The notes below the pieces were generated by a model. That model was not told the DNA's origin. It did not search any database and saw nothing but the letters and a program-made list of their open reading frames with translations. From Thermococcus sp. 18S1 (GTDB taxonomy: Archaea > Methanobacteriota_B > Thermococci > Thermococcales > Thermococcaceae): a DNA stretch of 64,000 nt. The position numbers and the translations under genes were made by a program. The stretch is taken from the NCBI RefSeq assembly GCF_012027645.1, contig NZ_SNUU01000001.1, positions 186,001 to 250,000 of the forward strand, given 5' to 3'. Below, piece after piece: positions 1 to 64,000 of the stretch (its first letter is position 1; each line of letters opens with the position of its first letter).

Positions 1-1
1 C

Positions 2-241
2 GCCTTCATACCCGTCGTTACCCTCATGGGACTCCAGTTCGCCATACTGCTCGGCGGTGCGGTTCTTACCGAGACGACCTTCAGCTGGCCGGGAATGGGA
101 ACGTTCCTCGTGGACAGGATAGACTACCGCGACTACAACGCCATCCAGGGTGCGGTGATATTCTTCGCCTTCTTCGTTGGCATCATCAGCCTCATAGTGG
201 ACATAGTCTACGCGCTGCTCGACCCGAGGGTGAAGTACTGA
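2..241 (+). CDS. Peptide/oligosaccharide-type ABC transporter permease (DppB family), 3' end only
   Basis: The reading frame is open from the left edge of the window, so only the last 79 residues are visible. The segment has the usual DppB-family C-terminus: a hydrophobic helix, the TETTFSWPGMG stretch that precedes the last membrane segment, and an ending in LLDPRVKY. It is an inner subunit of a binding-protein-dependent importer in the cytoplasmic membrane. The second permease gene follows after about 10 bp and two ATPase genes follow that, so this is the tail of a five-gene-type transporter operon. The substrate (peptide or oligosaccharide) cannot be told from the sequence. Confidence 0.93.
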   Translation, partial: AFIPVVTLMGLQFAILLGGAVLTETTFSWPGMGTFLVDRIDYRDYNAIQGAVIFFAFFVGIISLIVDIVYALLDPRVKY

Positions 242-251
242 GGTGGTCAAG

Positions 252-1100
252 ATGGAGATAGCAGGAAAACTTACCGAGTTCGTCTTCGGGAAGAAGCCCG
301 GCAGGGGCATGCTCATCTTCGGCATAATCATCGTCCTCATCGTGGTCATAATGGCGGTCTTCGCCCCCTGGATAGCCCCCTACGACCCGACTCAGAGCAG
401 CGACGACGTCTTCGCCCCGCCCAGCTGGGACCACCTCATGGGGACCAATAGGCTCGGCCAGGACATGTTCTCGAGGATAGTCTGGGGCTCAAGGGTCGTC
501 CTCTACGTCGTATTCATAGCGACGCTGCTCTCGATGGCGATAGGAATTCCCCTCGGACTGCTCTCCGGCTACCACGGTGGAAAAATCGACAGAACGCTGA
601 GCGTGATAATGGACAGCATCTACGCGTTCCCCGCTTTGATCCTCGCGATGGTCATCGCGGTGGTTCTGGGCCCGAGTCCGATAAACACGGCCATAGCGAT
701 AAGCTTCGTCTACGTGCCGACCTACTTCAGGATGGTTCGCGGGCAGACCCTCAGCTTCACCGGCCAGCTTTTCGTTGAAGCGGCCCATGCGATAGGCGCG
801 AGGGACAAGGAGGTCATGTTCAAGTACATCCTGCCCAACCTCGCACCAACCATACTGGTAGTCTTCACCCTCAGCGTCGCGGATGCTATACTGACAGAGG
901 CCGGCCTGAGCTTCCTGGGGCTCTCTGTAACGCCGCCGACGCCCGACTGGGGATACGACCTGCGCGTCGGCCAGCCGTTCCTGCTCGACGGCTACTGGTG
1001 GCTGGTCTTCTTCCCGGGAATAATGATAATGCTCCTGGCCATGGCCTTCGCGCTGATAGGAGAGGCCCTCAGCGAGAGGCTCTCCCTTGGAACGAGGTGA
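252..1100 (+). CDS. ABC transporter permease, DppC family
   Basis: This 282-residue membrane protein has an N-terminal hydrophobic helix (MLIFGIIIVLIVV region), about five further helices, and the EAA loop (EAAHAIGARDKEV, around residues 176-188) that contacts the ATPase subunits. It is the second permease of the Dpp/Opp transporter. The frame can start at GTG 243. ATG 252 is preferred because GGTGG at 242-246 then acts as ribosome binding site with normal spacing. It lies between the DppB-type gene and the two ATPase genes in the same orientation. Confidence 0.93.
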   Translation: MEIAGKLTEFVFGKKPGRGMLIFGIIIVLIVVIMAVFAPWIAPYDPTQSSDDVFAPPSWDHLMGTNRLGQDMFSRIVWGSRVVLYVVFIATLLSMAIGIPLGLLSGYHGGKIDRTLSVIMDSIYAFPALILAMVIAVVLGPSPINTAIAISFVYVPTYFRMVRGQTLSFTGQLFVEAAHAIGARDKEVMFKYILPNLAPTILVVFTLSVADAILTEAGLSFLGLSVTPPTPDWGYDLRVGQPFLLDGYWWLVFFPGIMIMLLAMAFALIGEALSERLSLGTR

Positions 1101-1105
1101 TGTGA

Positions 1106-2077
1106 ATGCTGCTGGAAGTCAAAAACCTTAGCATCTACTACTACACCCTCGCTGGGGTTGTCAAAGGGGCCGAGAACGTAACGTTCAGCATAGGCAGGGG
1201 AGAGTGGGTCACCTTCGTCGGGGAGAGCGGAAGCGGAAAATCCACGGTCGCGCACGCGATAATGAACATCGTCCCGTCGCCGGGGAAGGTAGTCTCTGGC
1301 GAGGTCATCTTCGAGGGAAAGGATCTGCTGAAGTTGAACAAGGAGGAGCTTAGGAAGATCCGCGGAAAGGACATCAGCATGATATTCCAGGACCCGATGA
1401 CCAGCCTCGACCCCCTGAGAAAAGTCGGCGACCAGATGGTCGAGGTCATGACCGTCCACGGCGTCCCGGAGGATGAGGCAAGGGAGAGGGCAAAGGAGCT
1501 CCTCGAGAAGGTCAACCTTCCACCAGACAGGCTCGACTACTACCCCCACCAGCTCAGCGGCGGCCAGAGACAGAGGATAAGCATAGCGATGGCGATGGCC
1601 TTCAACCCGAAGCTCCTCATCGCGGACGAGCCGACGACGGCTTTGGACGTTATCGTGCAGGACTCCATAATGGACCTCATAGACGCCCTCAAGGCCGAGG
1701 GAACGAGCATCTACTTCGTTACCCACGACATCTCGCTTGCAGCCGAGAGGAGCGACAAGATAGCCGTCATGTACGCGGGGAAGCTCGTCGAGTTCGGAAC
1801 CGTCGAGCAGATAGTCGAGAACCCGCTCCACCCGTACACGAAGGCGCTCATCGAGGCGGTTCCAGACCTCTGGAAGGAGAGCGAGGTCAGGGCGATTCCG
1901 GGATACCCACCCGACCTGAGGAACCCGCCCAAGGGCTGCCGGTTCCACCCGAGGTGCCCGGTTTTCAAGGAGCGCTCGACGCTTAAGGGCCTCTGCGACG
2001 CGGTCGAGCCCGAGATGATAGAGTACGAGAAGGGCCACTTCGTGGCCTGCCATCTCTACGGGGGTGCGGGGGAATGA
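1106..2077 (+). CDS. ABC transporter ATP-binding protein, DppD/OppD type
   Basis: A 323-residue ATPase with Walker A GESGSGKST (about residue 39), Q-loop FQDPMTSLDP, signature HQLSGGQRQR (about residue 148), and Walker B LLIADEPTTALD. The C-terminal extension typical of peptide-type ABC ATPases is present and carries cysteines (GCRFHPRCP, then two more). In a bacterial DppD this region binds a 4Fe-4S cluster, so a cluster is possible here. GAGGTG precedes ATG 1106, and the stop overlaps the next gene by 4 bp. Confidence 0.95.
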   Translation: MLLEVKNLSIYYYTLAGVVKGAENVTFSIGRGEWVTFVGESGSGKSTVAHAIMNIVPSPGKVVSGEVIFEGKDLLKLNKEELRKIRGKDISMIFQDPMTSLDPLRKVGDQMVEVMTVHGVPEDEARERAKELLEKVNLPPDRLDYYPHQLSGGQRQRISIAMAMAFNPKLLIADEPTTALDVIVQDSIMDLIDALKAEGTSIYFVTHDISLAAERSDKIAVMYAGKLVEFGTVEQIVENPLHPYTKALIEAVPDLWKESEVRAIPGYPPDLRNPPKGCRFHPRCPVFKERSTLKGLCDAVEPEMIEYEKGHFVACHLYGGAGE

Positions 2078-3063
2078 GCGAGCCACTGCTTCGCGTTGAG
2101 AACCTGAGGAAGTACTTCCCGATCAGGAGAAACATCCTGGAGGTTCTCAGGAAGGAGCCGCCGCGCTACGTCAAGGCCGTTGACGGCATCAGTTTCGAGA
2201 TAGACAGGGGGGAGGTTCTGGCGCTCATCGGTGAGAGCGGGTGCGGTAAAACGACCGCCGGGAGGACCGTTTTGAGGCTTATAGAACCCACTGACGGCAA
2301 GATAATCTTCGACGGGACGAATATAACGGAGCTCTCCCGCGAGGAGATGAGGCCCTTCAGGCGGAGGATGCAGATAATCTTCCAGGACCCCTACGCCAGC
2401 CTGAGCCCCAGGATGAAGATCGGCGATGCGATAGCCCATCCGCTCCTCGTCCATGGGATAGCCGAGAAGGAGGAGGCGAAGGAGATAGCCCTTAAGATGC
2501 TGAAGCGCGTCGGCTTGACCCCGGAGGATGAGTTCTACGACCGCTACCCCCACCACCTAAGCGGCGGCCAGAGGCAGCGCGTCGTGATAGCAAGGGCGAT
2601 GGTCCTGAAGCCGGAGTTTGTGGTGGCTGACGAGGCAGTCTCGATGATAGACGTCTCCATGCGCGCCTCAATCCTCGAACTTCTCGAGTCCTTCAGGGAG
2701 GAGTACAACCTCAGCCAGCTCTTCATAACCCACGACATAGCGGTCGGCAAGCTCATAGCGGACAGGATAGCGGTGATGTACCTCGGCAAGATAGTCGAGA
2801 TCGGCCCGACCGAGGAGGTCCTGAAGAACCCCGCCCACCCGTACACGATGGCCCTCATCCAGGCGGTTCCATCGATAGCGCGCAGGAAGAAGGAGAAGAA
2901 GCTCAAGATAACAGGAGAAGTCCCCAACGCCGCCAACCCGCCGAAGGGATGCCGCTTCCATCCAAGGTGCCCGTTCTCGAGCGAGGTCTGCATAGCCCAC
3001 GAGCCGGAGCTGGTGGAGATAAGCCACAACCACTTCGTTGCCTGCCACCATCCGCTTCACTAG
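2074..3063 (+). CDS. ABC transporter ATP-binding protein, DppF/OppF type
   Basis: A 329-residue second ATPase of the importer, with Walker A GESGCGKTT, Q-loop FQDPYASLSP, signature HHLSGGQRQR and Walker B-like VVADEAVSMID. In that last motif the usual DEP is DEA, as in many DppF proteins. The Cys-rich C-terminal extension (GCRFHPRCP and two later Cys) is present. It starts on an ATGA overlap with the DppD-type gene, which implies translational coupling. Its TAG stop shares the 4-bp CTAG (3060-3063) with the stop of the convergent Mut7-C gene. Confidence 0.95.
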   Translation: MSEPLLRVENLRKYFPIRRNILEVLRKEPPRYVKAVDGISFEIDRGEVLALIGESGCGKTTAGRTVLRLIEPTDGKIIFDGTNITELSREEMRPFRRRMQIIFQDPYASLSPRMKIGDAIAHPLLVHGIAEKEEAKEIALKMLKRVGLTPEDEFYDRYPHHLSGGQRQRVVIARAMVLKPEFVVADEAVSMIDVSMRASILELLESFREEYNLSQLFITHDIAVGKLIADRIAVMYLGKIVEIGPTEEVLKNPAHPYTMALIQAVPSIARRKKEKKLKITGEVPNAANPPKGCRFHPRCPFSSEVCIAHEPELVEISHNHFVACHHPLH

Positions 3064-3524
3064 CTTTCTTTTCTTAATTTCCGGTCTATTTTCAGCATCT
3101 CCCTCCACTGTCTTCCCGGCCAGTAGATTTGACCGCAATTCTCACAGACGTAGAACTCATCGTATTTTTGGTAGACGCTCTCGGGAACCTTACCCCTAAC
3201 TTCATCCTTGGAAACCGGCCGGATGAGGCCGTTGCATTTTGGACAGCGGGCATTGGGGGGAAACAGCTCCCTGAACTCAAGACCGTGCTTCTTAAGCTCC
3301 CCGACCTGCCCCTCAAGAGAGTTCGAATTCAGCAGGATTGATTCAACCCCAAACTTCTCCGCCCTCTTTGCGAGGCCCGAGTCCCTGGTCAGGAGAACCC
3401 GGTTCTCAGCCAGGGCAACCCGGAGTATCTCATCGTCATCTTCAATGCCGTAGAGCGTGTCGTAGCCGTACAGCCGGAGCCACCTCGCGAGCCGGCCGAG
3501 CATCATATCAGCTATGAACCTCAT
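3060..3524 (-). CDS. Mut7-C RNase-domain (PIN-like) zinc-ribbon protein
   Basis: This 154-residue protein has a PIN-like N-terminal half (MRFIADMMLGRLARWLR, then DDDEILR and TRDSGLAKRA) and a C-terminal zinc ribbon made by CPKC and CENC. That is the Mut7-C/DUF82 family, named after the C-terminal domain of animal Mut-7 and predicted to be an RNase. Conserved acidic residues D6, D30 and D49 fit a metal-dependent nuclease. The cellular target is unknown. The stop overlaps the transporter operon tail-to-tail by 4 bp. Confidence 0.85.
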   Translation of the reverse strand: MRFIADMMLGRLARWLRLYGYDTLYGIEDDDEILRVALAENRVLLTRDSGLAKRAEKFGVESILLNSNSLEGQVGELKKHGLEFRELFPPNARCPKCNGLIRPVSKDEVRGKVPESVYQKYDEFYVCENCGQIYWPGRQWREMLKIDRKLRKES

Positions 3525-3588
3525 GTTTGGGAGTTGGCGGCAATCCTTATAAGGGAACTATTTCACAGCCATGAAATAGGTGGTGGGT

Positions 3589-4338
3589 TTGATAGTCTAC
3601 TTCATCGGCACCGGCGGGAGCGAGGGAATTCCGGCGCACCTCTGCACCTGCTCTACATGCAGCGAGGCGAGGAAGTTCGGTTTTGCCCAGAGGAGGCCCT
3701 CAACGCTGGCCATTATAACCGAAACGGGAAAAGCCGTTCTCTTCGACGTTGGAACCGACATAAGGGACTTCCTGAACGTTCCGCTGGAGGCCATTTTCCT
3801 CACCCACTGGCACCACGACCACATCTACGGCCTCTACAAGCTCAGATGGATGGCACTTGAAACCCCGCTCTACGCGCCGGAGGGACACGCCGATGCTCTA
3901 ATTCTTCGTGAGCCCAAGAACCTTCAGCCGAAGGTCGTGAAACCGGGCGATGTCATCGAGCTCGACACCCTCAAAATCACCGCCTTCCGGCTAAACCATC
4001 AGGTCGAAACCCTCGGCTATCTCATCGAGGAGGACGGAAAGAGCATTGCTCTCCTCTACGATACTAAAGGCCTCCCAGAGGAGACGTGGGAGTTCCTCGG
4101 GGAGAAGGCACCCCTTAGGCTGGCGATAGTTGACGCGACCTATCCCCCGGGGGCCGACGACCCGTATCACAACAACGTTGACGAGGCGGCGGAGATTGGA
4201 CTCCGGCTCGCCGAAAGAACGGTCCTCAGCCACATCTCCCATAAGAACCTGCCCTTCCTTGAGCTGACGGAGTACGTGAGGAAGAGGTGGAGAAACAGAG
4301 CCCTGGTAGCCTACGACGGCATGGTGTTCTACGTCTAA
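3589..4338 (+). CDS. Metallo-beta-lactamase-fold hydrolase, PhnP-like
   Basis: A 249-residue protein with the metal-binding motif THWHHDH (HxHxDH), a later conserved H in LNHQVETLGY, D in LLYDTKG, and H in LSHISHKN. The N-terminal CTCSTCSEA cluster is typical of PhnP-like phosphodiesterases, where it holds a structural zinc. The frame is open from GTG 3580, but TTG 3589 follows AGGTGGTG and gives the family-typical start IVYFIGTGG, so it is preferred (GTG 3583 is possible). The gene stands alone with no phosphonate genes nearby, so the physiological substrate is unknown. Confidence 0.85.
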   Translation: MIVYFIGTGGSEGIPAHLCTCSTCSEARKFGFAQRRPSTLAIITETGKAVLFDVGTDIRDFLNVPLEAIFLTHWHHDHIYGLYKLRWMALETPLYAPEGHADALILREPKNLQPKVVKPGDVIELDTLKITAFRLNHQVETLGYLIEEDGKSIALLYDTKGLPEETWEFLGEKAPLRLAIVDATYPPGADDPYHNNVDEAAEIGLRLAERTVLSHISHKNLPFLELTEYVRKRWRNRALVAYDGMVFYV

Positions 4339-4379
4339 ACGTTTTTATCCGTTTCCGCCCAAAAGAAACCGGTGATGCC

Positions 4380-4943
4380 ATGCGCGTTCTTGAGCTGGCG
4401 AAGAGGAGAAAGACCGTGAGGCAGTTTCTCCCGGAGAGGCCCCCGAAGGATGATTTAATGAAGGCCATCAAGGCGGCAAAGGAAGCGCCGAGCGGCATGA
4501 ACGCCCAGCCCTGGAAGTTCGTGGTTGTAGACGACGACTGGCTCAAGGGGAAGATAAGGGAGCTCTGCGAGGAGGAAGAGGAGAAGTTCTACTCCAGAAC
4601 CAAGGGTGACCTGATGGCGTGGCTGAACGCCAAGGGCTTTAAGCCCGAGAAGCCCTTCCTCAGCGAGGCCCCGTATCTGATCCTCGTGTTTGGACACACA
4701 AAGGCCCCGTACTGGCTCCAATCAACGTGGATAGCGGTTGGATACCTTCTCCTTGCGCTCGAAGAGCTCGGCCTTGGAACCGTCACATACACTCCCCCGA
4801 ACCCCAAACCAATCGAAGAACTCCTCAACGCTCCCCCAAGCTACAAGCTTCAGACGATTCTGCCCGTCGGCTATCCCGCAGACCCGAAGCCGAAGTACGA
4901 GAGGAGAAAGCTTGAAGAGGTGGTGAGCTTCAACGGCTTCTGA
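4380..4943 (+). CDS. Nitroreductase-family flavoprotein
   Basis: A 187-residue protein with the nitroreductase fold signature: N-terminal RRKTVRQF for FMN phosphate binding, a PSGMNAQPWKF loop, and a C-terminal LPVGYPADPKPKYERR flavin-binding stretch. Members are FMN-dependent NAD(P)H oxidoreductases. Start ATG 4380 follows GGTGATGCC, and a T-rich TATA-like element (GTTTTTATCC, 4341-4350) lies about 35 bp upstream. An in-frame extension back to 4287 would overlap the upstream gene and is rejected. It overlaps the convergent phosphatase gene by 14 bp. Confidence 0.87.
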   Translation: MRVLELAKRRKTVRQFLPERPPKDDLMKAIKAAKEAPSGMNAQPWKFVVVDDDWLKGKIRELCEEEEEKFYSRTKGDLMAWLNAKGFKPEKPFLSEAPYLILVFGHTKAPYWLQSTWIAVGYLLLALEELGLGTVTYTPPNPKPIEELLNAPPSYKLQTILPVGYPADPKPKYERRKLEEVVSFNGF

Positions 4944-5382
4944 GGAGCTTTTCCAATTCTCTTAAAACTCCCATCTGCTCCTCAACCTCAACCGCGCCGG
5001 GCCGTACTCTGCGAACCCTTCTCAGAGCTTCCCTCAGAGGGACGCCTTCCGAGTACATCACCCAGGCAACGGCAACCGTTCCGCTCCTCCCGAGGCCACC
5101 CATGCAGTGGATCAGGACCTTTTTGCCAGCCTTAACCCTCACTTCGATCCAGCGGAGGATTTCGAGGAGTTGGCTCAGAGTGGGAGCCGAGAAATCCTGA
5201 ATGAGACTGTGAAAAACCTCAACGCCCCGTCTCTGCCATTCATCTATGCTGTAGGGGAGCTCAAACTCCTCAACGAGCACAACCACCGCATCGAAGGTTT
5301 CGGCAACTTCATCTATTTCGCGCCTCGTCGGCATTCGCGAGAAGGCAACGTTATCGTCAACGAATTTAGCCGAGCGCCACAT
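4930..5382 (-). CDS. Dual-specificity/tyrosine protein phosphatase (Tk-PTP-like)
   Basis: A 150-residue phosphatase with the Cys-dependent P-loop HCMGGLGRSG (HCxxGxxRS) and an upstream general-acid region around QDFSAPT. Length and N-terminus (MWRSAKFVDDN) resemble the small Thermococcus phosphatase known as Tk-PTP. The frame extends 18 codons further upstream, but ATG at 5382 has GGGTGGT directly behind it and is chosen. The enzyme is cytoplasmic and hydrolyses phosphotyrosine or phosphoserine in vitro in the known homologue. Its target in this organism is unknown. Confidence 0.88.
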   Translation of the reverse strand: MWRSAKFVDDNVAFSRMPTRREIDEVAETFDAVVVLVEEFELPYSIDEWQRRGVEVFHSLIQDFSAPTLSQLLEILRWIEVRVKAGKKVLIHCMGGLGRSGTVAVAWVMYSEGVPLREALRRVRRVRPGAVEVEEQMGVLRELEKLLRSR

Positions 5383-5464
5383 GCTACCACCCAGGGGCAT
5401 TCTGGGGCCATCTAGATAAACTTTTTGACAAAGCACCCATTTCGAATGACCTAATGAACCAAAA

Positions 5465-5484
5465 GGTATTTATGAACCTTAGGT
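5465..5484 (+). promoter_or_regulatory. Promoter of DUF2202 lipoprotein gene with small palindrome
   Basis: GGTATTTATG (5465-5474) fits a TATA box. Directly behind it ACCTTAGGT (5476-5484) is a perfect palindrome around a central T. ATGAACC occurs twice, at 5454-5460 and 5472-5478. The palindrome sits where a repressor would block RNA polymerase. Confidence 0.4.
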
Positions 5485-5523
5485 AAGATTATCAAATAGA
5501 CAGCAAACACAGGAGGGATGTGT

Positions 5524-6261
5524 ATGAGGAGGCTTTACGCCCTCTTCGTGGTGGCTATCCTCGTATTGGGAGTTCTCGCCGCAGGATGTATCGGAACGAG
5601 CGAGACCTCAACTACATCCACCGAAAGTCCAGTGCCAACGAACACCGTTCCGCTCGTGGCGGACTCAAACGGCAACGTGAACACCAACGACCTCCAGTCA
5701 TACATAGACTCTCTCCCCGCGGAACCGCTGACGGATGCAGAGAAGGAGGGGCTGCTTTTCATGGTGGAGGAGGAGAAGCTCGCCCACGACGTTTACACCA
5801 AGCTCTACGAGAAGTGGGGGCTCCAGATATTCGCCAACATCGCCAAGAGCGAGACGACCCACGTTGAGTCGGTGAGGATGCTTTTGGAGAAGTACAACCT
5901 GACGGATCCAACAGCCAGCGAGGGCATCGGCGAGTTCCAGAACGAGAAGCTTCAGGCCCTCTACGATCAGCTCATCGAGATGGGAATGAAGAGCGAGGTC
6001 GATGCGCTCAAGGTCGGGGCGATTATAGAGGAAACGGACATAAAGGACCTCCAGGAGTGGATTTCCCGGACGAACAAGGTTGACATAATAACCGTCTACG
6101 AGAACCTCATGATGGGGAGCAGGAACCATCTGAGGGCCTTTGTGGGACAGCTGGAGAACAGGGGAGTGACCTACGAGCCGCAGATTCTCCCCAAGGACGA
6201 GTACGATGAGATAATCAGCAGCCCCATGGAGACCGGAAGCGGAATGAGCGGCAAGCCTTGA
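5524..6261 (+). CDS. DUF2202 ferritin-like lipoprotein
   Basis: A 245-residue exported lipoprotein. A short basic start (MRRLY) and hydrophobic helix end at lipobox LAAGC, followed by a Ser/Thr-rich linker. The globular part matches DUF2202, a ferritin-like four-helix family with EEEKLAHDVY and SETTHVESV, where Glu/His could bind iron or another metal. Function is not established. ATG 5524 is preferred over ATG 5518 because AGGAGGG ends at 5517 and would touch the earlier codon. It is a single gene, apparently monocistronic. Confidence 0.85.
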   Translation: MRRLYALFVVAILVLGVLAAGCIGTSETSTTSTESPVPTNTVPLVADSNGNVNTNDLQSYIDSLPAEPLTDAEKEGLLFMVEEEKLAHDVYTKLYEKWGLQIFANIAKSETTHVESVRMLLEKYNLTDPTASEGIGEFQNEKLQALYDQLIEMGMKSEVDALKVGAIIEETDIKDLQEWISRTNKVDIITVYENLMMGSRNHLRAFVGQLENRGVTYEPQILPKDEYDEIISSPMETGSGMSGKP

Positions 6262-6263
6262 TT

Positions 6264-6944
6264 CTATTTTTCTTCCCACACCAGCAGTTCGTCCCTTTCA
6301 CTCCCTGCAAGCAGGGTCCCATCCCCGTCAAAGACCCACGCGCCGCCAAAGCTGTCCCAGTGGCCGAAGCTGTTTACTATGAACGTTCTGACCCCAAGGA
6401 GGACAACTCGCCTTCCCATGTCGGCCACCTCCTCCGCGAGGTTGAACTCACCCCACGGTGAGCGATCCATCGGCATGAAGACGAAGTCCGGCCTTTTCCG
6501 TCTAATCCACTTCACTATCCTCTTGTTGTACAGGTCGCCGCAGATGATTATCGCGACCTTCCCGAACTCGGTTCTGGCGGTCTTTACGGTGTTGCCGGTG
6601 CAGAACCTCATCGGCTCCTGGAACTTGCGGTGCTTCAGCAGAACCTCACCGTTCCGGCCGATCAGCAGGGCGGAGTTGTAGACACAGTTCTTGTAGGGTT
6701 CCAAAAGGCCGAATACGATGTAAACGCCCGCCTTCCTAGCAAGCTCGCTCACCCTCTCCACCAGCTCGCCGTAAAGCTTCGCCCCGCTGAAGTCCCACTC
6801 ATCAAAGCCCGTCAGACAGTATTCCGGAAAGACAACGAAGTCAGGGTTGTGCTCCAGGGCCTCCTTAAAGCGCTTTTCAAACTCCCGCCAGTTGGCGTCA
6901 AAGTTTCCGTACTCAACCCTCATCGGGATTAAAGCAACCCTCAT
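6264..6944 (-). CDS. Carbon-nitrogen hydrolase (nitrilase superfamily)
   Basis: A 226-residue protein with the nitrilase triad in order: Glu in VFPEYCLTG, Lys in KHRKFQEP, Cys in IICGDLYN. These enzymes hydrolyse amides or nitriles through a Cys thioester; the substrate here is unknown. The SD GGAGGTG and start ATG 6944 lie inside the 3' end of the upstream membrane-protein gene (32-bp overlap), so the two are almost certainly one transcript. It ends 2 bp from the convergent lipoprotein gene. Confidence 0.87.
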   Translation of the reverse strand: MRVALIPMRVEYGNFDANWREFEKRFKEALEHNPDFVVFPEYCLTGFDEWDFSGAKLYGELVERVSELARKAGVYIVFGLLEPYKNCVYNSALLIGRNGEVLLKHRKFQEPMRFCTGNTVKTARTEFGKVAIIICGDLYNKRIVKWIRRKRPDFVFMPMDRSPWGEFNLAEEVADMGRRVVLLGVRTFIVNSFGHWDSFGGAWVFDGDGTLLAGSERDELLVWEEK

Positions 6945-7629
6945 TTAGGCACCTCCAGATATATGTCGGGACGATGAGAACCACGGCAATTAAGAGCGCA
7001 AGAAATGTGGGAGTTCTCACACCCTCGGGGGCATAGAGCGCGAAGGTAATCATTTCCAGGAGGTAAATGGCCGGGCCAGACTGCAGAAGCTCCTTTTCAA
7101 TTCTGACTTTCGAAAAGCGTTCGTAGAGGCAGAAGAACGTTAACGAAACTACAAACCAGCCCAGATAGTTCGTCCAGGGAATTCCAAACCAGTTTATTGC
7201 CGTTGTAGTGTCCCAAACCCATGCGTCCCACCATGTCATTATGGGGTCTATCGACAGGTCAAGAACCACCATGAGGAGCGATGCGAAGACCAATCGGAAC
7301 CTGTTATCCTCCAGAAAATAGCGCGCGGTCAGGTATGAGACAAGGCCAAAAACCGCCCACGCAAAGGGCACAAAAACGGCCACCCCAAAGACCTGGGGCT
7401 GGAGATTCTCGTAATGATAGCAGCCAAAAGGAGTACACAGGTTCGTCCCCACGATTTCCGCTAAAAAGCCCACGATAACGGATATCAGAAAGAACTTTGG
7501 AAAGTCCCTCCACAGTCGCCGGGATACAACTATCATTGCAAGGAGATAAATAATGTTGTAAATCGGCGAGCGCTTGAGGAGATTGGCCAGCAGTATAAGG
7601 GCAAGCACTATCCGGAGATCCCTTCCCAT
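6913..7629 (-). CDS. CruF-like membrane protein (DUF422, carotenoid biosynthesis family)
   Basis: A 238-residue integral membrane protein with about seven hydrophobic helices. It carries the family hallmarks of DUF422: LDLSIDPIM, WVWDTTTAINWFGIP and NYLGW. Haloarchaeal CruF hydrates a C50 carotenoid precursor, but no carotenoid genes lie nearby, so the substrate here may be another polyprenoid. The frame opens at TTG 7647, but a TATA box at 7651-7660 (minus strand) puts transcription start near 7631, so leaderless ATG 7629 is preferred. It overlaps the nitrilase gene downstream. Confidence 0.75.
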   Translation of the reverse strand: MGRDLRIVLALILLANLLKRSPIYNIIYLLAMIVVSRRLWRDFPKFFLISVIVGFLAEIVGTNLCTPFGCYHYENLQPQVFGVAVFVPFAWAVFGLVSYLTARYFLEDNRFRLVFASLLMVVLDLSIDPIMTWWDAWVWDTTTAINWFGIPWTNYLGWFVVSLTFFCLYERFSKVRIEKELLQSGPAIYLLEMITFALYAPEGVRTPTFLALLIAVVLIVPTYIWRCLNEGCFNPDEG

Positions 7630-7650
7630 GATCAAAAATTGGATCAAAGG

Positions 7651-7660
7651 GATATAAAAG
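7651..7660 (-). promoter_or_regulatory. TATA box of the DUF422-nitrilase operon
   Basis: CTTTTATATC on the minus strand lies about 27 nt upstream of ATG 7629. This spacing predicts a leaderless transcript and argues against the TTG at 7647, which would be upstream of the start of transcription. Confidence 0.6.
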
Positions 7661-7750
7661 TGATGTTTCCTGACAGCCCGCAGTATCAGCGAAACCCAAC
7701 AGGATCAAAAAGTCTTTAAGACCCCATAACGTTGTCACATGGGTGATCCC

Positions 7751-8674
7751 ATGAGAACCCACTCCTTCGGCGTTGAGACCGTTCCGGTTGCTGCAGCTGA
7801 AGACCTCCTAATCGGAAGCGTCCACGACGGGAGGAACTACAAAATAATGCTCGCGAAGATTAGAGGGGAGGAGATCGTTGAGACTCGCTTTTTAGCAGGG
7901 AAAAAAGACTGGGAGGGACACAGCGCGCTCAATCTCGATGACGGCTACATGATAGGCGGAGCGGTTGAAGGGGTTGCAACGCCCGACGGCGGCAAGGGCT
8001 GGAAGGCCTATCTGGCAAGGCTTGACAAGGGGCTGAACGTCCTCTGGGAGCTGAAGCTTAACGTTAGAAACAACGGGGCGGTCTATTCAATCCTCCCCGC
8101 GGGGGATGGATTCTTCATCGCAGGAGACACCGGAAGGCCAGGCGACAAGGGGTTCTTCATCGGGAAGGTTTCCCCCGAGGGGAAGCTCCTCTGGCTGAAA
8201 GACTTCGGGAGCTGGGAGGATGCCGTCTTTACGGCCCTACTCCCGTCGGAAAACGGCCCAATGGCCATCGGCAGCGTCAAAGAAGAAAGATGGACGGTCA
8301 GGGCCTTCGGGTTCAGTAGAGAAGGCGAGTCGCTCGGCGAAAAGGTTCTCACCGAGGGAATAGCACTGAACGCCTGCCGTTGGAACGGGAAGCTTGTGCT
8401 GGCGGGCTACCTAGGGAAGAGCTTCTGGGTCCAAGCCGGTGAGCGGAGAATCGAGCTTGGTGAGGGAAGCGCCACCTCACTCCTGCCCGCAGGCAATAGG
8501 CTCTTCGTTGGGGGCGAGCTTGAAGGAAAGGCCGTTGTAGTCGAGATTTCCGTGGAAGGGGAACCGAAGGTAAGGGAGCTATGGAATAATGGCTGGGTCG
8601 AGGTTCTAGGGGAAGGAATCGTAGCGGGCGTGACGGGAGACTGGAAGATGGTCACCGCCCGCTTCTCCCCCTGA
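7751..8674 (+). CDS. Hypothetical cytoplasmic protein, possible beta-propeller
   Basis: A 307-residue protein with no signal peptide or membrane helix. It is built of repeating short strands with Gly and aromatic turns, such as DDGYMIGGAV, GDGFFIAGDT, NGPMAIGSV, NGKLVLAGYL and GNRLFVGGEL, each about 45-50 residues apart. This pattern suggests a blade-type propeller, but no named family is recognised. ATG 7751 follows GGGTGATC (7741-7748), which favours it over ATG 7739. The last 23 bp overlap the convergent protease gene. Function unknown. Confidence 0.75.
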   Translation: MRTHSFGVETVPVAAAEDLLIGSVHDGRNYKIMLAKIRGEEIVETRFLAGKKDWEGHSALNLDDGYMIGGAVEGVATPDGGKGWKAYLARLDKGLNVLWELKLNVRNNGAVYSILPAGDGFFIAGDTGRPGDKGFFIGKVSPEGKLLWLKDFGSWEDAVFTALLPSENGPMAIGSVKEERWTVRAFGFSREGESLGEKVLTEGIALNACRWNGKLVLAGYLGKSFWVQAGERRIELGEGSATSLLPAGNRLFVGGELEGKAVVVEISVEGEPKVRELWNNGWVEVLGEGIVAGVTGDWKMVTARFSP

Positions 8675-9491
8675 GAGCTTTTATTCCGGTATAGACGACG
8701 CCCAGCATGGCGAAGCCGAGTACGATGCCCCACAAGAGACCCGAGAGCGAGAAGATATCGCGGAGGTACTCGATGAACCTCGCGGTCTGGTCCCAAAGGA
8801 CCACCGGGGAGAGCAGTGAGAGAGCAACAGCTACTCCTATGGCCTTTCTTGCCCGGTCGTACTTTATATAAGCCCAAAAAATCATATTGTCTAGCCAGTG
8901 GATCGCCATAACAACGAGAAGGCTTTTCGTGTATAGGTACGCCAATCCGAGGACGAAGCCCGCCAAAGTATTCGAAAGCAGTACCTTCCAGCTCCGCTCT
9001 GGGTGGGCGAACTTGTGAGCCAACCCGAAGAAAAGTGAAAGGGCAAGTAAGCCGGCAAATGGATTCCAAAGCGAGAGGAGACCTAGGAAGATGTAGCGAA
9101 AGACTAGTTCCTCCGGAAGAGCGGCGCTTATTATCTGAAGGAACGCCGCCTGTCCAAAACTCATGTTTTTACTCAGCTCAAATTCCTCGTTATAGTTCGC
9201 CTCGGAGCCGGCCAGCTTTTTGAGTTCAAGAATGGCTGGGACAACAGTCAAAATGCTCAATGACAGGAAAATTAGGAAGTAATCGGCCGGAAAGCTCCAG
9301 TGGATAAAGTAGAGTTTTGGATATAAGAGGGTTATGAATACGGCAAAAACGACAGTGAATATTGACATCGCTATCCAGTAACCTGTGATTTCCCCAAAAC
9401 GTCTCCTAAAGGGTCCTATAAACTTCCCAAGGTATAACCCCTTTGTCAGGTAAATTAGGACTGCCAGAATGAAGACTACCGGGGGGTTCAT
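8652..9491 (-). CDS. CPBP-family intramembrane metalloprotease
   Basis: A 279-residue membrane protein of the CPBP (CAAX protease/bacteriocin-processing) family. Its motifs are PEELVFRYIF (EExxxR), FGLAHKFAH and IHWLDN, the conserved Glu/His/Asn set of this group. About eight hydrophobic helices are visible. Bacterial members process prenylated or bacteriocin peptides; archaeal roles are unknown. The frame begins at GTG 9524, but ATG 9491 has GGTGGTG in front and matches the usual N-terminus, so it is used. Confidence 0.85.
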   Translation of the reverse strand: MNPPVVFILAVLIYLTKGLYLGKFIGPFRRRFGEITGYWIAMSIFTVVFAVFITLLYPKLYFIHWSFPADYFLIFLSLSILTVVPAILELKKLAGSEANYNEEFELSKNMSFGQAAFLQIISAALPEELVFRYIFLGLLSLWNPFAGLLALSLFFGLAHKFAHPERSWKVLLSNTLAGFVLGLAYLYTKSLLVVMAIHWLDNMIFWAYIKYDRARKAIGVAVALSLLSPVVLWDQTARFIEYLRDIFSLSGLLWGIVLGFAMLGVVYTGIKALRGRSGR

Positions 9492-9560
9492 CGGCACCAC
9501 CGAAACCAACTTCATAGAAAACACTTAAAACTCTTTTGCGTTGTAATAGTGGGGATTCCC

Positions 9561-10097
9561 ATGCGACCGGTAATCCTTGGGGGAGAAAAAGTCTCTCTTG
9601 GTGCAATCCTTAAGGAGGACATCCAGAAAATCTGGAAGTGGAACAATGACAGAGAGATTGTCAAAACTCTTGCCGATCCATCGGACGTCTCAACGCTTGA
9701 AGAGTGGATGAAGTGGTACGAGAGCCTGACGACTAAAAAGCTGACCAAAAGGGCCTTTGCAATACTCAATGAAGAGGGCGAAATCGTTGGGACAGTCATC
9801 GTGAGCGGGATAGACTTCAGGAACGGAACGGCGGAAATAGGGTATTTTCTTGGGAGGGAGTACTGGAACCGGGGTTATGCAAGTGAAGCAGTGAAACTAA
9901 CCTTGGAGTACTGCTTCCGCTACTTGAACCTGCGCAAGGTCTACGCGAGGACGTACGAAAACAACATAGCCTCAATCCGAGTTCTTGAAAAGAACGGCTT
10001 TAAGCTCGTTGGCAGGCTGAGGAAGCACGCACATACACCCGACGGATATGTTGATGTGCTCTTCTATGACCTGTTCAGGGAGGAATGGGAGAAATGA
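9561..10097 (+). CDS. GNAT acetyltransferase, RimJ/RimL type (first of a tandem pair)
   Basis: A 178-residue protein with the RimJ/RimL layout: N-terminal RPVILGGEKVSL, a central beta strand IGYFLGREYWNRGYASEAV that binds acetyl-CoA, and the C-terminal ARTYENNIASIRVLEKNGF. It should acetylate a protein N-terminus or small amine; the substrate is unknown. The next gene is a clear paralogue and begins on the ATGA overlap with this stop, so the pair arose by tandem duplication and is co-translated. GTGGGGA lies just before ATG 9561. Confidence 0.87.
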   Translation: MRPVILGGEKVSLGAILKEDIQKIWKWNNDREIVKTLADPSDVSTLEEWMKWYESLTTKKLTKRAFAILNEEGEIVGTVIVSGIDFRNGTAEIGYFLGREYWNRGYASEAVKLTLEYCFRYLNLRKVYARTYENNIASIRVLEKNGFKLVGRLRKHAHTPDGYVDVLFYDLFREEWEK

Positions 10098-10648
10098 GGC
10101 CCGTAATACTAAAGGGTAAAAAGGTCTCCCTGGCAATTCTCCTCAAGGAAGACCTCGGCAAAAGCTGGGAGTGGTTCAACGACAGGAGCACCGTTAGGGG
10201 TCTCTTTAACTCTGCTCACTTCACCGTGCCCGAAGAAGAGGAGGAGTTCTACGAGGAGCTGAAGAAGAACAGGGAGAAAAGTCCCACTTTCGCGTTGATA
10301 GAAAACGAGGGCGGAAAGCTCGTGGGTATAGCCGGCTTCAACTGGATTAACTGGCAAGCAAGGTGGGGGGAGATACTCTACTACCTCTCACCGGAAGAGA
10401 GGGGAAAGGGCTATGGAACGGAGACGGTGAGGCTCCTCTGTGATTACGCCTTTACTCATCTCAACCTGCACAAGGTCTGGGCGAAGGTTCATGAGGACAA
10501 TCTGCCCTCCATACGCGTCCTTGAAAAGAACGGGTTCTCTTTGAGTGGACGGTTCAGAGAGCACGTCTGGAGCGACGGGAGATACATTGATGAGCTTATC
10601 TACGAGAGGTTTAGAGAGAACGATGAACGGCCCACCAAAACAACTTGA
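10094..10648 (+). CDS. GNAT acetyltransferase, RimJ/RimL type (second of the pair)
   Basis: A 184-residue paralogue of the preceding gene. Both begin RPVIL-G-KVSL and both keep the VLEKNGF segment near the C-terminus. The CoA-binding motif is PEERGKGYGTETV. Start ATG 10094 overlaps the upstream stop (ATGA), with GGGAGG at 10078-10083 as ribosome site. An earlier ATG at 10085 is possible. Divergence in the N-terminal half suggests different substrates for the two copies. Confidence 0.87.
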   Translation: MRPVILKGKKVSLAILLKEDLGKSWEWFNDRSTVRGLFNSAHFTVPEEEEEFYEELKKNREKSPTFALIENEGGKLVGIAGFNWINWQARWGEILYYLSPEERGKGYGTETVRLLCDYAFTHLNLHKVWAKVHEDNLPSIRVLEKNGFSLSGRFREHVWSDGRYIDELIYERFRENDERPTKTT

Positions 10649-10660
10649 AAGGGAAAAGTA

Positions 10661-10670
10661 CTTATAATTT
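10661..10670 (+). promoter_or_regulatory. TATA box of the duplicated-domain lipoprotein gene
   Basis: CTTATAATTT is centred about 32 nt before ATG 10698. Transcription would start near 10690-10695, leaving almost no leader, and no SD motif precedes the ATG. Confidence 0.55.
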
Positions 10671-10697
10671 GAAATCTAAAAATTTCCGGGACTACCC

Positions 10698-12587
10698 ATG
10701 AGGCGCGTCGAAATTATTGTTCCATTCCTCATTATACTTCTGATCACGATGTCAGGCGGATGCATCAACAGCCCGCAGGATGAGAAAACAGAAAGCCCGA
10801 TGATTGAGACGACCCACGAAGGTACGAGCGGGCACACCTCCGAAAACACATCCCCTCCCGGGGAAGCAAAGGCCACGTTCCCCTCGGGAACCTTCAAGCC
10901 GAAACGGGTGGACTGGTTCTCGTATTCTCCAAAGTACGCAGTTCTCGACGTGGTCTCCAGAATTTCCGAGAAATACAACGTCACTGAAAGCCCCGTGGAC
11001 ATACCCCTGCCCCCGAGGAGCCTCTCAAGCTTTACTGGGACGGCGGACGGAATCGAGTTCGGTCTCTTTGCCTACCCCAACTCAACCGCGGTCGAAGATG
11101 CCATGGATGACATGGTGGAACTCCTGATCGAGAACGGCTTCCGGCGGGGAGATGGAAACTTCTGGGAGAGGGGAAACGAGAGCTATACCACCTTTTACAC
11201 CTACGAGCGCTACTTCTACGTCCTGTTCGTGGCGAGAACTGCCGGAGGGGATTCGGAAGAGAGAGCGATGCGCCTCTCGGAATTCACGTGGAGCATTATC
11301 ACCATTGGACCCAATCCGGGCAAGGTCCTCGGTCTCTTCATGCCCATAAAGGTCGAGCCGATGAACTGGAGCAGGGAGAAAGGCCTAATCTTCTCCGGCT
11401 ACCTGGACGCCCTGGAGGGAACCGTTGAGGGAACCAACGTGAGCGCTGTGTTCCTCATCTACCGGCCCTACGATGGAAGGGAGGTCTACCTCCAGCTCAA
11501 GGAGGCTCTCCTCAAAAACGGCTGGGTCGAGGATGAGTATATCAACACCTACACCCGCGGGCCGGTGGGAGGTATCGTGGCGAGCGACTACTTCGAGGCC
11601 GATGGCACCGGAATCTACATCGAACTGGCACGAGTTGCCGGCGTGGAGCGGGTTTCACTGCTGTCGGGGAACCCAGAGGAGGTCAAAGACCTCGTGGACA
11701 TATTGTGGGGATGGAATGACCCTACTGAGGGGCTTTCCTTCGAGCGGGGAGGTGACTTACCGAGGGGAGTGTTTAAGCCGGTCAGCGAGAGAAGTGTGAG
11801 GCCGGGGACGGTGATATCGATGGTCCTCGATGACCTCCGGAAGGACTTCAACATCACGACCGACTTCGTCGACATTCCCGAAGTCCCGGCGGCGGCTTGG
11901 TACACGGGCAGGACCGGCGACGTCGAGTTCATGCTCCTTGTTTATCCGAACGCCACAGCCTACCTCACCGCGCTCGACGAGCTGACCGAAAAGCTCCTGG
12001 CCGGGGGATGGGAGAGAACCGACGATGGAAGGGAGCCCTACGCGAGAACCTTCACCCGGGACGCTGATACGATAACCGCCTTCGTCCAGTACCGCTACAA
12101 CCATTACCTCGCGGTCGTCGTCAAGAAGCCCCGATACTCGACCAGCGACTTCTTCTGGCACGTGGTCGGCACGGGCGGGGCCAGCCCCGGCGAGCTGCTC
12201 TCCTTCGGCAAACTGAGGAACGACGTGAAGCCGTGGAACTGGACCGCAGAGGAGGGACTGGAGTTCGACGGATACATCTACAAGCTGGAGGGAAACACCT
12301 CTTCCGGGGGAGCAAGGGCCGCGGTGCTGTTCTACCCCTACGGCCTCGGCCGGGAGGTCTATCTCCAGCTAAAGAAGGCGTTCCTTGAAACGGGATGGAT
12401 AGAGAGGGACTACGTCGAGCTCTCGTCCCACGATGAGAGGAGACGCCTAGCGGCCAACGACCTCTTCGAGAAAAGTGGGAAAGCGGCTTACATTGAGGTT
12501 TCCACCTACGGTGATATGGACGTCCTGATACTGCTCTACGGGGACAGGTCGAGCGTTAAAATCTCAGCCGAGGCAATGTGGGAGTAA
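10698..12587 (+). CDS. Lipoprotein with two tandem copies of an unknown domain
   Basis: A 629-residue exported lipoprotein. The signal helix ends at lipobox MSGGC, followed by an acidic, Ser/Thr-rich linker. Two homologous units follow, roughly residues 60-340 and 345-629. Matching landmarks are GTFKP/GVFKP, SPVDIPLP/FVDIPEVP, AYPNSTA/VYPNATA, MNWSREKGLIFSGY/WNWTAEEGLEFDGY and GREVYLQLK in both. Each unit therefore came from duplication of one ancestral domain. No known family is recognised. It should sit on the outer face of the membrane; function unknown. Confidence 0.85.
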   Translation: MRRVEIIVPFLIILLITMSGGCINSPQDEKTESPMIETTHEGTSGHTSENTSPPGEAKATFPSGTFKPKRVDWFSYSPKYAVLDVVSRISEKYNVTESPVDIPLPPRSLSSFTGTADGIEFGLFAYPNSTAVEDAMDDMVELLIENGFRRGDGNFWERGNESYTTFYTYERYFYVLFVARTAGGDSEERAMRLSEFTWSIITIGPNPGKVLGLFMPIKVEPMNWSREKGLIFSGYLDALEGTVEGTNVSAVFLIYRPYDGREVYLQLKEALLKNGWVEDEYINTYTRGPVGGIVASDYFEADGTGIYIELARVAGVERVSLLSGNPEEVKDLVDILWGWNDPTEGLSFERGGDLPRGVFKPVSERSVRPGTVISMVLDDLRKDFNITTDFVDIPEVPAAAWYTGRTGDVEFMLLVYPNATAYLTALDELTEKLLAGGWERTDDGREPYARTFTRDADTITAFVQYRYNHYLAVVVKKPRYSTSDFFWHVVGTGGASPGELLSFGKLRNDVKPWNWTAEEGLEFDGYIYKLEGNTSSGGARAAVLFYPYGLGREVYLQLKKAFLETGWIERDYVELSSHDERRRLAANDLFEKSGKAAYIEVSTYGDMDVLILLYGDRSSVKISAEAMWE

Positions 12588-12600
12588 ATGGGAAAAGCAG

Positions 12601-12816
12601 CTACCTCCTGGAAGACCTGAAAAGCGTCTCCCTGAGCGGCGAGGCGGGGTCAAAGTCCCTAATCAGCTCATCGACAACCTCTGCCGGAAGACCCCCATCC
12701 AGAAGCGTCCGTTTAAAGCCCCGCTTCGCTCGGTTCGTTATCCTGACTATGCCCGCCATCCTGAACGCTAGCACTGGCAGTCGAAGAAAAAAGTGAAGGA
12801 GGCCTCTCAAGCTCAC
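12601..12816 (-). CDS. Small basic protein, third gene of the regulator cassette
   Basis: A 71-residue, strongly basic protein (RITNRAKRGFKRTLL) with a short hydrophobic start and a helical PAEVVDELIRDFDP segment. Its GTG start overlaps the stop of the upstream gene (GTGA), with GGAGGA close behind, so it is translationally coupled to it. No family is recognised. The next gene on the other strand ends just 13 bp away. The basic helices could bind a nucleic acid or an acidic partner; this is inference. Confidence 0.68.
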   Translation of the reverse strand: MSLRGLLHFFLRLPVLAFRMAGIVRITNRAKRGFKRTLLDGGLPAEVVDELIRDFDPASPLRETLFRSSRR

Positions 12817-13301
12817 TCCTCCTTCCGCTCATCCGCTCCGGGGCCCCGCGGAGGGCCGGGAATATTTATGTTGCCGAAACCTCCTTTTCCAAAGCTAGCG
12901 ATCATCTCCATGAGCTTCTTTCCGGGGTTTATTGCTTCCATGTACTCCTTCGTCAGTTCAAGGGCCGCATCCCTGTCCATCCCGGCCTCGGCCAGGTTCT
13001 TGTAGAACTCGGCCACACTCCTGCCCATCGCCTGAACCCTCTCCGGGCTGTAGAGCTCATTGAGGAGCTCCTTGAGCGGCTGGAGGATGTCCTCGATCAT
13101 GTCGCCGACCTTATCCATGATGGCCGGTATCTTTTCGAGGTCCTTGTCGCCCTCGTAGGTCTGGATGAGGTCTTCCACGATCTCGGCCTTCTTTTTGAGG
13201 AGCTCGACCTCCTCCTCAGTTTTTGCGTTCCTTATCCCCTCGACCAGCTCGTCGAGGAGTTCCTCCAGCTTCTTCGGGACTCCTACTTTCTCATCCACCA
13301 T
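12813..13301 (-). CDS. Hypothetical helical protein, second gene of the regulator cassette
   Basis: A 162-residue, mostly alpha-helical acidic protein rich in Glu, Lys and Leu (LEELLDELVEGIRNAKTEEE). It ends in a Gly/Pro-rich tail (NINIPGPPRGPG) and charged end. There is no membrane helix. ATG 13301 is chosen because GAGGTGGT precedes it; a 5' extension would overlap the regulator gene. It lies 10 bp behind the HTH regulator and overlaps the small basic gene, so the three form one operon. Function unknown. Confidence 0.75.
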   Translation of the reverse strand: MVDEKVGVPKKLEELLDELVEGIRNAKTEEEVELLKKKAEIVEDLIQTYEGDKDLEKIPAIMDKVGDMIEDILQPLKELLNELYSPERVQAMGRSVAEFYKNLAEAGMDRDAALELTKEYMEAINPGKKLMEMIASFGKGGFGNINIPGPPRGPGADERKEE

Positions 13302-13311
13302 ATCAACCACC

Positions 13312-13752
13312 TCAATAATCGTTAGTCTGGTCAAACCTAATCGGCATTCCGATCATTTCGAGCCACTTTTTGACCACTTCGCGGGAGAGGGCATAGACCT
13401 TCCCCCTCTCACCGGGAACCTCGACAACGATGCCGAGGTTTTTTAACTCTGCCAGCTTCGCCCTAACGGTGTTCCGGGAGGCCTTTCCGCGCCTCCCCTT
13501 CAGCTCCCGCGCTATCTGGCTCACATTTGCCCTCTTCAGGTCGAAGAGAATCCGGACTATTTCACGCGCTATCGGGTCGCCCCTGACCTCGGGGACGACG
13601 AGATCCACACTGAGCCCGCCGTACTGGGCGTATATGTTGATGAGCCTAAGATAGGCCTGCGCCATCTGGGAGACCACTGCGAAGCTCTCCCTGAGCTCCT
13701 CAAGGGCTTTTCTGAGCTCCTGAACTTCCCTGGCAAGGTCTTCATCGGGCAT
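13312..13752 (-). CDS. Winged-helix transcriptional regulator of the cassette
   Basis: A 146-residue protein. The N-terminal third is a predicted coiled coil (LAREVQELRKALEELRE). A winged-helix domain follows (AREIVRILFDL, NVSQIARELK, SRNTVRAKLAELKNLGIV, then the wing GERGKVYALS). It probably binds DNA as a dimer and represses its own operon: an inverted repeat lies immediately upstream of ATG 13752. TTG 13773 in frame is rejected because it lies inside that repeat and has no SD. Confidence 0.8.
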   Translation of the reverse strand: MPDEDLAREVQELRKALEELRESFAVVSQMAQAYLRLINIYAQYGGLSVDLVVPEVRGDPIAREIVRILFDLKRANVSQIARELKGRRGKASRNTVRAKLAELKNLGIVVEVPGERGKVYALSREVVKKWLEMIGMPIRFDQTNDY

Positions 13753-13775
13753 GATTGTCCATAGAGTGGTCAATC
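13753..13775. promoter_or_regulatory. Palindromic operator candidate at the regulator start
   Basis: GATTGTCC (13753-13760) and GGTCAATC (13768-13775) form an inverted repeat with a 7-bp spacer; seven of eight arm positions are complementary. It lies between the regulator start codon and a weak TATA-like GACTAAATG on the minus strand (13775-13783), the usual place for an archaeal repressor site. Autoregulation is inferred. Confidence 0.6.
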
Positions 13776-13855
13776 ATTTAGTCTTTCCGGTCAGATGTGA
13801 GCAGCTAAACTCCCAGTTGGATAAAACTTAAAGCAGAAATTATCAAGGCTAATTC

Positions 13856-15019
13856 ATGAAGCGAACCCTCTACCGCTTGCATATGCTCACATCATCCCTC
13901 AGAATCGTCGGGGATGCTTTGGAGAGCGTCGCCCTACCCTGGAGTCTGCTGGACACAACCGGCTCGCTGGTGAGCATCGGCGGTTTTGCGCTCTTCACTC
14001 ACTTACCGTGGGTTATTCTCCCTCCAATCCTCGGAAGAACCCTCGACAGGACGACCAGAAAAGTCAGGCTCGCTTTCCTCGCGCTCATTCTCCAGTCCCT
14101 GCTCGCAGTCCTTATAATCCCGCTATCCTCGAACCTTTGGGCCTTCTACCTCATAGTCTCGGGCATCTCCGCTCTGGACATCCTCCACCGCTACTACGGG
14201 TTTTCGCTGGTAGCCTCGATGACCCTCGACGAGAGTGAGCTTCAGGGATTGAACGCGGCGCTTGCGACCCTTGGTAATGGGGTCTCGCTGGTGGCGTTCC
14301 CGCTGGCGGGATTCTTGGCGTATCGCTTCGGGATAAGGGCAATGTTCCTTGACGCGGTTCTCCTTCTCATAGGGGCCCTCACGCTCATTCCCTACCTGAA
14401 TGTCGAGGTGAAGCGCGAAGGGATTGCTGAAATGGAAGAGGAGGAGCGGTTGCAAATCAGCCAACGGCTCGTGGTTGGAATACTCGCCTCGGTGCTGCTC
14501 TTCAACTTCGCCATCGGCTCCTTTAGAATATTCGTCTTCGCTTCGCTGAGGGAACTCACCGGGGGTAAGGTTCTGTACGGTCTCCTTCAGGGGCTCACGA
14601 CGGTCGGAAGCCTCGTGGCGGTTGCAGGGCTAACTTACCTGGCCAGCAGAAGGCTGGCCGGACTAAAGCGGCCGCTGATCCTCGGAATGCTCCTCCAGAG
14701 CACCGCACTCCTCATCGTCGGTGTTCCGGCGGTGATAGCACTGTTCCCAGCAGTTTTCATCCTCGGCTTCGGCGGGGAGCTCCTCAACGTTTCCTTCAAC
14801 AGTTTGATGCAGAAGTTCATCCCTCTGCGGAGCCTTGGAACTGTCAGGGGCGTTTTTGACGCCCTCGCGACGCTTGTGATCCCGCTGTCGCAGCTGACCT
14901 TCGCGTGGCTGATTGAGAAAAACCTCTCCAGACCCCTGCTCTCATCGACGGCGTTCATCATGGCCGTTATATCTCTGGCATTCATGAGGTTCAGCCTGAG
15001 AGAGATTGGGTTAGATTGA
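13856..15019 (+). CDS. Major facilitator superfamily transporter
   Basis: A 387-residue membrane protein with about twelve hydrophobic helices in two halves joined by a charged loop (VEVKREGIAEMEEEERLQ). The loop after helix 2 carries GRTLDRTTRK, the MFS motif A region. It resembles MFS exporters, but the substrate is unknown. ATAAAACTTA (13821-13830) lies about 30 nt upstream, so the mRNA is probably leaderless at ATG 13856. It is divergent from the winged-helix cassette and overlaps the convergent gene by 29 bp. Confidence 0.85.
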   Translation: MKRTLYRLHMLTSSLRIVGDALESVALPWSLLDTTGSLVSIGGFALFTHLPWVILPPILGRTLDRTTRKVRLAFLALILQSLLAVLIIPLSSNLWAFYLIVSGISALDILHRYYGFSLVASMTLDESELQGLNAALATLGNGVSLVAFPLAGFLAYRFGIRAMFLDAVLLLIGALTLIPYLNVEVKREGIAEMEEEERLQISQRLVVGILASVLLFNFAIGSFRIFVFASLRELTGGKVLYGLLQGLTTVGSLVAVAGLTYLASRRLAGLKRPLILGMLLQSTALLIVGVPAVIALFPAVFILGFGGELLNVSFNSLMQKFIPLRSLGTVRGVFDALATLVIPLSQLTFAWLIEKNLSRPLLSSTAFIMAVISLAFMRFSLREIGLD

Positions 15020-15494
15020 AGAGCTTTTCCGCTTGGGCATCACGCAGCCCTTCCACTCCCCCGTTCTGGAGTATCGCGTTTATTTCCCGAGAAATCTCGT
15101 TGATAAGCTCAACATTGTCGGATATTTTCTCCCGGGGATTTTGGCTGTTCATGGCTGTGTGGAAGTAGACCTCTAAATTACTGGCCGCCACATGGAGTTT
15201 CCAGTATCTCTCATCCCCATTCAGCAGATAGAGGGAGAACGAGGCCTTTTCCAGCGTCACGGAACAGTAAGCGTACCTGCTCAGCCTCTCCCTAAAGACG
15301 TCATTGCTCACGTTGTTTTCGAGCATGATTCCGAGGGCGTTCATGTCCTCAAGGCAGAAGAGGGCGGTGTTTGAAACCTCAAACAGCCCATCCACAGTGG
15401 CCTCAACCTCTCTTTCCCCCTGATGGTATAAGTAACCGAGGGACGCGGCAATGACCAAGAGCACGGCGATGATGAGCGACGCAATGCGCCCCAT
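14991..15494 (-). CDS. Membrane-anchored hypothetical protein
   Basis: A 167-residue protein with one N-terminal hydrophobic helix (IASLIIAVLLVIAASLGYLY) and a long, mainly helical outer part with several Cys, Asn and acidic residues. There is no lipobox, so the helix is probably an anchor. ATG 15494 follows GGTGGT; an extension to 15542 lacks such a site. CTTTTAAGG (minus strand, 15524-15533) is a TATA candidate. No family is recognised. The 3' end overlaps the MFS gene by 29 bp. Confidence 0.7.
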   Translation of the reverse strand: MGRIASLIIAVLLVIAASLGYLYHQGEREVEATVDGLFEVSNTALFCLEDMNALGIMLENNVSNDVFRERLSRYAYCSVTLEKASFSLYLLNGDERYWKLHVAASNLEVYFHTAMNSQNPREKISDNVELINEISREINAILQNGGVEGLRDAQAEKLFNLTQSLSG

Positions 15495-15559
15495 TAATAC
15501 CACCGAGCGTAATTGGGAAAGGGCCTTAAAAGGTTTCCCCAACCATCATTGGTGATACC

Positions 15560-16372
15560 ATGGAACCACTCATCCGCGAGGCTAGGCCGGAAGATAGACC
15601 CTTCATCGAGGAAATAGCGAGGCTGACATGGGGCGGTGAGGATTACCTCGCGAGGGTGTTCGATGACTGGCTCAAAGACGGCGGCTTCTACGTGCTTGAG
15701 CTGGACGGAAGGGTCATCGGCACGGCTAAGATGACGCTTTTGCCGGGAAAGGTTGGCTGGCTTGAAGGGCTGAGGGTTCACCCGGACTACCGGGGCAGGG
15801 GCTACGGGAGGAAGCTCCACAGCTTCATGCTCGAACTGGGCGAGAAACTCGCCAAAGAGGGGAGGATTGAGGCCCTGGAGTTCTCCACGTACTTCCTGAA
15901 CAGGGAAAGCATTGCGATGGCCAAGAAGGATGGATTCTCAATAATCGCGAAGTTCTTCAACCTGGGAGCGAAGGTTTCCGCCTTCGAGCCGGAGAGGGCG
16001 GAAAGGGCTGACTTGAGCATGGAGGACCTTGCCTTTGGCATCGTCCCCCTTGGCTGGAAATTTGTTCACAGAAGCGAGGAAGCCCTGAAGTGGCTGAGGG
16101 AAAAGGGCGAGGTATACGAGATCAACGGCTTCAAGTTCCTTGCCCCGAGGGGAGAGGTCACCTTTACCCCGCTTTCCACGGGGCTGGCGTGCTTAAAGGC
16201 TATGCTTCCGGGAATGGCGTGGGTCGCCCGGGAAAGGGGACGGGAAGACTTCGACCTCATGATCCCCAGCGGCATGAAGCCTGTTCTTCCGGGACTGAAG
16301 AGGCTCGGCCTTTTCCTCTGGGATGAGACGGAGGAGCCGAACGTTTTGGTGTTCAGGAAGGGGCTGGTTTGA
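15560..16372 (+). CDS. GNAT acetyltransferase with C-terminal extension
   Basis: A 270-residue protein. Residues 1-150 form a GNAT domain with the CoA-binding HPDYRGRGYGRKL and a C-terminal strand MAKKDGFSII. Residues 150-270 are an extra domain of unknown type with WKFVHRSEEALKWL and a final WDETEEPNVLVFR. ATG 15560 follows GGTGATACC. It is first in a row of three unrelated-looking GNAT genes that overlap or nearly touch, which suggests one operon. The substrate is unknown. Confidence 0.85.
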   Translation: MEPLIREARPEDRPFIEEIARLTWGGEDYLARVFDDWLKDGGFYVLELDGRVIGTAKMTLLPGKVGWLEGLRVHPDYRGRGYGRKLHSFMLELGEKLAKEGRIEALEFSTYFLNRESIAMAKKDGFSIIAKFFNLGAKVSAFEPERAERADLSMEDLAFGIVPLGWKFVHRSEEALKWLREKGEVYEINGFKFLAPRGEVTFTPLSTGLACLKAMLPGMAWVARERGREDFDLMIPSGMKPVLPGLKRLGLFLWDETEEPNVLVFRKGLV

Positions 16373-16384
16373 AAGGTGAGCGAT

Positions 16385-17011
16385 ATGGAGATAGTCCGCA
16401 TTAGTGAGGAACACCTTCGGGATTTTCAGGAGCTGTACATCGAATTCTTCAGGGAACTGAGGGGCAAGCAGGGCTGGAGCCCCCACGCCGAGGCAGAATA
16501 CAGGGCCGAGGCTGTGCACTACTTCAAAAGGGACGACCTAATCTTCCTTGCCTTCGATGGGGGAAGGGCCGCAGGCTTCATCAGGGTTTCGAGCAGGGAG
16601 GGCAGCTTCTGGGTGGAGGAAATATACGTGAGGCCGAAATTCAGGGGGCGGGGAATTGGGAGGGAACTCGTAAAGAGGGCCGAGGAAGAGGTGCTGAAGT
16701 GGGACTCGGCCCTCTACCTCTTCGTGTTGCCTCAAGACAAGGACGCCATAGCCTTCTGGAAGAGGCTCGGCTACGACACGATAAACACCATCGAGCTCGT
16801 GAAAGACTTGGAGCCAACGCCGAGGGACGAGGGCTTCCACACCGTTGAGCTCCTCGGCGAGAGGTTCAGAATCTTCCGGTGGAGGGGTGAGAAATTCACG
16901 GAGGAAGAGAAGCGCTTCATGGAGCTGTTAGATGAGTTCTACAGAAAGGGCGGAACGAAGGAGGAGTTCCTGAGACTCGTTAACAGGGCCCTTGAAAGGT
17001 GGTTGGAGTGA
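16385..17011 (+). CDS. GNAT acetyltransferase with C-terminal helical extension
   Basis: A 208-residue protein. The GNAT core (about residues 1-140) contains VEEIYVRPKFRGRGIGREL and YLFVLPQDKDAIAFWKRLGY. A charged tail (GEKFTEEEKRFMELLDEFY) follows. GTG 16376 is in frame, but AGGTGAGCGAT places the start at ATG 16385. It begins 12 bp after the previous GNAT gene and its stop overlaps the next GNAT start. The substrate cannot be inferred. Confidence 0.85.
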   Translation: MEIVRISEEHLRDFQELYIEFFRELRGKQGWSPHAEAEYRAEAVHYFKRDDLIFLAFDGGRAAGFIRVSSREGSFWVEEIYVRPKFRGRGIGRELVKRAEEEVLKWDSALYLFVLPQDKDAIAFWKRLGYDTINTIELVKDLEPTPRDEGFHTVELLGERFRIFRWRGEKFTEEEKRFMELLDEFYRKGGTKEEFLRLVNRALERWLE

Positions 17012-17472
17012 GAATTCGAGAGGTTACGACTGAAGCGGAAAGGTTCACCTGCCTCGAAATAGCTCGCGGTCTCCCCGAGTGGTTCAACGAGGCCGGTCTG
17101 AGGGCTATGGAGCGGGAGCTGAGAGAGGAGAAGACCTTCGTTGCCGTTGAAGGGGAAGAGGTTCTCGGCTTTGTGGCCATCAAACCGCTCAACGAAAAGG
17201 CCGTTGAAATCCTCTGGATAGCCGTTAAAAGGGAGCTGAGAGGCAGGGGGATAGGCACGGAACTGCTCCGGTTCGTTGAGGAGTGGGCGAGGGAGAGGGG
17301 CTTCGAGCTCCTCGTTGTCAAGAGCTCGGGAGACTTGACCTACAAACCCTACGACGAGACGAGAGGCTTCTACGAGCGGAGGGGCTTCGCAAGAATCGAG
17401 CTGATAGACCCATATCCGGAGTGGGGCGAACCGGCGCTGATTTACGCCAAGTGCCTAAAGAAGGATTTATAA
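17008..17472 (+). CDS. GNAT acetyltransferase
   Basis: A 154-residue single-domain GNAT enzyme with IAVKRELRGRGIGTELL for acetyl-CoA and a C-terminal ETRGFYERRGFARIELI. The start is GTG 17008, which overlaps the upstream stop (GTGA) and has GGTGG at 16998-17002. A longer start at GTG 16999 lacks an SD. It is last of the three-gene GNAT run; the AT-rich gene follows 20 bp later from its own promoter. Confidence 0.85.
   Translation: MRIREVTTEAERFTCLEIARGLPEWFNEAGLRAMERELREEKTFVAVEGEEVLGFVAIKPLNEKAVEILWIAVKRELRGRGIGTELLRFVEEWARERGFELLVVKSSGDLTYKPYDETRGFYERRGFARIELIDPYPEWGEPALIYAKCLKKDL
17466..17472 (+). promoter_or_regulatory. TATA box of the AT-rich membrane protein gene
   Basis: TTTATAA overlaps the stop region of the upstream GNAT gene. 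Its centre is about 24 nt before ATG 17493, so the AT-rich gene probably has its own leaderless transcript. Confidence 0.55.
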
Positions 17473-17492
17473 CTTTTCAACTCAATAGGACT

Positions 17493-18482
17493 ATGATGCC
17501 AAAGGCAGTATTATCGCTTTCATTTGAAAAGGAAGTCTACGACGAAATCCAGTCACTTGAAACCAAACTGTCTTCATTAAACACAAATAGCGAGATTCTA
17601 ATGATAATAGTATCGCTGATAACTCTTTATATCGCTTCAACTTCAGAAAAGTTGCTAGAGTACTGGAATGTGAGCTTCTTTACTCTGTTGGTATTATGGA
17701 CGTTATATGCATTTCTTCGTCCTAGGAAAGAGCAGAACACAAAATCCCAAGATACCACCGAAGATATATCAAAGGAGCTTAGGTTATATCTGTTCAGAGC
17801 ATGGTACGGAATTAACTTTGAAGCGTTTTTTAAAGCGTTTGGACTGCTTTTTCTGATATCTGCATTTATTGGATTCTATAACTCCCTTACAAAATATAAA
17901 ATAACGCAATTGACAATTACGGGCATTTTACTTCTTATTATATTTGGTCTCATCCTGTTGTATATAAGTGAAGAGTATTTCTCGACGGTATTCCTCGAGA
18001 TTCAAGATATCGCAGCTACTTTGGTTAAACTGCAGAAGACATCAGCTTCACCACGACCAAAAACCACTTTTGAGAAACTGATGACGAGGATAATACAAAT
18101 TAGTTTAGTTTTAATAGTAGCATTCGTAGTTTACAAACTCTTTTTCCCTAGTGTATTTGAGGAGAATATTGAAGTTTATTTCTGGATATTCCAATTTGCT
18201 GCCCTCCAATACCTTCTTTCGTTCTCTCTAGCAACTTATTTTCGAAAACTTACAATGCGGCGTAATGTTTTGAATGCATTGTTTTCATTACGTGATTATC
18301 TAGTGGATCCACAGGTATATGAATTTACTTATGAAAAATTCATGGAAACCATAAAGTTCACTAATTTTAGACAGGGAACGTTTCTATTTGCAATTGAGTA
18401 TTATCTATCTTGGCCTCATCCAAGATATGTAAAATGGTTAAAACAACATTCCAAATCACCTCATGCGGAAGAGGCGGATTAA
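17493..18482 (+). CDS. AT-rich four-helix membrane protein, probably acquired
   Basis: A 329-residue protein of unknown family. Four or more hydrophobic helices are visible (ILMIIVSLITLYIA, LLFLISAFIGFY, ITGILLLIIFGLILLYI, LVLIVAFVVYKLFF), with a charged N-terminus and a soluble C-terminal domain. Codon use is strikingly different from both neighbours: many AAA, TTT, ATA and ATT codons in a region otherwise rich in G and C. That marks recent transfer. ATG 17493 (or 17496) follows a TATA box at leaderless spacing and has no SD. No mobile-element genes are seen beside it. Confidence 0.75.
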   Translation: MMPKAVLSLSFEKEVYDEIQSLETKLSSLNTNSEILMIIVSLITLYIASTSEKLLEYWNVSFFTLLVLWTLYAFLRPRKEQNTKSQDTTEDISKELRLYLFRAWYGINFEAFFKAFGLLFLISAFIGFYNSLTKYKITQLTITGILLLIIFGLILLYISEEYFSTVFLEIQDIAATLVKLQKTSASPRPKTTFEKLMTRIIQISLVLIVAFVVYKLFFPSVFEENIEVYFWIFQFAALQYLLSFSLATYFRKLTMRRNVLNALFSLRDYLVDPQVYEFTYEKFMETIKFTNFRQGTFLFAIEYYLSWPHPRYVKWLKQHSKSPHAEEAD

Positions 18483-18506
18483 TGTTGTTACACACGTGGT
18501 GTTCCT

Positions 18507-19691
18507 ATGCGCTGGAGTGAGATTCCGAGGGAAGCCAAGGCCTACATGCTCTACCACACGCTCATCGCTCCCGGCCTGATAGTCTGGATACTCTTCCCGC
18601 TCTACATGATGAAAGTCGGCTACTCGGTTCTAGAGGTTGGGGCGTTCTTTACAGCGGTCAACATCGTTGCGATTCCTCTAACGTATCTCTTCGGCCGGCT
18701 CTTCAACCGCTGGGACATCAAAAAGGGGCTCATCGCGATAGACATACTCGACGGCATCGCCTACGTCCTCTACGGCCTTGCGAAGGGCGCAGTTGCCCCC
18801 CTAATGCTCTTCGCCGGAAGGACCGTGGAGAAGCTCTCAGCGGTTCTCTACCCCCTCTACCGTGCATACGAGCAGATAATCTATCCCGAGGACAAATACG
18901 AGGAGATATTCGCCTGGCACCTCCGTCTGCCGGAGATAGCGAGGCTGATAACCTTCCCGATTCTCGGCTACATCTTCGGCTATCTATACCCCGGTGCGGA
19001 GAACTACCGCTGGGCGTTCATATTCTTCGGTCTCTTTTCAGCCGTAACTATTGCCTACATCTGGTTCTTCCTGCCCTCGGTCGGCAGGGAGGAGAGAATA
19101 ACGCCAGAAGGCTTCACGTTTAAGGTGGGGGAGTTTAAAGTTCTCCTCGCCTTCGAAGCCCTGTTAACGCTCGCCTGGGCACTCGCCCCGGAGCTGGTGC
19201 TCATCAACTACGTCGTCTTCGTGCTCCACAAGACTGTCTTCGAGGTGACGCTGATAGCCTGTGCGAGCAGTCTCGCTTCGATAATTGGCACATACGCCAG
19301 CGAGAGGGTTCCGAAGGGAAGGGGCTTTCAGGTCATCGGGCTCGGGATGTTCATCAACGCCTTCTATGCCCTGGTTATGGCGCTCTCACCGCCGTTCTGG
19401 CTGGCGCTGGCTGTTTATGCCCTCGGCGACTTCGGGAACACCCTCTGGTTCCCCTTCTACCGCTCCTGGCAGTTCTCGCTGATTCCAAAAGAGCGCGCGA
19501 GTGAGTTCCACGCAGCGATATCGAGTTACAACAGGCTTATCGGTCTAGTTACTCCTTTCATAGCCGGCGCTTTGGCGAGCGTCCACGCAACACTGCCGTA
19601 CGCGGCCAGCTTGGGGCTGTTTTTGATGGCTGGAGCCATGTTTGTAAAGCTGAGCAGAAGAAGGAAGATGGAAGCAGCAAGTCGCTCTTAA
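18507..19691 (+). CDS. Major facilitator superfamily transporter
   Basis: A 394-residue membrane protein with about twelve hydrophobic helices. The loop after the second helix reads FGRLFNRWDIKKG, a motif-A-like segment. Helix 4 contains GRTVEKLSAVLYPLYRAYEQ. It probably exports a small molecule; the substrate is unknown. GGTGTTCCT precedes ATG 18507. The TAA stop shares TTAA (19688-19691) with the stop of the convergent nadM gene. Confidence 0.85.
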   Translation: MRWSEIPREAKAYMLYHTLIAPGLIVWILFPLYMMKVGYSVLEVGAFFTAVNIVAIPLTYLFGRLFNRWDIKKGLIAIDILDGIAYVLYGLAKGAVAPLMLFAGRTVEKLSAVLYPLYRAYEQIIYPEDKYEEIFAWHLRLPEIARLITFPILGYIFGYLYPGAENYRWAFIFFGLFSAVTIAYIWFFLPSVGREERITPEGFTFKVGEFKVLLAFEALLTLAWALAPELVLINYVVFVLHKTVFEVTLIACASSLASIIGTYASERVPKGRGFQVIGLGMFINAFYALVMALSPPFWLALAVYALGDFGNTLWFPFYRSWQFSLIPKERASEFHAAISSYNRLIGLVTPFIAGALASVHATLPYAASLGLFLMAGAMFVKLSRRRKMEAASRS

Positions 19692-20254
19692 AACTCCGGA
19701 ATCCTTATCGGCGCCTGGAGTTCCTTCTCGTTCTTCTCAAGGTTCGTCGCGAGCATCTTTATCCTTTCGCAGCCCTTTATCTCCCTGATGAGCTCGGCCA
19801 CGCTCTTGGGCACGAGCTCCTCCCAGGGCTGTCCTTCAACCATGCGTTTCCTTATCTCGGTCGCAGAGAGGATGTCCTTCCTGAACATCGGCTGGACGAT
19901 GACCTCGTAGCCCTTCTCGCGGAAGAGCTGGGCAACGAGCGAGTTCCCTGTGAAGACGACGTCGAAGCGCGGAACCATGCTCACAACATAGGTCGCCCAT
20001 ATGGCGTTGAAGTTTATGTCCGGGAGCGGAATCAGGTAGTAGCGCTTGTCCGCCAGGTGCGTCTCGTTCAGCGCCCTGATGAGCATCTCCATCCTCTCGC
20101 TCGTCGTGAAGGGGTTCTTCAGCGTATGGCTCGCCTGGGCGCTTCCGATGCCTATGATCACCTCATCAACCTGAGAAAAAACGAATTCGAGCGCCTTTAT
20201 GTGGCCGTTGTGAACCGGCTGGAATCGACCGACGAAGAGGCCGCGTTTGACCAT
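19688..20254 (-). CDS. nadM: Nicotinamide-nucleotide adenylyltransferase
   Basis: This 188-residue enzyme transfers AMP from ATP to nicotinamide mononucleotide, making NAD in the cytoplasm. The archaeal NadM pattern is clear: GRFQPVHNGH near the N-terminus (the HxGH nucleotidyltransferase motif), GIGSAQASHT, and LSATEIRKRM (the ISxTxxR-like motif). Length is normal. A near-perfect SD, GGAGGTGAT, precedes ATG 20254 and overlaps the end of the SAM hydrolase gene upstream, so both are probably co-transcribed. Confidence 0.96.
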   Translation of the reverse strand: MVKRGLFVGRFQPVHNGHIKALEFVFSQVDEVIIGIGSAQASHTLKNPFTTSERMEMLIRALNETHLADKRYYLIPLPDINFNAIWATYVVSMVPRFDVVFTGNSLVAQLFREKGYEVIVQPMFRKDILSATEIRKRMVEGQPWEELVPKSVAELIREIKGCERIKMLATNLEKNEKELQAPIRIPEF

Positions 20255-21043
<789 letters not shown>

Positions 21044-21050
21044 CTAAAAC

Positions 21051-21074
21051 TTATTAACGGTGGGGGCTTTAAAG
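21051..21074. promoter_or_regulatory. Interleaved divergent promoters (SAM hydrolase / lipoprotein)
   Basis: TTATTAA (21051-21057) is about 27 nt before a plus-strand start near 21079, just ahead of ATG 21085. CTTTAAAG (21067-21074) is about 27 nt from a minus-strand start near 21043, ahead of ATG 21034. Each TATA box lies nearer the gene it does not serve, and only 50 bp separates the two start codons. Confidence 0.5.
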
Positions 21075-21084
21075 GGTTTGGAAG

Positions 21085-22692
21085 ATGAAAATGAGAAAAG
21101 CCATCCTGGTTCCTCTCCTCATTCTCATAGTGGTGGTCTCGGGATGCCTCTTCAAGCCGCCGGCGGAGGTTAGGTTCTCGGTTGATAGAACGGTCGTCGC
21201 GCCCGACGGAACGCTCCACGTCATCGTGTTCGTCAACAACACCGGAAAGGTGGGTCTGACCGGAGCGACGCTCGTTCTGGGCGACGACAGCTTCCAGATA
21301 CTCCAGGAACCGAAGTTCCCCGACGTTCTGCCAGTGGGCCACTCCGTTCAGCTGGTCTGGATACTCAAGGCCCCTGCCATACCTGGCTACTACAACCTCA
21401 AGCTATCCCTCGAACTGACCGATGAGCTTAAGCGAACCTGGACCGGCTTCTACGGCCAGTTCCGAATATTCGTCTCGGAGGGCGCGGCCCCGTCGGACGA
21501 GATAGGGCTCGAGATAAGCGGACCGGAGACCCTCCATGGCGGTGAGACCTCCACGATAACTGTCACAATAAAGAACAAGCTGGAGGCTCCAATCGACCTG
21601 CTGGATATCAGACTCGACCTCCTCGATGGGATGAGGGTGGTGAGTGCGGACGCGCTTCCGGAGAGCATCAGCGAGAACGGGAAGATAACCCTCAGGTACA
21701 CTGTGAAGGCCCCGTACGCATACAGAAAGGGATACATCTCAACGATACTCAGATACAAAATAGGGAGCTCCGAGAAGAGCGTCATCGAAAGTGTGCCCCT
21801 TGAGGTAACGTGGAGGCCATGGAACGCGGACAGCGGAACTCTTAAGGACGCGTATGACCTCAAATACCACTGGATTACCGACGGATATCTCGTTGACGGC
21901 TACTGGTCCGAGCGCTACAACTCAACTCCCACTTTCAACAGGACGGAGCTCAGGAACCTCACCCTCAAGATAATAGGAAACACCAGTTCCGAGCCAGGTG
22001 CTGCAGAGGCCATCTACGGCTGGATGATGCGCACCTACTCCTTCGGGGACACGACCTCCACCCTTGAGCCGGATAAGATACTCCTCCAGGATAGACTGAG
22101 CTACGCGGAGGGCCAGATACTCACGACGGCAATGCTGCGCTCCATAGACATCCCCGCAAGGATCGTAACGCTGTACAACGGGACGGACTGCACACAGAGA
22201 CCCGTGACTGAGTTCTACACCACGGACGGCTGGTACGTCGTGGACATCGAGCACGGCTTCATAGGCTCCCTCGAGGAGTACCTGGCCAGTCCGTACTTCC
22301 CCAGACTGTATCAGATAATAACAGAGGACGGCTACAGGATGGTGGCACAGAGCCCGACGGAGCTCAGGGGGCATGAGCATGTCGACGTTACCGGAGACTT
22401 CATCGCGAACCTCGAAGACAGGCTCATAAGCGTCGTGAGTGGAAGACTGAAGCCGGAGCTACGTTCGAAGCTCACCATGGTACTCAACAATTTGAACGAG
22501 AACGAGAGGCTCTACGCACTCTTCCTTCTATCATCGGCGCCAAACAACGATGACCTCAATAGGGTGATGGAGGAGTACAGCACCAAGAAAATAGAGCAAA
22601 ACGTAAAAACCATGTACGAGTTTTACAGGGACATGGAGTGGAGCGACGATTTCACGCGCTACTGGAAAATATTCGCGGGTGATGTGGGATGA
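21085..22692 (+). CDS. Transglutaminase-like lipoprotein, catalytic residues missing
   Basis: A 535-residue lipoprotein with lipobox VVSGC. Two Ig-like beta domains (about 25-150 and 150-250) end with the [13 protein letters not shown] segment. A transglutaminase-like domain follows (about 300-410). The fold landmarks [15 protein letters not shown] and DGWYVVDIE are clear. However, the position of the nucleophilic Cys is Tyr (LSYAEGQ) and the His position near TEFYTTDG is not His. It is therefore probably a non-catalytic binding protein on the cell surface. The stop overlaps trm56 by 4 bp. Confidence 0.78.
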
Positions 22693-23225
22693 TAACCGTC
22701 CTTCGCCTTGGACACAGACCCGAGAGGGATAAAAGGATAACGACCCACGTGGCCCTAACAGCGAGGGCCTTCGGGGCGGATAGAATCATCATCGCGGCCG
22801 AAGTGGACGAGCACGTGAGGGATAGCGTCGAGGACGTCGTGAGGCGCTGGGGAGGGCCCTTCGAGATAGCATTCGACCCCAGCTGGAAGAGAATCCTGAG
22901 GGAATGGAAGGAGAACGGTGGGGTAATAGTCCACCTCACGATGTACGGAATCCACATCGACGACGCGATGCCCCAGATCCAGGGAGAGCTGAAGGAAGGC
23001 AGGGATGTGCTCGTCGTCGTCGGCGCCGAGAAGGTGCCCAGAGATGTCTACGAGATAGCAGACTACAACGTCGGCGTTGGGAACCAGCCGCACAGTGAGG
23101 TCGCGGCCCTGGCAGTCTTCCTGGACAGACTCCTGGAAGGGCAGGGCCTGAGGAAGGAGTTCCAGAACGCAAAGCTCAAGATAATCCCGCAGGAGAGGGG
23201 CAAAAAGATAATCGAGCTGGAGTGA
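22689..23225 (+). CDS. trm56: tRNA (cytidine(56)-2'-O)-methyltransferase
   Basis: This 178-residue SPOUT-class enzyme methylates the ribose of C56 in the tRNA T-loop using SAM, a modification specific to archaea. The N-terminal [18 protein letters not shown] and the C-terminal trefoil-knot stretch (VVVGAEKVP, then [21 protein letters not shown]) are diagnostic. It starts on the ATGA overlap with the upstream lipoprotein gene, an unexpected operon partner. Confidence 0.95.
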
Positions 23226-23234
23226 GGGTTGCGG

Positions 23235-23801
23235 ATGGTGCTCAACAACTACCGTGAAAACGTCAGGGGTTACCTTGAAGCCATCGTCCGGCCCCTCGCG
23301 AGGGCCGGCGTTACGCCGAACACGATAACCGTCCTCGGCCTGCTGATAAGCCTCGCCGGTGCTTACTTCTTCTACCGCGGCGAGCAGGCCATAGCGGCCC
23401 TCGTTCTGCTCTTTGGCTCGCTTATAGATGCCCTCGACGGAACGCTCGCAAGATTAACCGGAAAGACGAGCCGCTTTGGGGCATTCCTCGATTCCACCTT
23501 CGACAGGATAAGCGACGGTGCCGTGCTCTTCGGAATAGCCCTCGGAAACCTCGTGGACTGGCGCGCTGCGTTCATAGCTTTCATGGGGAGCTACCTGGTG
23601 AGCTACGAGAGGTGCAGGGCCGAACTGGCAGGCTCCGGAAGGCTGGCCGTTGGCATAGCCGAGAGGGCAGAGCGGCTGCTGATAATAATCATCACCGCGC
23701 TCTTTGGCTACGTTGAGTACGGTGTCTACGCGGTTGCGGTTCTGGCGTGGATAACCGTTCTCCAGAGGCTTTACGCGGCCTATCAGAGACTCAAGGAGTG
23801 A
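23235..23801 (+). CDS. CDP-alcohol phosphatidyltransferase (archaetidylinositol-phosphate synthase-like)
   Basis: A 188-residue membrane enzyme with the complete CDP-alcohol phosphotransferase motif: D-x2-DG-x2-AR-x8-G-x3-D-x3-D, starting at DALDGTLAR. Several hydrophobic helices follow. In archaea this family joins CDP-archaeol to inositol phosphate or similar polar heads. Inositol-1-phosphate supply exists in this genome (Ino1 at 62323), which fits an archaetidylinositol-phosphate synthase, but the assignment is inferred. ATG 23235 has GAGGG in front and is preferred over TTG 23229. Confidence 0.87.
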   Translation: MVLNNYRENVRGYLEAIVRPLARAGVTPNTITVLGLLISLAGAYFFYRGEQAIAALVLLFGSLIDALDGTLARLTGKTSRFGAFLDSTFDRISDGAVLFGIALGNLVDWRAAFIAFMGSYLVSYERCRAELAGSGRLAVGIAERAERLLIIIITALFGYVEYGVYAVAVLAWITVLQRLYAAYQRLKE

Positions 23802-23886
23802 AAAAGAAGGGGGATGACGAGAATTTCGCTAGGCGAGCCGCAGGGGCAATGAAGAGCCCTGCCGTTGCCGACCCTGACATCCTTCT

Positions 23887-24597
23887 TTATTTTTCCATCA
23901 GACCTTTCACGATTTCAACGACCTCGCCCAGCTTTGAAACCACGAAGTCGCAGTTGCCCCACAGTTCCCTCTTCGCACTATTCGGGTCGAGGAGGACGCT
24001 CATCATGCCGACATTCTTGGCCCCAACGCAGTCTTTGGCCGGGTTGTCGCCGACGTAGAGGGCTTCACTTGCTTCAACGCCGGCCCTTTCGAGGGCGAGC
24101 CTGAATGGCATCTCGTGGGGCTTGTAGAAGCCTGCATCCTCGCTGGTGGTTACCGAGTCGAACAGGTCGTAGATTCCAAGGGCCTTCAGGTGAGCCTCGA
24201 TGTAGTCGTTGTCCGAGTCGGTTATAATTCCGACGTAGAGACCAAGGTCTTTGAGGGCCTCAATCGTCTCAACGGCATCGGGGAAGAGCTGGCCATAGCG
24301 CTCATGCATGGCGATGCTTATCTCCCAGAAGTCCTCGGGAACTGTGAAGCCGTGGCGCTCGACCACCTTCCGCATGGCATCGGTATCAACGTCCCGGATT
24401 TTGACGTAGGGCCTGCCGGCGAGCTCCTTGAACATGGCGGAGCTTTCTGCCTCGTACTCCTCCCAGAGCCTCACGTAGTCGAGGTCTTCCCTCCCGGCCT
24501 TTCTGAGGACCTCCCGTACGATGTTCTGATGGGTAACGTTTTCGCCCTCCTTCGTTATGAGCGTGCCCACGAAATCGAAGAAGACCGCCCTGAGCAT
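23887..24597 (-). CDS. HAD-superfamily hydrolase (phosphatase)
   Basis: A 236-residue HAD phosphatase. Motif I is FFDFVGTLI (the second Asp of DxD is replaced by Val, DFVGT), motif II IITDSD, motif III around DAGFYKPHE with the Lys, and motif IV LYVGDNPAKD. Archaeal relatives include phosphatases of small phosphorylated metabolites. ATG 24597 has GGTGGTTGTG in front and begins MLRAVFFDF; the frame extends upstream to 24657 without an SD. It appears monocistronic. Confidence 0.85.
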   Translation of the reverse strand: MLRAVFFDFVGTLITKEGENVTHQNIVREVLRKAGREDLDYVRLWEEYEAESSAMFKELAGRPYVKIRDVDTDAMRKVVERHGFTVPEDFWEISIAMHERYGQLFPDAVETIEALKDLGLYVGIITDSDNDYIEAHLKALGIYDLFDSVTTSEDAGFYKPHEMPFRLALERAGVEASEALYVGDNPAKDCVGAKNVGMMSVLLDPNSAKRELWGNCDFVVSKLGEVVEIVKGLMEK

Positions 24598-24753
24598 CAC
24601 AACCACCGGAGGGAGTTGAGAGCGGGACGTTAAAACCCTTGCCAGGCAAAACGACAAGTTGGACCCTAAAATCTTTCAGAAAGTTGCACCTATGACGGAA
24701 AAACATTAGAAAAACTTTTATTCATTCCCGGGGACGAATCGACGACGGAGGTG

Positions 24754-25020
24754 ATGGAAATCGAGGCAATACTCCTCGTCTGGGGCGTCAGGGACGAGGT
24801 TCTGGAAAAGCTCCCCGTCGAAGGGTACTGGCTCTACGGGGAGTACGACTTCATAGCCAAGCTGGAGTTTCGGGACGAATTCGAGATGGAGGAGTTCATG
24901 AGAGACCTCAAGAGTGTAATCCACGGCGGAACCTTCAAGCTCATGCCGGCCATGATCTCGGCCGTTAAAAACGGAGAGGAAACAAGCGTAGTCGAGGGCC
25001 TCAAACCTTCGGCCCCATGA
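24754..25020 (+). CDS. Stand-alone Lrp/AsnC-like RAM domain protein
   Basis: An 88-residue protein resembling the C-terminal amino-acid-binding (RAM) domain of Lrp/AsnC regulators: AILLVWGVRDEVLEKL, GYWLYGEYDFIAKLEF, then a FKLMPAMISAV strand. The DNA-binding half is absent. Such free domains may bind an effector or join with a full regulator. The start is uncertain: GGAGGTG touches ATG 24754, and ACTTTTATTC (about 24712-24721) suggests a nearly leaderless mRNA. It overlaps the convergent ASCH gene by 20 bp. Confidence 0.68.
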   Translation: MEIEAILLVWGVRDEVLEKLPVEGYWLYGEYDFIAKLEFRDEFEMEEFMRDLKSVIHGGTFKLMPAMISAVKNGEETSVVEGLKPSAP

Positions 25021-25570
25021 TGCCCTTCATTTTCAGCTCCCTGTAGGCCCTCCTGAGGGCGTCCCTAATCAGGTACCTCTTGTTCATGCCCCCGAGCCTG
25101 TGGGCAGCCTTTCTCAGACTTCCCGCCTGGAGAAAGAGTTCGAGGAGCTTTCTGTCCTCGTCGGAGAGGTCGAGGTGCTCAAGGGCCTTCTCGGCTATCT
25201 CCAGGGGAAGGTTGCCCTCGTAGGCGTAGTCCGAGCTCATAACTGGCTTCTCAAAGCGCTCCACGAGACGGAAGACTATAACGTGGGCGATGGAGTCGTC
25301 GTTAACGTACTTGTAGTGGCTTTTGAGGGCCCTTATCAGCTCCTCCCTGCTCGAAAAACCGTCCAGAAAAGCGTCCTCGTCGGTAAGCTCCCCAACCGTT
25401 TTACTCTCAACCCTCTCGATAACCGCCTTCCCTATCGCGTAGCCGCCCGAGTGAAGAAGGACTTCGTCGCCGGGCTCCAGATTCGGCTTTCTTCCAAGCC
25501 TCACCGTTGCCCGCTTCTTTCCGCTCAATATTGCCTCGGCGTAGCGTCCGTCGAACTCCAGGTGGCGCAC
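25001..25570 (-). CDS. ASCH-domain protein with C-terminal helix-turn-helix-like part
   Basis: A 189-residue protein. The N-terminal ASCH domain (PUA-like, expected to bind RNA) has the family motif SGKKRATVRLG and HSGGYAIGKAVIERV. Residues 110-189 are helical, with LQAGSLRKAAHRLGGMNKRYLIRDALRRA looking like a helix-turn-helix. GTG 25570 preceded by GGTGATCC is preferred to GTG 25579. It follows a second, shorter ASCH gene by 5 bp, so the two are co-transcribed. Target unknown. Confidence 0.8.
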   Translation of the reverse strand: MRHLEFDGRYAEAILSGKKRATVRLGRKPNLEPGDEVLLHSGGYAIGKAVIERVESKTVGELTDEDAFLDGFSSREELIRALKSHYKYVNDDSIAHVIVFRLVERFEKPVMSSDYAYEGNLPLEIAEKALEHLDLSDEDRKLLELFLQAGSLRKAAHRLGGMNKRYLIRDALRRAYRELKMKGIMGPKV

Positions 25571-25575
25571 CGGGA

Positions 25576-25920
25576 TCACCGCCCGCTTTTCTCACCCACG
25601 AGCTTGAACCTTATGGCGATGACGCCGTAGCGGTTCTCCTTCCACTTCGGGTACATGCCGTGGAATCTCTTCACCGCCCTCTCAAAGCTCGGCTCATCAG
25701 GAAAGATTTTCTTTATGGGCTCTTCCCTCAGAACCTGACGGAACGTCTCGTATTCCTTCACGCCCGTGATCACGGCAGGAACCTGATCGTTAAAGATTAT
25801 CTTGTCGCCGGGCTTCATTCCCCGGAACTGGGGGTAGGCAACCCTGACCTCTATCCGCTTTTCCCCGGACTTTATGTAGTCCAGGTATTCCTCGCGAACC
25901 CTCAACCTGTACACTCTCAT
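25576..25920 (-). CDS. Small ASCH-domain protein
   Basis: A 114-residue single-domain ASCH protein with the GxKxxExR motif [10 protein letters not shown], the loop [15 protein letters not shown] and a final [12 protein letters not shown] strand. The fold is PUA-like, and RNA binding or RNA hydrolysis has been proposed for related proteins. ATG 25920 follows GGTGAAG. It lies directly upstream of a larger ASCH gene; the pair may act on the same RNA class. Confidence 0.82.
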
Positions 25921-26010
25921 CTTCACCACGACCCCGATTCCACTCCCCGCTTAAAAGGCTGATGGAAACTTTTAAATCCTTTAGCACCGAATTAAACTCA
26001 GGTGTGAGAG

Positions 26011-26178
26011 ATGAGAAGAAGCGCCCAGGGGGCCATTGAGTACCTTTTCATGCTGGCGGCAGTGCTGGTGCTCGTGCTCATCGCTGCCAGAGTGGTGCTC
26101 AACGGTGTTAAGAACATGAACGAGGCCATCTCCAACTACGTGACCCAGGTGAGACAGGAGATACTCGAAGACCTCTGA
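26011..26178 (+). CDS. Tiny class III signal-peptide (pilin-like) protein
   Basis: A 55-residue protein: MRRSAQGAIEYLFMLAAVLV, then LVLIAARVVLNG and a short charged C-terminus ending QEILEDL. QGAIEYL after basic residues is the class III (type IV pilin-like) signal of euryarchaea; cleavage would be before Q6. GGTGTGAGAG precedes the ATG. The mature protein is only about 50 residues, close to the small Epd-type pilins. A prepilin peptidase gene starts 9 bp downstream, so enzyme and likely substrate are co-expressed. Confidence 0.85.
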   Translation: MRRSAQGAIEYLFMLAAVLVLVLIAARVVLNGVKNMNEAISNYVTQVRQEILEDL

Positions 26179-26187
26179 GGTGAAATC

Positions 26188-27396
26188 ATGGAATACGTTC
26201 CCCTTCTTCTGGGGCTGGTTATGGGAGTCGTTACTTCGTATACCGATATGAAAACGGGATTCATAGATGATATACACGTTTTTCCAACCCTCGCACTAAT
26301 CGGAAAGCTCCTCGGATGGGAGAGCGAGGAAAGCGAGGGGCTCCTCGACAGGATACCGATTCCAGCCGTCGAGGTCGGCATACTTTACTACCTCTACCAA
26401 GGACTCCACACCCAGCACAACACCATCCTGGCCGTTTCCGGGGTTCTGGGTTTCATTCTGGGACTTATTCTGGGCCTGCTGCTCTATTACATCGGCGCCT
26501 GGGCCAGCGGCGACGCCGTAATACTGGCCGGATTCTCCGCACTGCTCCCTTACCCGCCCTCGACCGCGTCAATGGTGCCTCCCTATGCCATAGGCTACCC
26601 GCTCTATCCACTGACCGTACTGCTGAACAGCATCATAGCGATCTTCCCGTTCATATTCATCTACTCCTTCGGCGTGATCATCGCCAGAAAGCAATTCGAG
26701 GAGCTAAGAAAGATATTCACGGACAGGGCACGGCTGACCGCTGAGGTTGCCCTCTGGATAATGGCCGCCCTGGGCCTCAGGCTGATGATCTACGAAACGA
26801 CGGGAGTGGCTATAGCCGGAATCTGGTCGTGGATCCTCACAGTGGCGGTGATATACGTCCTGGGCAAGTCCAGGAAAGTCGGCGATGTCATTGGAATAGC
26901 CGTTCTGATGTATCTCCTGTACATCGACCCGCTGCCGATGGCAAGGGCTTTCCTAAAGCTCCTCGCCGTACTGTACCTGTTCAAGGTATTTTTCTCCCTG
27001 GTGAAGTTTATGAGAAGGAGCGTCCTGATGGAGGAGGTGCCCGTCGAAGCGCTTGAAGAGTGGGATATACTCGGGGAAACAGTATTCGAGAGGGACGGAA
27101 AAATTGGCAGGGACAGAGACGACCTCTTCACGCGCATCAAGAACGCCGTCACTTCCGCGGACCCCTCCCTTCTCCGGCCCGACTACGGGAGGGTTATTGC
27201 ATCATCCTCCGCGGAGGGCCTCAGGAAAGAGCAGATAGAAGAGCTTAAACGCCTCGTGGAGGAGGGAAGGCTTGAAAACTCCTTCCTGAGGAAAAAGTCA
27301 ATGCCCTTTGCCCCGGCGCTCTTCCTGGGCTTCCTGATAAGCTACTTCTGGGGCGACATATTCTGGTGGATACAGCTCAAGGTTGCAGGGCTGTGA
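26188..27396 (+). CDS. A24-family prepilin peptidase (EppA/PibD-like)
   Basis: A 402-residue membrane aspartyl protease that removes class III signal peptides. The two catalytic Asp regions are YTDMKTGFIDD (after helix 1) and GAWASGDAVIL (GxGD-like). About nine helices are present, and a soluble C-terminal segment (RDGKIGRDRDDLFTRI) is followed by a final helix. It is longer than archaellin peptidase FlaK and more like the pilin-specific EppA group. GAGGTGAAATC precedes ATG 26188. Confidence 0.87.
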   Translation: MEYVPLLLGLVMGVVTSYTDMKTGFIDDIHVFPTLALIGKLLGWESEESEGLLDRIPIPAVEVGILYYLYQGLHTQHNTILAVSGVLGFILGLILGLLLYYIGAWASGDAVILAGFSALLPYPPSTASMVPPYAIGYPLYPLTVLLNSIIAIFPFIFIYSFGVIIARKQFEELRKIFTDRARLTAEVALWIMAALGLRLMIYETTGVAIAGIWSWILTVAVIYVLGKSRKVGDVIGIAVLMYLLYIDPLPMARAFLKLLAVLYLFKVFFSLVKFMRRSVLMEEVPVEALEEWDILGETVFERDGKIGRDRDDLFTRIKNAVTSADPSLLRPDYGRVIASSSAEGLRKEQIEELKRLVEEGRLENSFLRKKSMPFAPALFLGFLISYFWGDIFWWIQLKVAGL

Positions 27397-27407
27397 ATCG
27401 GGGTTAG

Positions 27408-27416
27408 ACTTTTAAG
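27408..27416 (+). promoter_or_regulatory. TATA-like element upstream of the H/ACA-like RNA
   Basis: ACTTTTAAG lies 12 bp behind the peptidase stop codon. A start about 26 nt further falls at 27438, near the 5' base of the predicted guide-RNA stem. Confidence 0.5.
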
Positions 27417-27431
27417 CTCCCGCGCGGAGAA

Positions 27432-27500
27432 GCCGTCGCCGACCCGGCGTCCGCCCACCCCGCGGAGGAGTGAGGCGGGGATTCCGGCCGGGCCGACAGG
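27432..27500 (+). ncRNA. Candidate H/ACA-type guide RNA
   Basis: A very GC-rich 170-bp gap has no credible ORF. GTCG plus CCCGGC (27435-27448, 4-nt bulge) pairs with GCCGGG plus CGAC (27487-27497) as a basal stem. CCCCGC/GCGGGG (27458-27463/27475-27480) is an upper stem capped by the 11-nt loop GGAGGAGTGAG, which could form a kink-loop. Between them lie single-stranded pocket arms. ACA sits at 27496-27498, 15 nt from the upper stem, close to the 14-16 nt rule of H/ACA RNAs. T-rich CTTTTGCTTTG (27512-27522) may end transcription. Family membership is inferred. Confidence 0.5.
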
Positions 27501-27542
27501 GGAATGAGGAGCTTTTGCTTTGCTGAGACCGCTCTCGCGGGC

Positions 27543-27561
27543 GGGCGTGATGAACACGCCC
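27543..27561. repeat. Perfect hairpin next to the HAD-phosphatase stop codon
   Basis: GGGCGTG (27543-27549) and CACGCCC (27555-27561) pair perfectly around ATGAA. The hairpin ends 1 bp outside the stop codon of the minus-strand gene at 27563. It contains GTGATGA, which matches a box C/K-turn element on the plus strand. Confidence 0.5.
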
Positions 27562-27562
27562 T

Positions 27563-28207
27563 TCACCGACCCCGTTCAGCCCCTTCCCCCACCAGCCCCG
27601 CTATTATCTCCATGACCTCGTGGAGGCTCTCAACGTTGTGGTCGCCCTCGACACCCTCGTGCGGGTTTATCGCTATGCTGACGTCGGCCTCTTTAAACAT
27701 GCTCAGGTCGTTGTATCCATCGCCGACGGCTATTGTCACCTCTGGCTCAAGCTCAGCCTTCAGCTCCCTGAGTATCGTCCCCTTGCTCTTGAAGTCAACG
27801 AGGGGATTGACCTTTCCAGTGACGACGCCGTTCTCGTCGAATATCAGCTCGTTGGCGAAGACGTAGTCAACCCCAAGTTCCCTCGCAATCCTTCCAGCCA
27901 GGCACATAAGACCGCTGCTGAGTATCGCTATCCTGAAGTCGTTCTCCCGAAGAAACTCGATGAGCTCCCTGGCCCCATCCATGTACTCGACCGAGTTCGC
28001 CCATTCCATAATCTCTTCCCTGGTGTGGCCCTTCCACAGAGAGGCGTCGAGCTCGGCCCACTTCACGTAGTCTATTTTTCCCGCAAAGAAGAGTTCGGCA
28101 TATTCCTTTCCCTTCTCCCAGGTTCCAAAGCGCTTGTGGAGTTCAACCCAGCTGGAGATGGATTTGACCAGGGTCCCCTCGAGGTCGAAGGCTATGAGCT
28201 TGACCAT
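27563..28207 (-). CDS. HAD phosphatase, phosphoserine phosphatase-like
   Basis: A 214-residue HAD subfamily IB enzyme. Motif I is FDLEGTLV (DxE instead of DxD), motif II ILSSG, Lys in DFKSKGTIL, and motif IV AVGDGYNDLSM. This layout is that of phosphoserine phosphatase SerB and close relatives, with a four-helix cap (residues 20-80). The Glu in place of the second motif-I Asp occurs in SerB proteins. GGTGGTGCT precedes ATG 28207. No serine pathway genes are adjacent, so the substrate is likely but not certain. Confidence 0.82.
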   Translation of the reverse strand: MVKLIAFDLEGTLVKSISSWVELHKRFGTWEKGKEYAELFFAGKIDYVKWAELDASLWKGHTREEIMEWANSVEYMDGARELIEFLRENDFRIAILSSGLMCLAGRIARELGVDYVFANELIFDENGVVTGKVNPLVDFKSKGTILRELKAELEPEVTIAVGDGYNDLSMFKEADVSIAINPHEGVEGDHNVESLHEVMEIIAGLVGEGAERGR

Positions 28208-28246
28208 AGCACCACCTGAGAAAAGAGCGAGGAGAAACTTAAAAGC

Positions 28247-29100
<854 letters not shown>

Positions 29101-29123
29101 CCGATACATACCTGCCGCGGAGG

Positions 29124-29133
29124 GTTTATAAAC
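29124..29133. promoter_or_regulatory. Palindromic TATA box shared by 5S rRNA and the divergent gene
   Basis: GTTTATAAAC is a perfect 10-bp palindrome. Its centre is 28-29 nt from the 5S rRNA 5' end (29100, minus strand) and 28-29 nt from ATG 29157 (plus strand). Both spacings are right for TBP/TFB-directed initiation. No other TATA element is seen in the 56-bp gap. Confidence 0.7.
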
Positions 29134-29156
29134 TTTACGGTCAATAGAACCGTTCG

Positions 29157-30692
29157 ATGGAGAGGGAGATACTGGAACTGCTTAGGCTGGAGAGGGCAAG
29201 GGAGCCGCTGAGTCCAAGCAGACGGCTCAGGGAGTTTCAGATGGAAGTCCAGCGACTTAAAAACGGTGAGGACGTCGAGATAACCGGTTTTCTGTTGGGT
29301 AGAAAGCCCCCCAACGCCCCGAGGGACGCCGTATACTACCTCCTGTCCCCCCTCTCCCCCTCGGAGCTGGCGGGACTCGGGAGGGACGAGTTCAGAACGT
29401 ACCTGGTGATACGGGCAACGGAGAGCACGAGGGTCAGCGGGGATGTCAGGCCAAGAAGCTACGTCGTGGTGAATGGAATCGCGGACGCGTACCACTGGGG
29501 AAACATGAGGATGATCCACGCCGCCTCAATCGAGGGAAGGGACTATTCTGAGTACTGGAAGGACTACCGGGAGTTCGCGCTGAGCAGGCGCGAGGTGGTT
29601 GACCTGTTCGAAAGGACCATCTACGTCCGCAAGGACATGATGAAGGCCCTCATCTATTCACTCTACGGCGTCCCGTACATCCTCTGGGGAAGCGAGGCCC
29701 CCCAATGGGGCGAGGGCTTCGAGTACACCGTCTACAAGTACGGGGAAAACATGGGGCTCCTGGCCCTCTGGAAGGCCCTGAAATACTTCCAGTCGAGCCT
29801 GCCGTGGGAGGTCCGCCTGAGGAAAGAGACCGCCCTTGAGATAATCGACCCGGTACTGGACATCGATTTCCGGATACGCAACCCCAACAGAACAGACATG
29901 AAATACTACATCCCCTCCTCGAGGAAAGGACTGACGGGAGTGCCGAAATGGAGCGAAGGGCATATAGTAAACAAAAGGGCGATCGGCCTGTTGCCCCAGG
30001 ATATCGAGGCAAATCCAACCGATCCCCTGGCAAAGATTTCTGAAACGCCCTTTGTGCTCATGCCGTGGGAGGAGAAGCCATACTTCGAGGAGAACAGGGA
30101 ATTCCGCCAGCTGATTCCAAACCTTCTCGTGACGATTTTCACCAACAGGGAACGTTATCTATCAATGGGCCACGGGGAGCTGAGCAAACTGCGGGACGAG
30201 CATCTGAAATGGAGGAGATGGGGCAGGAAAGAGTACAGCGAAACGTTTGAGAAGCTGACGACACCCAGCGGCGTGCTTCACCTGGGGATGAGGTTCTATC
30301 TCGACAGCAGGCTCTTTGGGGCCATCACCCGGTTCTACGGAAAGGTAACAGATAGGGCGGTTAAAGACGTCAGGGAGATCGATGATACGATACTGAACGA
30401 GTGGAACGTGGTTTTTGGCGAGCTCGTTAGAAAGCGGCCCGAGGCCATAATGAAGCTGGAGAAAGAATATGAGCGCTACATTCCCTACGATGTCCGTGCC
30501 CAGAAGGCCCTCCAGATCTTCCACGACCTGGCCTCCACAAGCCCCCTCGGAGAAGTTACCCGGGAGGAGTTCCTGAGCGAGATGCTGAAGAACGGCTTTA
30601 ACGAACGGGACGCCCTCAATCTAATTGAAAAGTTTATAGCCACCGGCTACATTTACGAGCCGTTTCCTGGAAAGCTGATACTGATACGGTGA
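29157..30692 (+). CDS. MCM-like architecture protein without Walker motifs (unknown function)
   Basis: A 511-residue protein. An N-terminal helical part is followed by an OB-fold-like stretch (about 40-125: DVEITGFLLGR, YLVIRATESTRVSG, YVVVNGIADAY). A central region has VRKDMMKALIYSLYG, reminiscent of the MCM segment before Walker A. The C-terminus (about 455-511) is a winged helix with EVTREEFLSEMLKNGF and FIATGYIYEPFPGKL, very like the end of archaeal MCM. No GxxGxGKS or DExx motif is present, so it should not hydrolyse ATP. The mRNA is probably leaderless. RNase P protein 4 follows 4 bp later. Confidence 0.75.
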   Translation: MEREILELLRLERAREPLSPSRRLREFQMEVQRLKNGEDVEITGFLLGRKPPNAPRDAVYYLLSPLSPSELAGLGRDEFRTYLVIRATESTRVSGDVRPRSYVVVNGIADAYHWGNMRMIHAASIEGRDYSEYWKDYREFALSRREVVDLFERTIYVRKDMMKALIYSLYGVPYILWGSEAPQWGEGFEYTVYKYGENMGLLALWKALKYFQSSLPWEVRLRKETALEIIDPVLDIDFRIRNPNRTDMKYYIPSSRKGLTGVPKWSEGHIVNKRAIGLLPQDIEANPTDPLAKISETPFVLMPWEEKPYFEENREFRQLIPNLLVTIFTNRERYLSMGHGELSKLRDEHLKWRRWGRKEYSETFEKLTTPSGVLHLGMRFYLDSRLFGAITRFYGKVTDRAVKDVREIDDTILNEWNVVFGELVRKRPEAIMKLEKEYERYIPYDVRAQKALQIFHDLASTSPLGEVTREEFLSEMLKNGFNERDALNLIEKFIATGYIYEPFPGKLILIR

Positions 30693-30696
30693 TACC

Positions 30697-31116
30697 ATGA
30701 GCAAGAAAAAATTCATCCGCCAGAGGGAGCAGAGGGAAAAGCGCAGAATCGCCCGCGAGAGGATTGAGACCCTTTTCACCCTCGCAGAGAGGGTCTTCCC
30801 CTACGAGCCAGAGCTGGCCAACCGCTACGTTGAGATAGCCCTCGCTGTCCAGCAGAAGGCCAAGATAAGGATGCCCAGGAAGTGGAAGCGCCGCTACTGC
30901 AAACGCTGCCACTCCTTCCTCGTCCCGGGGGTCAACGCCAGGGTGAGGCTCAGGAACGGCCACGTTGTCATCAAGTGCCTCAATTGCGGCCACATCATGA
31001 GGCACCCGTACATCAGGGAGCAGAAGGAGCGTAGAAAAGCCTCCCTTACAGAGAAAACCGTCGAAAATGGACGGGGAACCAAAGCACCGTCAGAAAATCA
31101 TTCCAATTCCCGCTGA
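30697..31116 (+). CDS. rnp4: Ribonuclease P protein component 4 (Rpp21)
   Basis: A 139-residue basic zinc-ribbon protein, a subunit of the RNase P holoenzyme that trims tRNA 5' ends; it pairs with Rpp29. The helical N-terminus (FIRQREQREKRRIARERIETL) and the four zinc Cys (CKRCHS and CLNCGH) are typical. GGTGATACC precedes ATG 30697. The gene follows the OB/winged-helix gene by 4 bp. The low-complexity tail after residue 115 overlaps the convergent cyclase gene by 19 bp. Confidence 0.95.
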   Translation: MSKKKFIRQREQREKRRIARERIETLFTLAERVFPYEPELANRYVEIALAVQQKAKIRMPRKWKRRYCKRCHSFLVPGVNARVRLRNGHVVIKCLNCGHIMRHPYIREQKERRKASLTEKTVENGRGTKAPSENHSNSR

Positions 31117-31679
31117 ACTATCGCCACCGCCCTGACGGGGCTTCCTGAGCCACCCTCTATTCTCAGGGGAAACGCTGCAAAGAGGAATTCCATCCCGATG
31201 AGGAGTTCCAGGTTGACCAGATTCTCGAAAACGGGGACCTCCGCACTCAGGAGTATCTTGTGAACGGCGTCGTCGCCGATGCTCATGGCATCAGTCCCGA
31301 CGGCCCTTGCACCCTCCGCCACCAGGAACAGCGCCACCTCCGGGGAGAGCTCCCTGCCACCCGTCAGGAAAAGCACCATCTTTCCAAAGTAGCCGCCATC
31401 AGGAATCTCGTCGAGTCCTACAGGCCCATCCCCATCCCTGACGTCCAGAACGATGCCCTCACCGATGAACTTCTCAAGCGGCATCTCGTCGATGGTCTTC
31501 CCCCCGGGCACGAAGTGCGCCGGCGCGTCAACGTGGGTGCCTGAATGCTCCCCCATCTTCAGAACGTTCATGTAGTAGCCGTCCCTGTCGATGACGGCCC
31601 AGAGCTTCACATTCACGGGCGGGTCGTCAGGATAAACCGGGGTGTTCTCCGAGATGGGGAGGGAGAGGTCGATTATCAT
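31098..31679 (-). CDS. Cyclase family protein (kynurenine formamidase-like)
   Basis: A 193-residue metal-dependent hydrolase with the family motif HSGTHVDAPAHF (HxGTHxDxPxH) and an N-terminal DLSLPISENTPVYPDDP. Bacterial relatives cleave N-formylkynurenine or related amides; no tryptophan breakdown genes are nearby, so the substrate is open. TTGGTGTCGCT precedes ATG 31679. It is divergent from ahcY across a 53-bp promoter region. Confidence 0.88.
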   Translation of the reverse strand: MIIDLSLPISENTPVYPDDPPVNVKLWAVIDRDGYYMNVLKMGEHSGTHVDAPAHFVPGGKTIDEMPLEKFIGEGIVLDVRDGDGPVGLDEIPDGGYFGKMVLFLTGGRELSPEVALFLVAEGARAVGTDAMSIGDDAVHKILLSAEVPVFENLVNLELLIGMEFLFAAFPLRIEGGSGSPVRAVAIVQRELE

Positions 31680-31693
31680 AGCGACACCAATCC

Positions 31694-31716
31694 TTTTTAA
31701 CCCTCCAGATTAAAAA
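31694..31716. promoter_or_regulatory. Interleaved divergent promoters (cyclase / ahcY)
   Basis: TTTTTAA (31694-31700) would direct plus-strand initiation near 31723 for ahcY. TTAAAAA (31710-31716) would direct minus-strand initiation near 31688 for the cyclase gene. The two boxes are 16 bp apart and each lies nearer the opposite gene. Confidence 0.5.
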
Positions 31717-31732
31717 CCCTGCGGTGATGATG

Positions 31733-32998
31733 ATGGACTGCACGAGGGATTACTGCGTTAAGGACATCGCCCTAGCCCCCAGTGGCGAGAAAAAGATAGA
31801 CTGGGTTTCGCGCTTTATGCCGGTTCTCCAGACGATAAGGAAGGACTTTGAGGAGAAGAAACCCTTCAAAGGTGTCAGAATCGCGACGACACTGCACCTT
31901 GAGATGAAGACGGCTTTTCTGCTTCTCACCCTTAAGGCGGCCGGTGCGGAGGTCTCGGCGGCGGCGAGCAACCCACTCTCGACACAGGACGATGTTGTTG
32001 CCGCTCTGGCAAAGGCGGGGGTCAAAGTCTACGCGATCCGCGGGGAGGACAGGGAGCAGTACTACGAGTTTATGCACAAGGCGCTCGACATAGAACCGAA
32101 CATAATCATAGACGACGGCGCGGACATGGTCTCGACGGTGCTGAAAGAGAGAACCGAGCTGATAGACGGGCTCTGGGGAGCGAGCGAGGAAACGACAACG
32201 GGCGTCATAAGGCTCCGTGCTATGGAGAAGGACGGCGTTCTGAGGTTCCCAATCATAGCGGTGAACGACTCCTACACCAAGTACCTATTCGACAACAGAT
32301 ATGGCACCGGCCAGTCAACGTGGGACGGAATCCTGAGAACCACCAACCTGCTGATAGCGGGTAAGAACGTCGTCGTTGTCGGCTACGGCTGGTGCGGCAG
32401 GGGTATAGCCATGCGCGCTCGCGGTCTCGGCGCAACGGTGATAGTGGTGGAGGTTGACCCAATTAGGGCGTTAGAGGCCAGAATGGACGGGTTCCTGGTC
32501 ATGGACATGATGGAAGCGGCGAAGGTGGGCGACATCTTCGTCACCTCGACGGGCGACATCAACTGCATAAGGAAGGAGCACTTCGAGGTCATGAAGGACG
32601 GCGCCATAATGGCCAACGCCGGCCACTTCGACGTGGAGATAAGCAAACCGGACCTCGAGGAGCTGGCGGTCGAGATAAGCGAGCCGAGGCCGAACATAAC
32701 CGAGTACAGGATGGCGGACGGAAGGAGGCTTTACCTTCTCGCTGAGGGCAGGCTGGTCAACTTAGCGGCTGCCGACGGCCACCCGGCGGAGATAATGGAC
32801 ATGAGCTTCGCCCTGCAGGCGAAGGCGGCCGAATACATACTGAACAACCACGAGAGGCTTGAGCCGAAGGTCTACGTGCTCCCGAGGGAGATAGACGAGA
32901 TGGTCGCTCGCATAAAGCTCGCCTCGATGGGAATAAAAATCGAGGAGCTCACAGAGGAGCAGAGGAAATACCTGGAGAGCTGGGAGCACGGGACCTGA
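31733..32998 (+). CDS. ahcY: Adenosylhomocysteinase
   Basis: This 421-residue enzyme hydrolyses S-adenosylhomocysteine to homocysteine and adenosine, using bound NAD. Family landmarks are the HLEMKTAFL segment, CDP-like [29 protein letters not shown], and the Rossmann [18 protein letters not shown]. Four in-frame starts lie in a row (31724-31735); ATG 31733 is chosen because GGTGATG at 31723-31729 is the only SD. It serves all SAM methyltransferases, several of which are in this window. Confidence 0.96.
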
Positions 32999-33024
32999 GT
33001 CCCTTTTCTTTTCGGGTGGTGGCA

Positions 33025-33693
33025 ATGAACTTCGAACCCTTTAAACTCGTTCCCGTCGGCTACGTGAGAAAGGACGGAGAGACCTTCATCGAGATCCTCC
33101 CGGAGTTCAGTGATGCCCTCCACGGTCTCAACGAGGGGGACTGGATAAAGCTGATCCTCTGGTTCCACGCCAGCGATAGACCGGAGAGAAGGAGCGTCCT
33201 GAAGGTTCATCCCTACAACAATCCAGAGAACCCGCTCAGGGGAGTTTTTGCCACGCGCTCACCAGTCAGACCGAACCCCCTGGCCATCTACGCCGTCAGG
33301 ATAAACCGCATTGAGGGGAACAGGCTCTACATCGACTGGATAGACGCGATGGACGGAACACCGGTCGTGGACATAAAGATACTCGTGGAAAGGCTCGACT
33401 GCCCGAGGGAGACTCCGATTCCGGAGGAGGAGCTTGATATACCCGCATCAAGGCAGGTTGGGGAGATCAACCTGATACCCCGGAAAAGCGAGCACCTCGA
33501 TGAGCTGGAAGAGGTCTCGCCCGAGGAGTACGAGGCGCTGATTCTTGAGCTGGGGCCGAGGACGGAGGCCCTGACGGCGAGGGAACTGGTTGAGCTGATC
33601 AGCGCCCTGGAGGAAATATACGAGAACCTGCCAGTGGAGATAAAGGACAGGCTAAGGGGAAACCTCAGAAGACGTGAAGGGCGCTCGCCTTGA
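33025..33693 (+). CDS. TsaA/TrmO-like tRNA methyltransferase
   Basis: A 222-residue protein of the TrmO family, which uses SAM to N6-methylate t6A37 in some tRNAs. The core is visible: [48 protein letters not shown] and [13 protein letters not shown]. The C-terminal 80 residues are helical and charged, longer than in the short members. ATG 33025 follows GGTGGTGGC. It lies 26 bp behind ahcY, which removes the product S-adenosylhomocysteine. It overlaps wtpC tail-to-tail by 29 bp. Confidence 0.87.
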
Positions 33694-34699
33694 AGCTGAC
33701 GTAGACCTCCCGTCCCTTCGTTATTCCCATCTCCAACATCGAGGAGCGGGTTATGAACGCCCTCAGATGCAGGCCGCCGATTTTCAGATGAACCCTGACG
33801 AGGGGGCCGAGTTCTTCAACCGACTCGACCAGGGCTTTGAACTCGTTCCTCGCGGACGTTCTAATGGGCCCCAAAGAGAGGATTATGTCCTCGGGCCTCA
33901 GGCCAACACGAACCCTTCCCCTCGCCTCCGCCGGAAGCTCTATCTCGACGCCGTTGCTCCTCAGGATCCTTCCCTCCGCGGTGCCCTCTATGATGTTCTC
34001 GAAGCCGAGGAACCGCGCGACTTCTTCACTAGATGGTCTCGAAAAGACGTCCCGAACGGAGCCTGTCTGGACGAGCCTCCCATCGAGCATGACCCCCACC
34101 CTGTCGCCCAGGCTCACCGCCTCCTCGAAGGAGTGGGTAACGTGCAGCGCGGTGAAGCCGAGCTCCCGCTTCCAGCGCTTCATCTCGCCCAAGAGCTTCG
34201 CCCTGGTTTGGACGTCGAGGTTCGCGAAGGGCTCGTCCATGAGCAGAAGCTCGGGTTCCACAACGAGGGCTCTCGCTATGGCCACGCGCTGGCTCTCTCC
34301 GCCGCTCAGGGTTTTTGGCTTTCTGTGGAGGAGGTGGGCTATGCCCAGAACCTCGGCTATTTCCTTAACTTTTCTCTCGATTTCCGCCCTCGGAACCCTG
34401 CGGAGCTTAAGCCCGAAGGCTATGTTGTCGAAGACGCTCATGTGGGGAAAGAGGGCGTAGTTCTGGGGGATGTAGGCGAGGCCGCGCCTCTCCGGCGGCC
34501 ATTTGGTTATGTCCTCACCGTTGAGGAGGACCCTCCCGGCGTCGGGTTCTATTATGCCCGCTATTATCTCAAGGAGCACCGTCTTCCCAGCCCCGCTCGG
34601 GCCGAGGATTATGAAGTGCTCCCCCTCACTCACGTCAAAGCTTATCTCCCTCAACCGGAACTCCTTCCAGTCCTTGGAAACGGACTTTACCTCAAGCAT
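33665..34699 (-). CDS. wtpC: Tungstate/molybdate ABC transporter ATP-binding protein
   Basis: A 344-residue ATPase. Walker A is GPSGAGKT (about residue 33), signature [13 protein letters not shown], Walker [15 protein letters not shown]-terminal regulatory domain (about 250-344) resembles the molybdate-binding TOBE region ([28 protein letters not shown]). It is the third gene of the wtp operon, its ATG overlapping the end of wtpB. Tungsten serves the aldehyde oxidoreductases of these organisms. Confidence 0.93.
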
Positions 34700-35444
34700 T
34701 GGCCTTCCTCCCCACGAGCCAGCGCAGGATAACGAAAACGGTGAGGCTCATCACGATGAGGATAACGGAAATCGGTCTCGATGCCCTCAGGCCGTAGTTG
34801 TTGAAGTACTCCATGACGAGAACCTGGGCCGTCTTCGGGTAGTACGCGACGATGAGTATCGCACCCACCTCGCTTATAGCGCGAGCCCACGTCATTATGG
34901 CCCCGCTCGCTATGGCCGGAAACGCCATCGGAAGCGCCACGGAGAAGAACGCCCTCAGGCGTGAGGCACCGAGGGTTCTGGCAACGTGTTCCAGTCCCTC
35001 GTCAACGGCCAGAAAGCCGTCGCGCGCGGCGTTTATCGCGAACGGTGCGGAGACGAAGAGCATTGCGGCTATTATCCCAGTGTAGCTGTCGAGGATCGCG
35101 CTGGAGAAGGTAACGAGGAGCATTATTCCGACGACTGAGTGTGGGATGACGATGGGAACATCAACCAGGGCCTGGACGATGCTCTTCCCGGGAAAATCTT
35201 TCCTCGCGAGAACGTAGCCGAGGGGAACGCCGAAGAGAAGGGCTATGAAAGCCGTCGCCGTCGCTGTAAGGAGGGAGTTCCTGAGTGCCTCGATAACGTA
35301 GGAGTCATGAAGGGCCCTGAGCAGCATGTCGAAGTCCGAGGCCTGCTTTGCCAGTATGACCAGCAGGGGCAGGGCTATGTAAACCACAAGGAAGCTCCCC
35401 AGTGCTGCAAAGAAGTAGAGCGTGTAGTCGTGTCTCGTCCCCAT
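34692..35444 (-). CDS. wtpB: Tungstate/molybdate ABC transporter permease
   Basis: A 250-residue permease with about six helices and the coupling loop [21 protein letters not shown] (EAA-like motif). It forms the membrane channel with WtpC. ATG 35444 follows GGGGATCGCC; two upstream ATGs in frame (35456, 35486) lack an SD. It begins 38 bp after wtpA and overlaps wtpC. Confidence 0.93.
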
Positions 35445-35482
35445 GGCGATCCCCATAGAGTTGGAAAGAGGAAATAAAAACC

Positions 35483-36580
<1,098 letters not shown>

Positions 36581-36586
36581 TTAACG

Positions 36587-37144
36587 TTAACGGTTTTGTT
36601 TTCTCAACCCGGCGAGCTCCTCAACAAGCTCCCGGAAGTGCTCATAGAACTCGCTCTCCCTCAGGGAATCCAGCGCACCCCAGAACTCGCCGAGGTCTCT
36701 GAAGCCGGCCTTTTCGTATTCGAGTGCCTGAACCAGCATCTCCAGCTTGTCGGCGAACTTTACGAGCCTGCCCTCCAAGCTAAGCCCCTCCTCGTACTCG
36801 CGCCAGAGCCTGAAGTACTCCTTGGGGTTCGGGGCCTTTATGAAAAGCTCCATCGCAGCCTTCTTCTCGGCCTTACCCTTGTCGAGGTAGTACTGCGCCG
36901 TCAGGGGTATGTCGGTGACCCTCGCCTCGGCGAGGTCGTGGAGAACCGCTATCTTGAGGGCCCGCTCAACGTCTATCTCAACGCCTCTCGCTTTTAGCTC
37001 GTCGGCCAGGAATAGGGTTATCAGGGCAACGCGGTAGCTGTGGTCCGCTATGCTCTCGGGGTTTGAAACGCCCCGGAGGAGCCAGCCGGTTCTGGGAAGT
37101 TTTTTTAGGTTTCCAGCCTCGATAAAAAGGTCAATGAGAGACAT
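36587..37144 (-). CDS. HD-domain phosphohydrolase
   Basis: A 185-residue HD-domain protein. Metal ligands are H in DHSYRVAL, HD in LHDLAEARVTDIP, and a late Asp in KFADKLEMLVQA. Relatives (YfbR, human HDDC2) are 5'-deoxynucleotidases. The start is ATG 37144, 3 bp behind the OB-fold gene, so the two form an operon. The substrate is probably a nucleotide monophosphate, by family. Confidence 0.87.
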   Translation of the reverse strand: MSLIDLFIEAGNLKKLPRTGWLLRGVSNPESIADHSYRVALITLFLADELKARGVEIDVERALKIAVLHDLAEARVTDIPLTAQYYLDKGKAEKKAAMELFIKAPNPKEYFRLWREYEEGLSLEGRLVKFADKLEMLVQALEYEKAGFRDLGEFWGALDSLRESEFYEHFRELVEELAGLRKQNR

Positions 37145-37147
37145 TTT

Positions 37148-37462
37148 TCATTCCTCCGTTGTGAAAACCGCCCTTTCGGTTTCGATGGCGCTGGCCATTA
37201 TGCAGTCTCCCAGGAATCTGCCGTAGACCTTCACCCATTCGCCCTTTCCGAGGCACGGGCTTCCCGAGAACTCCACCCTGAGGCCGGAAACTTTAAAGGT
37301 CGTGCGGTAACCAGGTAACTCCATAGGGAGGAACTCCACAAGGGGCTTGTCCTCGATGGTGCCCTCGATTACGACGTTCTTACCGCGAAAACCGCCAGAA
37401 TTCAGCTCATCAACCGTAACGATGTAATAGTAATGATGACCCAGTTTGACCCGCTTGGGCAT
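37148..37462 (-). CDS. Small OB-fold protein
   Basis: A 104-residue beta-rich protein with an OB-like pattern: NVVIEGTIEDKPLVEF, TFKVSGLRVEFSG, GEWVKVYGRFLGD and CIMASAIETE. It may bind nucleic acid. The frame extends to 37816 on this strand, but that part runs antisense to the GTPase gene. ATG 37462, with GGTGATGAGC in front, is the real start. It is followed closely by the HD-domain gene. Confidence 0.75.
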   Translation of the reverse strand: MPKRVKLGHHYYYIVTVDELNSGGFRGKNVVIEGTIEDKPLVEFLPMELPGYRTTFKVSGLRVEFSGSPCLGKGEWVKVYGRFLGDCIMASAIETERAVFTTEE

Positions 37463-37472
37463 GCTCATCACC

Positions 37473-37496
37473 TTTATAGGCCGGCATCCTAAATAT
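37473..37496. promoter_or_regulatory. Interleaved divergent promoters (OB-fold protein / GTPase)
   Basis: TTTATA (37473-37478) would direct plus-strand initiation near 37502, leaving a short leader with GGGGTGAGGG before ATG 37512. TAAATAT (37490-37496) would direct minus-strand initiation near 37467. The starts are 49 bp apart. Confidence 0.5.
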
Positions 37497-37511
37497 CTGT
37501 GGGGTGAGGGT

Positions 37512-38069
37512 ATGATAAAGGTTGCGATTATCGGTGCCGAGAACGCCGGCAAGTCAACGCTCATGAACGCCCTCATAGGCGGTAAAATATCGGAGGTGGA
37601 GAACCTCCCAGGAACGACCAAAGGGGTAATCAGAAAACGCTTCGGAAAGCTCAAGATACCGAAGAGTATGAAGAACCCCCTAGGGGGAGCCGATGAGTTT
37701 GTGCTCATAGACACCGCCGGCCTCTTCGACCCCCAGAGGGAGCTGAGGGGCAAGGTCCTGAGCGAGGAGAAGTTCCGCGAGATAATCGACGAGATAGTCT
37801 CCGCGGACATAGTCATTCACATGGTCGATGCCACCGTCGGCCTGCACAGGGGCATGGAGAAGCTCCACCACATGCTCAAGTTCCGCTACGAGAAGCCGAT
37901 AATCGTTGTCATTAATAAAGTGGACCTGGTTCCACGGGAGAGGGTGGAAGAGCTGCGAGGGATAATAAAGAAGCGCCTTGAGCAGGAGGCGATACCGCTG
38001 TCCCTGGTCACCTACGAGGGATTCAATAACCTGCTCGAGAGGCTGGCGTACTACGCTCAGTACGTTTGA
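37512..38069 (+). CDS. Small Era/Der-like GTPase
   Basis: A 185-residue GTPase with G1 GAENAGKST, G2 region PGTTKG, G3 DTAG and G4 NKVD. The C-terminal part ends without a KH domain, so it is shorter than Era. Such GTPases usually assist ribosome assembly; the target here is unknown. GGGGTGAGGG precedes ATG 37512. A longer frame starting at 37446 would overlap the divergent gene and is rejected. Confidence 0.87.
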   Translation: MIKVAIIGAENAGKSTLMNALIGGKISEVENLPGTTKGVIRKRFGKLKIPKSMKNPLGGADEFVLIDTAGLFDPQRELRGKVLSEEKFREIIDEIVSADIVIHMVDATVGLHRGMEKLHHMLKFRYEKPIIVVINKVDLVPRERVEELRGIIKKRLEQEAIPLSLVTYEGFNNLLERLAYYAQYV

Positions 38070-38076
38070 AGGCGCG

Positions 38077-38499
38077 TTACTCCCCAGGGAACTCCGGACA
38101 TGGACACACCATGACCTGAACCTTCCTGCGCCTCGGGCCGTCCAGCTCGATGAAGAGTATCCGCTGCCAGGTCCCGAGCTGGAGCTCGGCCCCGTCTATG
38201 GGAACGACGACCTCAGGGTTCAGGAAGAGGGTCGCCCGCAGGTGGGCGTGGGCGTTGCTGTCTATGCGGTCGTGGGCGTAGCCGGCATCTTCCGGAACCA
38301 GCTCTTTCATCCGAGCTTTGATGTCCCGAAGAAGTCCGCCTTCAGCTTCGTTTATCATGAGACCTGTGGTTGTGTGTCTGACAAAAACGACGGCGATGCC
38401 GTGCTTGACCCCTGAGCGATAGACGAGCCTCTGGACCTCGGGGGTTATATCAACTATCTGGAACCTCTCCCCCGTGGGAACCTCGATCTCAAAGAGCAT
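38077..38499 (-). CDS. UPF0047/YjbQ family protein
   Basis: A 140-residue protein of the YjbQ family with HTTTGLMINE, the His-rich NAHAHLRATL and the C-terminal GTWQRILFIELDGPRRRKV. Some members show weak thiamine-phosphate synthase activity; the true role is unclear. ATG 38499 has GGTGATGGG in front. It lies 4 bp behind the 95-residue hypothetical gene, so it belongs to a three-gene operon with the helical-repeat protein. Confidence 0.9.
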   Translation of the reverse strand: MLFEIEVPTGERFQIVDITPEVQRLVYRSGVKHGIAVVFVRHTTTGLMINEAEGGLLRDIKARMKELVPEDAGYAHDRIDSNAHAHLRATLFLNPEVVVPIDGAELQLGTWQRILFIELDGPRRRKVQVMVCPCPEFPGE

Positions 38500-38503
38500 C
38501 CCA

Positions 38504-38791
38504 TCACCCGGGCAGGTTCTTTCTAATCTCCACCAGCAGCTCCTCGGCACCCTTAACCCTGCCGGACACTACCGCCTTGAGGAGAACCGCCAGCTCATAG
38601 GCCTCGACGAGATCTCTTCTGCCTTTCTCGGTGACCTCCGAGCGCAGGGTGGAGTATATCTCCTCAACCGCATCCCTGAAAAGAACCTCGTCGGAGTACA
38701 GCTCCTTGTCGGCCAGGAGCAGGGAGATCATGTCCGCTATAAACTCCACCCGATCGCTCCTCGACTTCCTCAGTGCTTTGAGCCGTTCCAC
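38504..38791 (-). CDS. Hypothetical helical protein
   Basis: A 95-residue helical, charged protein (DRVEFIADMISLLLADKEL, GRRDLVEAYELAVLLKAVV). No family is recognised. GTG 38791 follows GGAGGG with 7-nt spacing, inside the end of the upstream gene (22-bp overlap), which indicates translational coupling. It may act together with the helical-repeat protein. Confidence 0.7.
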   Translation of the reverse strand: MERLKALRKSRSDRVEFIADMISLLLADKELYSDEVLFRDAVEEIYSTLRSEVTEKGRRDLVEAYELAVLLKAVVSGRVKGAEELLVEIRKNLPG

Positions 38792-40053
38792 TGCTTAACC
38801 CTCCCCGGAAGCTCCTGTTCGAGAGCTTTTATCAGGATTTCAGAGACAAGGATCGAAGAGAATTTGGGGTCGCGAACCTCGAGGGCGGCATCGATGGCAC
38901 GCTCAATATCTCCATTCTTGACCAGGTGGTGGGCGATGTCGGCCATGACTATCGAGCGAAGCCTCTCGTCCCTCAGCAGGCTCCCAACCTTCATAGCACC
39001 CTCCAGCTCGCCCGTAATGACGTAGTAGCGGGCGATCTTGGCCCATACCTCCTCGCTGGACGTGCTCTTGCCTATGGCCTTAATTATCTCCCATCCCCCG
39101 AGCTCGGGCCTTTCCAGGATGCGGTTCATCACGGCCTTTCCAACGAGTTCCGCCTCATCGTCCTCAAGGGGGGATATGAAAGCCGGGAGAACGTTGTGAT
39201 CCCTTTCCAGGAGGTCCAGGGCAATTTTAACAAACACCTCATCGCTGTTCTCCAGGCGCCGTATAAGCTCGGCGGCAGAAACTCCCTCGCCGCTCAAGGC
39301 AAATGCGAGGGCAAGCTCCTCAGTGAACTCCTCCCCAAACTTCTCAATCAGTCCGTTGGCGACGGCCTCAAGGGAATCTATGTAGTGCCCGAGTACCTCC
39401 CGATCCTTCAGGTAGAAAGCCACCTCCTTGAAGGCGTGTCTCGCCCACTCCTTCACCTCTATCTCCAGTATCAGCGAGATTCCGTTTTCGTAGCTCCCGA
39501 GGGCGAGGTATGCTTTGATCAGCTCGAGAAGGGCCTTGGAGCGGTAGGGCTCACCGTCGATGTACTCAAGGGCAAGTTTGCTCTTCCTGATGCGGGATGC
39601 GACCTTAAGCTGCTCCCGTCCAATCATCTTCGTGTTGGCCCGGATGATCTCAAGAAGGATCTCGTTCCGGAGGGTACGGTCATTCACCTCCAGTGCGTAG
39701 GTGATGGCCTCGCCCACCTCCCCCAGGGCGAGCATGTAGGCGGCGGCAGTCCTCATTATAACGTCTCGAGGAGGTGCGGGAAGGACGCGGGAGTCCTCAA
39801 GAACACCCTGGTATATCCTCTTGGAGGACTTCAGACCCGCCCTGCCGAGAGAATAACCGACCGACAGGAGCGCTCGGAACATCTTTACGGGGTCCTCTAT
39901 CTCCTTCGCAGTTTCGATAGCCTTTAGAAACGCAGCTTTATAACTACCATCTCTGGCCTTGGCAAGCCTCTCACCTATTTTAGCATACGTTACCGATTTT
40001 ATATAGGGATCAGGAATTACCTCAACGGAAGCGAGGATTTCCTTGACAATCAT
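38770..40053 (-). CDS. Helical-repeat (HEAT/TPR-like) protein of unknown function
   Basis: A 427-residue all-helical protein with regularly spaced helix pairs, e.g. YAKIGERLAKARDG, AFLKAIETAKEIEDP, LLSVGYSLGRAGL, ALLELIKAYLALGSYE, ALEVRDPKFSSILVSEIL. There is no signal peptide or membrane helix, so it is a cytoplasmic scaffold. Related repeat proteins occur in several copies in Thermococcales genomes but have no assigned role. It heads a three-gene operon with the 95-residue protein and the YjbQ-like protein. Confidence 0.75.
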   Translation of the reverse strand: MIVKEILASVEVIPDPYIKSVTYAKIGERLAKARDGSYKAAFLKAIETAKEIEDPVKMFRALLSVGYSLGRAGLKSSKRIYQGVLEDSRVLPAPPRDVIMRTAAAYMLALGEVGEAITYALEVNDRTLRNEILLEIIRANTKMIGREQLKVASRIRKSKLALEYIDGEPYRSKALLELIKAYLALGSYENGISLILEIEVKEWARHAFKEVAFYLKDREVLGHYIDSLEAVANGLIEKFGEEFTEELALAFALSGEGVSAAELIRRLENSDEVFVKIALDLLERDHNVLPAFISPLEDDEAELVGKAVMNRILERPELGGWEIIKAIGKSTSSEEVWAKIARYYVITGELEGAMKVGSLLRDERLRSIVMADIAHHLVKNGDIERAIDAALEVRDPKFSSILVSEILIKALEQELPGRVKQWNGSKH

Positions 40054-40172
40054 GCCACATATCCCCCGTACGTTTGTGGATTTTGCACACCTCCCTTATT
40101 CTTTATTGCACATCACATCTTATTAACCTAACCCTCGGAACGTTTTTAAGGGCTCCTTCGAAGGATGCGACC

Positions 40173-41273
40173 ATGTACGCGGTGATATTTGGCAAAAATC
40201 CACGCCTCAGTGAGGCAGAATTTTATGCATTCACCAGAAGGTTCAACCTTAAAGTTAGAGTTATCGAGTCCGCCCGGGACTGGCTGGTATTTGAGTCATC
40301 CACCGCGGTGGAGAGGTACTTCCACTGGCTGGGGGGTTCACTCAAACTGGTCCAGATAGCCGGCGAAGGTGAGGATGCCATAAAAGAACTCGAATACGCG
40401 AGGCTCTTCACGGTCAGCCTCTACGGTGAGAGCGACTGGAAGCTCTGGAGGAAGCTGGGGAGTGCGATAAAAAGGGAGTTCAAGGCGGAAGGCCCGTCAA
40501 AGTTCTTCAAGCCCGCCAAGGTTTATGCCATGCCCGCCGAACTCATCCTCAAGGGCTTTCCAGAAGTTAAGGACTTCGTCTTCCTCTTCCGCGAGGACGG
40601 GAGCTTCTGGGTCGGCGAGACCGTGAAGGTTACAGACCCGTTTGAGCTGAAGAAGCTCGACGTGGAGAGGCCGGTTCAGAGGCCCATCCTTTCCATCCCG
40701 CCCAGGCTCGCGAGGATAATGGTGAACCTGACGGAGGTGAGGAAGGGCTCCTTCCTCGACCCATTCTGCGGAATAGGGACGATAGTTCAGGAGTTCGTCC
40801 TCCAGGGGCTGAGTGCCTACGGAAGCGACCGCGACCCGGAGAGAATACGGGACGCCAAGAAGAACCTCGCATGGCTCAGAAAGGAGTTCCGCCTCAAGAA
40901 CTCCGCTCACCTCGAAGTCTGCGACGCGAGAAAGCTGAGACGATGCTTCCGCCAGCGGTTCGACGCGATAGTTACCGAACCCTACCTCGGAAAGCCCCTT
41001 AAGAGGAACCCGAGCAGGGGCGAGGCGATAAAGCTCGCCAACGAGCTGGACAGGCTCTACTACCCCGTCTTCGAGAGCTTCGGCGATGTCCTCAAGAGGA
41101 ACGGAAAAGTGGTCTTCGTCTTCCCTGCCTACAGGCTGAGCGGAGGGGGAATATACAGAAAGGAGAGGAAGTGGCTGACCAAGCTCGGCTTCGAGGTCGT
41201 TGGAAGGTACACCGACTACGAGGAGAGGCACAAGCTCGTCAGGGACATCCACGTGCTGAGGTATCGGGGCTAA
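40173..41273 (+). CDS. SAM-dependent RNA methyltransferase, Trm11/TrmG10-like
   Basis: A 366-residue protein. The N-terminal 150 residues resemble a degenerate THUMP-containing region (MYAVIFGKNPRLSEAEFYAF). The C-terminal Rossmann methyltransferase has motif I DPFCGIGTIVQE and motif IV TEPYLGKP, where the usual N2-guanine methylase motif is DPPY. A tRNA guanosine is a likely target. A TATA-like CGTTTTTAAG ends at 40150, so ATG 40173 is probably leaderless. The stop overlaps the convergent gene in CTAA (41270-41273). Confidence 0.8.
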   Translation: MYAVIFGKNPRLSEAEFYAFTRRFNLKVRVIESARDWLVFESSTAVERYFHWLGGSLKLVQIAGEGEDAIKELEYARLFTVSLYGESDWKLWRKLGSAIKREFKAEGPSKFFKPAKVYAMPAELILKGFPEVKDFVFLFREDGSFWVGETVKVTDPFELKKLDVERPVQRPILSIPPRLARIMVNLTEVRKGSFLDPFCGIGTIVQEFVLQGLSAYGSDRDPERIRDAKKNLAWLRKEFRLKNSAHLEVCDARKLRRCFRQRFDAIVTEPYLGKPLKRNPSRGEAIKLANELDRLYYPVFESFGDVLKRNGKVVFVFPAYRLSGGGIYRKERKWLTKLGFEVVGRYTDYEERHKLVRDIHVLRYRG

Positions 41274-41695
41274 AGGAGCCTCGCGTGCTCCTGCTTTATG
41301 CAGCGATGGGCAACCGCGGTTAGGCCGGCCTCCTTGGCCCTTTTGAACGCATCCCTGTTGTACGTGTTGAACTGGAACCAGACGACCTTCGCACCCTTCT
41401 TTATCGCCTGCTCGACGTAGTCCATCGTGAACTCAGGCCTCACGAAAAGGTCGACTATCTCCACCTCGTCGGGGATATCGAGAACGCTCGGATAGCACTT
41501 CCTTCCGAGGACTTCGGAATAGCGGGGGTTGACTGGATAGACTTCGTAGCCGTGTTCGAGGAGGTAGCGCATCACATCGTTGGAATCCCTCTCCGGTTTC
41601 GGTGAAGCTCCCACGAGGGCGATCTTTTTGTACTTCGTCAGTATCTCCGTAATCTCCTCGTCGTTCAACCTATCAACGGGCATTATCCTGACCAT
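41270..41695 (-). CDS. CoA-binding domain protein
   Basis: A 141-residue single-domain protein of the CoA-binding Rossmann family: IALVGASPKPERDSNDVMRYLLEHGYEVYPVNP, then VEIVDLFVRPEF and a conserved VAHRCIKQEH near the end. Members bind CoA and may regulate enzymes; no partner is visible. GGTGATAGC precedes ATG 41695; a second ATG five codons in is possible. Confidence 0.87.
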   Translation of the reverse strand: MVRIMPVDRLNDEEITEILTKYKKIALVGASPKPERDSNDVMRYLLEHGYEVYPVNPRYSEVLGRKCYPSVLDIPDEVEIVDLFVRPEFTMDYVEQAIKKGAKVVWFQFNTYNRDAFKRAKEAGLTAVAHRCIKQEHARLL

Positions 41696-41762
41696 GCTAT
41701 CACCGGAGGGGTTTGGAAGCCAACCTTTAAAGCTCTAACTGAGAAGTTTCTTCGGTGAGAAC

Positions 41763-42200
41763 ATGGCGCTCTATGAGGAGACCCTGACAAGCAGGGTATT
41801 CCAGATCATCATGCTGGTTCCAATCCTTGCGATGTTCGCGGGCCTCTATGCGACGTACCAGGCGGGTGAAGGTGTTGAGATAATGCTCGCGACCACGGCG
41901 GGGGTTACGGTTCTGCTCCTGGACGTGATGGCGATTAAAATCGAGATAGACGAGCGCGAGCTGAGGATAAGGGGCATCATTGGACTCATAGTCAGGAAGA
42001 CGGTTCCTCTCGAGAACATTGCGAGCTTCCGGGTCGGTGAGGGCTGGACGTCCTGCTACGGGACGGTGCACTTCAACCTGCCTGCTAAAGGCTGCCTCAC
42101 GATACACCAGAAGAAGGGCTGGACCCTTTCGTTCACGACCAACAACCCGGAGGAAGTTGCAAGGGTTCTGGCTACTCTCGGCGTTCCACGAGAACCTTAG
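41763..42200 (+). CDS. Two-helix membrane protein with PH-like domain
   Basis: A 145-residue protein with two N-terminal hydrophobic helices (IIMLVPILAMFAGLYA, IMLATTAGVTVLLLDVM) and a beta-rich C-terminal half (IEIDERELRIRGIIG, VPLENIASFRVGEGW, GWTLSFTTNNPEEVA) that resembles bacterial PH-like domains. CGGTGAGAAC precedes ATG 41763. Function unknown. Its last 29 bp overlap the convergent NfeD-like gene. Confidence 0.72.
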   Translation: MALYEETLTSRVFQIIMLVPILAMFAGLYATYQAGEGVEIMLATTAGVTVLLLDVMAIKIEIDERELRIRGIIGLIVRKTVPLENIASFRVGEGWTSCYGTVHFNLPAKGCLTIHQKKGWTLSFTTNNPEEVARVLATLGVPREP

Positions 42201-42558
42201 TGCCCCTGACGGCCGTTATCTTCACTTTCTCGCCTCTTTTGGCGGTTCCATCCAAGCACTCCGCCTTCCAGAGCTCGCCATCGAGTTTAACAACTCCCTC
42301 AGGGGAAAGGTCTTCCACAACGAGGGCGGTTCTCCCTATCAACCTTTCAGGGCCCACCTCGGGTTTTTTGTTCGCCCCACCGCCGAGAACGAAGGGCGCT
42401 ATGAGGAAATCCTTGGCCAGGAGGACAGCCATCACAAGCAATCCCGCCCAGAGGGGAATCTCCACACCTATCTCCGGGAGTATCAGGAAGATAAAAACGC
42501 CAACGATAATCTCATCGGCCATCAGTGCGAGGAGCTTGAGGACATCCCGTAAATCCAA
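42172..42558 (-). CDS. Short NfeD-like membrane protein
   Basis: A 128-residue protein with two N-terminal helices and a C-terminal OB-like NfeD domain (LIGRTALVVEDLSPEGVVKLDGELWKAE, KVKITAVRGTKVLVE). NfeD proteins normally sit beside a stomatin-type gene; none is adjacent here. GTG 42582 opens the frame but lies upstream of the predicted transcription start. TTG 42558, with GGTG seven bases before, is preferred, though the start is not certain. Confidence 0.77.
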   Translation of the reverse strand: MDLRDVLKLLALMADEIIVGVFIFLILPEIGVEIPLWAGLLVMAVLLAKDFLIAPFVLGGGANKKPEVGPERLIGRTALVVEDLSPEGVVKLDGELWKAECLDGTAKRGEKVKITAVRGTKVLVERRE

Positions 42559-42590
42559 TCCGCCACACCAGTCAAGGTTCACCCAAAAAC

Positions 42591-42597
42591 TTAATAT
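42591..42597. promoter_or_regulatory. TATA element shared by the NfeD-like and GT-C-like genes
   Basis: TTAATAT is at correct spacing for both strands: plus-strand initiation near 42620 (ATG 42627) and minus-strand initiation near 42568 (TTG 42558). No second TATA box is evident in the 68-bp gap. Confidence 0.45.
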
Positions 42598-42626
42598 CTT
42601 TTGCGAGCTATACTACCCGATCTTCG

Positions 42627-43835
42627 ATGGATAGGGGACTAAAACTCGCGGCGGTCTTGGGGGTAATACTCCAGATGGCACTGTCCTTCTTGGGCTACCA
42701 TTACATGGACGGCCACGTTCTAGCGGTCTCAGCGTTTACCTTCGCCAGGTTCGGAATCAGCCCGTACAGCTGGTGCGAGATAAGCATGTGCGAGATGTGG
42801 TACTCGTATCCGCCGATACCCTTCCTCCTCGTGGCCCCTTTCTATACACTCGACTTGTCCCCCCTCGCAGCGAGGCTCGCCCTTAAAGTCCCGGCACTCT
42901 TGGGAAGTCTGGTGCTCTCCCACGCGGTTTACCGGATGAGTGGGGACGCAAAAAGGGCAGTTCTGCTCCTGTTCAACCCCCTCCTGCTTTACATCGGCCC
43001 GTTCAGGGGGCACTTCGATGCCCTGGCGGTTGGTCTTATGTTGGAGTCGTACGTTGAGCTGGAGAGAGGTAAAATAGGGCTGGCAGGAGTTTATGCGGCA
43101 CTGTCGACCCTTACAAAGCAGTACGTACCTATTATCCTCCTGGCGGTCTTATTAACGCCGAAAAGGAGAAGGAATATCCCAAGGTTCTTGGCGATCGCAA
43201 CCATCGTGGGGCTCGCCATCTCGGCGCCGTTCTTGCTCGAGAATCCTGAGGGATATCTAAAGGCAGTACTCGGCTTCCATGCTTCAAGGTTCGCCATGAA
43301 CTATGGGTTCTTTGGCATTCCTCTGCTCGGGGGAGCCATCCGTCGCATACTCCTCCCTGTGGAACCGCCTTCGTCGCTTCCTCCAGAGGCCGGCACCATC
43401 ACTGGTTTGATCCTCACCCTGCCCCTCCTCTACGGGCTCATTCTTCTGTACAGAAAAGCCTGGAATGGCGACCTTAGCGAAAAAGAGGCCCTCACCGGAG
43501 GCATAGTGGCGATGCTGGGACTGAGCAAAGTTGTCAATATCCAGTACTTTGCCCTGCTGGCGGCCCTTGATGTGAGCCTTCTGCAGTGGACGCTGCTTGC
43601 CGTATCCGGCATGGTGAAGGGTTTCGACCTTCTGAAGTCGCTCCCCCCATGGGGACAGTCGCCGGTGTCCTACTGGAATCCAGAAGCTCTCGCCCTCGAC
43701 GGCACAGCACTCGATGGTCTCAGCCGGCTTGCGGCGTTCGTGCTGTACATACCCGTCTTGGTAACCCTGAAAGACCTAACCAAGAGGCTTATCCTTGGTA
43801 ATCCTCACCGCTCAGAAAGCGCCAGTAGGGATTGA
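42627..43835 (+). CDS. Polytopic membrane protein, GT-C glycosyltransferase-like
   Basis: A 402-residue protein with about ten hydrophobic helices. The first outer loop holds SYPPIPFLLVAPFY, and a later loop holds LLYIGPFRGHFDALAVG. This pattern resembles lipid-linked mannosyltransferases of the GT-C fold. A polyprenol-phosphate sugar donor is therefore possible, but no exact family is certain. The mRNA is probably leaderless. The 3' end overlaps the convergent DUF45 gene by 47 bp, the longest such overlap here. Confidence 0.7.
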   Translation: MDRGLKLAAVLGVILQMALSFLGYHYMDGHVLAVSAFTFARFGISPYSWCEISMCEMWYSYPPIPFLLVAPFYTLDLSPLAARLALKVPALLGSLVLSHAVYRMSGDAKRAVLLLFNPLLLYIGPFRGHFDALAVGLMLESYVELERGKIGLAGVYAALSTLTKQYVPIILLAVLLTPKRRRNIPRFLAIATIVGLAISAPFLLENPEGYLKAVLGFHASRFAMNYGFFGIPLLGGAIRRILLPVEPPSSLPPEAGTITGLILTLPLLYGLILLYRKAWNGDLSEKEALTGGIVAMLGLSKVVNIQYFALLAALDVSLLQWTLLAVSGMVKGFDLLKSLPPWGQSPVSYWNPEALALDGTALDGLSRLAAFVLYIPVLVTLKDLTKRLILGNPHRSESASRD

Positions 43836-44445
43836 GCTCTATGATGCTCCACCACTTCTTGAGCTCCCTTCTAGCGGTTTTGTAGTCAGGATAAAATCTC
43901 CCAACGAGCTCCCAGAAAGCCCCCGAGTGATTCATGTGCTTCAGATGGGCGAGCTCGTGGATTACAACGTACTCCCTCAGTTCCGGAGGAAGGGCTATGA
44001 GGCGAACGTTGAAGTTCAGGTTCCCCCTGGGGGAGCAGCTTCCCCATCGGCTCTTCTGATGGCGGATATACACCTTTCCCGGCTGAAGTCCCATCCTGTG
44101 GGCATAGGAATCCACAAGGGGGATGAGTTCCTTCCGCAGGAGTTTCTTGAGGTACGAAAGAACCTCGTCCCTGCTGGGGGAGAGGACGACGGTCTTGAAC
44201 CGCTCGTGAACTTTGGGCTTTCTCCCGTGGATGACCCGATAGAACTCGCCGTTGATGGGGAAACCGGACTCCGCAATCTCCCTGAGCTCACCTATCTCGG
44301 CCAGCTTCCCCTCGAGCCAGCCGCGGTGTTTCTCGATCAGGTTATCAACGTCGAAGCCATCAGGGGCAGTGACCACAACCGTTCCGTCCGGCCTTACCTC
44401 GAGCCTTACGTACTTAACCGGCCGACGGCGAACCCTCAACCTCAT
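43789..44445 (-). CDS. DUF45/YgjP-like zinc metallopeptidase
   Basis: A 218-residue protein with a beta-rich N-terminus (KYVRLEVRPDGTVVVTAP) and the zinc motif HELAHLKHMNHS, preceded by RWGSCSPRGNLNFN. This is the YgjP/DUF45 family of predicted metallopeptidases. The physiological substrate is unknown. ATG 44445 has GGTGAGCGGC before it; an ATG three codons upstream does not fit as well. Confidence 0.87.
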   Translation of the reverse strand: MRLRVRRRPVKYVRLEVRPDGTVVVTAPDGFDVDNLIEKHRGWLEGKLAEIGELREIAESGFPINGEFYRVIHGRKPKVHERFKTVVLSPSRDEVLSYLKKLLRKELIPLVDSYAHRMGLQPGKVYIRHQKSRWGSCSPRGNLNFNVRLIALPPELREYVVIHELAHLKHMNHSGAFWELVGRFYPDYKTARRELKKWWSIIELNPYWRFLSGEDYQG

Positions 44446-44483
44446 GCCGCTCACCTTTTAAGGAGAATGGATAAAAAGTCCTT

Positions 44484-45284
44484 ATGAAGGTTCGGGTTGT
44501 AGAGAGGCGCGCCAAGAGCATCTACACCAGATCGAAGATTCCGGGCGTGGAGTGGGCGGTCAACCAGTACGTCGGCTGTGCCTTCGCATGCGAGTACTGC
44601 TACGCCAAGTTTCTGACGAGGTGGAAGGACTACGGGAGATGGGGGAGCTGGGTCGAGGTCAAGACCAACGCACCCGACCTGGCGAGAAAGCACGTTTCTG
44701 GGAGCGTAGTCATGTCAACGGTGAGCGACCCGTACCAACCGATAGAGGCCGAGTTAAAGCTTACGAGAAGGGTTTTGAGGTACATGGACAAGAGGAACGA
44801 ACTTTCGGTGCTCACCAAGTCCCCTCTGGTAACCCGTGACATCGACCTTTTCAAGGAGTTCCGAACGATAGAGGTCGGCCTCACGATAAACGGCTTTAGG
44901 GGGAGAGAAAAGAGGCTGTTTGAACCGCTGACACCGGTCCACGAGGCGAGGGTTAGCGCCCTTAAGGAACTCCACGAGGCGGGCTTGAAAACGTACGTCT
45001 TCGTCAGCCCGATAATTCCGGAGATAACGGACGTTTCCGCCATAGTCGAGGAGACTAGGGACTTCGCAGACTACTACTTCTTCGAAGTGCTCAACCTCCG
45101 TGCGTCGGGGAGGGAATTCCGGGAACTCCTCCGCGATGAGTACCCGGAAAGCTACGAGGTTCTGACTGACGAGGAGGCCTTTGAAGAGTTTCTGTGGGAG
45201 CTGAAGAAGGAGATAAAGGCCCTACGCGTGAAGGCGGAGGGGATAGAGACCCATAGGAAAGGCTGGGAGTTCGTGGAGCTGTAA
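44484..45284 (+). CDS. Radical SAM protein, SPL-like
   Basis: A 266-residue radical SAM enzyme of the COG1533 (SplB-like) group: the 4Fe-4S cluster is bound by CAFACEYC, followed by YAKFLTRW and MSTVSDPYQPIE. Spore photoproduct lyase repairs DNA photolesions, but archaeal members are uncharacterised. CTTTTAAGG (44455-44463) lies about 25 nt upstream, so the mRNA is probably leaderless at ATG 44484. Confidence 0.87.
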   Translation: MKVRVVERRAKSIYTRSKIPGVEWAVNQYVGCAFACEYCYAKFLTRWKDYGRWGSWVEVKTNAPDLARKHVSGSVVMSTVSDPYQPIEAELKLTRRVLRYMDKRNELSVLTKSPLVTRDIDLFKEFRTIEVGLTINGFRGREKRLFEPLTPVHEARVSALKELHEAGLKTYVFVSPIIPEITDVSAIVEETRDFADYYFFEVLNLRASGREFRELLRDEYPESYEVLTDEEAFEEFLWELKKEIKALRVKAEGIETHRKGWEFVEL

Positions 45285-45286
45285 AT

Positions 45287-46609
45287 TTACTGGCGTCCCT
45301 TCGAGATGACCGCCACCACCAGCGAGTTCACGTTGGTTCCAGTCGGTCCAGTCTTGAGGAGCGCGCCGGCCTTTTCCAGCGCGTGATAGGCGTCGTGCCT
45401 TCTGAGGACTTCCTCGACATCCACCCCGGCTTCCCTGAGAAGTCCAAGCGTTTTTCCGTCCACTATCCCGCCGGCAGCATCGGTTGGCCCGTCCGTTCCA
45501 TCGGTATCGACCGCCAAGACAACAGCGTTTAGACCTTCTATCTTCCGGGCGATGCTCAGGGCAAACTCCTGATTCGGCCCGCCGAGGCCGGCCTTTCCCT
45601 CGATTGTCACGGTCCACTCGCCGCCGGCTATCAGGACGGCCGGCTTTGGAACCGGTCGGTCGTATCTGGCTATCTCCTGGATTATCGAGCCTATCGCCAG
45701 GGCTATCTCCCTGGCCTCGCCTTCGAGGGTCGTGGTGAGAAGCAATGCGTTGTAGCCGAGCTCCCTCGCCTTTGCCAGCGCGGATTCGCAGGCGATGGTG
45801 TTGCTCCCAACTATGAAGTTGCGGACGTTCGGGAGGTCTTCCTTGAGGGTCTCCTCGGCTTTTCCCTCCAGTCCCAGCTCGATGTGTCTCTTAACGCTCT
45901 CCGGCAGCTTCTCCCAGACGCCGTAGAGCTTCAGGATTCTGAAGGCGTCTCCGAAGGGGGTGGGGTCTTTTACGGTCGGGCCCGATGCTATCGCCTCAAG
46001 TGGGTCGCCGACGACGTCCGAGAGGATCAGGCTTATCACCCTTCCCCTCACGCGCTTCGCCAGCTTGCCGCCCTTGACTGCCGAGATGTGCTTTCTCACT
46101 GTGTTTATCTCGTATATCTTTGCCCCGCTCTTTAGAAGGAGCTCGTTCGTTTGGATTTTGTCCTCAAGGGTTATCCCCCTCTCAGGGAGGAGGAAGAGCG
46201 AACTCCCACCGCCGGAGATAAGGACGAGGAGGATGTCGTTTTCCCCAACCTTCTCGGCCAGTTCGAGGCCGAGCTTTCCGCCCAGGAGGGAGTTCCCGTC
46301 TGGAACGGGATGTCCGGCCTCGATGACCTTCAGCCTTCCCAACCTGGGACAGTCCTCTGCGTAGCCGTACTTTGTGATTATCACCCCTTCCTCGATCCGC
46401 TCTCCGAGGAGGTCAACCACGGCCCTCGCCATGGAGCATGCGGCCTTGCCGAAGGCCAGGAGATAGATTTTCCCCCCAAATGGGAACCTCTCACCAGAAA
46501 CGACCAGGTTGTTCCCCTCAATACCCAGGTTCCTTTTCACCGCGAGGTGCGGGTCGGCGGCTTTCAGAGCCGCGTCCATCAGGGCGAGTGCAGTTTCCTT
46601 AGGTGTCAT
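45287..46609 (-). CDS. Glycerate 2-kinase (MOFRL family)
   Basis: A 440-residue enzyme of the glycerate kinase type II family, which phosphorylates D-glycerate to 2-phosphoglycerate with ATP. Landmarks are LLAFGKAACSMARAV, EAGHPVPDGNS, LVLISGGGSSLFLLP and the MOFRL-domain GGEWTVTIEGKAGLGGPNQEFAL plus DTDGTDGPTDAAGG. A TATA-like TTTTTAAGC (minus strand, about 46633-46641) gives a leaderless start at ATG 46609. It feeds the lower part of the Embden-Meyerhof-type pathway. Confidence 0.93.
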   Translation of the reverse strand: MTPKETALALMDAALKAADPHLAVKRNLGIEGNNLVVSGERFPFGGKIYLLAFGKAACSMARAVVDLLGERIEEGVIITKYGYAEDCPRLGRLKVIEAGHPVPDGNSLLGGKLGLELAEKVGENDILLVLISGGGSSLFLLPERGITLEDKIQTNELLLKSGAKIYEINTVRKHISAVKGGKLAKRVRGRVISLILSDVVGDPLEAIASGPTVKDPTPFGDAFRILKLYGVWEKLPESVKRHIELGLEGKAEETLKEDLPNVRNFIVGSNTIACESALAKARELGYNALLLTTTLEGEAREIALAIGSIIQEIARYDRPVPKPAVLIAGGEWTVTIEGKAGLGGPNQEFALSIARKIEGLNAVVLAVDTDGTDGPTDAAGGIVDGKTLGLLREAGVDVEEVLRRHDAYHALEKAGALLKTGPTGTNVNSLVVAVISKGRQ

Positions 46610-46639
46610 ATTGAGAATATAGTTTGGGGAGCTTAAAAA

Positions 46640-47059
46640 TCAGTCGAGCACCACCAGCTCGATCTCGGCAATCGTCCCTGGGTTCTTCAGAAGCTCCACG
46701 ATGCGCCGGTCTATGTCCCTGGCAGCCTTGTTGGCCCTTATCGCGAGGGTTCTGGAGTCCACGTAGGTGCTTTTCCTGATGACCATCGAGTACTCGTGCT
46801 CGAGAATCAGCTCCGGGCTCCCCTCGGCCAAGACCTCGTCAGTGAGGTCGCCCACCCTGATGCGGATCAAGAGCTTCTTTCCAGCCCTGAGGGCACGTTT
46901 AAAATCCTCGCTCAGGTCGTTTATGCCCCTGTCCGCTTCGATGCACAGTATGCAGTCCCCCCTCGGGGTGAGGTAGTTTTCCTTCGTGAACTCAAGCGTC
47001 GATTTATGGGTTGCCCTTACGTTCTCGTGCCCCCTGCAGCGGATGATTTCCCTCATCAT
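46640..47059 (-). CDS. DUF371 protein
   Basis: A 139-residue protein of the archaeal DUF371 family: EIIRCRGHENVRATHKSTLEFTKE, GDCILCIEADRGINDL and a C-terminal DIDRRIVELLKNP helix. The function is unknown, though its conservation across archaea suggests a housekeeping role. A TATA box TTTATAA on the minus strand (47082-47088) sits about 26 nt before ATG 47059, so the mRNA is leaderless; ATG 47056 is also possible. Confidence 0.87.
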   Translation of the reverse strand: MMREIIRCRGHENVRATHKSTLEFTKENYLTPRGDCILCIEADRGINDLSEDFKRALRAGKKLLIRIRVGDLTDEVLAEGSPELILEHEYSMVIRKSTYVDSRTLAIRANKAARDIDRRIVELLKNPGTIAEIELVVLD

Positions 47060-47148
47060 GATCGGGGGTTTTCGTGGGGCCTTATAAACGTCCCGAAACG
47101 CTTATAGGTGAATCCACGTTCATACTATATTGGATTGGGTGATGGGGG

Positions 47149-47292
47149 ATGGGGCGCTCATGGAGGAACCTCCCGAGGGGCATCATTAGGGTTCACGCAG
47201 GATTCGCGGTGATCAGGGTTAACTCCCTCGGAATCATCTATCCAAAGAGGACAAACGCGAACATCGCCAAGAGACTGAGGAGGAAAGGATGA
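47149..47292 (+). CDS. Tiny basic protein upstream of eS17
   Basis: A 47-residue, very basic protein: MGRSWRNLPRGIIRVHAGFA, then VIRVNSLGIIYPKRTNANIA and KRLRRKG. It has good expression signals: CTTATAGG (47101-47108) as TATA box and GGGTGATG (47138-47145) as SD. Arg/Lys content and the neighbour (ribosomal protein eS17, 93 bp downstream) suggest an RNA- or ribosome-associated protein, but no family is recognised. Confidence 0.65.
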   Translation: MGRSWRNLPRGIIRVHAGFAVIRVNSLGIIYPKRTNANIAKRLRRKG

Positions 47293-47385
47293 TTCCTTTT
47301 CTTCCCACCACGTGGGAAAACCTTTAAAAGGGCTTTCATGATTTGGGTTACGGTTGTCAGAGTCAAGATAATGGGGGGATTGATG

Positions 47386-47589
47386 ATGGGAAACATCAAG
47401 CAGACTTTCATCAAGAGAACCGCCCGCGAGCTGTTTGACCGCTACCCGAACGAGTTCACCAGGGACTTCGAGCACAACAAGAAGAAGGTCGAGGAGCTCA
47501 CCAACGTCACCAGCAAGACCATCAGGAACAGGATAGCCGGCTACATAACCAAGCTCGTGAGGATGAAGGAAGAGGGCAAGATGCTCTGA
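47386..47589 (+). CDS. rps17e: 30S ribosomal protein eS17
   Basis: A 67-residue small-subunit ribosomal protein with the full S17e sequence pattern: [47 protein letters not shown]. Size matches archaeal eS17, which lacks the eukaryotic extension. The frame extends to 47338, but ATG 47386 behind GGGGGATTGATG is the family start; ATG 47383 is adjacent. CTTTAAAAG (about 47322-47330) is a TATA candidate. Confidence 0.96.
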
Positions 47590-47636
47590 TGCCCCTTTTC
47601 TAGGATTTATTCTCTTCGGACCCGCCCATTCGGTTC

Positions 47637-48233
47637 CTAAAATCTTTCCAGGTCCTCGAGTATCTTTCTCGGCAGTCTGGGGGCGAACTCCTTCAGGAGC
47701 CTCTCGAACTCCCTCTCGTTTTCCTGGGCCACCCTTCTGAAGAAGTTCTCTATGTAAGTCTCCGTCAGCAGGCGGACTTCCTCCAGCTCCTGCTTTGTCC
47801 GGATTATCTCATTTATCCTCTCCTGTATCTCCGCCAGAAACGTCAGAAGCTCGTCTATCTTGGCGTCAGCCGGTTCTGTGGACTTTATGAGAGCCCTGGC
47901 CTGGTTGTACTCCCTGGTCCTCCTGGGGGCCTTCGGTTCGTACATCTCAGTGCCGAAGGTGTACGGGGTGAGCAGCACCTCCATTCTGAAGCCCCTCTTT
48001 ATCGTGTAGTATTTCCTGGGCCTGCCGCGTGGTATCTTCTCGGTCCTTCCCTCTATGAGCCCGGCGCTCTCGAGTATCCTAAGATGTTCAAGGACGGCCT
48101 TTTGACCGACCCCCAGCTCCTGGCTCAGCTCACTGACGAAGTATGGCCTCTTGGTGAGCAGGATGAGTATCCTCCTGCGGGTCTCGTTTCCCAGTATGTC
48201 AAGCAGTCTTCCCATATTCTTATTTGACTCCAT
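47637..48233 (-). CDS. ArsR-type winged-helix regulator, Phr-like (heat-shock regulator family)
   Basis: A 198-residue regulator. The N-terminal winged helix (LLDILGNETRRRILILL, RPYFVSELSQELGVGQKAVLEHLRIL, RGRPRKYYTIKRG) closely resembles Phr, the heat-shock repressor of Pyrococcus furiosus. A long helical C-terminal half follows (about 120-198), used in Phr for dimerisation. GGTGAG precedes ATG 48233. If it is Phr, likely targets include heat-shock genes and the di-myo-inositol-phosphate genes found at 61-63.5 kb. Family is sure; orthology is likely. Confidence 0.82.
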   Translation of the reverse strand: MESNKNMGRLLDILGNETRRRILILLTKRPYFVSELSQELGVGQKAVLEHLRILESAGLIEGRTEKIPRGRPRKYYTIKRGFRMEVLLTPYTFGTEMYEPKAPRRTREYNQARALIKSTEPADAKIDELLTFLAEIQERINEIIRTKQELEEVRLLTETYIENFFRRVAQENEREFERLLKEFAPRLPRKILEDLERF

Positions 48234-48314
48234 GGCCTCTCACCCCCTTTCCCTAACCTGATGTAAGAAAAGATTACTTTAAGCTTTTCGGTGAACTGGG
48301 GAAAAATTGAAGGG

Positions 48315-48896
48315 TTAGGGAACAACATGGTGCTCCCTGCAGCGTGCCTCATAGCTCTCGCTGCTACCAACGAGGATTATCGGGGAGTCCCTCGGGGCAG
48401 GTTTTCCATCAATAAGACGCTGGCTCCTGGTCGCGGGCTTCCCGCAGACCGTGCAGACCGCGGTGAGGTAGACGATGTTATCCGCGCGAACAAGGAGGTC
48501 CTTGGTCACAGGGAAGGGGTCCCCCTTGAAGTCGAGGTTGAGACCGCTCGCAATCACGTAGATTCCCTCGTCGGCGAGGCGGTTCAGAGTCTCGACTATC
48601 ACCTGCGGAAAGAACTGAACCTCGTCCACCCCGATTACCTCGAAACCCTCATCAAGGGTAATCCTCTCAATGAGCTCAACGCCCTCCTCGTTCGTGGGGA
48701 CGACGAAGGCCTCGTACCTGAGACCGTTGTGGGCAACCACATCATCCTCGGAGTACCTGTTGTCGATGCTGGGCTTGAAGAGGGCAGCCTTCCTCTTGGC
48801 AAAGGTCTGCCGCTCTATCCTCTTTATAAGCTCGGTGGTTTTACCCGCGAACATCGGCCCTGTTATGACCTCCAGGAATCCACCAGGGTGAACCAT
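48315..48896 (-). CDS. tdk: Thymidine kinase (type II)
   Basis: This 193-residue enzyme phosphorylates thymidine to dTMP with ATP. Walker A is TGPMFAGKTTEL; the Walker-B-like segment is VIGVDEVQFF. The lasso domain holds the zinc ligands CTVCGK and the later CREHH. Length is normal. The frame runs 65 codons further upstream, but ATG 48896 with GGTGGTGTT ahead fits the family. Confidence 0.95.
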   Translation of the reverse strand: MVHPGGFLEVITGPMFAGKTTELIKRIERQTFAKRKAALFKPSIDNRYSEDDVVAHNGLRYEAFVVPTNEEGVELIERITLDEGFEVIGVDEVQFFPQVIVETLNRLADEGIYVIASGLNLDFKGDPFPVTKDLLVRADNIVYLTAVCTVCGKPATRSQRLIDGKPAPRDSPIILVGSSESYEARCREHHVVP

Positions 48897-48993
48897 AACA
48901 CCACCAGCGGAAGAACACATCCACCCGTTAAATCTCCTCCGGGTGAAAAGTTGAACGGAAGACAAAAATAGGGAAGAAAAGCCGTCAAACCGG

Positions 48994-50328
48994 TCAGACC
49001 GGGGTGACGTGGCCCCACTTTTCGAGGGCCCTGGCGAGCTCCTTGTGGGTCTTGGCGTACTCGTCGAGGGGAATTCCTTCCATGATGGCATCTATCGCCT
49101 GTCTGACAGCCCTTGCACCCGCAGCGGGTCCGTCGGGGTGTCCGAGGGTTCCTCCACCGAGCTGGAAGACTATGTCGGTTCCGAGGGCGTCAACAACTGG
49201 CTGGATGTTGCCGGGGTGCAGTCCACCAGAGCTCGTCGGGAACGCAGCCTTTATGCCGTAGAACTTCTGCTCCATGTGGAAGAGGTCGTCCTCATCCGGC
49301 TTGTAGTGCTTCTCCCTGAGGATCCTGGCGTTCTGGATGACGTCCCACTTTCCACCCTCAAGCTTTCCGGCTCCGGCCGTTCCAACATGGAGCTGGTCGA
49401 TACCGACGAGCCTGTAGAGCTTGGCCAGGACGAACATCGAGATGCCGTGGTTGGGATTCCTGGTGAACGTTGCGTGCATAGCCCTGTGACCGTGGACGGC
49501 CAGACCGTAGTCCGCCGCCAGCTCGGTTATGTACTCGAGTGCGCCCCAACCGGTAATGACGACGTCGACCATCGCGTGCTTGAGGCCGAGGTCGGCCAGA
49601 ACCTCAAGCCTGCGCTCCATTTCAAGGAGCGGAGCGGTTATGTTGGCGAACCAGGTCTTCTTCTCGCCGGTCTCGTTCTCAACCCTCTCGATCACCCTGG
49701 CCATTATCTCGGCGCGCTCCTCAAAGCGGTTGTACCACGGGCTGGTGAGGTTTTCGTCGTCCTTCATGTAATCGGCGCCGTTTGAAAGCAGGTCGTAGGA
49801 AAGCTTCTCAAACTCCTCCGGGGAGTAGCCAACCTTAGGCTTCGGAACGACACCGTAGAGCGGCCTGTCCTTGATATCGAGCATCTTCCTGACACCCTCG
49901 ATACCGAAGGCAGGACCGTTGAACTCCCTGATGAGCTTCTCGGGGAAGTACATGTCCTCAAGGCGAAGACCCTTGACGCGCTTCATCCCGAAGACGTTGC
50001 CCGCTATGCTGGCCAGAAGTCCGGGAAGGTTCGCCTCCTCAAAGGCGTGGAACGGGTAGGCTATCTTGACTATCCAGCTGCCGTCGCCCATGTCGTGGAA
50101 GTCGTAGGCCTTAGCTGAGAGGTCGGCCCACCTCTCCTTCTCATACCACTCGTAGAGCGTCGTCCAGGTTCCGGTTGAGCTCTCGGCGGCGACTGCACCG
50201 GCGGCCGCCTCGATGGTGTACCCCTCGGCAGGGGTTACGCGGAACACGGCTATGATGTCCCTCTTTTTATTGGGCTCATAGGCCTTGTCCACGTAGTAGT
50301 CGTATATCTTGTCAAACTTCTCTACCAT
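48994..50328 (-). CDS. rbcL: Ribulose-1,5-bisphosphate carboxylase, form III
   Basis: A 444-residue form III RuBisCO. Active-site elements are PLYGVVPKPKVG, the carbamylated-lysine loop GADYMKDDENL (Lys near residue 189), GHRAMHATF, loop 6 around GTAGAGKLEGG, and FQLGGGTLGHP. In Thermococcus it works in an AMP-degrading pathway that makes 3-phosphoglycerate from ribulose bisphosphate. The partner genes (AMP phosphorylase, ribose-1,5-bisphosphate isomerase) are not in this window. GGAGGTGAAAGC precedes ATG 50328. Confidence 0.97.
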   Translation of the reverse strand: MVEKFDKIYDYYVDKAYEPNKKRDIIAVFRVTPAEGYTIEAAAGAVAAESSTGTWTTLYEWYEKERWADLSAKAYDFHDMGDGSWIVKIAYPFHAFEEANLPGLLASIAGNVFGMKRVKGLRLEDMYFPEKLIREFNGPAFGIEGVRKMLDIKDRPLYGVVPKPKVGYSPEEFEKLSYDLLSNGADYMKDDENLTSPWYNRFEERAEIMARVIERVENETGEKKTWFANITAPLLEMERRLEVLADLGLKHAMVDVVITGWGALEYITELAADYGLAVHGHRAMHATFTRNPNHGISMFVLAKLYRLVGIDQLHVGTAGAGKLEGGKWDVIQNARILREKHYKPDEDDLFHMEQKFYGIKAAFPTSSGGLHPGNIQPVVDALGTDIVFQLGGGTLGHPDGPAAGARAVRQAIDAIMEGIPLDEYAKTHKELARALEKWGHVTPV

Positions 50329-50368
50329 GCTTTCACCTCCTGAGTAACTCGGAGATTATACGGCCACC

Positions 50369-50376
50369 TATAAAAA
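50369..50376 (-). promoter_or_regulatory. TATA box of the RuBisCO gene
   Basis: TTTTTATA on the minus strand is about 45 nt before ATG 50328. It predicts initiation near 50347 and a short leader that carries GGAGGTGAAAGC. Confidence 0.6.
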
Positions 50377-50379
50377 TGC

Positions 50380-50645
50380 TGTGGTTCATTATTGGGACAC
50401 TCCTGCCCCCATATGAGTATCGGGGACACTTTTACTGCGTCAACGCCCCAAACTTCTGCCCCGCTTTTGAAAATCAAAGCGGTGTCCCGCCGGCAAACTG
50501 GGTTTCAAGGGCTGATAGGCCTTTTCAAAACTTTGCCCTCGAGTTTGTATTGGGCTGTTCATAAGGTGGCAGGCGAAGGATGCCGAATTTCTAAACACCC
50601 CACCCAAAAACAGCCGATTATCGCCCCCAGAGGCCCCTGTTTCCG
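50380..50645. other. Unexplained intergenic stretch between rbcL and the histone gene
   Basis: About 270 bp with no credible gene; the small frames here lack SDs and resemble nothing known. GGGACAC occurs on the plus strand near 50394 and 50423, and its complement GTGTCCC near 50482, so a long-range stem is possible. It may be a gene remnant or an untranslated RNA. No promoter that serves it was seen. Confidence 0.4.
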
Positions 50646-50650
50646 AAAAG

Positions 50651-50658
50651 TTTATATA
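50651..50658 (+). promoter_or_regulatory. Strong TATA box of the histone gene
   Basis: TTTATATA preceded by purine-rich CCGAAAAG (BRE-like). Transcription should start near 50680, giving a leader of about 40 nt that includes AGGAGGTTGGG. Confidence 0.7.
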
Positions 50659-50719
50659 TGCCTTCCTTCCTAGAATAGAACGCAGATACCTGCAAAACAA
50701 CGTTTAGGAGGTTGGGAAA

Positions 50720-50923
50720 ATGGCTGAGTTGCCGATTGCCCCAGTTGACAGGCTGATAAGGAAGGCCGGCGCCGCCCGCGTCAGCGAGGACGCCGCCAAG
50801 CTCCTGGCCGAGCACCTCGAGGAGAAGGCCATGGAGATCGCCAGGAAGGCGGTCGACCTTGCCCACCACGCCGGCAGGAAGACCGTCAAGGCCGAGGACA
50901 TCAAGCTCGCCATCAAGAGCTGA
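50720..50923 (+). CDS. Archaeal histone
   Basis: A 67-residue HMf-type histone: short helix [15 protein letters not shown], the long central helix [34 protein letters not shown] in pieces, and the loop [11 protein letters not shown]. It wraps DNA as dimers that stack into longer filaments. A strong TATA box and SD indicate high expression. A pyrimidine-rich CTTTCTTTTCCTTCC tract (50928-50942) after the stop is a likely terminator. Confidence 0.97.
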
Positions 50924-50964
50924 TGGCCTTTCTTTTCCTTCCTTAGCTTTTCTGGAAGTTCATT

Positions 50965-51465
50965 TCACCAGAAGCGCACCCTTTCGACCCGGACGCGTTC
51001 TCCATTGACCTCAAGGAGTGCAAAGCCGGCCGAATCCATCCTAGGAAACGCCGGCGAGCCGGGGTTGAGGAGAACCACCCTTTTCCCATGGATTGAGTAG
51101 GTATCGTGGTAGAAACGGTGCGTGTGGCCGAATACCAGAACATCGACCCCCATGTCGAGGGCTTTGAGCGTCAGAAACTGGGCGTTGAGCGAGAAGAACT
51201 GGTGCCCGTGGAGAAGGCCGATTCCAATATCCTCGGCATCGACGACCCTTTCCTCAGGGAGGTTGAGGTAATCAGCGTTCCCCCGAACGGCTATTACCGG
51301 TGCGAACCTCTCAAGTTCCTCCAGAAGCTCATGGGATGTAACGTCGCCAGCGTGGAGTATCAAATCTGGCGTTCTCTCCTTAAGGTGCTGGAAAAGAAGG
51401 GAAGGAGGGTTTCGGGTCTTATCGCCGTAATGGGTGTCGCTCGTCACCGCTATAAGCACGGACAT
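50965..51465 (-). CDS. YfcE/MJ0936-type metallophosphoesterase
   Basis: A 166-residue phosphodiesterase with the calcineurin-like metal set: TSDTHYGD, LHAGDVTS, VRGNAD, LLHGHQ and VFGHTHR. Such enzymes cleave phosphodiesters in vitro; the natural substrate is unknown. It starts 3 bp behind the tfb stop. The start is uncertain: ATG 51465 has GAGGG touching it, while GTG two codons later would have better spacing. Confidence 0.9.
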   Translation of the reverse strand: MSVLIAVTSDTHYGDKTRNPPSLLFQHLKERTPDLILHAGDVTSHELLEELERFAPVIAVRGNADYLNLPEERVVDAEDIGIGLLHGHQFFSLNAQFLTLKALDMGVDVLVFGHTHRFYHDTYSIHGKRVVLLNPGSPAFPRMDSAGFALLEVNGERVRVERVRFW

Positions 51466-51468
51466 CCC

Positions 51469-52380
51469 TCATATCGGGACGTTTATGTTGAGCTTCTCCA
51501 CCAGTTCCTTGTAGCGGTTCCTAACGGTGACCTCGGTTACGTGCGCTACCTCCGCCACCTCGCGCTGGGTCTTCTTCTCACCCTCGAGGAGGGAGGCAAC
51601 GTACAGGGCAGCCGCCGCAAGTCCGGTGGGGCCCTTGCCGCTGGTTATGCCTCGCTTTATGGCCTCCCGGAGTATCTCCTTGGCCCTCTTCTTCGTCCGG
51701 GCACTCACGTTCAGAGCGTCGCCGAAGCGGTCAACGTACTCAATCGGGCTGGTCGGGCGGAGGTTGAGGTTGAGACCGCGGGCAAGGAAGCGGTAACTCC
51801 TTCCTATCTCCTTCTTCGTGACCTTCGAAACGGCCGCTATCTCATCGAGAGTCCTGGGAATGCTCTCCATCCTGCACGCCGCGTAGAGCGCCGCGGAGAC
51901 CATCCCCTCAATCGAGCGCCCGCGGATGAGCTTCTTCATGACGGCCTTTCTGTAGAGCGAGGCCGCGACCTCCTTGACGCGCCTCGGGAGGCGCATCTGG
52001 GCGGCCATTCTGTCCAGCTCGCTCAGGGCGAACGCGAGGTTACGCTCAGCCGCGTCGTTTATGCGCATCCTGCGCTGCCACATCCTCAGGCGGCGCATCT
52101 TGGTCCGGTACATTCCGGTTATCTGGTTGCCGTGTATGTCCTTGTCGCGCCAGTCTATGTCTGTGGAGAGGCCTTTATCGTGTATCATCAACGTCATCGG
52201 AGCACCGGTCCTGGCGCGCTTAGCCCTCTGGTCGGGATCGAAGGCGCGCCACTCAGGACCCTCATCGACGACATTCTGCTGAACAACGTAACCACAGACA
52301 GAACAGACAATTTCGCCTCTCCTTGGGTCATAAAACAGCTTATCGGAGCCGCAAACCGGACATACATTCTTATCAGCCAA
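51469..52380 (-). CDS. tfb: Transcription initiation factor B (TFB)
   Basis: A 303-residue basal transcription factor. The zinc ribbon is CPVCGSDKL...CSVCGYV, followed by the B-reader segment and two cyclin-fold repeats ([17 protein letters not shown] and [19 protein letters not shown] regions) that contact TBP and the BRE. The start is TTG 52380, placed by GGTGAGAGCTT. The gene follows gar1 by 6 bp, an arrangement shared across Thermococcales. Confidence 0.97.
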
Positions 52381-52386
52381 AAGCTC

Positions 52387-52707
52387 TCACCCCCTCTTTC
52401 TGGGGGCAGGGCGTCTTGCCTTTCCGCCCTTGGAACGCTTCTTCCCGGACCTGGCTTTTCTACCTGGCCCGGATTTCTTCCTAGAGGAATCAACGTACAA
52501 CAGCGCACCGATGTAGCTCTCGGGATTCTTGACTCGCGGCTTGACGGCCACGTAGGGCCTCTTAACCGGCCCGAAAACATCCTTCACTACCCCGACCACG
52601 GTGAGCTTTTTGTCAACCACCGGGTCGTTGAGTGAAGGAACCCAGTCAGTCCTGAGAACCAGGAACCCCTGCTTTGCATAGTGAGAAACTTTACCCAGGC
52701 GCTTCAT
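52387..52707 (-). CDS. gar1: H/ACA ribonucleoprotein protein Gar1
   Basis: A 106-residue subunit of H/ACA RNPs, which pseudouridylate rRNA under guide-RNA control. The beta-barrel core is visible (LGKVSHYAKQGFLVLRTD, LTVVGVVKDVFGPVKRPYVAVKP, LYVDSSRK), followed by a very basic tail (KARSGKKRSKGGKARRP). ATG 52707 follows GGTGGGGCT; a longer frame from 52728 is rejected. A candidate H/ACA RNA for this complex is at 27432. Confidence 0.93.
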   Translation of the reverse strand: MKRLGKVSHYAKQGFLVLRTDWVPSLNDPVVDKKLTVVGVVKDVFGPVKRPYVAVKPRVKNPESYIGALLYVDSSRKKSGPGRKARSGKKRSKGGKARRPAPRKRG

Positions 52708-52829
52708 AGCCCCACCCCAAAAGGACATATCCTTTTAAGCTTTTCGTTTTTGCCCTTATAAACTTTTCGGAAAATTTCCAAAAGGTTTTTATGGAAAGCG
52801 TGGCTAACAGTAAAGATTGGGCGGGCAAA

Positions 52830-53678
52830 ATGAGGTGCCTCATCGTCGGCCATCTCGTGAGGGACATCATCGTCAAGGGTTCTGGAATTGAACACCGCAT
52901 GGGAGGCGGGGCATACTATTCCGCGATGGCCCTGTCCAGATTCTGCACGGTTGAGATCCTGACCAGCGTTGGTGAGGATTTTCCAGAAAGCTGGCTCAGA
53001 GAACTTGAAGAAAAAGGCATAGTGCTCCACACGATACCCGCTGAGAGTAGCACCTCCTACCGGCTCCATTATCTCGACGGGAACACAAGGGAACTCAGCC
53101 TCCTCTCCGTCGCGGAGAGAATAACCGACATGCCACGCGGGAGCTACGATATAATCATCCTTAACCCCGTTGCAGGCGAGATTACACCTGAAACCGTTGC
53201 ACTCGCCAAAAGGAGGAGCAACTTCGTTGTCGCAGACGTCCAGGGGTTCATCAGGTCGCCCAATCCCGGAAGACTTAAGCTGACGGGGGTAGACGGCGGC
53301 ATCTTTAACGGACTGAAGGTTCTTCACGCCGACGTCTCCGAGGTCCGGCTCGTAAGAAACCTCGATCCCGACAAAATAGAAGTGCTTCTAATCTCCCGGG
53401 GTGCCGATATGGGGCAGGCATACCTCTGGGGACGGAAATACACCTACACTCCAGTTAGGGTGGCGGTGGAGGAATCCACCGGCGCGGGCGACGTTTTTCT
53501 GGCATCGTTTGCCATGTTCTATCACGACTGTCCCTTCATTCAAGCACTCAAGAGGGCCAGCGCTTTCACGGCCCTTTTTCTCCAGCACAGAAGCTTCGAC
53601 TTCCCAATGGACGAAGTGAACGAGCTGGCGAGGAGAGTCACGGTCGAGAGGCTTAACGATATAAATCTCCATGAATAA
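52830..53678 (+). CDS. PfkB-family sugar/nucleoside kinase
   Basis: A 282-residue ribokinase-fold enzyme. The N-terminal MRCLIVGHLVRDIIVKG and MGGGAYYSAMALSRF correspond to the substrate side. The PfkB signature with catalytic Asp is ESTGAGDVFLASF. The substrate may be a sugar or nucleoside. The frame opens at ATG 52791, but a TATA-like TTTTTATGG (about 52783-52791) overlaps that codon, so ATG 52830 behind GGGCGGGC is preferred; ATG 52791 from an upstream TATA (about 52757) remains possible. Confidence 0.85.
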   Translation: MRCLIVGHLVRDIIVKGSGIEHRMGGGAYYSAMALSRFCTVEILTSVGEDFPESWLRELEEKGIVLHTIPAESSTSYRLHYLDGNTRELSLLSVAERITDMPRGSYDIIILNPVAGEITPETVALAKRRSNFVVADVQGFIRSPNPGRLKLTGVDGGIFNGLKVLHADVSEVRLVRNLDPDKIEVLLISRGADMGQAYLWGRKYTYTPVRVAVEESTGAGDVFLASFAMFYHDCPFIQALKRASAFTALFLQHRSFDFPMDEVNELARRVTVERLNDINLHE

Positions 53679-53690
53679 CTATGCCCACCG

Positions 53691-53736
53691 ATGATGAAAC
53701 GTCAGCATACTGAGAAATGATGAGAGACTTCCCTGA
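53691..53736 (+). ncRNA. C/D box guide sRNA candidate
   Basis: All four boxes are present in the 67-bp gap: C ATGATGA (53691-53697), 12-nt guide AACGTCAGCATA, D' CTGA (53710-53713), 3-nt spacer, C' ATGATGA (53717-53723), 9-nt guide GAGACTTCC, D CTGA (53733-53736). Box sequences and the 12-nt/3-nt spacings fit archaeal methylation-guide RNAs; the second guide is short. The D box overlaps the SD of the Nudix gene. By the fifth-nucleotide rule the D' guide would direct methylation of the C in a UAUGC target. Confidence 0.75.
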
Positions 53737-53745
53737 GGTGGTGAT

Positions 53746-54255
53746 ATGGACCGATACGTTCTGCTCGTTAAGGCCCCGAGGGGCTACGATATAACCCCCG
53801 TACGGGAGGAGCTCAGAGGGTTTCTCTCCAAGACCCATCCGGAGCTCAAGGTAGAGGCGCACAGGTGCATAGGCCTAACCGCCGACGTAGTCATACTGCA
53901 CGGGGACGGCGTCGTACTCATAAAAAGGAAACACGAGCCGTTCAAAGATCACTACGCCCTCCCCGGCGGATTCGTCGAGTACGGCGAAACCGTCGAGGAG
54001 GCAGCCCTGCGCGAGGCAAAGGAGGAAACCGGTCTCGACGTTAGGCTCATCAAGCTCGTTGGAGTTTACTCCGACCCGAACCGCGACCCGAGGGGGCACA
54101 CCATGACGACGGCATTTTTGGCCATCGGAACAGGGGAACTGAAGGCTGGGGACGACGCCAAGGAGGTGCACGTTGTACCCGTGGATGAAGCGCTGAAGCT
54201 ACCGCTGGCGTTCGACCACGGAAAGATTCTGAGGGATGCCCTGAGCATGAGGTGA
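53746..54255 (+). CDS. Nudix hydrolase
   Basis: A 169-residue enzyme with a complete Nudix box, GGFVEYGETVEEAALREAKEETGL (shown here by its GX5E, REAKEE and G ends). It is preceded by a 45-residue N-terminal extension (YVLLVKAPRGYDITPVREEL). The core resembles ADP-ribose pyrophosphatases, including the SDPNRDPRGH loop. GGTGGTGAT precedes ATG 53746. It lies 4 bp from the next gene, forming a pair. Confidence 0.9.
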   Translation: MDRYVLLVKAPRGYDITPVREELRGFLSKTHPELKVEAHRCIGLTADVVILHGDGVVLIKRKHEPFKDHYALPGGFVEYGETVEEAALREAKEETGLDVRLIKLVGVYSDPNRDPRGHTMTTAFLAIGTGELKAGDDAKEVHVVPVDEALKLPLAFDHGKILRDALSMR

Positions 54256-54259
54256 TGTC

Positions 54260-54616
54260 ATGAAGGTCGAGTTTCCTGAGTTCGGGAGGATAGTCGTGGA
54301 CGGTAAGGTTTACGACCACGATATAGTGATCTATCCGAGCGGAAAAATCGGGGAGCGCAAGAAATGGCTCAGCAAGAACAAGCACGGCACGAGCCACAAG
54401 CTCGACCCGGATGAGCTGAGGGAATACCTAACGGAGGACTTCGACGTTCTGCTAGTCGGCACCGGCGCCTGGGGAAGGCTCTCCCTTCTACCGGAAAGCA
54501 GGGAGCTGGTGGCGAACAAAGAGGTCATCGAAAAGCCGACAGGCGAGGCGGCGGAGCTCCTCAACGAACTCTGGGGAAAGAGGAAAGTCCTTGCGATATT
54601 CCACGTCACCTGCTGA
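54260..54616 (+). CDS. Mth938-like domain protein
   Basis: A 118-residue protein of the MTH938/NDUFAF3 family: VEFPEFGRIVVDGKVYDHDIVIYPSGKIG (in parts), LLVGTGAWGRLSL and ELLNELWGKRKVLAIFHVTC. The fold is known, but the role in archaea is not. GGTGATGTC precedes ATG 54260. It is co-transcribed with the Nudix gene, and its 3' end overlaps the convergent ABC permease by 11 bp. Confidence 0.88.
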   Translation: MKVEFPEFGRIVVDGKVYDHDIVIYPSGKIGERKKWLSKNKHGTSHKLDPDELREYLTEDFDVLLVGTGAWGRLSLLPESRELVANKEVIEKPTGEAAELLNELWGKRKVLAIFHVTC

Positions 54617-56069
54617 GGGAGGCCTGAACCGCCGCAAAGCCGACGGTCGCCAGAGCCAGCGCATAGGAATAGCCGAGGAAGTACCAGAGGCCTGCGATTG
54701 CCCCGAGGGCAACCCCATTGATTATCATGAGCACCAGAACGTGGCCGAAGTTCGTCTCCGGTACTGATAGCTCGCTTTCGCCGTGGTAGAAGAAGGCCAG
54801 CGCTACTGAGGACGTCAGGAGCGGAAGGATAACCGCGGCAGGGAGAAGGGCAAGGGTTCGAACGTCGCGGTACGAAACCGTCAGGACGAGGCCGACGCCA
54901 GCGGTGACCGGAACGACGTTCATGACGAGGAGCTTCGCCCGAAGGAACTGACCGACCGTTATGGGGAGACTCCTAAGGAACTCAAACTCCTGACCATCTA
55001 TCTTAAGGACGGTGTCGACGCCTACGGAGGCCACCCATCCGATCATAAATAGCACCGAAACCACGCTCCACTCCCTAATGGAGCCAGAAACGAGGATGTT
55101 CACAGCACTCGGCAGGATTATGAAGAGCGGAAAGATGAAGCCAACGAGGAGGGCGCTCTTTCTGAAGACTATCCTCAGGTCCTTCAGGGCGATCGCCACG
55201 ATTGGGTGGTGGGTTTCTGCCTTGAAGCGAACGATCCTGGAGCGGGAAACCACCCTTCCCTCCTCGAGCCTGCCCCAGAGCCGTCCGAGGATGAACAGAT
55301 AGAGCGGGACAAGGATGACGAGATAGCCGAGGATGAGGAGGAAGGAGTGGGACGGATCCGTTATCGAAGCGACGGAGAACGGATACGCCAGGGAGTATTT
55401 CGAGAAGAAGGGCAGAAGGTCTTCGTAGTGCTCGGTAACGTACTGCTGGAGGTAGTTGAGGGCGTAGAAGATACCGATGAAGAGGACAACTCCAAGGGTC
55501 CTCGCCAGCGTCCGGAGCTTCGAGAACCTGCCGCCAACGCTCGCCGAGCCGAAGAACGTGAAAACGACCAGTCCAAGGACGTGGCCGAGGAAAGCTCCTG
55601 TGAGAACCCAAAGAAGGCCGAGCAGACCGGAGATTCCATAATTCACCATCATTATTATGGCCGCCGGGAGGAGCGCGATGACCGCGGGAACGTTGTCTAT
55701 CGCAAGGAGAACGCTGAGGTACTTCGAACCGGTCCTTATCGGCAGGGGTTTGAGCGGCTCAAAGATTCCCATAGAGGTCGCGTAGGAGGCGTTGACGGTC
55801 GTCGTGTAGAGCGCCATTATGAAGGGGAGAAGGGCGTAGGTGGCAAATCTCATCGCCGCCAGAGTTTCGTCCTCGGCCCCGGCAATCGTCCCAGCCATCA
55901 TGACGCCAAAAAACAGAAAGGCAGCCGACTGAAGGGCCATCCCCCTCTTTATATCGCCCGCGTTCCTCAGCTGCTTTCTGAACTTCTCAGGATCAGCCGC
56001 TATCTGGGGGTTGCTCTTCAAACGCCGGTAGTGGAGCTCCTTGTAGAGTATCCTGACTATCTCGAACAT
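54606..56069 (-). CDS. ABC-2 type exporter permease
   Basis: A 487-residue membrane protein with about twelve hydrophobic helices, typical of large ABC-2-like permeases fused from two six-helix halves. Charged loops (e.g. WGRLEEGRVVSRSRIVRFKAE) separate them. It pairs with the ATPase gene 9 bp upstream. Substrate unknown; such pairs often handle lipids, peptides or drugs. GGGTGGGAGC precedes ATG 56069. Confidence 0.83.
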   Translation of the reverse strand: MFEIVRILYKELHYRRLKSNPQIAADPEKFRKQLRNAGDIKRGMALQSAAFLFFGVMMAGTIAGAEDETLAAMRFATYALLPFIMALYTTTVNASYATSMGIFEPLKPLPIRTGSKYLSVLLAIDNVPAVIALLPAAIIMMVNYGISGLLGLLWVLTGAFLGHVLGLVVFTFFGSASVGGRFSKLRTLARTLGVVLFIGIFYALNYLQQYVTEHYEDLLPFFSKYSLAYPFSVASITDPSHSFLLILGYLVILVPLYLFILGRLWGRLEEGRVVSRSRIVRFKAETHHPIVAIALKDLRIVFRKSALLVGFIFPLFIILPSAVNILVSGSIREWSVVSVLFMIGWVASVGVDTVLKIDGQEFEFLRSLPITVGQFLRAKLLVMNVVPVTAGVGLVLTVSYRDVRTLALLPAAVILPLLTSSVALAFFYHGESELSVPETNFGHVLVLMIINGVALGAIAGLWYFLGYSYALALATVGFAAVQASLSR

Positions 56070-56078
56070 GCTCCCACC

Positions 56079-56840
56079 CTAAAGGGCATCTTTAAGCGCC
56101 CTGACTATTCCAGCCACCTCATCCTGGCTCTCGGTGAGCTTGAGGAAGACGTCCTCAAGGCTCTCCTCGTGGGCGAACTCCTTGAGCTGCTCCACGGTTC
56201 CCTCCGCGATTATCTCGCCGTTGTAAATGACACCGACGCGGTCGCATATCGTCTCCGCCAGTGCCAGAACGTGGGTGGAGAAAACTATGCTCCTCCCTTC
56301 CTCCCTGAACTGGAGCAAGAGCTCCCGCAGGATTCGGGCGCTCTTAGGGTCGAGGCCATTCATCGCCTCGTCCAGTATGAGAACCTTCGGGTCGTGGAGC
56401 ATCGCCGCTATGAGCGACACCTTCTGCCTCGTTCCAAAGCTGAGCGAACCTATCATCTCGCCAAGGTAGTTCTCTATCCCAAACGCCCTGACCAGGGTCT
56501 CAACCCTCTCCTGGAGCTCTTCCTTTGGAATCCCCCTCACGCTCCCCACGAAGTTGAAAAATTCGACCGGTGTTAGGCTCTCATAGAGAACCGGTGTTTC
56601 GGGGACGTAGCCAACTATCCTCCTGACCCCCAGAGAATCCTCGGCGACGTCAACGCCGCCAACAACAACGCGCCCCGAAGTGGGTTTCAGTATTCCAGCC
56701 AGAATCTTCATAGTCGTGCTCTTCCCGCTCCCGTTGGGACCGAGGAGGCCGTATATCTCGCCATCACCCACCGTGAACGTTATTCCATTGACCGCCCTCG
56801 TAGAGCCGAAGCTCTTGGTGAGGTTCTCGACCTCGATCAT
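56079..56840 (-). CDS. ABC transporter ATP-binding protein (ABC-2 exporter)
   Basis: A 253-residue ATPase with Walker A GPNGSGKSTT, Q-loop YVPETPVLYESL, signature SLSFGTRQKVSL and Walker B VLILDEAMNGLD; DEP is DEA. The C-terminal extension (EESLEDVFLKLTE) is typical of the drug/Na exporter class. GGTGGTAGA precedes ATG 56840. It forms an operon with the permease. Confidence 0.92.
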   Translation of the reverse strand: MIEVENLTKSFGSTRAVNGITFTVGDGEIYGLLGPNGSGKSTTMKILAGILKPTSGRVVVGGVDVAEDSLGVRRIVGYVPETPVLYESLTPVEFFNFVGSVRGIPKEELQERVETLVRAFGIENYLGEMIGSLSFGTRQKVSLIAAMLHDPKVLILDEAMNGLDPKSARILRELLLQFREEGRSIVFSTHVLALAETICDRVGVIYNGEIIAEGTVEQLKEFAHEESLEDVFLKLTESQDEVAGIVRALKDAL

Positions 56841-57008
56841 TCTACCACCGGATGTGATAATAATTCGCGCTTAATAAATTTTGTCCCCTGAATGACTCTT
56901 CACTGAAGAAACTCTTAAATAAAATGAAGGACATAATTGGATGAAATACAGACCCTGCATGGGCTTCAATTTCTTTTCTTGCCCGGGGTTTGGCTCGGAG
57001 GTGCCTGT

Positions 57009-59558
57009 ATGAAAAAAACCTCACGAATTTTGATTTTCCTGCTGGTGAGCACGTTAGTCATCCTCAGCGGGTGCATTGGCAACACCCCCTCATCCACTGG
57101 CACGAGCCCAACAACGAGCGAGAATCCAACGAGTAGCGGTGGCGAGACGTCTTCGGCGGAACTCTTACCGACGGAAACGGGGAGTGAAACCGGAACCGAA
57201 ACAACCACAGAGACCGTAACACAAACCGAAACCCAGACTGAGACCTCGACCGAGACATCAACACCCACTGAGACCCCCGCACCGAACGAGAGCATTCAGT
57301 ACGATGAAGATGGCAATGTGATATGTGAGGGCGACGCCGACCCGGACCTCGGCTGCGAAGCCGGGGAAACCAACGAGGACGGAACTGGACCCGGATTCTC
57401 CCTGCCGGATACCCTGATAAACGTCACCCTGGAGCCCGTAATAATACCCGTTTACAAACTCACGGCAAACCTTACCTACGCCGGGCCGATTGGAAGCGAC
57501 GCCTTCGAGCCCAACGGCGAGAAGATAGAGAAAGTCTCGATCATCACGGCATCCACGAATCCCGGAAAGAACGTCAAGTTCACGATAACCTTTGAGAACG
57601 AGAGCCTTGCGGCGGCATACGTCCACATTCCCACCTTCGTCGACCTGTTTAGCGGCAAAAAGTACGTCTACGAGCCGACGGTTATAAAGTTCGACGAGGG
57701 TGATGAGTTCGGAAGAAGATGGGAGCTCCATCTGTACTCAACGGGCTTCACCCTCTACGAGCTGACCGGGGACGGTTCCGTTGAACTTCAGAGGGGAGAT
57801 GTCGAGCTTGACGGAAGGCGCGTGAGCTTTACCGTCGAAAACTTCTCCGAAATCTTTCCCGAAAAGGTTCATCTCAGGATCTACGGCAGAACGACTAGCG
57901 ATGACAACCCCAGCCTTACCTATCCGAGCGTTGGAACCTTCGTGGTGGAGGCCGGAAGGGGATGGATTGACTACTACGCCCCAGCATGGTTTGGCCTTCC
58001 GGGCGAAGACGTTGAACTGTACATGGAGGCAATGGGCCACGACATTCTCATGAGGCTCTACTTCAAGGACGAGGACACCTACAAGCTGATGATGCCCATA
58101 CATGCCTTCATAGACAGCAGCGACAACGGTGAGGCGGACTGGATAGCCACGGTAACTTCCAGCGGCTACGAGCTCAAAGACCGCTCCGGCAGCGTTTTCC
58201 GTTCGGGGGACGTGAGGGTAGAGCGGCTCGGAGACGGCAGGTTCATGGTAGAGTTCAAGGTCAGCAACTTCTTCTCCCTCGTACCCTGGCGCTACTTCCG
58301 CCTCTGGTTCGCGCCATCAATCGGCCTTGAGCGCTTCCCGTCCCACAGTAACATCTGGGTGAACGCGACCAACGGGCTGAGCCTCGACAAGGACGTTGAG
58401 CGCTATCTGGTCATAGTCGTTGAGGACGTTTACATAAAGGGCAACAAGGACAGCGCGGAGGGCGAAATACAGCTCGTCTCGTGGGCCTTCCCGGTCTACT
58501 GGGAGCACGAAAACGACCTCGACTGGGAATATGGACCGATCTATGCCGTCGGCTATCCTGCCAAGCGCTGGGTCGAGGCGAACGACCACAGCAGACTTCT
58601 CTACCACGACGAGAGGGCGATAAGCGTGAGCTATCCCTTCATCAACGGCTACCCGATTTTTGCCATGCCCCTCGACGAGGTCAAAAAATACAGGAAGGTT
58701 TACGTCCACACCGCAGGCTGGGACTTGGACGATCCGGGCGAATACATCACCCTCGGCGTTGGCTTCTTGGTTGACGCCGCCATCGGCCTCGCCACCGGAG
58801 AAATAGGAACGGCAATGAAGTATGGCTACAACGGCGTTATGTTCATCAACCAGCTCGTCACCGGTCAGGGTGCGGCCGAGTGGTGGGGCTCAACGATAAT
58901 CAAGGATCTCGGCGGAGACCCCGACCCAGTCGGCTACAACGGCTACGCGATAGACACGAACGGCGACTACCGCGACGGTGTTCTCGTTGAGGTATGGTCC
59001 ACCGACGGCAACATGAGGGTGACCTACCTCGTTCAGGAGGTTGAGGTTCCGAGGACGCTCCGCTACAACACGCTCCAGGCTTACCTCGATACCGTTAAGT
59101 TCACGAAGGACACGGAGTTCGGCGACGACGAGTACTACCTCTACGCGAGCGGATTCATCTCCTTCAAGCCAGAGGAGGTAGCCGATGTGCCCGACATAAC
59201 GCGGGAGGAAACCACCGCGATGGTTCCCGTACAGCCTGTTAACCGCTATCCCAAGGCGGGAGTTCTTTCGGGGAACAAGTTCACCACAAGGCCCCAGATG
59301 CTAATCATAGGCCACACAAGGGCCGATGTGCCGTTCCTCTACCTCGAATACGACGGCTGGGAAGAGGATGCGGGAAAGTGGGGCAACGACGACGACCCGA
59401 TGGGACAGGTGGCGATAACACTCCTCCTCGACGACGACTACTTTGACTGGAACCCGTTCTCAGGGATTCCCGAGAAGGAGTGGAGCCTCGAGTTCCCGAG
59501 CTGCGGCGTTTCAGGCGGTTGCTCAAAGGCATGGTTCTGGATCAGGATAAAGTCCTAA
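57009..59558 (+). CDS. Large Thr-rich surface lipoprotein
   Basis: An 849-residue lipoprotein with lipobox ILSGC. A long Thr/Ser/Glu linker follows (residues about 25-95, TE-repeat such as TETQTETSTETS), ideal for O-glycosylation. The mature part is beta-rich with two similar modules around residues 240-320 and 400-480 (VELQRGDVELDGRRVSF / VFRSGDVRVERLGDGRF). A C-terminal domain contains GYNGYAIDTNGDYRDG. The DOMON-like, glucodextranase-C-type strands suggest carbohydrate binding, but this is not certain. GGAGGTGCC precedes ATG 57009. Confidence 0.78.
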   Translation: MKKTSRILIFLLVSTLVILSGCIGNTPSSTGTSPTTSENPTSSGGETSSAELLPTETGSETGTETTTETVTQTETQTETSTETSTPTETPAPNESIQYDEDGNVICEGDADPDLGCEAGETNEDGTGPGFSLPDTLINVTLEPVIIPVYKLTANLTYAGPIGSDAFEPNGEKIEKVSIITASTNPGKNVKFTITFENESLAAAYVHIPTFVDLFSGKKYVYEPTVIKFDEGDEFGRRWELHLYSTGFTLYELTGDGSVELQRGDVELDGRRVSFTVENFSEIFPEKVHLRIYGRTTSDDNPSLTYPSVGTFVVEAGRGWIDYYAPAWFGLPGEDVELYMEAMGHDILMRLYFKDEDTYKLMMPIHAFIDSSDNGEADWIATVTSSGYELKDRSGSVFRSGDVRVERLGDGRFMVEFKVSNFFSLVPWRYFRLWFAPSIGLERFPSHSNIWVNATNGLSLDKDVERYLVIVVEDVYIKGNKDSAEGEIQLVSWAFPVYWEHENDLDWEYGPIYAVGYPAKRWVEANDHSRLLYHDERAISVSYPFINGYPIFAMPLDEVKKYRKVYVHTAGWDLDDPGEYITLGVGFLVDAAIGLATGEIGTAMKYGYNGVMFINQLVTGQGAAEWWGSTIIKDLGGDPDPVGYNGYAIDTNGDYRDGVLVEVWSTDGNMRVTYLVQEVEVPRTLRYNTLQAYLDTVKFTKDTEFGDDEYYLYASGFISFKPEEVADVPDITREETTAMVPVQPVNRYPKAGVLSGNKFTTRPQMLIIGHTRADVPFLYLEYDGWEEDAGKWGNDDDPMGQVAITLLLDDDYFDWNPFSGIPEKEWSLEFPSCGVSGGCSKAWFWIRIKS

Positions 59559-59991
59559 TCCCTTTTATTCTTTCGAGCGCTCTTTCAAAATCGTCCGGAA
59601 CGTAGTACGCTTCAACCCCTGCCAACCTGGCGTTTTCAACTTGAAGCTTATCACACGAAAGTAGAATCGCGGAGTTCTTGAAAGCAAGTGCGGTGTAGTA
59701 CAGATCCACGGCCCTTCCCCTGACTTTGGGGGCTATAGCCTCCGCCACTTGGTAGAACTCCTCTTCTCCTACAAAGGTTACACCCTCCCCAATGGAGATG
59801 ACGACCTCTATGGCCCTGTTTCCTATTTTCCTGCTGAACACACTCAACAGCTCTATCTTAGCTATCTTGGGCATGAGTACCTCGATTCTCCTGTCCGAAA
59901 TTTCCTTGAGTATTTCCTTTGCAAGCCGGTGCCTCTCACCAAGTTTCGGTAGCAGTGAATCAATTATAAGAGAAGCATCGAGCACAATCAC
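59542..59991 (-). CDS. vapC: PIN-domain toxin (VapC-like)
   Basis: A 149-residue PIN-domain RNase: N-terminal VLDASLIIDSLLPKL with the first Asp, conserved Glu in AKIELLSVF, and the acidic pair in RGRAVDLYYTALA and LLSCDKLQ. VapC toxins cleave tRNA or rRNA. Its ATG overlaps the antitoxin stop (ATGA), the usual VapBC order. The 3' end overlaps the convergent lipoprotein gene by 17 bp. Confidence 0.87.
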   Translation of the reverse strand: MIVLDASLIIDSLLPKLGERHRLAKEILKEISDRRIEVLMPKIAKIELLSVFSRKIGNRAIEVVISIGEGVTFVGEEEFYQVAEAIAPKVRGRAVDLYYTALAFKNSAILLSCDKLQVENARLAGVEAYYVPDDFERALERIKGIRTLS

Positions 59992-60176
59992 TTTCTCTCC
60001 CTCACAAGGGTTTCGGTGAGATCCTCATCAACGTCTTCAAACTCTCCCTCAAGTGCAGAGATTATCTCATAAAGGGAGCGCTTTATCAGGAGCTGGACCT
60101 TTTCGCCTTCTCGGAGGGATATCTTTTTTAGGGGCCTCAGTGCCCCATGGTCATAAATCGCCTCAACCTTTTCCAT
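59988..60176 (-). CDS. vapB: DUF104-type antitoxin
   Basis: A 62-residue protein of the DUF104 family: VEAIYDHGALRPLKKISLREGEKVQLLI, then an acidic tail (EFEDVDEDLTE) that could fold onto the toxin. These proteins sit beside PIN toxins in archaea and act as their antitoxins. It overlaps the toxin gene by 4 bp. Confidence 0.87.
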   Translation of the reverse strand: MEKVEAIYDHGALRPLKKISLREGEKVQLLIKRSLYEIISALEGEFEDVDEDLTETLVRERK

Positions 60177-60213
60177 CCTTTCCCACCATACTCAATTCGG
60201 AAGAAGGGATAAA

Positions 60214-60897
60214 TTAATGTTGTGCCTTCTGCTCCAGATGAGCCCTCTTAACCTCCAGCACTCCGGAATAGTTGCACTCGTTCCACTTCTTTTCGACTTC
60301 ATCGAAAACTATGCGCGCCTTGAAGAAGGGCGCATCCCTGACGAAGGTCTCGAACTCGCCGCCTTCCCCGGCCACGTGGATTCTGTACTTCTCGTGGAGC
60401 CTCACCAGCTCCTCCAAGGCCTTCTCGTCAATCCTTCTGCCGAGCCATCTTTCGTCTAACCCGTAGGCGGCCGTGCCGACCATGACCACGTCGAAGATGC
60501 CGATTATCTCGCGCATATACTCGATTGGGTCGCGGTGCCAGGCCGGGGCGAAGCTCTCTATGCCGAGTTCTTTTGCCACCCTATCAACCCTCTGTTTCTG
60601 GTACTCGCTGGCTAAGGCGCCGGCAACGACACCGTCTATCCTCAGCCCCTCAAGGACGGCCTTCATGTCCTCTACCTCTTTCTCCTTCTCGCCGCTGGTG
60701 AAGCCCTTCACGAGGGGAATTCCCACAGCCTTCGCCTGGAGCTCGGTGAGGTGAATGTTCGGCACGTGGTACATGTAGCTCTCGTCGCTCTCGCTCACCA
60801 TCGAGACGAGGTATTTGACCTCGAACCCCTGCTCCAGCGCCCAGTAGAGGGCGTAGTTGGAGTCCTTCCCGCCCGAATACAGCACGGCAACGCGCAT
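60214..60897 (-). CDS. Dph6-like ATP-dependent ligase (diphthine-ammonia ligase family)
   Basis: A 227-residue PP-loop ATPase with [13 protein letters not shown] (residues 6-18) and the DUF71 motif [14 protein letters not shown]. The eukaryotic relative Dph6 makes the last step of diphthamide on elongation factor 2, and archaea have diphthamide as well. Assignment to that step is by family. ATG 60897 follows GGGTGAGAGAG. Confidence 0.88.
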
Positions 60898-60982
60898 CTC
60901 TCTCACCCGAAAGCTTCAAATCATTGGTCCGATAACCCTCACTGGAGAGTGGCTCGGCGGGGGCTTTAAAAAGGTGATGCCG

Positions 60983-62281
60983 ATGGTGCCAAAAACTGCG
61001 GTGATTCTGGCGGCAGGCCTCGGAACGAGGATGGGGGAGAGACCCAAGGGGCTCCTGAAAGTCGCCAGAAGGGAGATCCTGTACCGGACGCTCACCCTTC
61101 TCAGGCAAAACGGTGTTGAGAGGTTCATAATAGTCACCAACGAACGCTATGCAGGGCTTTACCTCAAGTTCATTGAGGGGCACGGCCTCAACGCCGAGCT
61201 GGTAATCAACCCCGAGCCGGAAAAGGGCAACGGACACTCCCTCCACCTGGTCAAAAACCACGTCTCTGGAAGGTTTGTTCTGGTGATGAGCGACCACGTT
61301 TACGGCGAGGAATTCATCCGGGAAGCCCTGAGGGGAAGCGGCCTGATAGCGGACAGGAAACCGAGATGGACGGACGTTGGCGAGGCGACTAAGGTAAGGG
61401 TCAGAAACGGCAGGGTCGAGGGGATAGGAAAATCCCTCGATGAGTGGGACGCAGTCGATACGGGCTTCTTCGTCCTCGATGAGACAATCTTCGAGATAAC
61501 CGAGACACTGGAGAGGGAGAGAGAAGGGGACTATCCCGTGAGTGATGTCGTGAAGAGGACCGGGCTTGAGGTTACCTTCCTCGACGGTCTCCCCTGGATC
61601 GATGTTGATACCCCTTCGGACCTTAAGATGGCCAGAAGGATGCTCGTCAAGACCGCTGTGAAGGGAACGGGCGACGGGTTCATCAGCAGGCATCTCAACA
61701 GGAAGGTTTCAACCGAGATAAGCTACCTCCTCGCCGAGAAGGCCACCCCGAACCAGATGACTGTCGTTACCTTTGTCCTCGGAGTGATTTCGGCCTTTTT
61801 GACGCTCCTCAGCCTCCCCCTAGCCGGAATACTGTACCAGATTAGCTCAATCCTCGACGGCGTTGATGGCGAGCTGGCGAGGGCCCAGATGATGACGAGC
61901 AGGTTCGGAGGCTACATCGACTCCCTCCTCGACCGCTACGTTGACGGCGCATTTCTGACCCTGCTAGCGTACTCAACCCTCAGAGAGCCCCTCTGGTACC
62001 TCATTGCACTCCTCGCACTCCTCGGCTCTGTGATGGTGAGCTACTCGACCGAGAGGTTCAAGGCCGCCTACGGTGAGAACGCCTACGGCTCGATTCCGGC
62101 TCTCAGAAAGCTCCCCGGCAAGAGAGATGAGAGAATCTTCCTGACGATGCTCTTCCTCCTGTATCCGGTCGAGGCTTCGGTTAAAGCGCTCTTCCTCCTT
62201 CTCGCCATAATCACGAACCTGCGGGTTGCGGTAACGGCGTATTTAATTTCTAGGAAAGTTTTGCAGCCGAAAACTATTTAA
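60983..62281 (+). CDS. Bifunctional IPC transferase / DIPP synthase
   Basis: A 432-residue bifunctional enzyme of the thermoprotectant pathway. The N-terminal nucleotidyltransferase (LAAGLGTRMGERPKG) makes CDP-inositol from CTP and inositol-1-phosphate. The C-terminal membrane domain (about 250-432) has a full CDP-alcohol motif (DGVDGELAR, then G-x3-D-x3-D). It couples CDP-inositol to a second inositol-1-phosphate, giving phosphorylated di-myo-inositol phosphate. ATG 60983 follows GGTGATGCCG; the frame runs further upstream without SD. Ino1, its substrate supplier, follows. Confidence 0.95.
   Translation: MVPKTAVILAAGLGTRMGERPKGLLKVARREILYRTLTLLRQNGVERFIIVTNERYAGLYLKFIEGHGLNAELVINPEPEKGNGHSLHLVKNHVSGRFVLVMSDHVYGEEFIREALRGSGLIADRKPRWTDVGEATKVRVRNGRVEGIGKSLDEWDAVDTGFFVLDETIFEITETLEREREGDYPVSDVVKRTGLEVTFLDGLPWIDVDTPSDLKMARRMLVKTAVKGTGDGFISRHLNRKVSTEISYLLAEKATPNQMTVVTFVLGVISAFLTLLSLPLAGILYQISSILDGVDGELARAQMMTSRFGGYIDSLLDRYVDGAFLTLLAYSTLREPLWYLIALLALLGSVMVSYSTERFKAAYGENAYGSIPALRKLPGKRDERIFLTMLFLLYPVEASVKALFLLLAIITNLRVAVTAYLISRKVLQPKTI
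62274..62280 (+). promoter_or_regulatory. Internal promoter of ino1
   Basis: CTATTTA at the very end of the DIPPS gene is about 26 nt before a start near 62303. The 20-nt leader carries GGAGGTGGAGG ahead of ATG 62323. ino1 can thus be transcribed apart from the upstream gene. Confidence 0.5.
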
Positions 62282-62322
62282 CTGTTGTAAAATATCTTAG
62301 AGCAATTGAGGAGGTGGAGGAA

Positions 62323-63471
62323 ATGGTGAAGGTTGTCATACTCGGACAGGGCTACGTTGCCAGCATCTTCGCGAGCGGCCTTGAGAAGATAAAGGCCGGA
62401 AAGATGGAGCCCTACGGCGTTCCCCTCGCCGATGAGCTTCCAATCAAGATTGAGGACGTTGAGATAGTCGGTTCCTACGACGTCGATGCAAACAAGGTCG
62501 GCAGGAGCCTCTACGAGGTCGTCAAGGCCTACGATCCGGAGGCGCCGGAGAGCCTCAAGGGCATCACCGTCAGGAAGGGAATCCACCTGAGGAGCCTCAG
62601 GAACCTTCCGCTCGAGGCCACCGGCCTCGAAGATGAGATGACCCTTAAGGAGGCCGTCGAGCACCTCGTGAACGAGTGGAAGGAGCTCGGTGCCGAGGTG
62701 TTCATCAACGTCTGCACCACCGAGGCCTTCGTTCCCTTCGGAAGCAGGGAGGAGCTCGAGAAGGCCATCGCTGAAGACAACAGGGACAGACTCACCGCCA
62801 CCCAGGTCTACGCCTACGCGATAGCCCAGTACGCCAAGGAAGTCGGCGGCGCTGCCTTCGTCAACGCCATACCAACCCTCATAGCCAACGACCCGGCTTT
62901 CGTCGAGCTCGCCAAGGAGAGCAACATGGCCATCTTCGGCGACGACGGAGCCACCGGCGCAACTCCGCTCACCGCGGACGTTCTCAGCCACCTCGCCCAG
63001 AGGAACCGCTACGTCCTTGACATCGCCCAGTTCAACATCGGCGGAAACAACGACTTCCTTGCCCTGACCGACAAGGAGAGGAACAAGAGCAAGGAGTTCA
63101 CCAAGAGCTCGGTCGTTAAGGAGCTCCTCGGCTACGACGCGCCGCACTACATCAAGCCCACCGGCTTCCTCGAGCCGCTCGGCGACAAGAAGTTCATCGC
63201 CATGCACATCGAGTACGTCAGCTTCAACGGCGCCCACGACGAGCTCGTCATCACCGGCAGGATAAACGACAGCCCGGCACTCGCCGGTCTACTCGTCGAC
63301 CTCGCGAGGCTCGGAAAGATAGCGATCGAGAAGAAGGCCTTCGGAGCCGTTTACGAGGTCAACGCATTCTACATGAAGAACCCTGGACCGAAGGAGAAGG
63401 GCAACATACCGCGCATCATCGCCCACGAGAAGATGAGGATGTGGGCGGGTCTGGAGCCGAGATGGCTCTGA
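62323..63471 (+). CDS. ino1: myo-Inositol-3-phosphate synthase
   Basis: This 382-residue NAD-dependent enzyme turns glucose-6-phosphate into L-myo-inositol-1-phosphate. Rossmann start VKVVILGQGYVASIFASGLE, catalytic region FGDDGATGATPLTADV, NIGGNNDFLALTD, and FNGAHDELVITGRINDSPALAG are typical of archaeal Ino1. ATG 62323 follows GGAGGTGGAGGAA. The product feeds both the heat-stress solute pathway next door and inositol phospholipids. Confidence 0.97.
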   Translation: MVKVVILGQGYVASIFASGLEKIKAGKMEPYGVPLADELPIKIEDVEIVGSYDVDANKVGRSLYEVVKAYDPEAPESLKGITVRKGIHLRSLRNLPLEATGLEDEMTLKEAVEHLVNEWKELGAEVFINVCTTEAFVPFGSREELEKAIAEDNRDRLTATQVYAYAIAQYAKEVGGAAFVNAIPTLIANDPAFVELAKESNMAIFGDDGATGATPLTADVLSHLAQRNRYVLDIAQFNIGGNNDFLALTDKERNKSKEFTKSSVVKELLGYDAPHYIKPTGFLEPLGDKKFIAMHIEYVSFNGAHDELVITGRINDSPALAGLLVDLARLGKIAIEKKAFGAVYEVNAFYMKNPGPKEKGNIPRIIAHEKMRMWAGLEPRWL

Positions 63472-63477
63472 CGCCTC

Positions 63478-63484
63478 TTTTTTT
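63478..63484 (+). terminator. T-run terminator of ino1
   Basis: Seven T residues 6 bp behind the ino1 stop codon (CCTCTTTTTTTGCC). A T-run alone suffices for archaeal termination. Confidence 0.6.
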
Positions 63485-63553
63485 GCCAAATTTCTCTCCA
63501 TTAATTCTACGCAACCCTCAGAGGGTCACTAAATACCGAACAGAGACGGTTCT

Positions 63554-63586
63554 AAAAAATTCAATAAAAAACAAAAAGCGGAAAAA
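63554..63586 (-). terminator. T-rich terminator of the surface-protein gene
   Basis: On the minus strand several T5-T6 runs follow the stop codon at 63587. An inverted repeat GCGGAA (63578-63583) / TTCCGC (63591-63596) overlaps the stop. Confidence 0.5.
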
Positions 63587-63999
63587 TCACTTCCGCCTGA
63601 AGAGAAGCACCCCAAGGAGCATCAGAACCGCCATATACCCGAGGTTGCTGAATACCGGAACCTGCTGAAGATCCACGCCTGCAGAATCCGACCCCGTGCT
63701 TGTTCCAAGGACATCCAGTGGACCATAGATCTCGTCATGCTCGTAGAGTTCAACTTTAACCTTCAGTGACGCATCGCTGGATAGGGATATTAGGTCGGCG
63801 GGCATCTGAAGGAACACCGATGAACTGGTCATGGAAGGAACAAACACTGCATCCTGGGTGGTTATTTGGGCACCATCTGTGTTATACAGATCCAGTATTG
63901 ACGCAACCCCATCCCTAGTCCCTGCTTTAGCTAGATCAACAACGGCCGTGTAATCCCACGAACCGTCGCTGTCCACGTCAAAGTACACCTTAAGTAGGG
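63587..63999 (-). CDS. Surface protein with C-terminal sorting-like helix, 3' end only
   Basis: The frame is open to the right edge, so the N-terminus is missing; about 137 residues are visible. The part begins with VYFDVDSDGSWDY, which looks like a calcium-binding DxDxDG loop. It ends with a Ser/Gly linker, QVPVFSNLGYMAVLML, a hydrophobic helix and RRK. That tripartite tail (short motif, helix, basic end) resembles archaeosortase-type CTERM signals such as VPEF/PEF-CTERM. The protein is probably exported and anchored by its C-terminus. Its family is unknown. Confidence 0.75.
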   Translation of the reverse strand, partial: LLKVYFDVDSDGSWDYTAVVDLAKAGTRDGVASILDLYNTDGAQITTQDAVFVPSMTSSSVFLQMPADLISLSSDASLKVKVELYEHDEIYGPLDVLGTSTGSDSAGVDLQQVPVFSNLGYMAVLMLLGVLLFRRK

Positions 64000-64000
64000 A

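Follow-up and report, generated by a model that had tools for sequence, protein, structure and literature searches.

What might a protein that resembles the replicative helicase MCM, but appears to have no ATP site, be doing between a 5S rRNA gene and the RNase P protein gene rnp4? The question arises from a window of 64,000 nucleotides of the Thermococcus sp. 18S1 genome (G000, 1.99 Mb), in which the first-pass annotation had described an MCM-like protein without Walker motifs at this place. Matches to Rfam RF00001 and PF04032 confirm the placement: 56 bp separate the start of the open reading frame (ORF) from the divergent 5S rRNA gene, and 4 bp lie between its stop codon and the start of rnp4 (Table 1). 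Our favoured explanation, which we consider probable on the sequence evidence, is that the gene encodes a pseudo-MCM, an MCM-helicase relative that keeps an OB domain, the AAA+ junction and the C-terminal winged helix but, by its sequence, lacks the ATP site. Such a protein would most likely be a non-catalytic adaptor touching nucleic acid and/or a partner complex via its OB and winged-helix ends, by analogy with the role ascribed to MCM pseudo-ATPases in eukaryotes.

Table 1. Features of the pseudo-MCM locus and of the encoded protein (positions in the window)
Feature	Position	Strand	Evidence
5S rRNA gene, divergent from the MCM-like gene	28979..29100	-	Rfam RF00001, 85.9 bits
Palindromic TTTATAAA, probable shared TATA box	29125..29132	.	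Sequence; ~28 bp from the 5S 5' end and from the ATG
Gene for 511-aa MCM-like protein without ATP site	29157..30692	+	511 codons, ATG start
OB-type domain, ~residues 35-126 (approximate boundaries)	29259..29534	+	Sub-threshold PF01336; residues 93-126 match MCM
VRKDMMKALIYSLYG, residues 157-171, aligned with MCM GHRTVKKGIALALFGG at the AAA+ module entry	29625..29669	+	hhalign
Stretch at the Walker A place, ~residues 188-214, motif absent	29718..29798	+	Alignment, 40-member motif survey
Central region, ~residues 215-390, without recognisable AAA+ similarity	29799..30326	+	No significant MCM match
C-terminal winged helix, archaeal MCM type, residues 445-511	30489..30689	+	Profile score, PF21120, AlphaFold
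rnp4, RNase P protein Rpp21/Rpr2, probable operon partner	30697..31116	+	PF04032 E 1.3e-20, conserved adjacency

The single 511-aa sequence finds no match in Pfam, NCBIfam or the PDB, and its similarity to MCM is visible only with a profile of the family. Searched with that profile, the PDB returns T. kodakarensis MCM3 first (E 0.0065) and then two archaeal MCM winged-helix structures, while in the phylum the next matches are canonical MCM genes, with E down to 8.7e-9 over query residues 331-507. Beyond Thermococcaceae, the phylum matches are limited to the C-terminal part of the profile and, in the part of them that was checked, fall in MCM genes, to judge from the length of the frames and their coincidence with PF00493 matches. 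Profile-profile comparison with an MCM profile built from cellular and plasmid MCMs yields one collinear alignment, of residues 93-510 with MCM 212-683 (E 1.5e-7). The N half scores 45.4 against MCM, compared with a maximum of 28.5 for 150 column-shuffled profiles, and the C half scores 65.4 against a shuffled maximum of 19.8 (again 150 profiles); reversed-profile controls reach 14.3 and 14.8 for the N and C halves. Residues 93-126 fall on the last part of the OB domain in MCM (27.9 versus a decoy maximum of 20.3), and sub-threshold matches to the OB family PF01336 (tRNA_anti-codon) occur in 16 of 39 members. The junction segment 128-235, which bears ALIYSLYG and runs through the Walker A position, matches MCM in the correct order and above all shuffled controls (20.2; decoy maximum 14.8). 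Judged by these profile comparisons, the protein is an MCM relative.

At the C-terminus, the winged helix scores 67.9 against archaeal MCM (P 2.4e-14; shuffled maximum 20.5), PF21120 (MCM_WH_arc) gives sub-threshold matches in 10 of 39 members, and AlphaFold block means are 71-95 for about residues 446-511. Of the features proposed in the first pass, the MCM-like segment and the winged helix both surpass their shuffled-profile controls. The AlphaFold models are of poor quality: the full-length one, computed from a five-sequence alignment, had a pLDDT of 41.5 and was left out of the fold search, and the one of the C-terminal part reached 60.3. Foldseek with the latter gave nothing below E 0.078, the matches being generic winged helices, among them those of P. 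abyssi Rpa2, and unrelated proteins. The presence of Rpa2 is relevant to a different ancestry, in which the protein would not be MCM-derived at all but would be an Rpa2-like OB and winged-helix protein, or an unrelated protein with an acquired MCM-type winged helix. Archaeal Rpa2, of about 270 aa, likewise has an OB domain in front of a winged helix that bears an IYEP-G motif. However, its OB domain does not match residues 1-240 of the family (17.4, P 0.089), unlike the MCM OB end and the junction that follows, and the family winged helix scores 34.7 to Rpa2 as opposed to 67.9 to MCM. Rpa2 ancestry was rejected on these two grounds, and we regard an origin outside MCM as very improbable.

The absence of nucleotide-binding motifs, also part of the original description, extends to the family: Walker A (G-x4-GK[ST]) and the Walker B, sensor-1 and arginine-finger patterns (DE-x-DK, [AG]A[AG]NP, SRFD) occur in 0 of 40 members. 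At the ATP site, FEYTVYKYGENMGLLALWKALKYFQSSLP is the approximate counterpart of a 24-letter stretch of the source genome's own MCM. The MCM P-loop domain PF00493 has no match in the 511-aa protein at E up to 10, nor is it among the families found in 39 members. Past about residue 235 the core has no MCM signal of its own; residues 286-375 give no significant match to MCM, and the lid segment alone scores 13.2, which is below the decoy maximum of 18.2 and not significant. The roughly 150 central residues without AAA+ resemblance may be what is left of an eroded MCM motor or may have taken its place, and with the MCM signal confined to the ends, while middle and lid are silent, a chimera of MCM ends and another core could still account for the protein. 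The lack of an ATP site argues strongly against a role as an ATP-driven helicase, which is very unlikely. Kinship with the replication helicase combined with loss of its nucleotide-binding motifs, as first suggested, is upheld by profile-profile tests with controls.

Compared with archaeal MCM (T. kodakarensis MCM3; the source genome's 684-aa ORF, L051), the family protein has the OB end, AAA+ junction and winged helix in common and in equal order, but it lacks Walker A and B, sensor 1 and SRFD, its core is unrecognisable, and it is 511 rather than 684 aa long. The nearest known kind would be the eukaryotic MCM pseudo-ATPases MCMBP and MCMDC2, a parallel by description that does not imply family-level homology. 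MCMBP (PF09739) is likewise MCM-like without Walker A and promotes MCM2-7 assembly (PMC9018068). Binding to MCM is known for MCMBP and hypothetical for the pseudo-MCM, whose membership of the MCMBP family was rejected, as PF09739 finds nothing in the source genome at E up to 10. MCMDC2 is likewise an MCM protein without conserved Walker A and B motifs, and it has been proposed as a modulator (PMC5070785); it is a meiotic recombination protein and is likened to the pseudo-MCM by description only.

These parallels bring up a role as a replication modulator, in which the pseudo-MCM would bind homohexameric MCM (or GINS/GAN) and alter its assembly, loading or activity, as an archaeal functional parallel of MCMBP. 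Both ends of the protein are akin to MCM, dead MCM relatives of eukaryotes act on MCM complexes, and the MCM winged helix is an interaction and regulatory site (PMC11686378). We consider this role possible, with a somewhat less than even chance, given that replication genes were not found among the recurrent neighbours, that the MCMBP profile is silent, and that MCM is retained in genomes where the pseudo-MCM gene has been lost, so that the pseudo-MCM is not needed for MCM function. In the open-access literature, we found no earlier description of an inactivated archaeal MCM; the MCM pseudo-ATPases described there are eukaryotic, and one in Thermococcaceae would be family-wide. Because some Thermococcaceae are genetically tractable, they would allow regulation by a dead MCM relative to be followed where the partner is one homohexamer.

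The genomic neighbourhood points mildly in another direction. The rnp4 gene adjoins the pseudo-MCM gene in nearly all loci of genera g1, g4 and g5 and in both loci of g3, and 5S rRNA lies upstream in most loci, usually divergent; the two loci L036 and L038 have it in the orientation of the gene. TTTATAAA is found within 120 bp upstream of the gene in 41 of 50 loci and is a probable two-way promoter giving near-leaderless mRNA. From the shared TATA box and the gene spacing, we infer a probable link between its expression and the 5S promoter and rnp4. Among g2 loci, L045 has TGT ahead of the gene and L046 has other genes there, in L050 RtcB comes directly before it, and in L048 (g6) it starts about 105 bp past a probable 23S rRNA 3' end, a match at the contig edge with E 0.0092 and below the gathering score. 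Taken together, the neighbours (5S, RNase P, RtcB, TGT and probably 23S) suggest stable-RNA maturation, although they are few and not all independent.

A stable-RNA factor that uses its OB and winged-helix ends to hold 5S rRNA, pre-tRNA or RNase P and to aid maturation would fit the close and conserved linkage with rnp4 and 5S, the RtcB, TGT and 23S neighbours of the other loci, and the membership of the OB matches in the tRNA_anti-codon family. The MCM fold would then have been recruited to RNA work, and a replication helicase would have turned RNA factor. We nevertheless judge this somewhat unlikely. PF01336 takes in DNA-binding as well as RNA-binding OB domains, the 5S link is explicable as the sharing of a strong promoter, RtcB adjoins rnp4 also in g3 genomes without the gene, and no RNA gene neighbour is present at L046 or, save a distant tRNA, in the examined stretch of L049. 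MCM ancestry favours an architectural or regulatory role and the neighbourhood mildly favours RNA processing; neither is decisive. A combination of both, in which an archaeal MCM pseudo-ATPase governs the assembly or loading of homohexameric MCM and couples MCM to ribosome and tRNA production via the shared 5S promoter and the rnp4 operon, appears highly unlikely.

The phylogenetic spread, which the first pass had proposed to follow up, is wide within the family Thermococcaceae: the gene is matched in 79 of 94 genomes (66 of the 74 good ones) and in all six genera, the double matches of two genomes (G003, G048) each representing gene pieces on different contigs. Named homologues come from Thermococcus and Thermococci MAGs. 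The protein family is large and uncharacterised, and no Pfam or NCBIfam model recognises it. With dN/dS of 0.06-0.17 between close pairs of gene copies and a lowest identity among members of about 35%, it is under purifying selection yet fast-evolving; the occurrence in 79 of 94 genomes and these dN/dS values indicate a real gene. Several complete genomes are without it. Only two of the nine g3 genomes carry the gene; rnp4 was recovered in six of the rest, and the ORF directly before it there is RtcB, as its sequence shows. The idea that this ORF is a highly diverged copy was rejected, as it has no family match. In single-contig genome G035, the 5S-rnp4 interval is occupied by an unrelated 327-aa ORF without Pfam match (L139:445-1425). 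The absence from g3 genomes and G035 implies that the gene is dispensable at the species level, whereas its lack in draft genomes G062 and G063, which also yielded no rnp4, may be an assembly gap. Four of the RtcB ORFs before rnp4 (L144, L145, L146, L149) start with an apparent intein end (HNFIANG-x-VVHN).

A full-length homologue, 26% identical (pairwise E 5e-32), is encoded by the 103-kb T. nautili plasmid THER333_p, with a hypothetical protein on either side, of which the second has weak C2H2-like matches. This homologue opens the reading that the chromosomal protein is a domesticated descendant of an MCM-like protein of mobile elements, of the THER333_p kind, and may still serve an element role, such as interfering with plasmid replication. 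MCM genes of unusual length are numerous in the genomes examined, and a reviewer in PMC3307487 attributes the spread of MCM copies to integration. We think a mobile-element origin unlikely, however, as no viral or phage relatives of the family were found, the chromosomal tree mostly follows genera, and the plasmid row is a single, very long branch, hence the direction of transfer is not given by the tree. Two g4 loci (L012, L026) are placed among g1 rows, and g1-like gene versions in g4 suggest transfer within the family.

Further observations concern the same genomes. By identity to the window copy, L012, L013 and L026 carry a g1-like version (59-64%), and other g4 loci are diverged. On the plasmid (L107:6455-9730; NZ_OX281346.1), the upstream neighbour of the homologue is a protein of 436 aa that overlaps it, and the downstream neighbour is one of 156 aa with weak matches of C2H2 zinc-finger and Hfq-like type; these neighbours were rejected as additional MCM-like parts, since neither gave a match. 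The source genome holds a second MCM-like ORF of 853 aa with an intact-looking P-loop (L052:250-2811; G000:C1:1102342-1104900; PF00493 E 2.1e-30), which is probably element-borne because 40 other family genomes have only MCM-type partial matches to it. In the window itself, two adjacent small ORFs at 25001-25929 on the minus strand look by eye like ASCH-type proteins.
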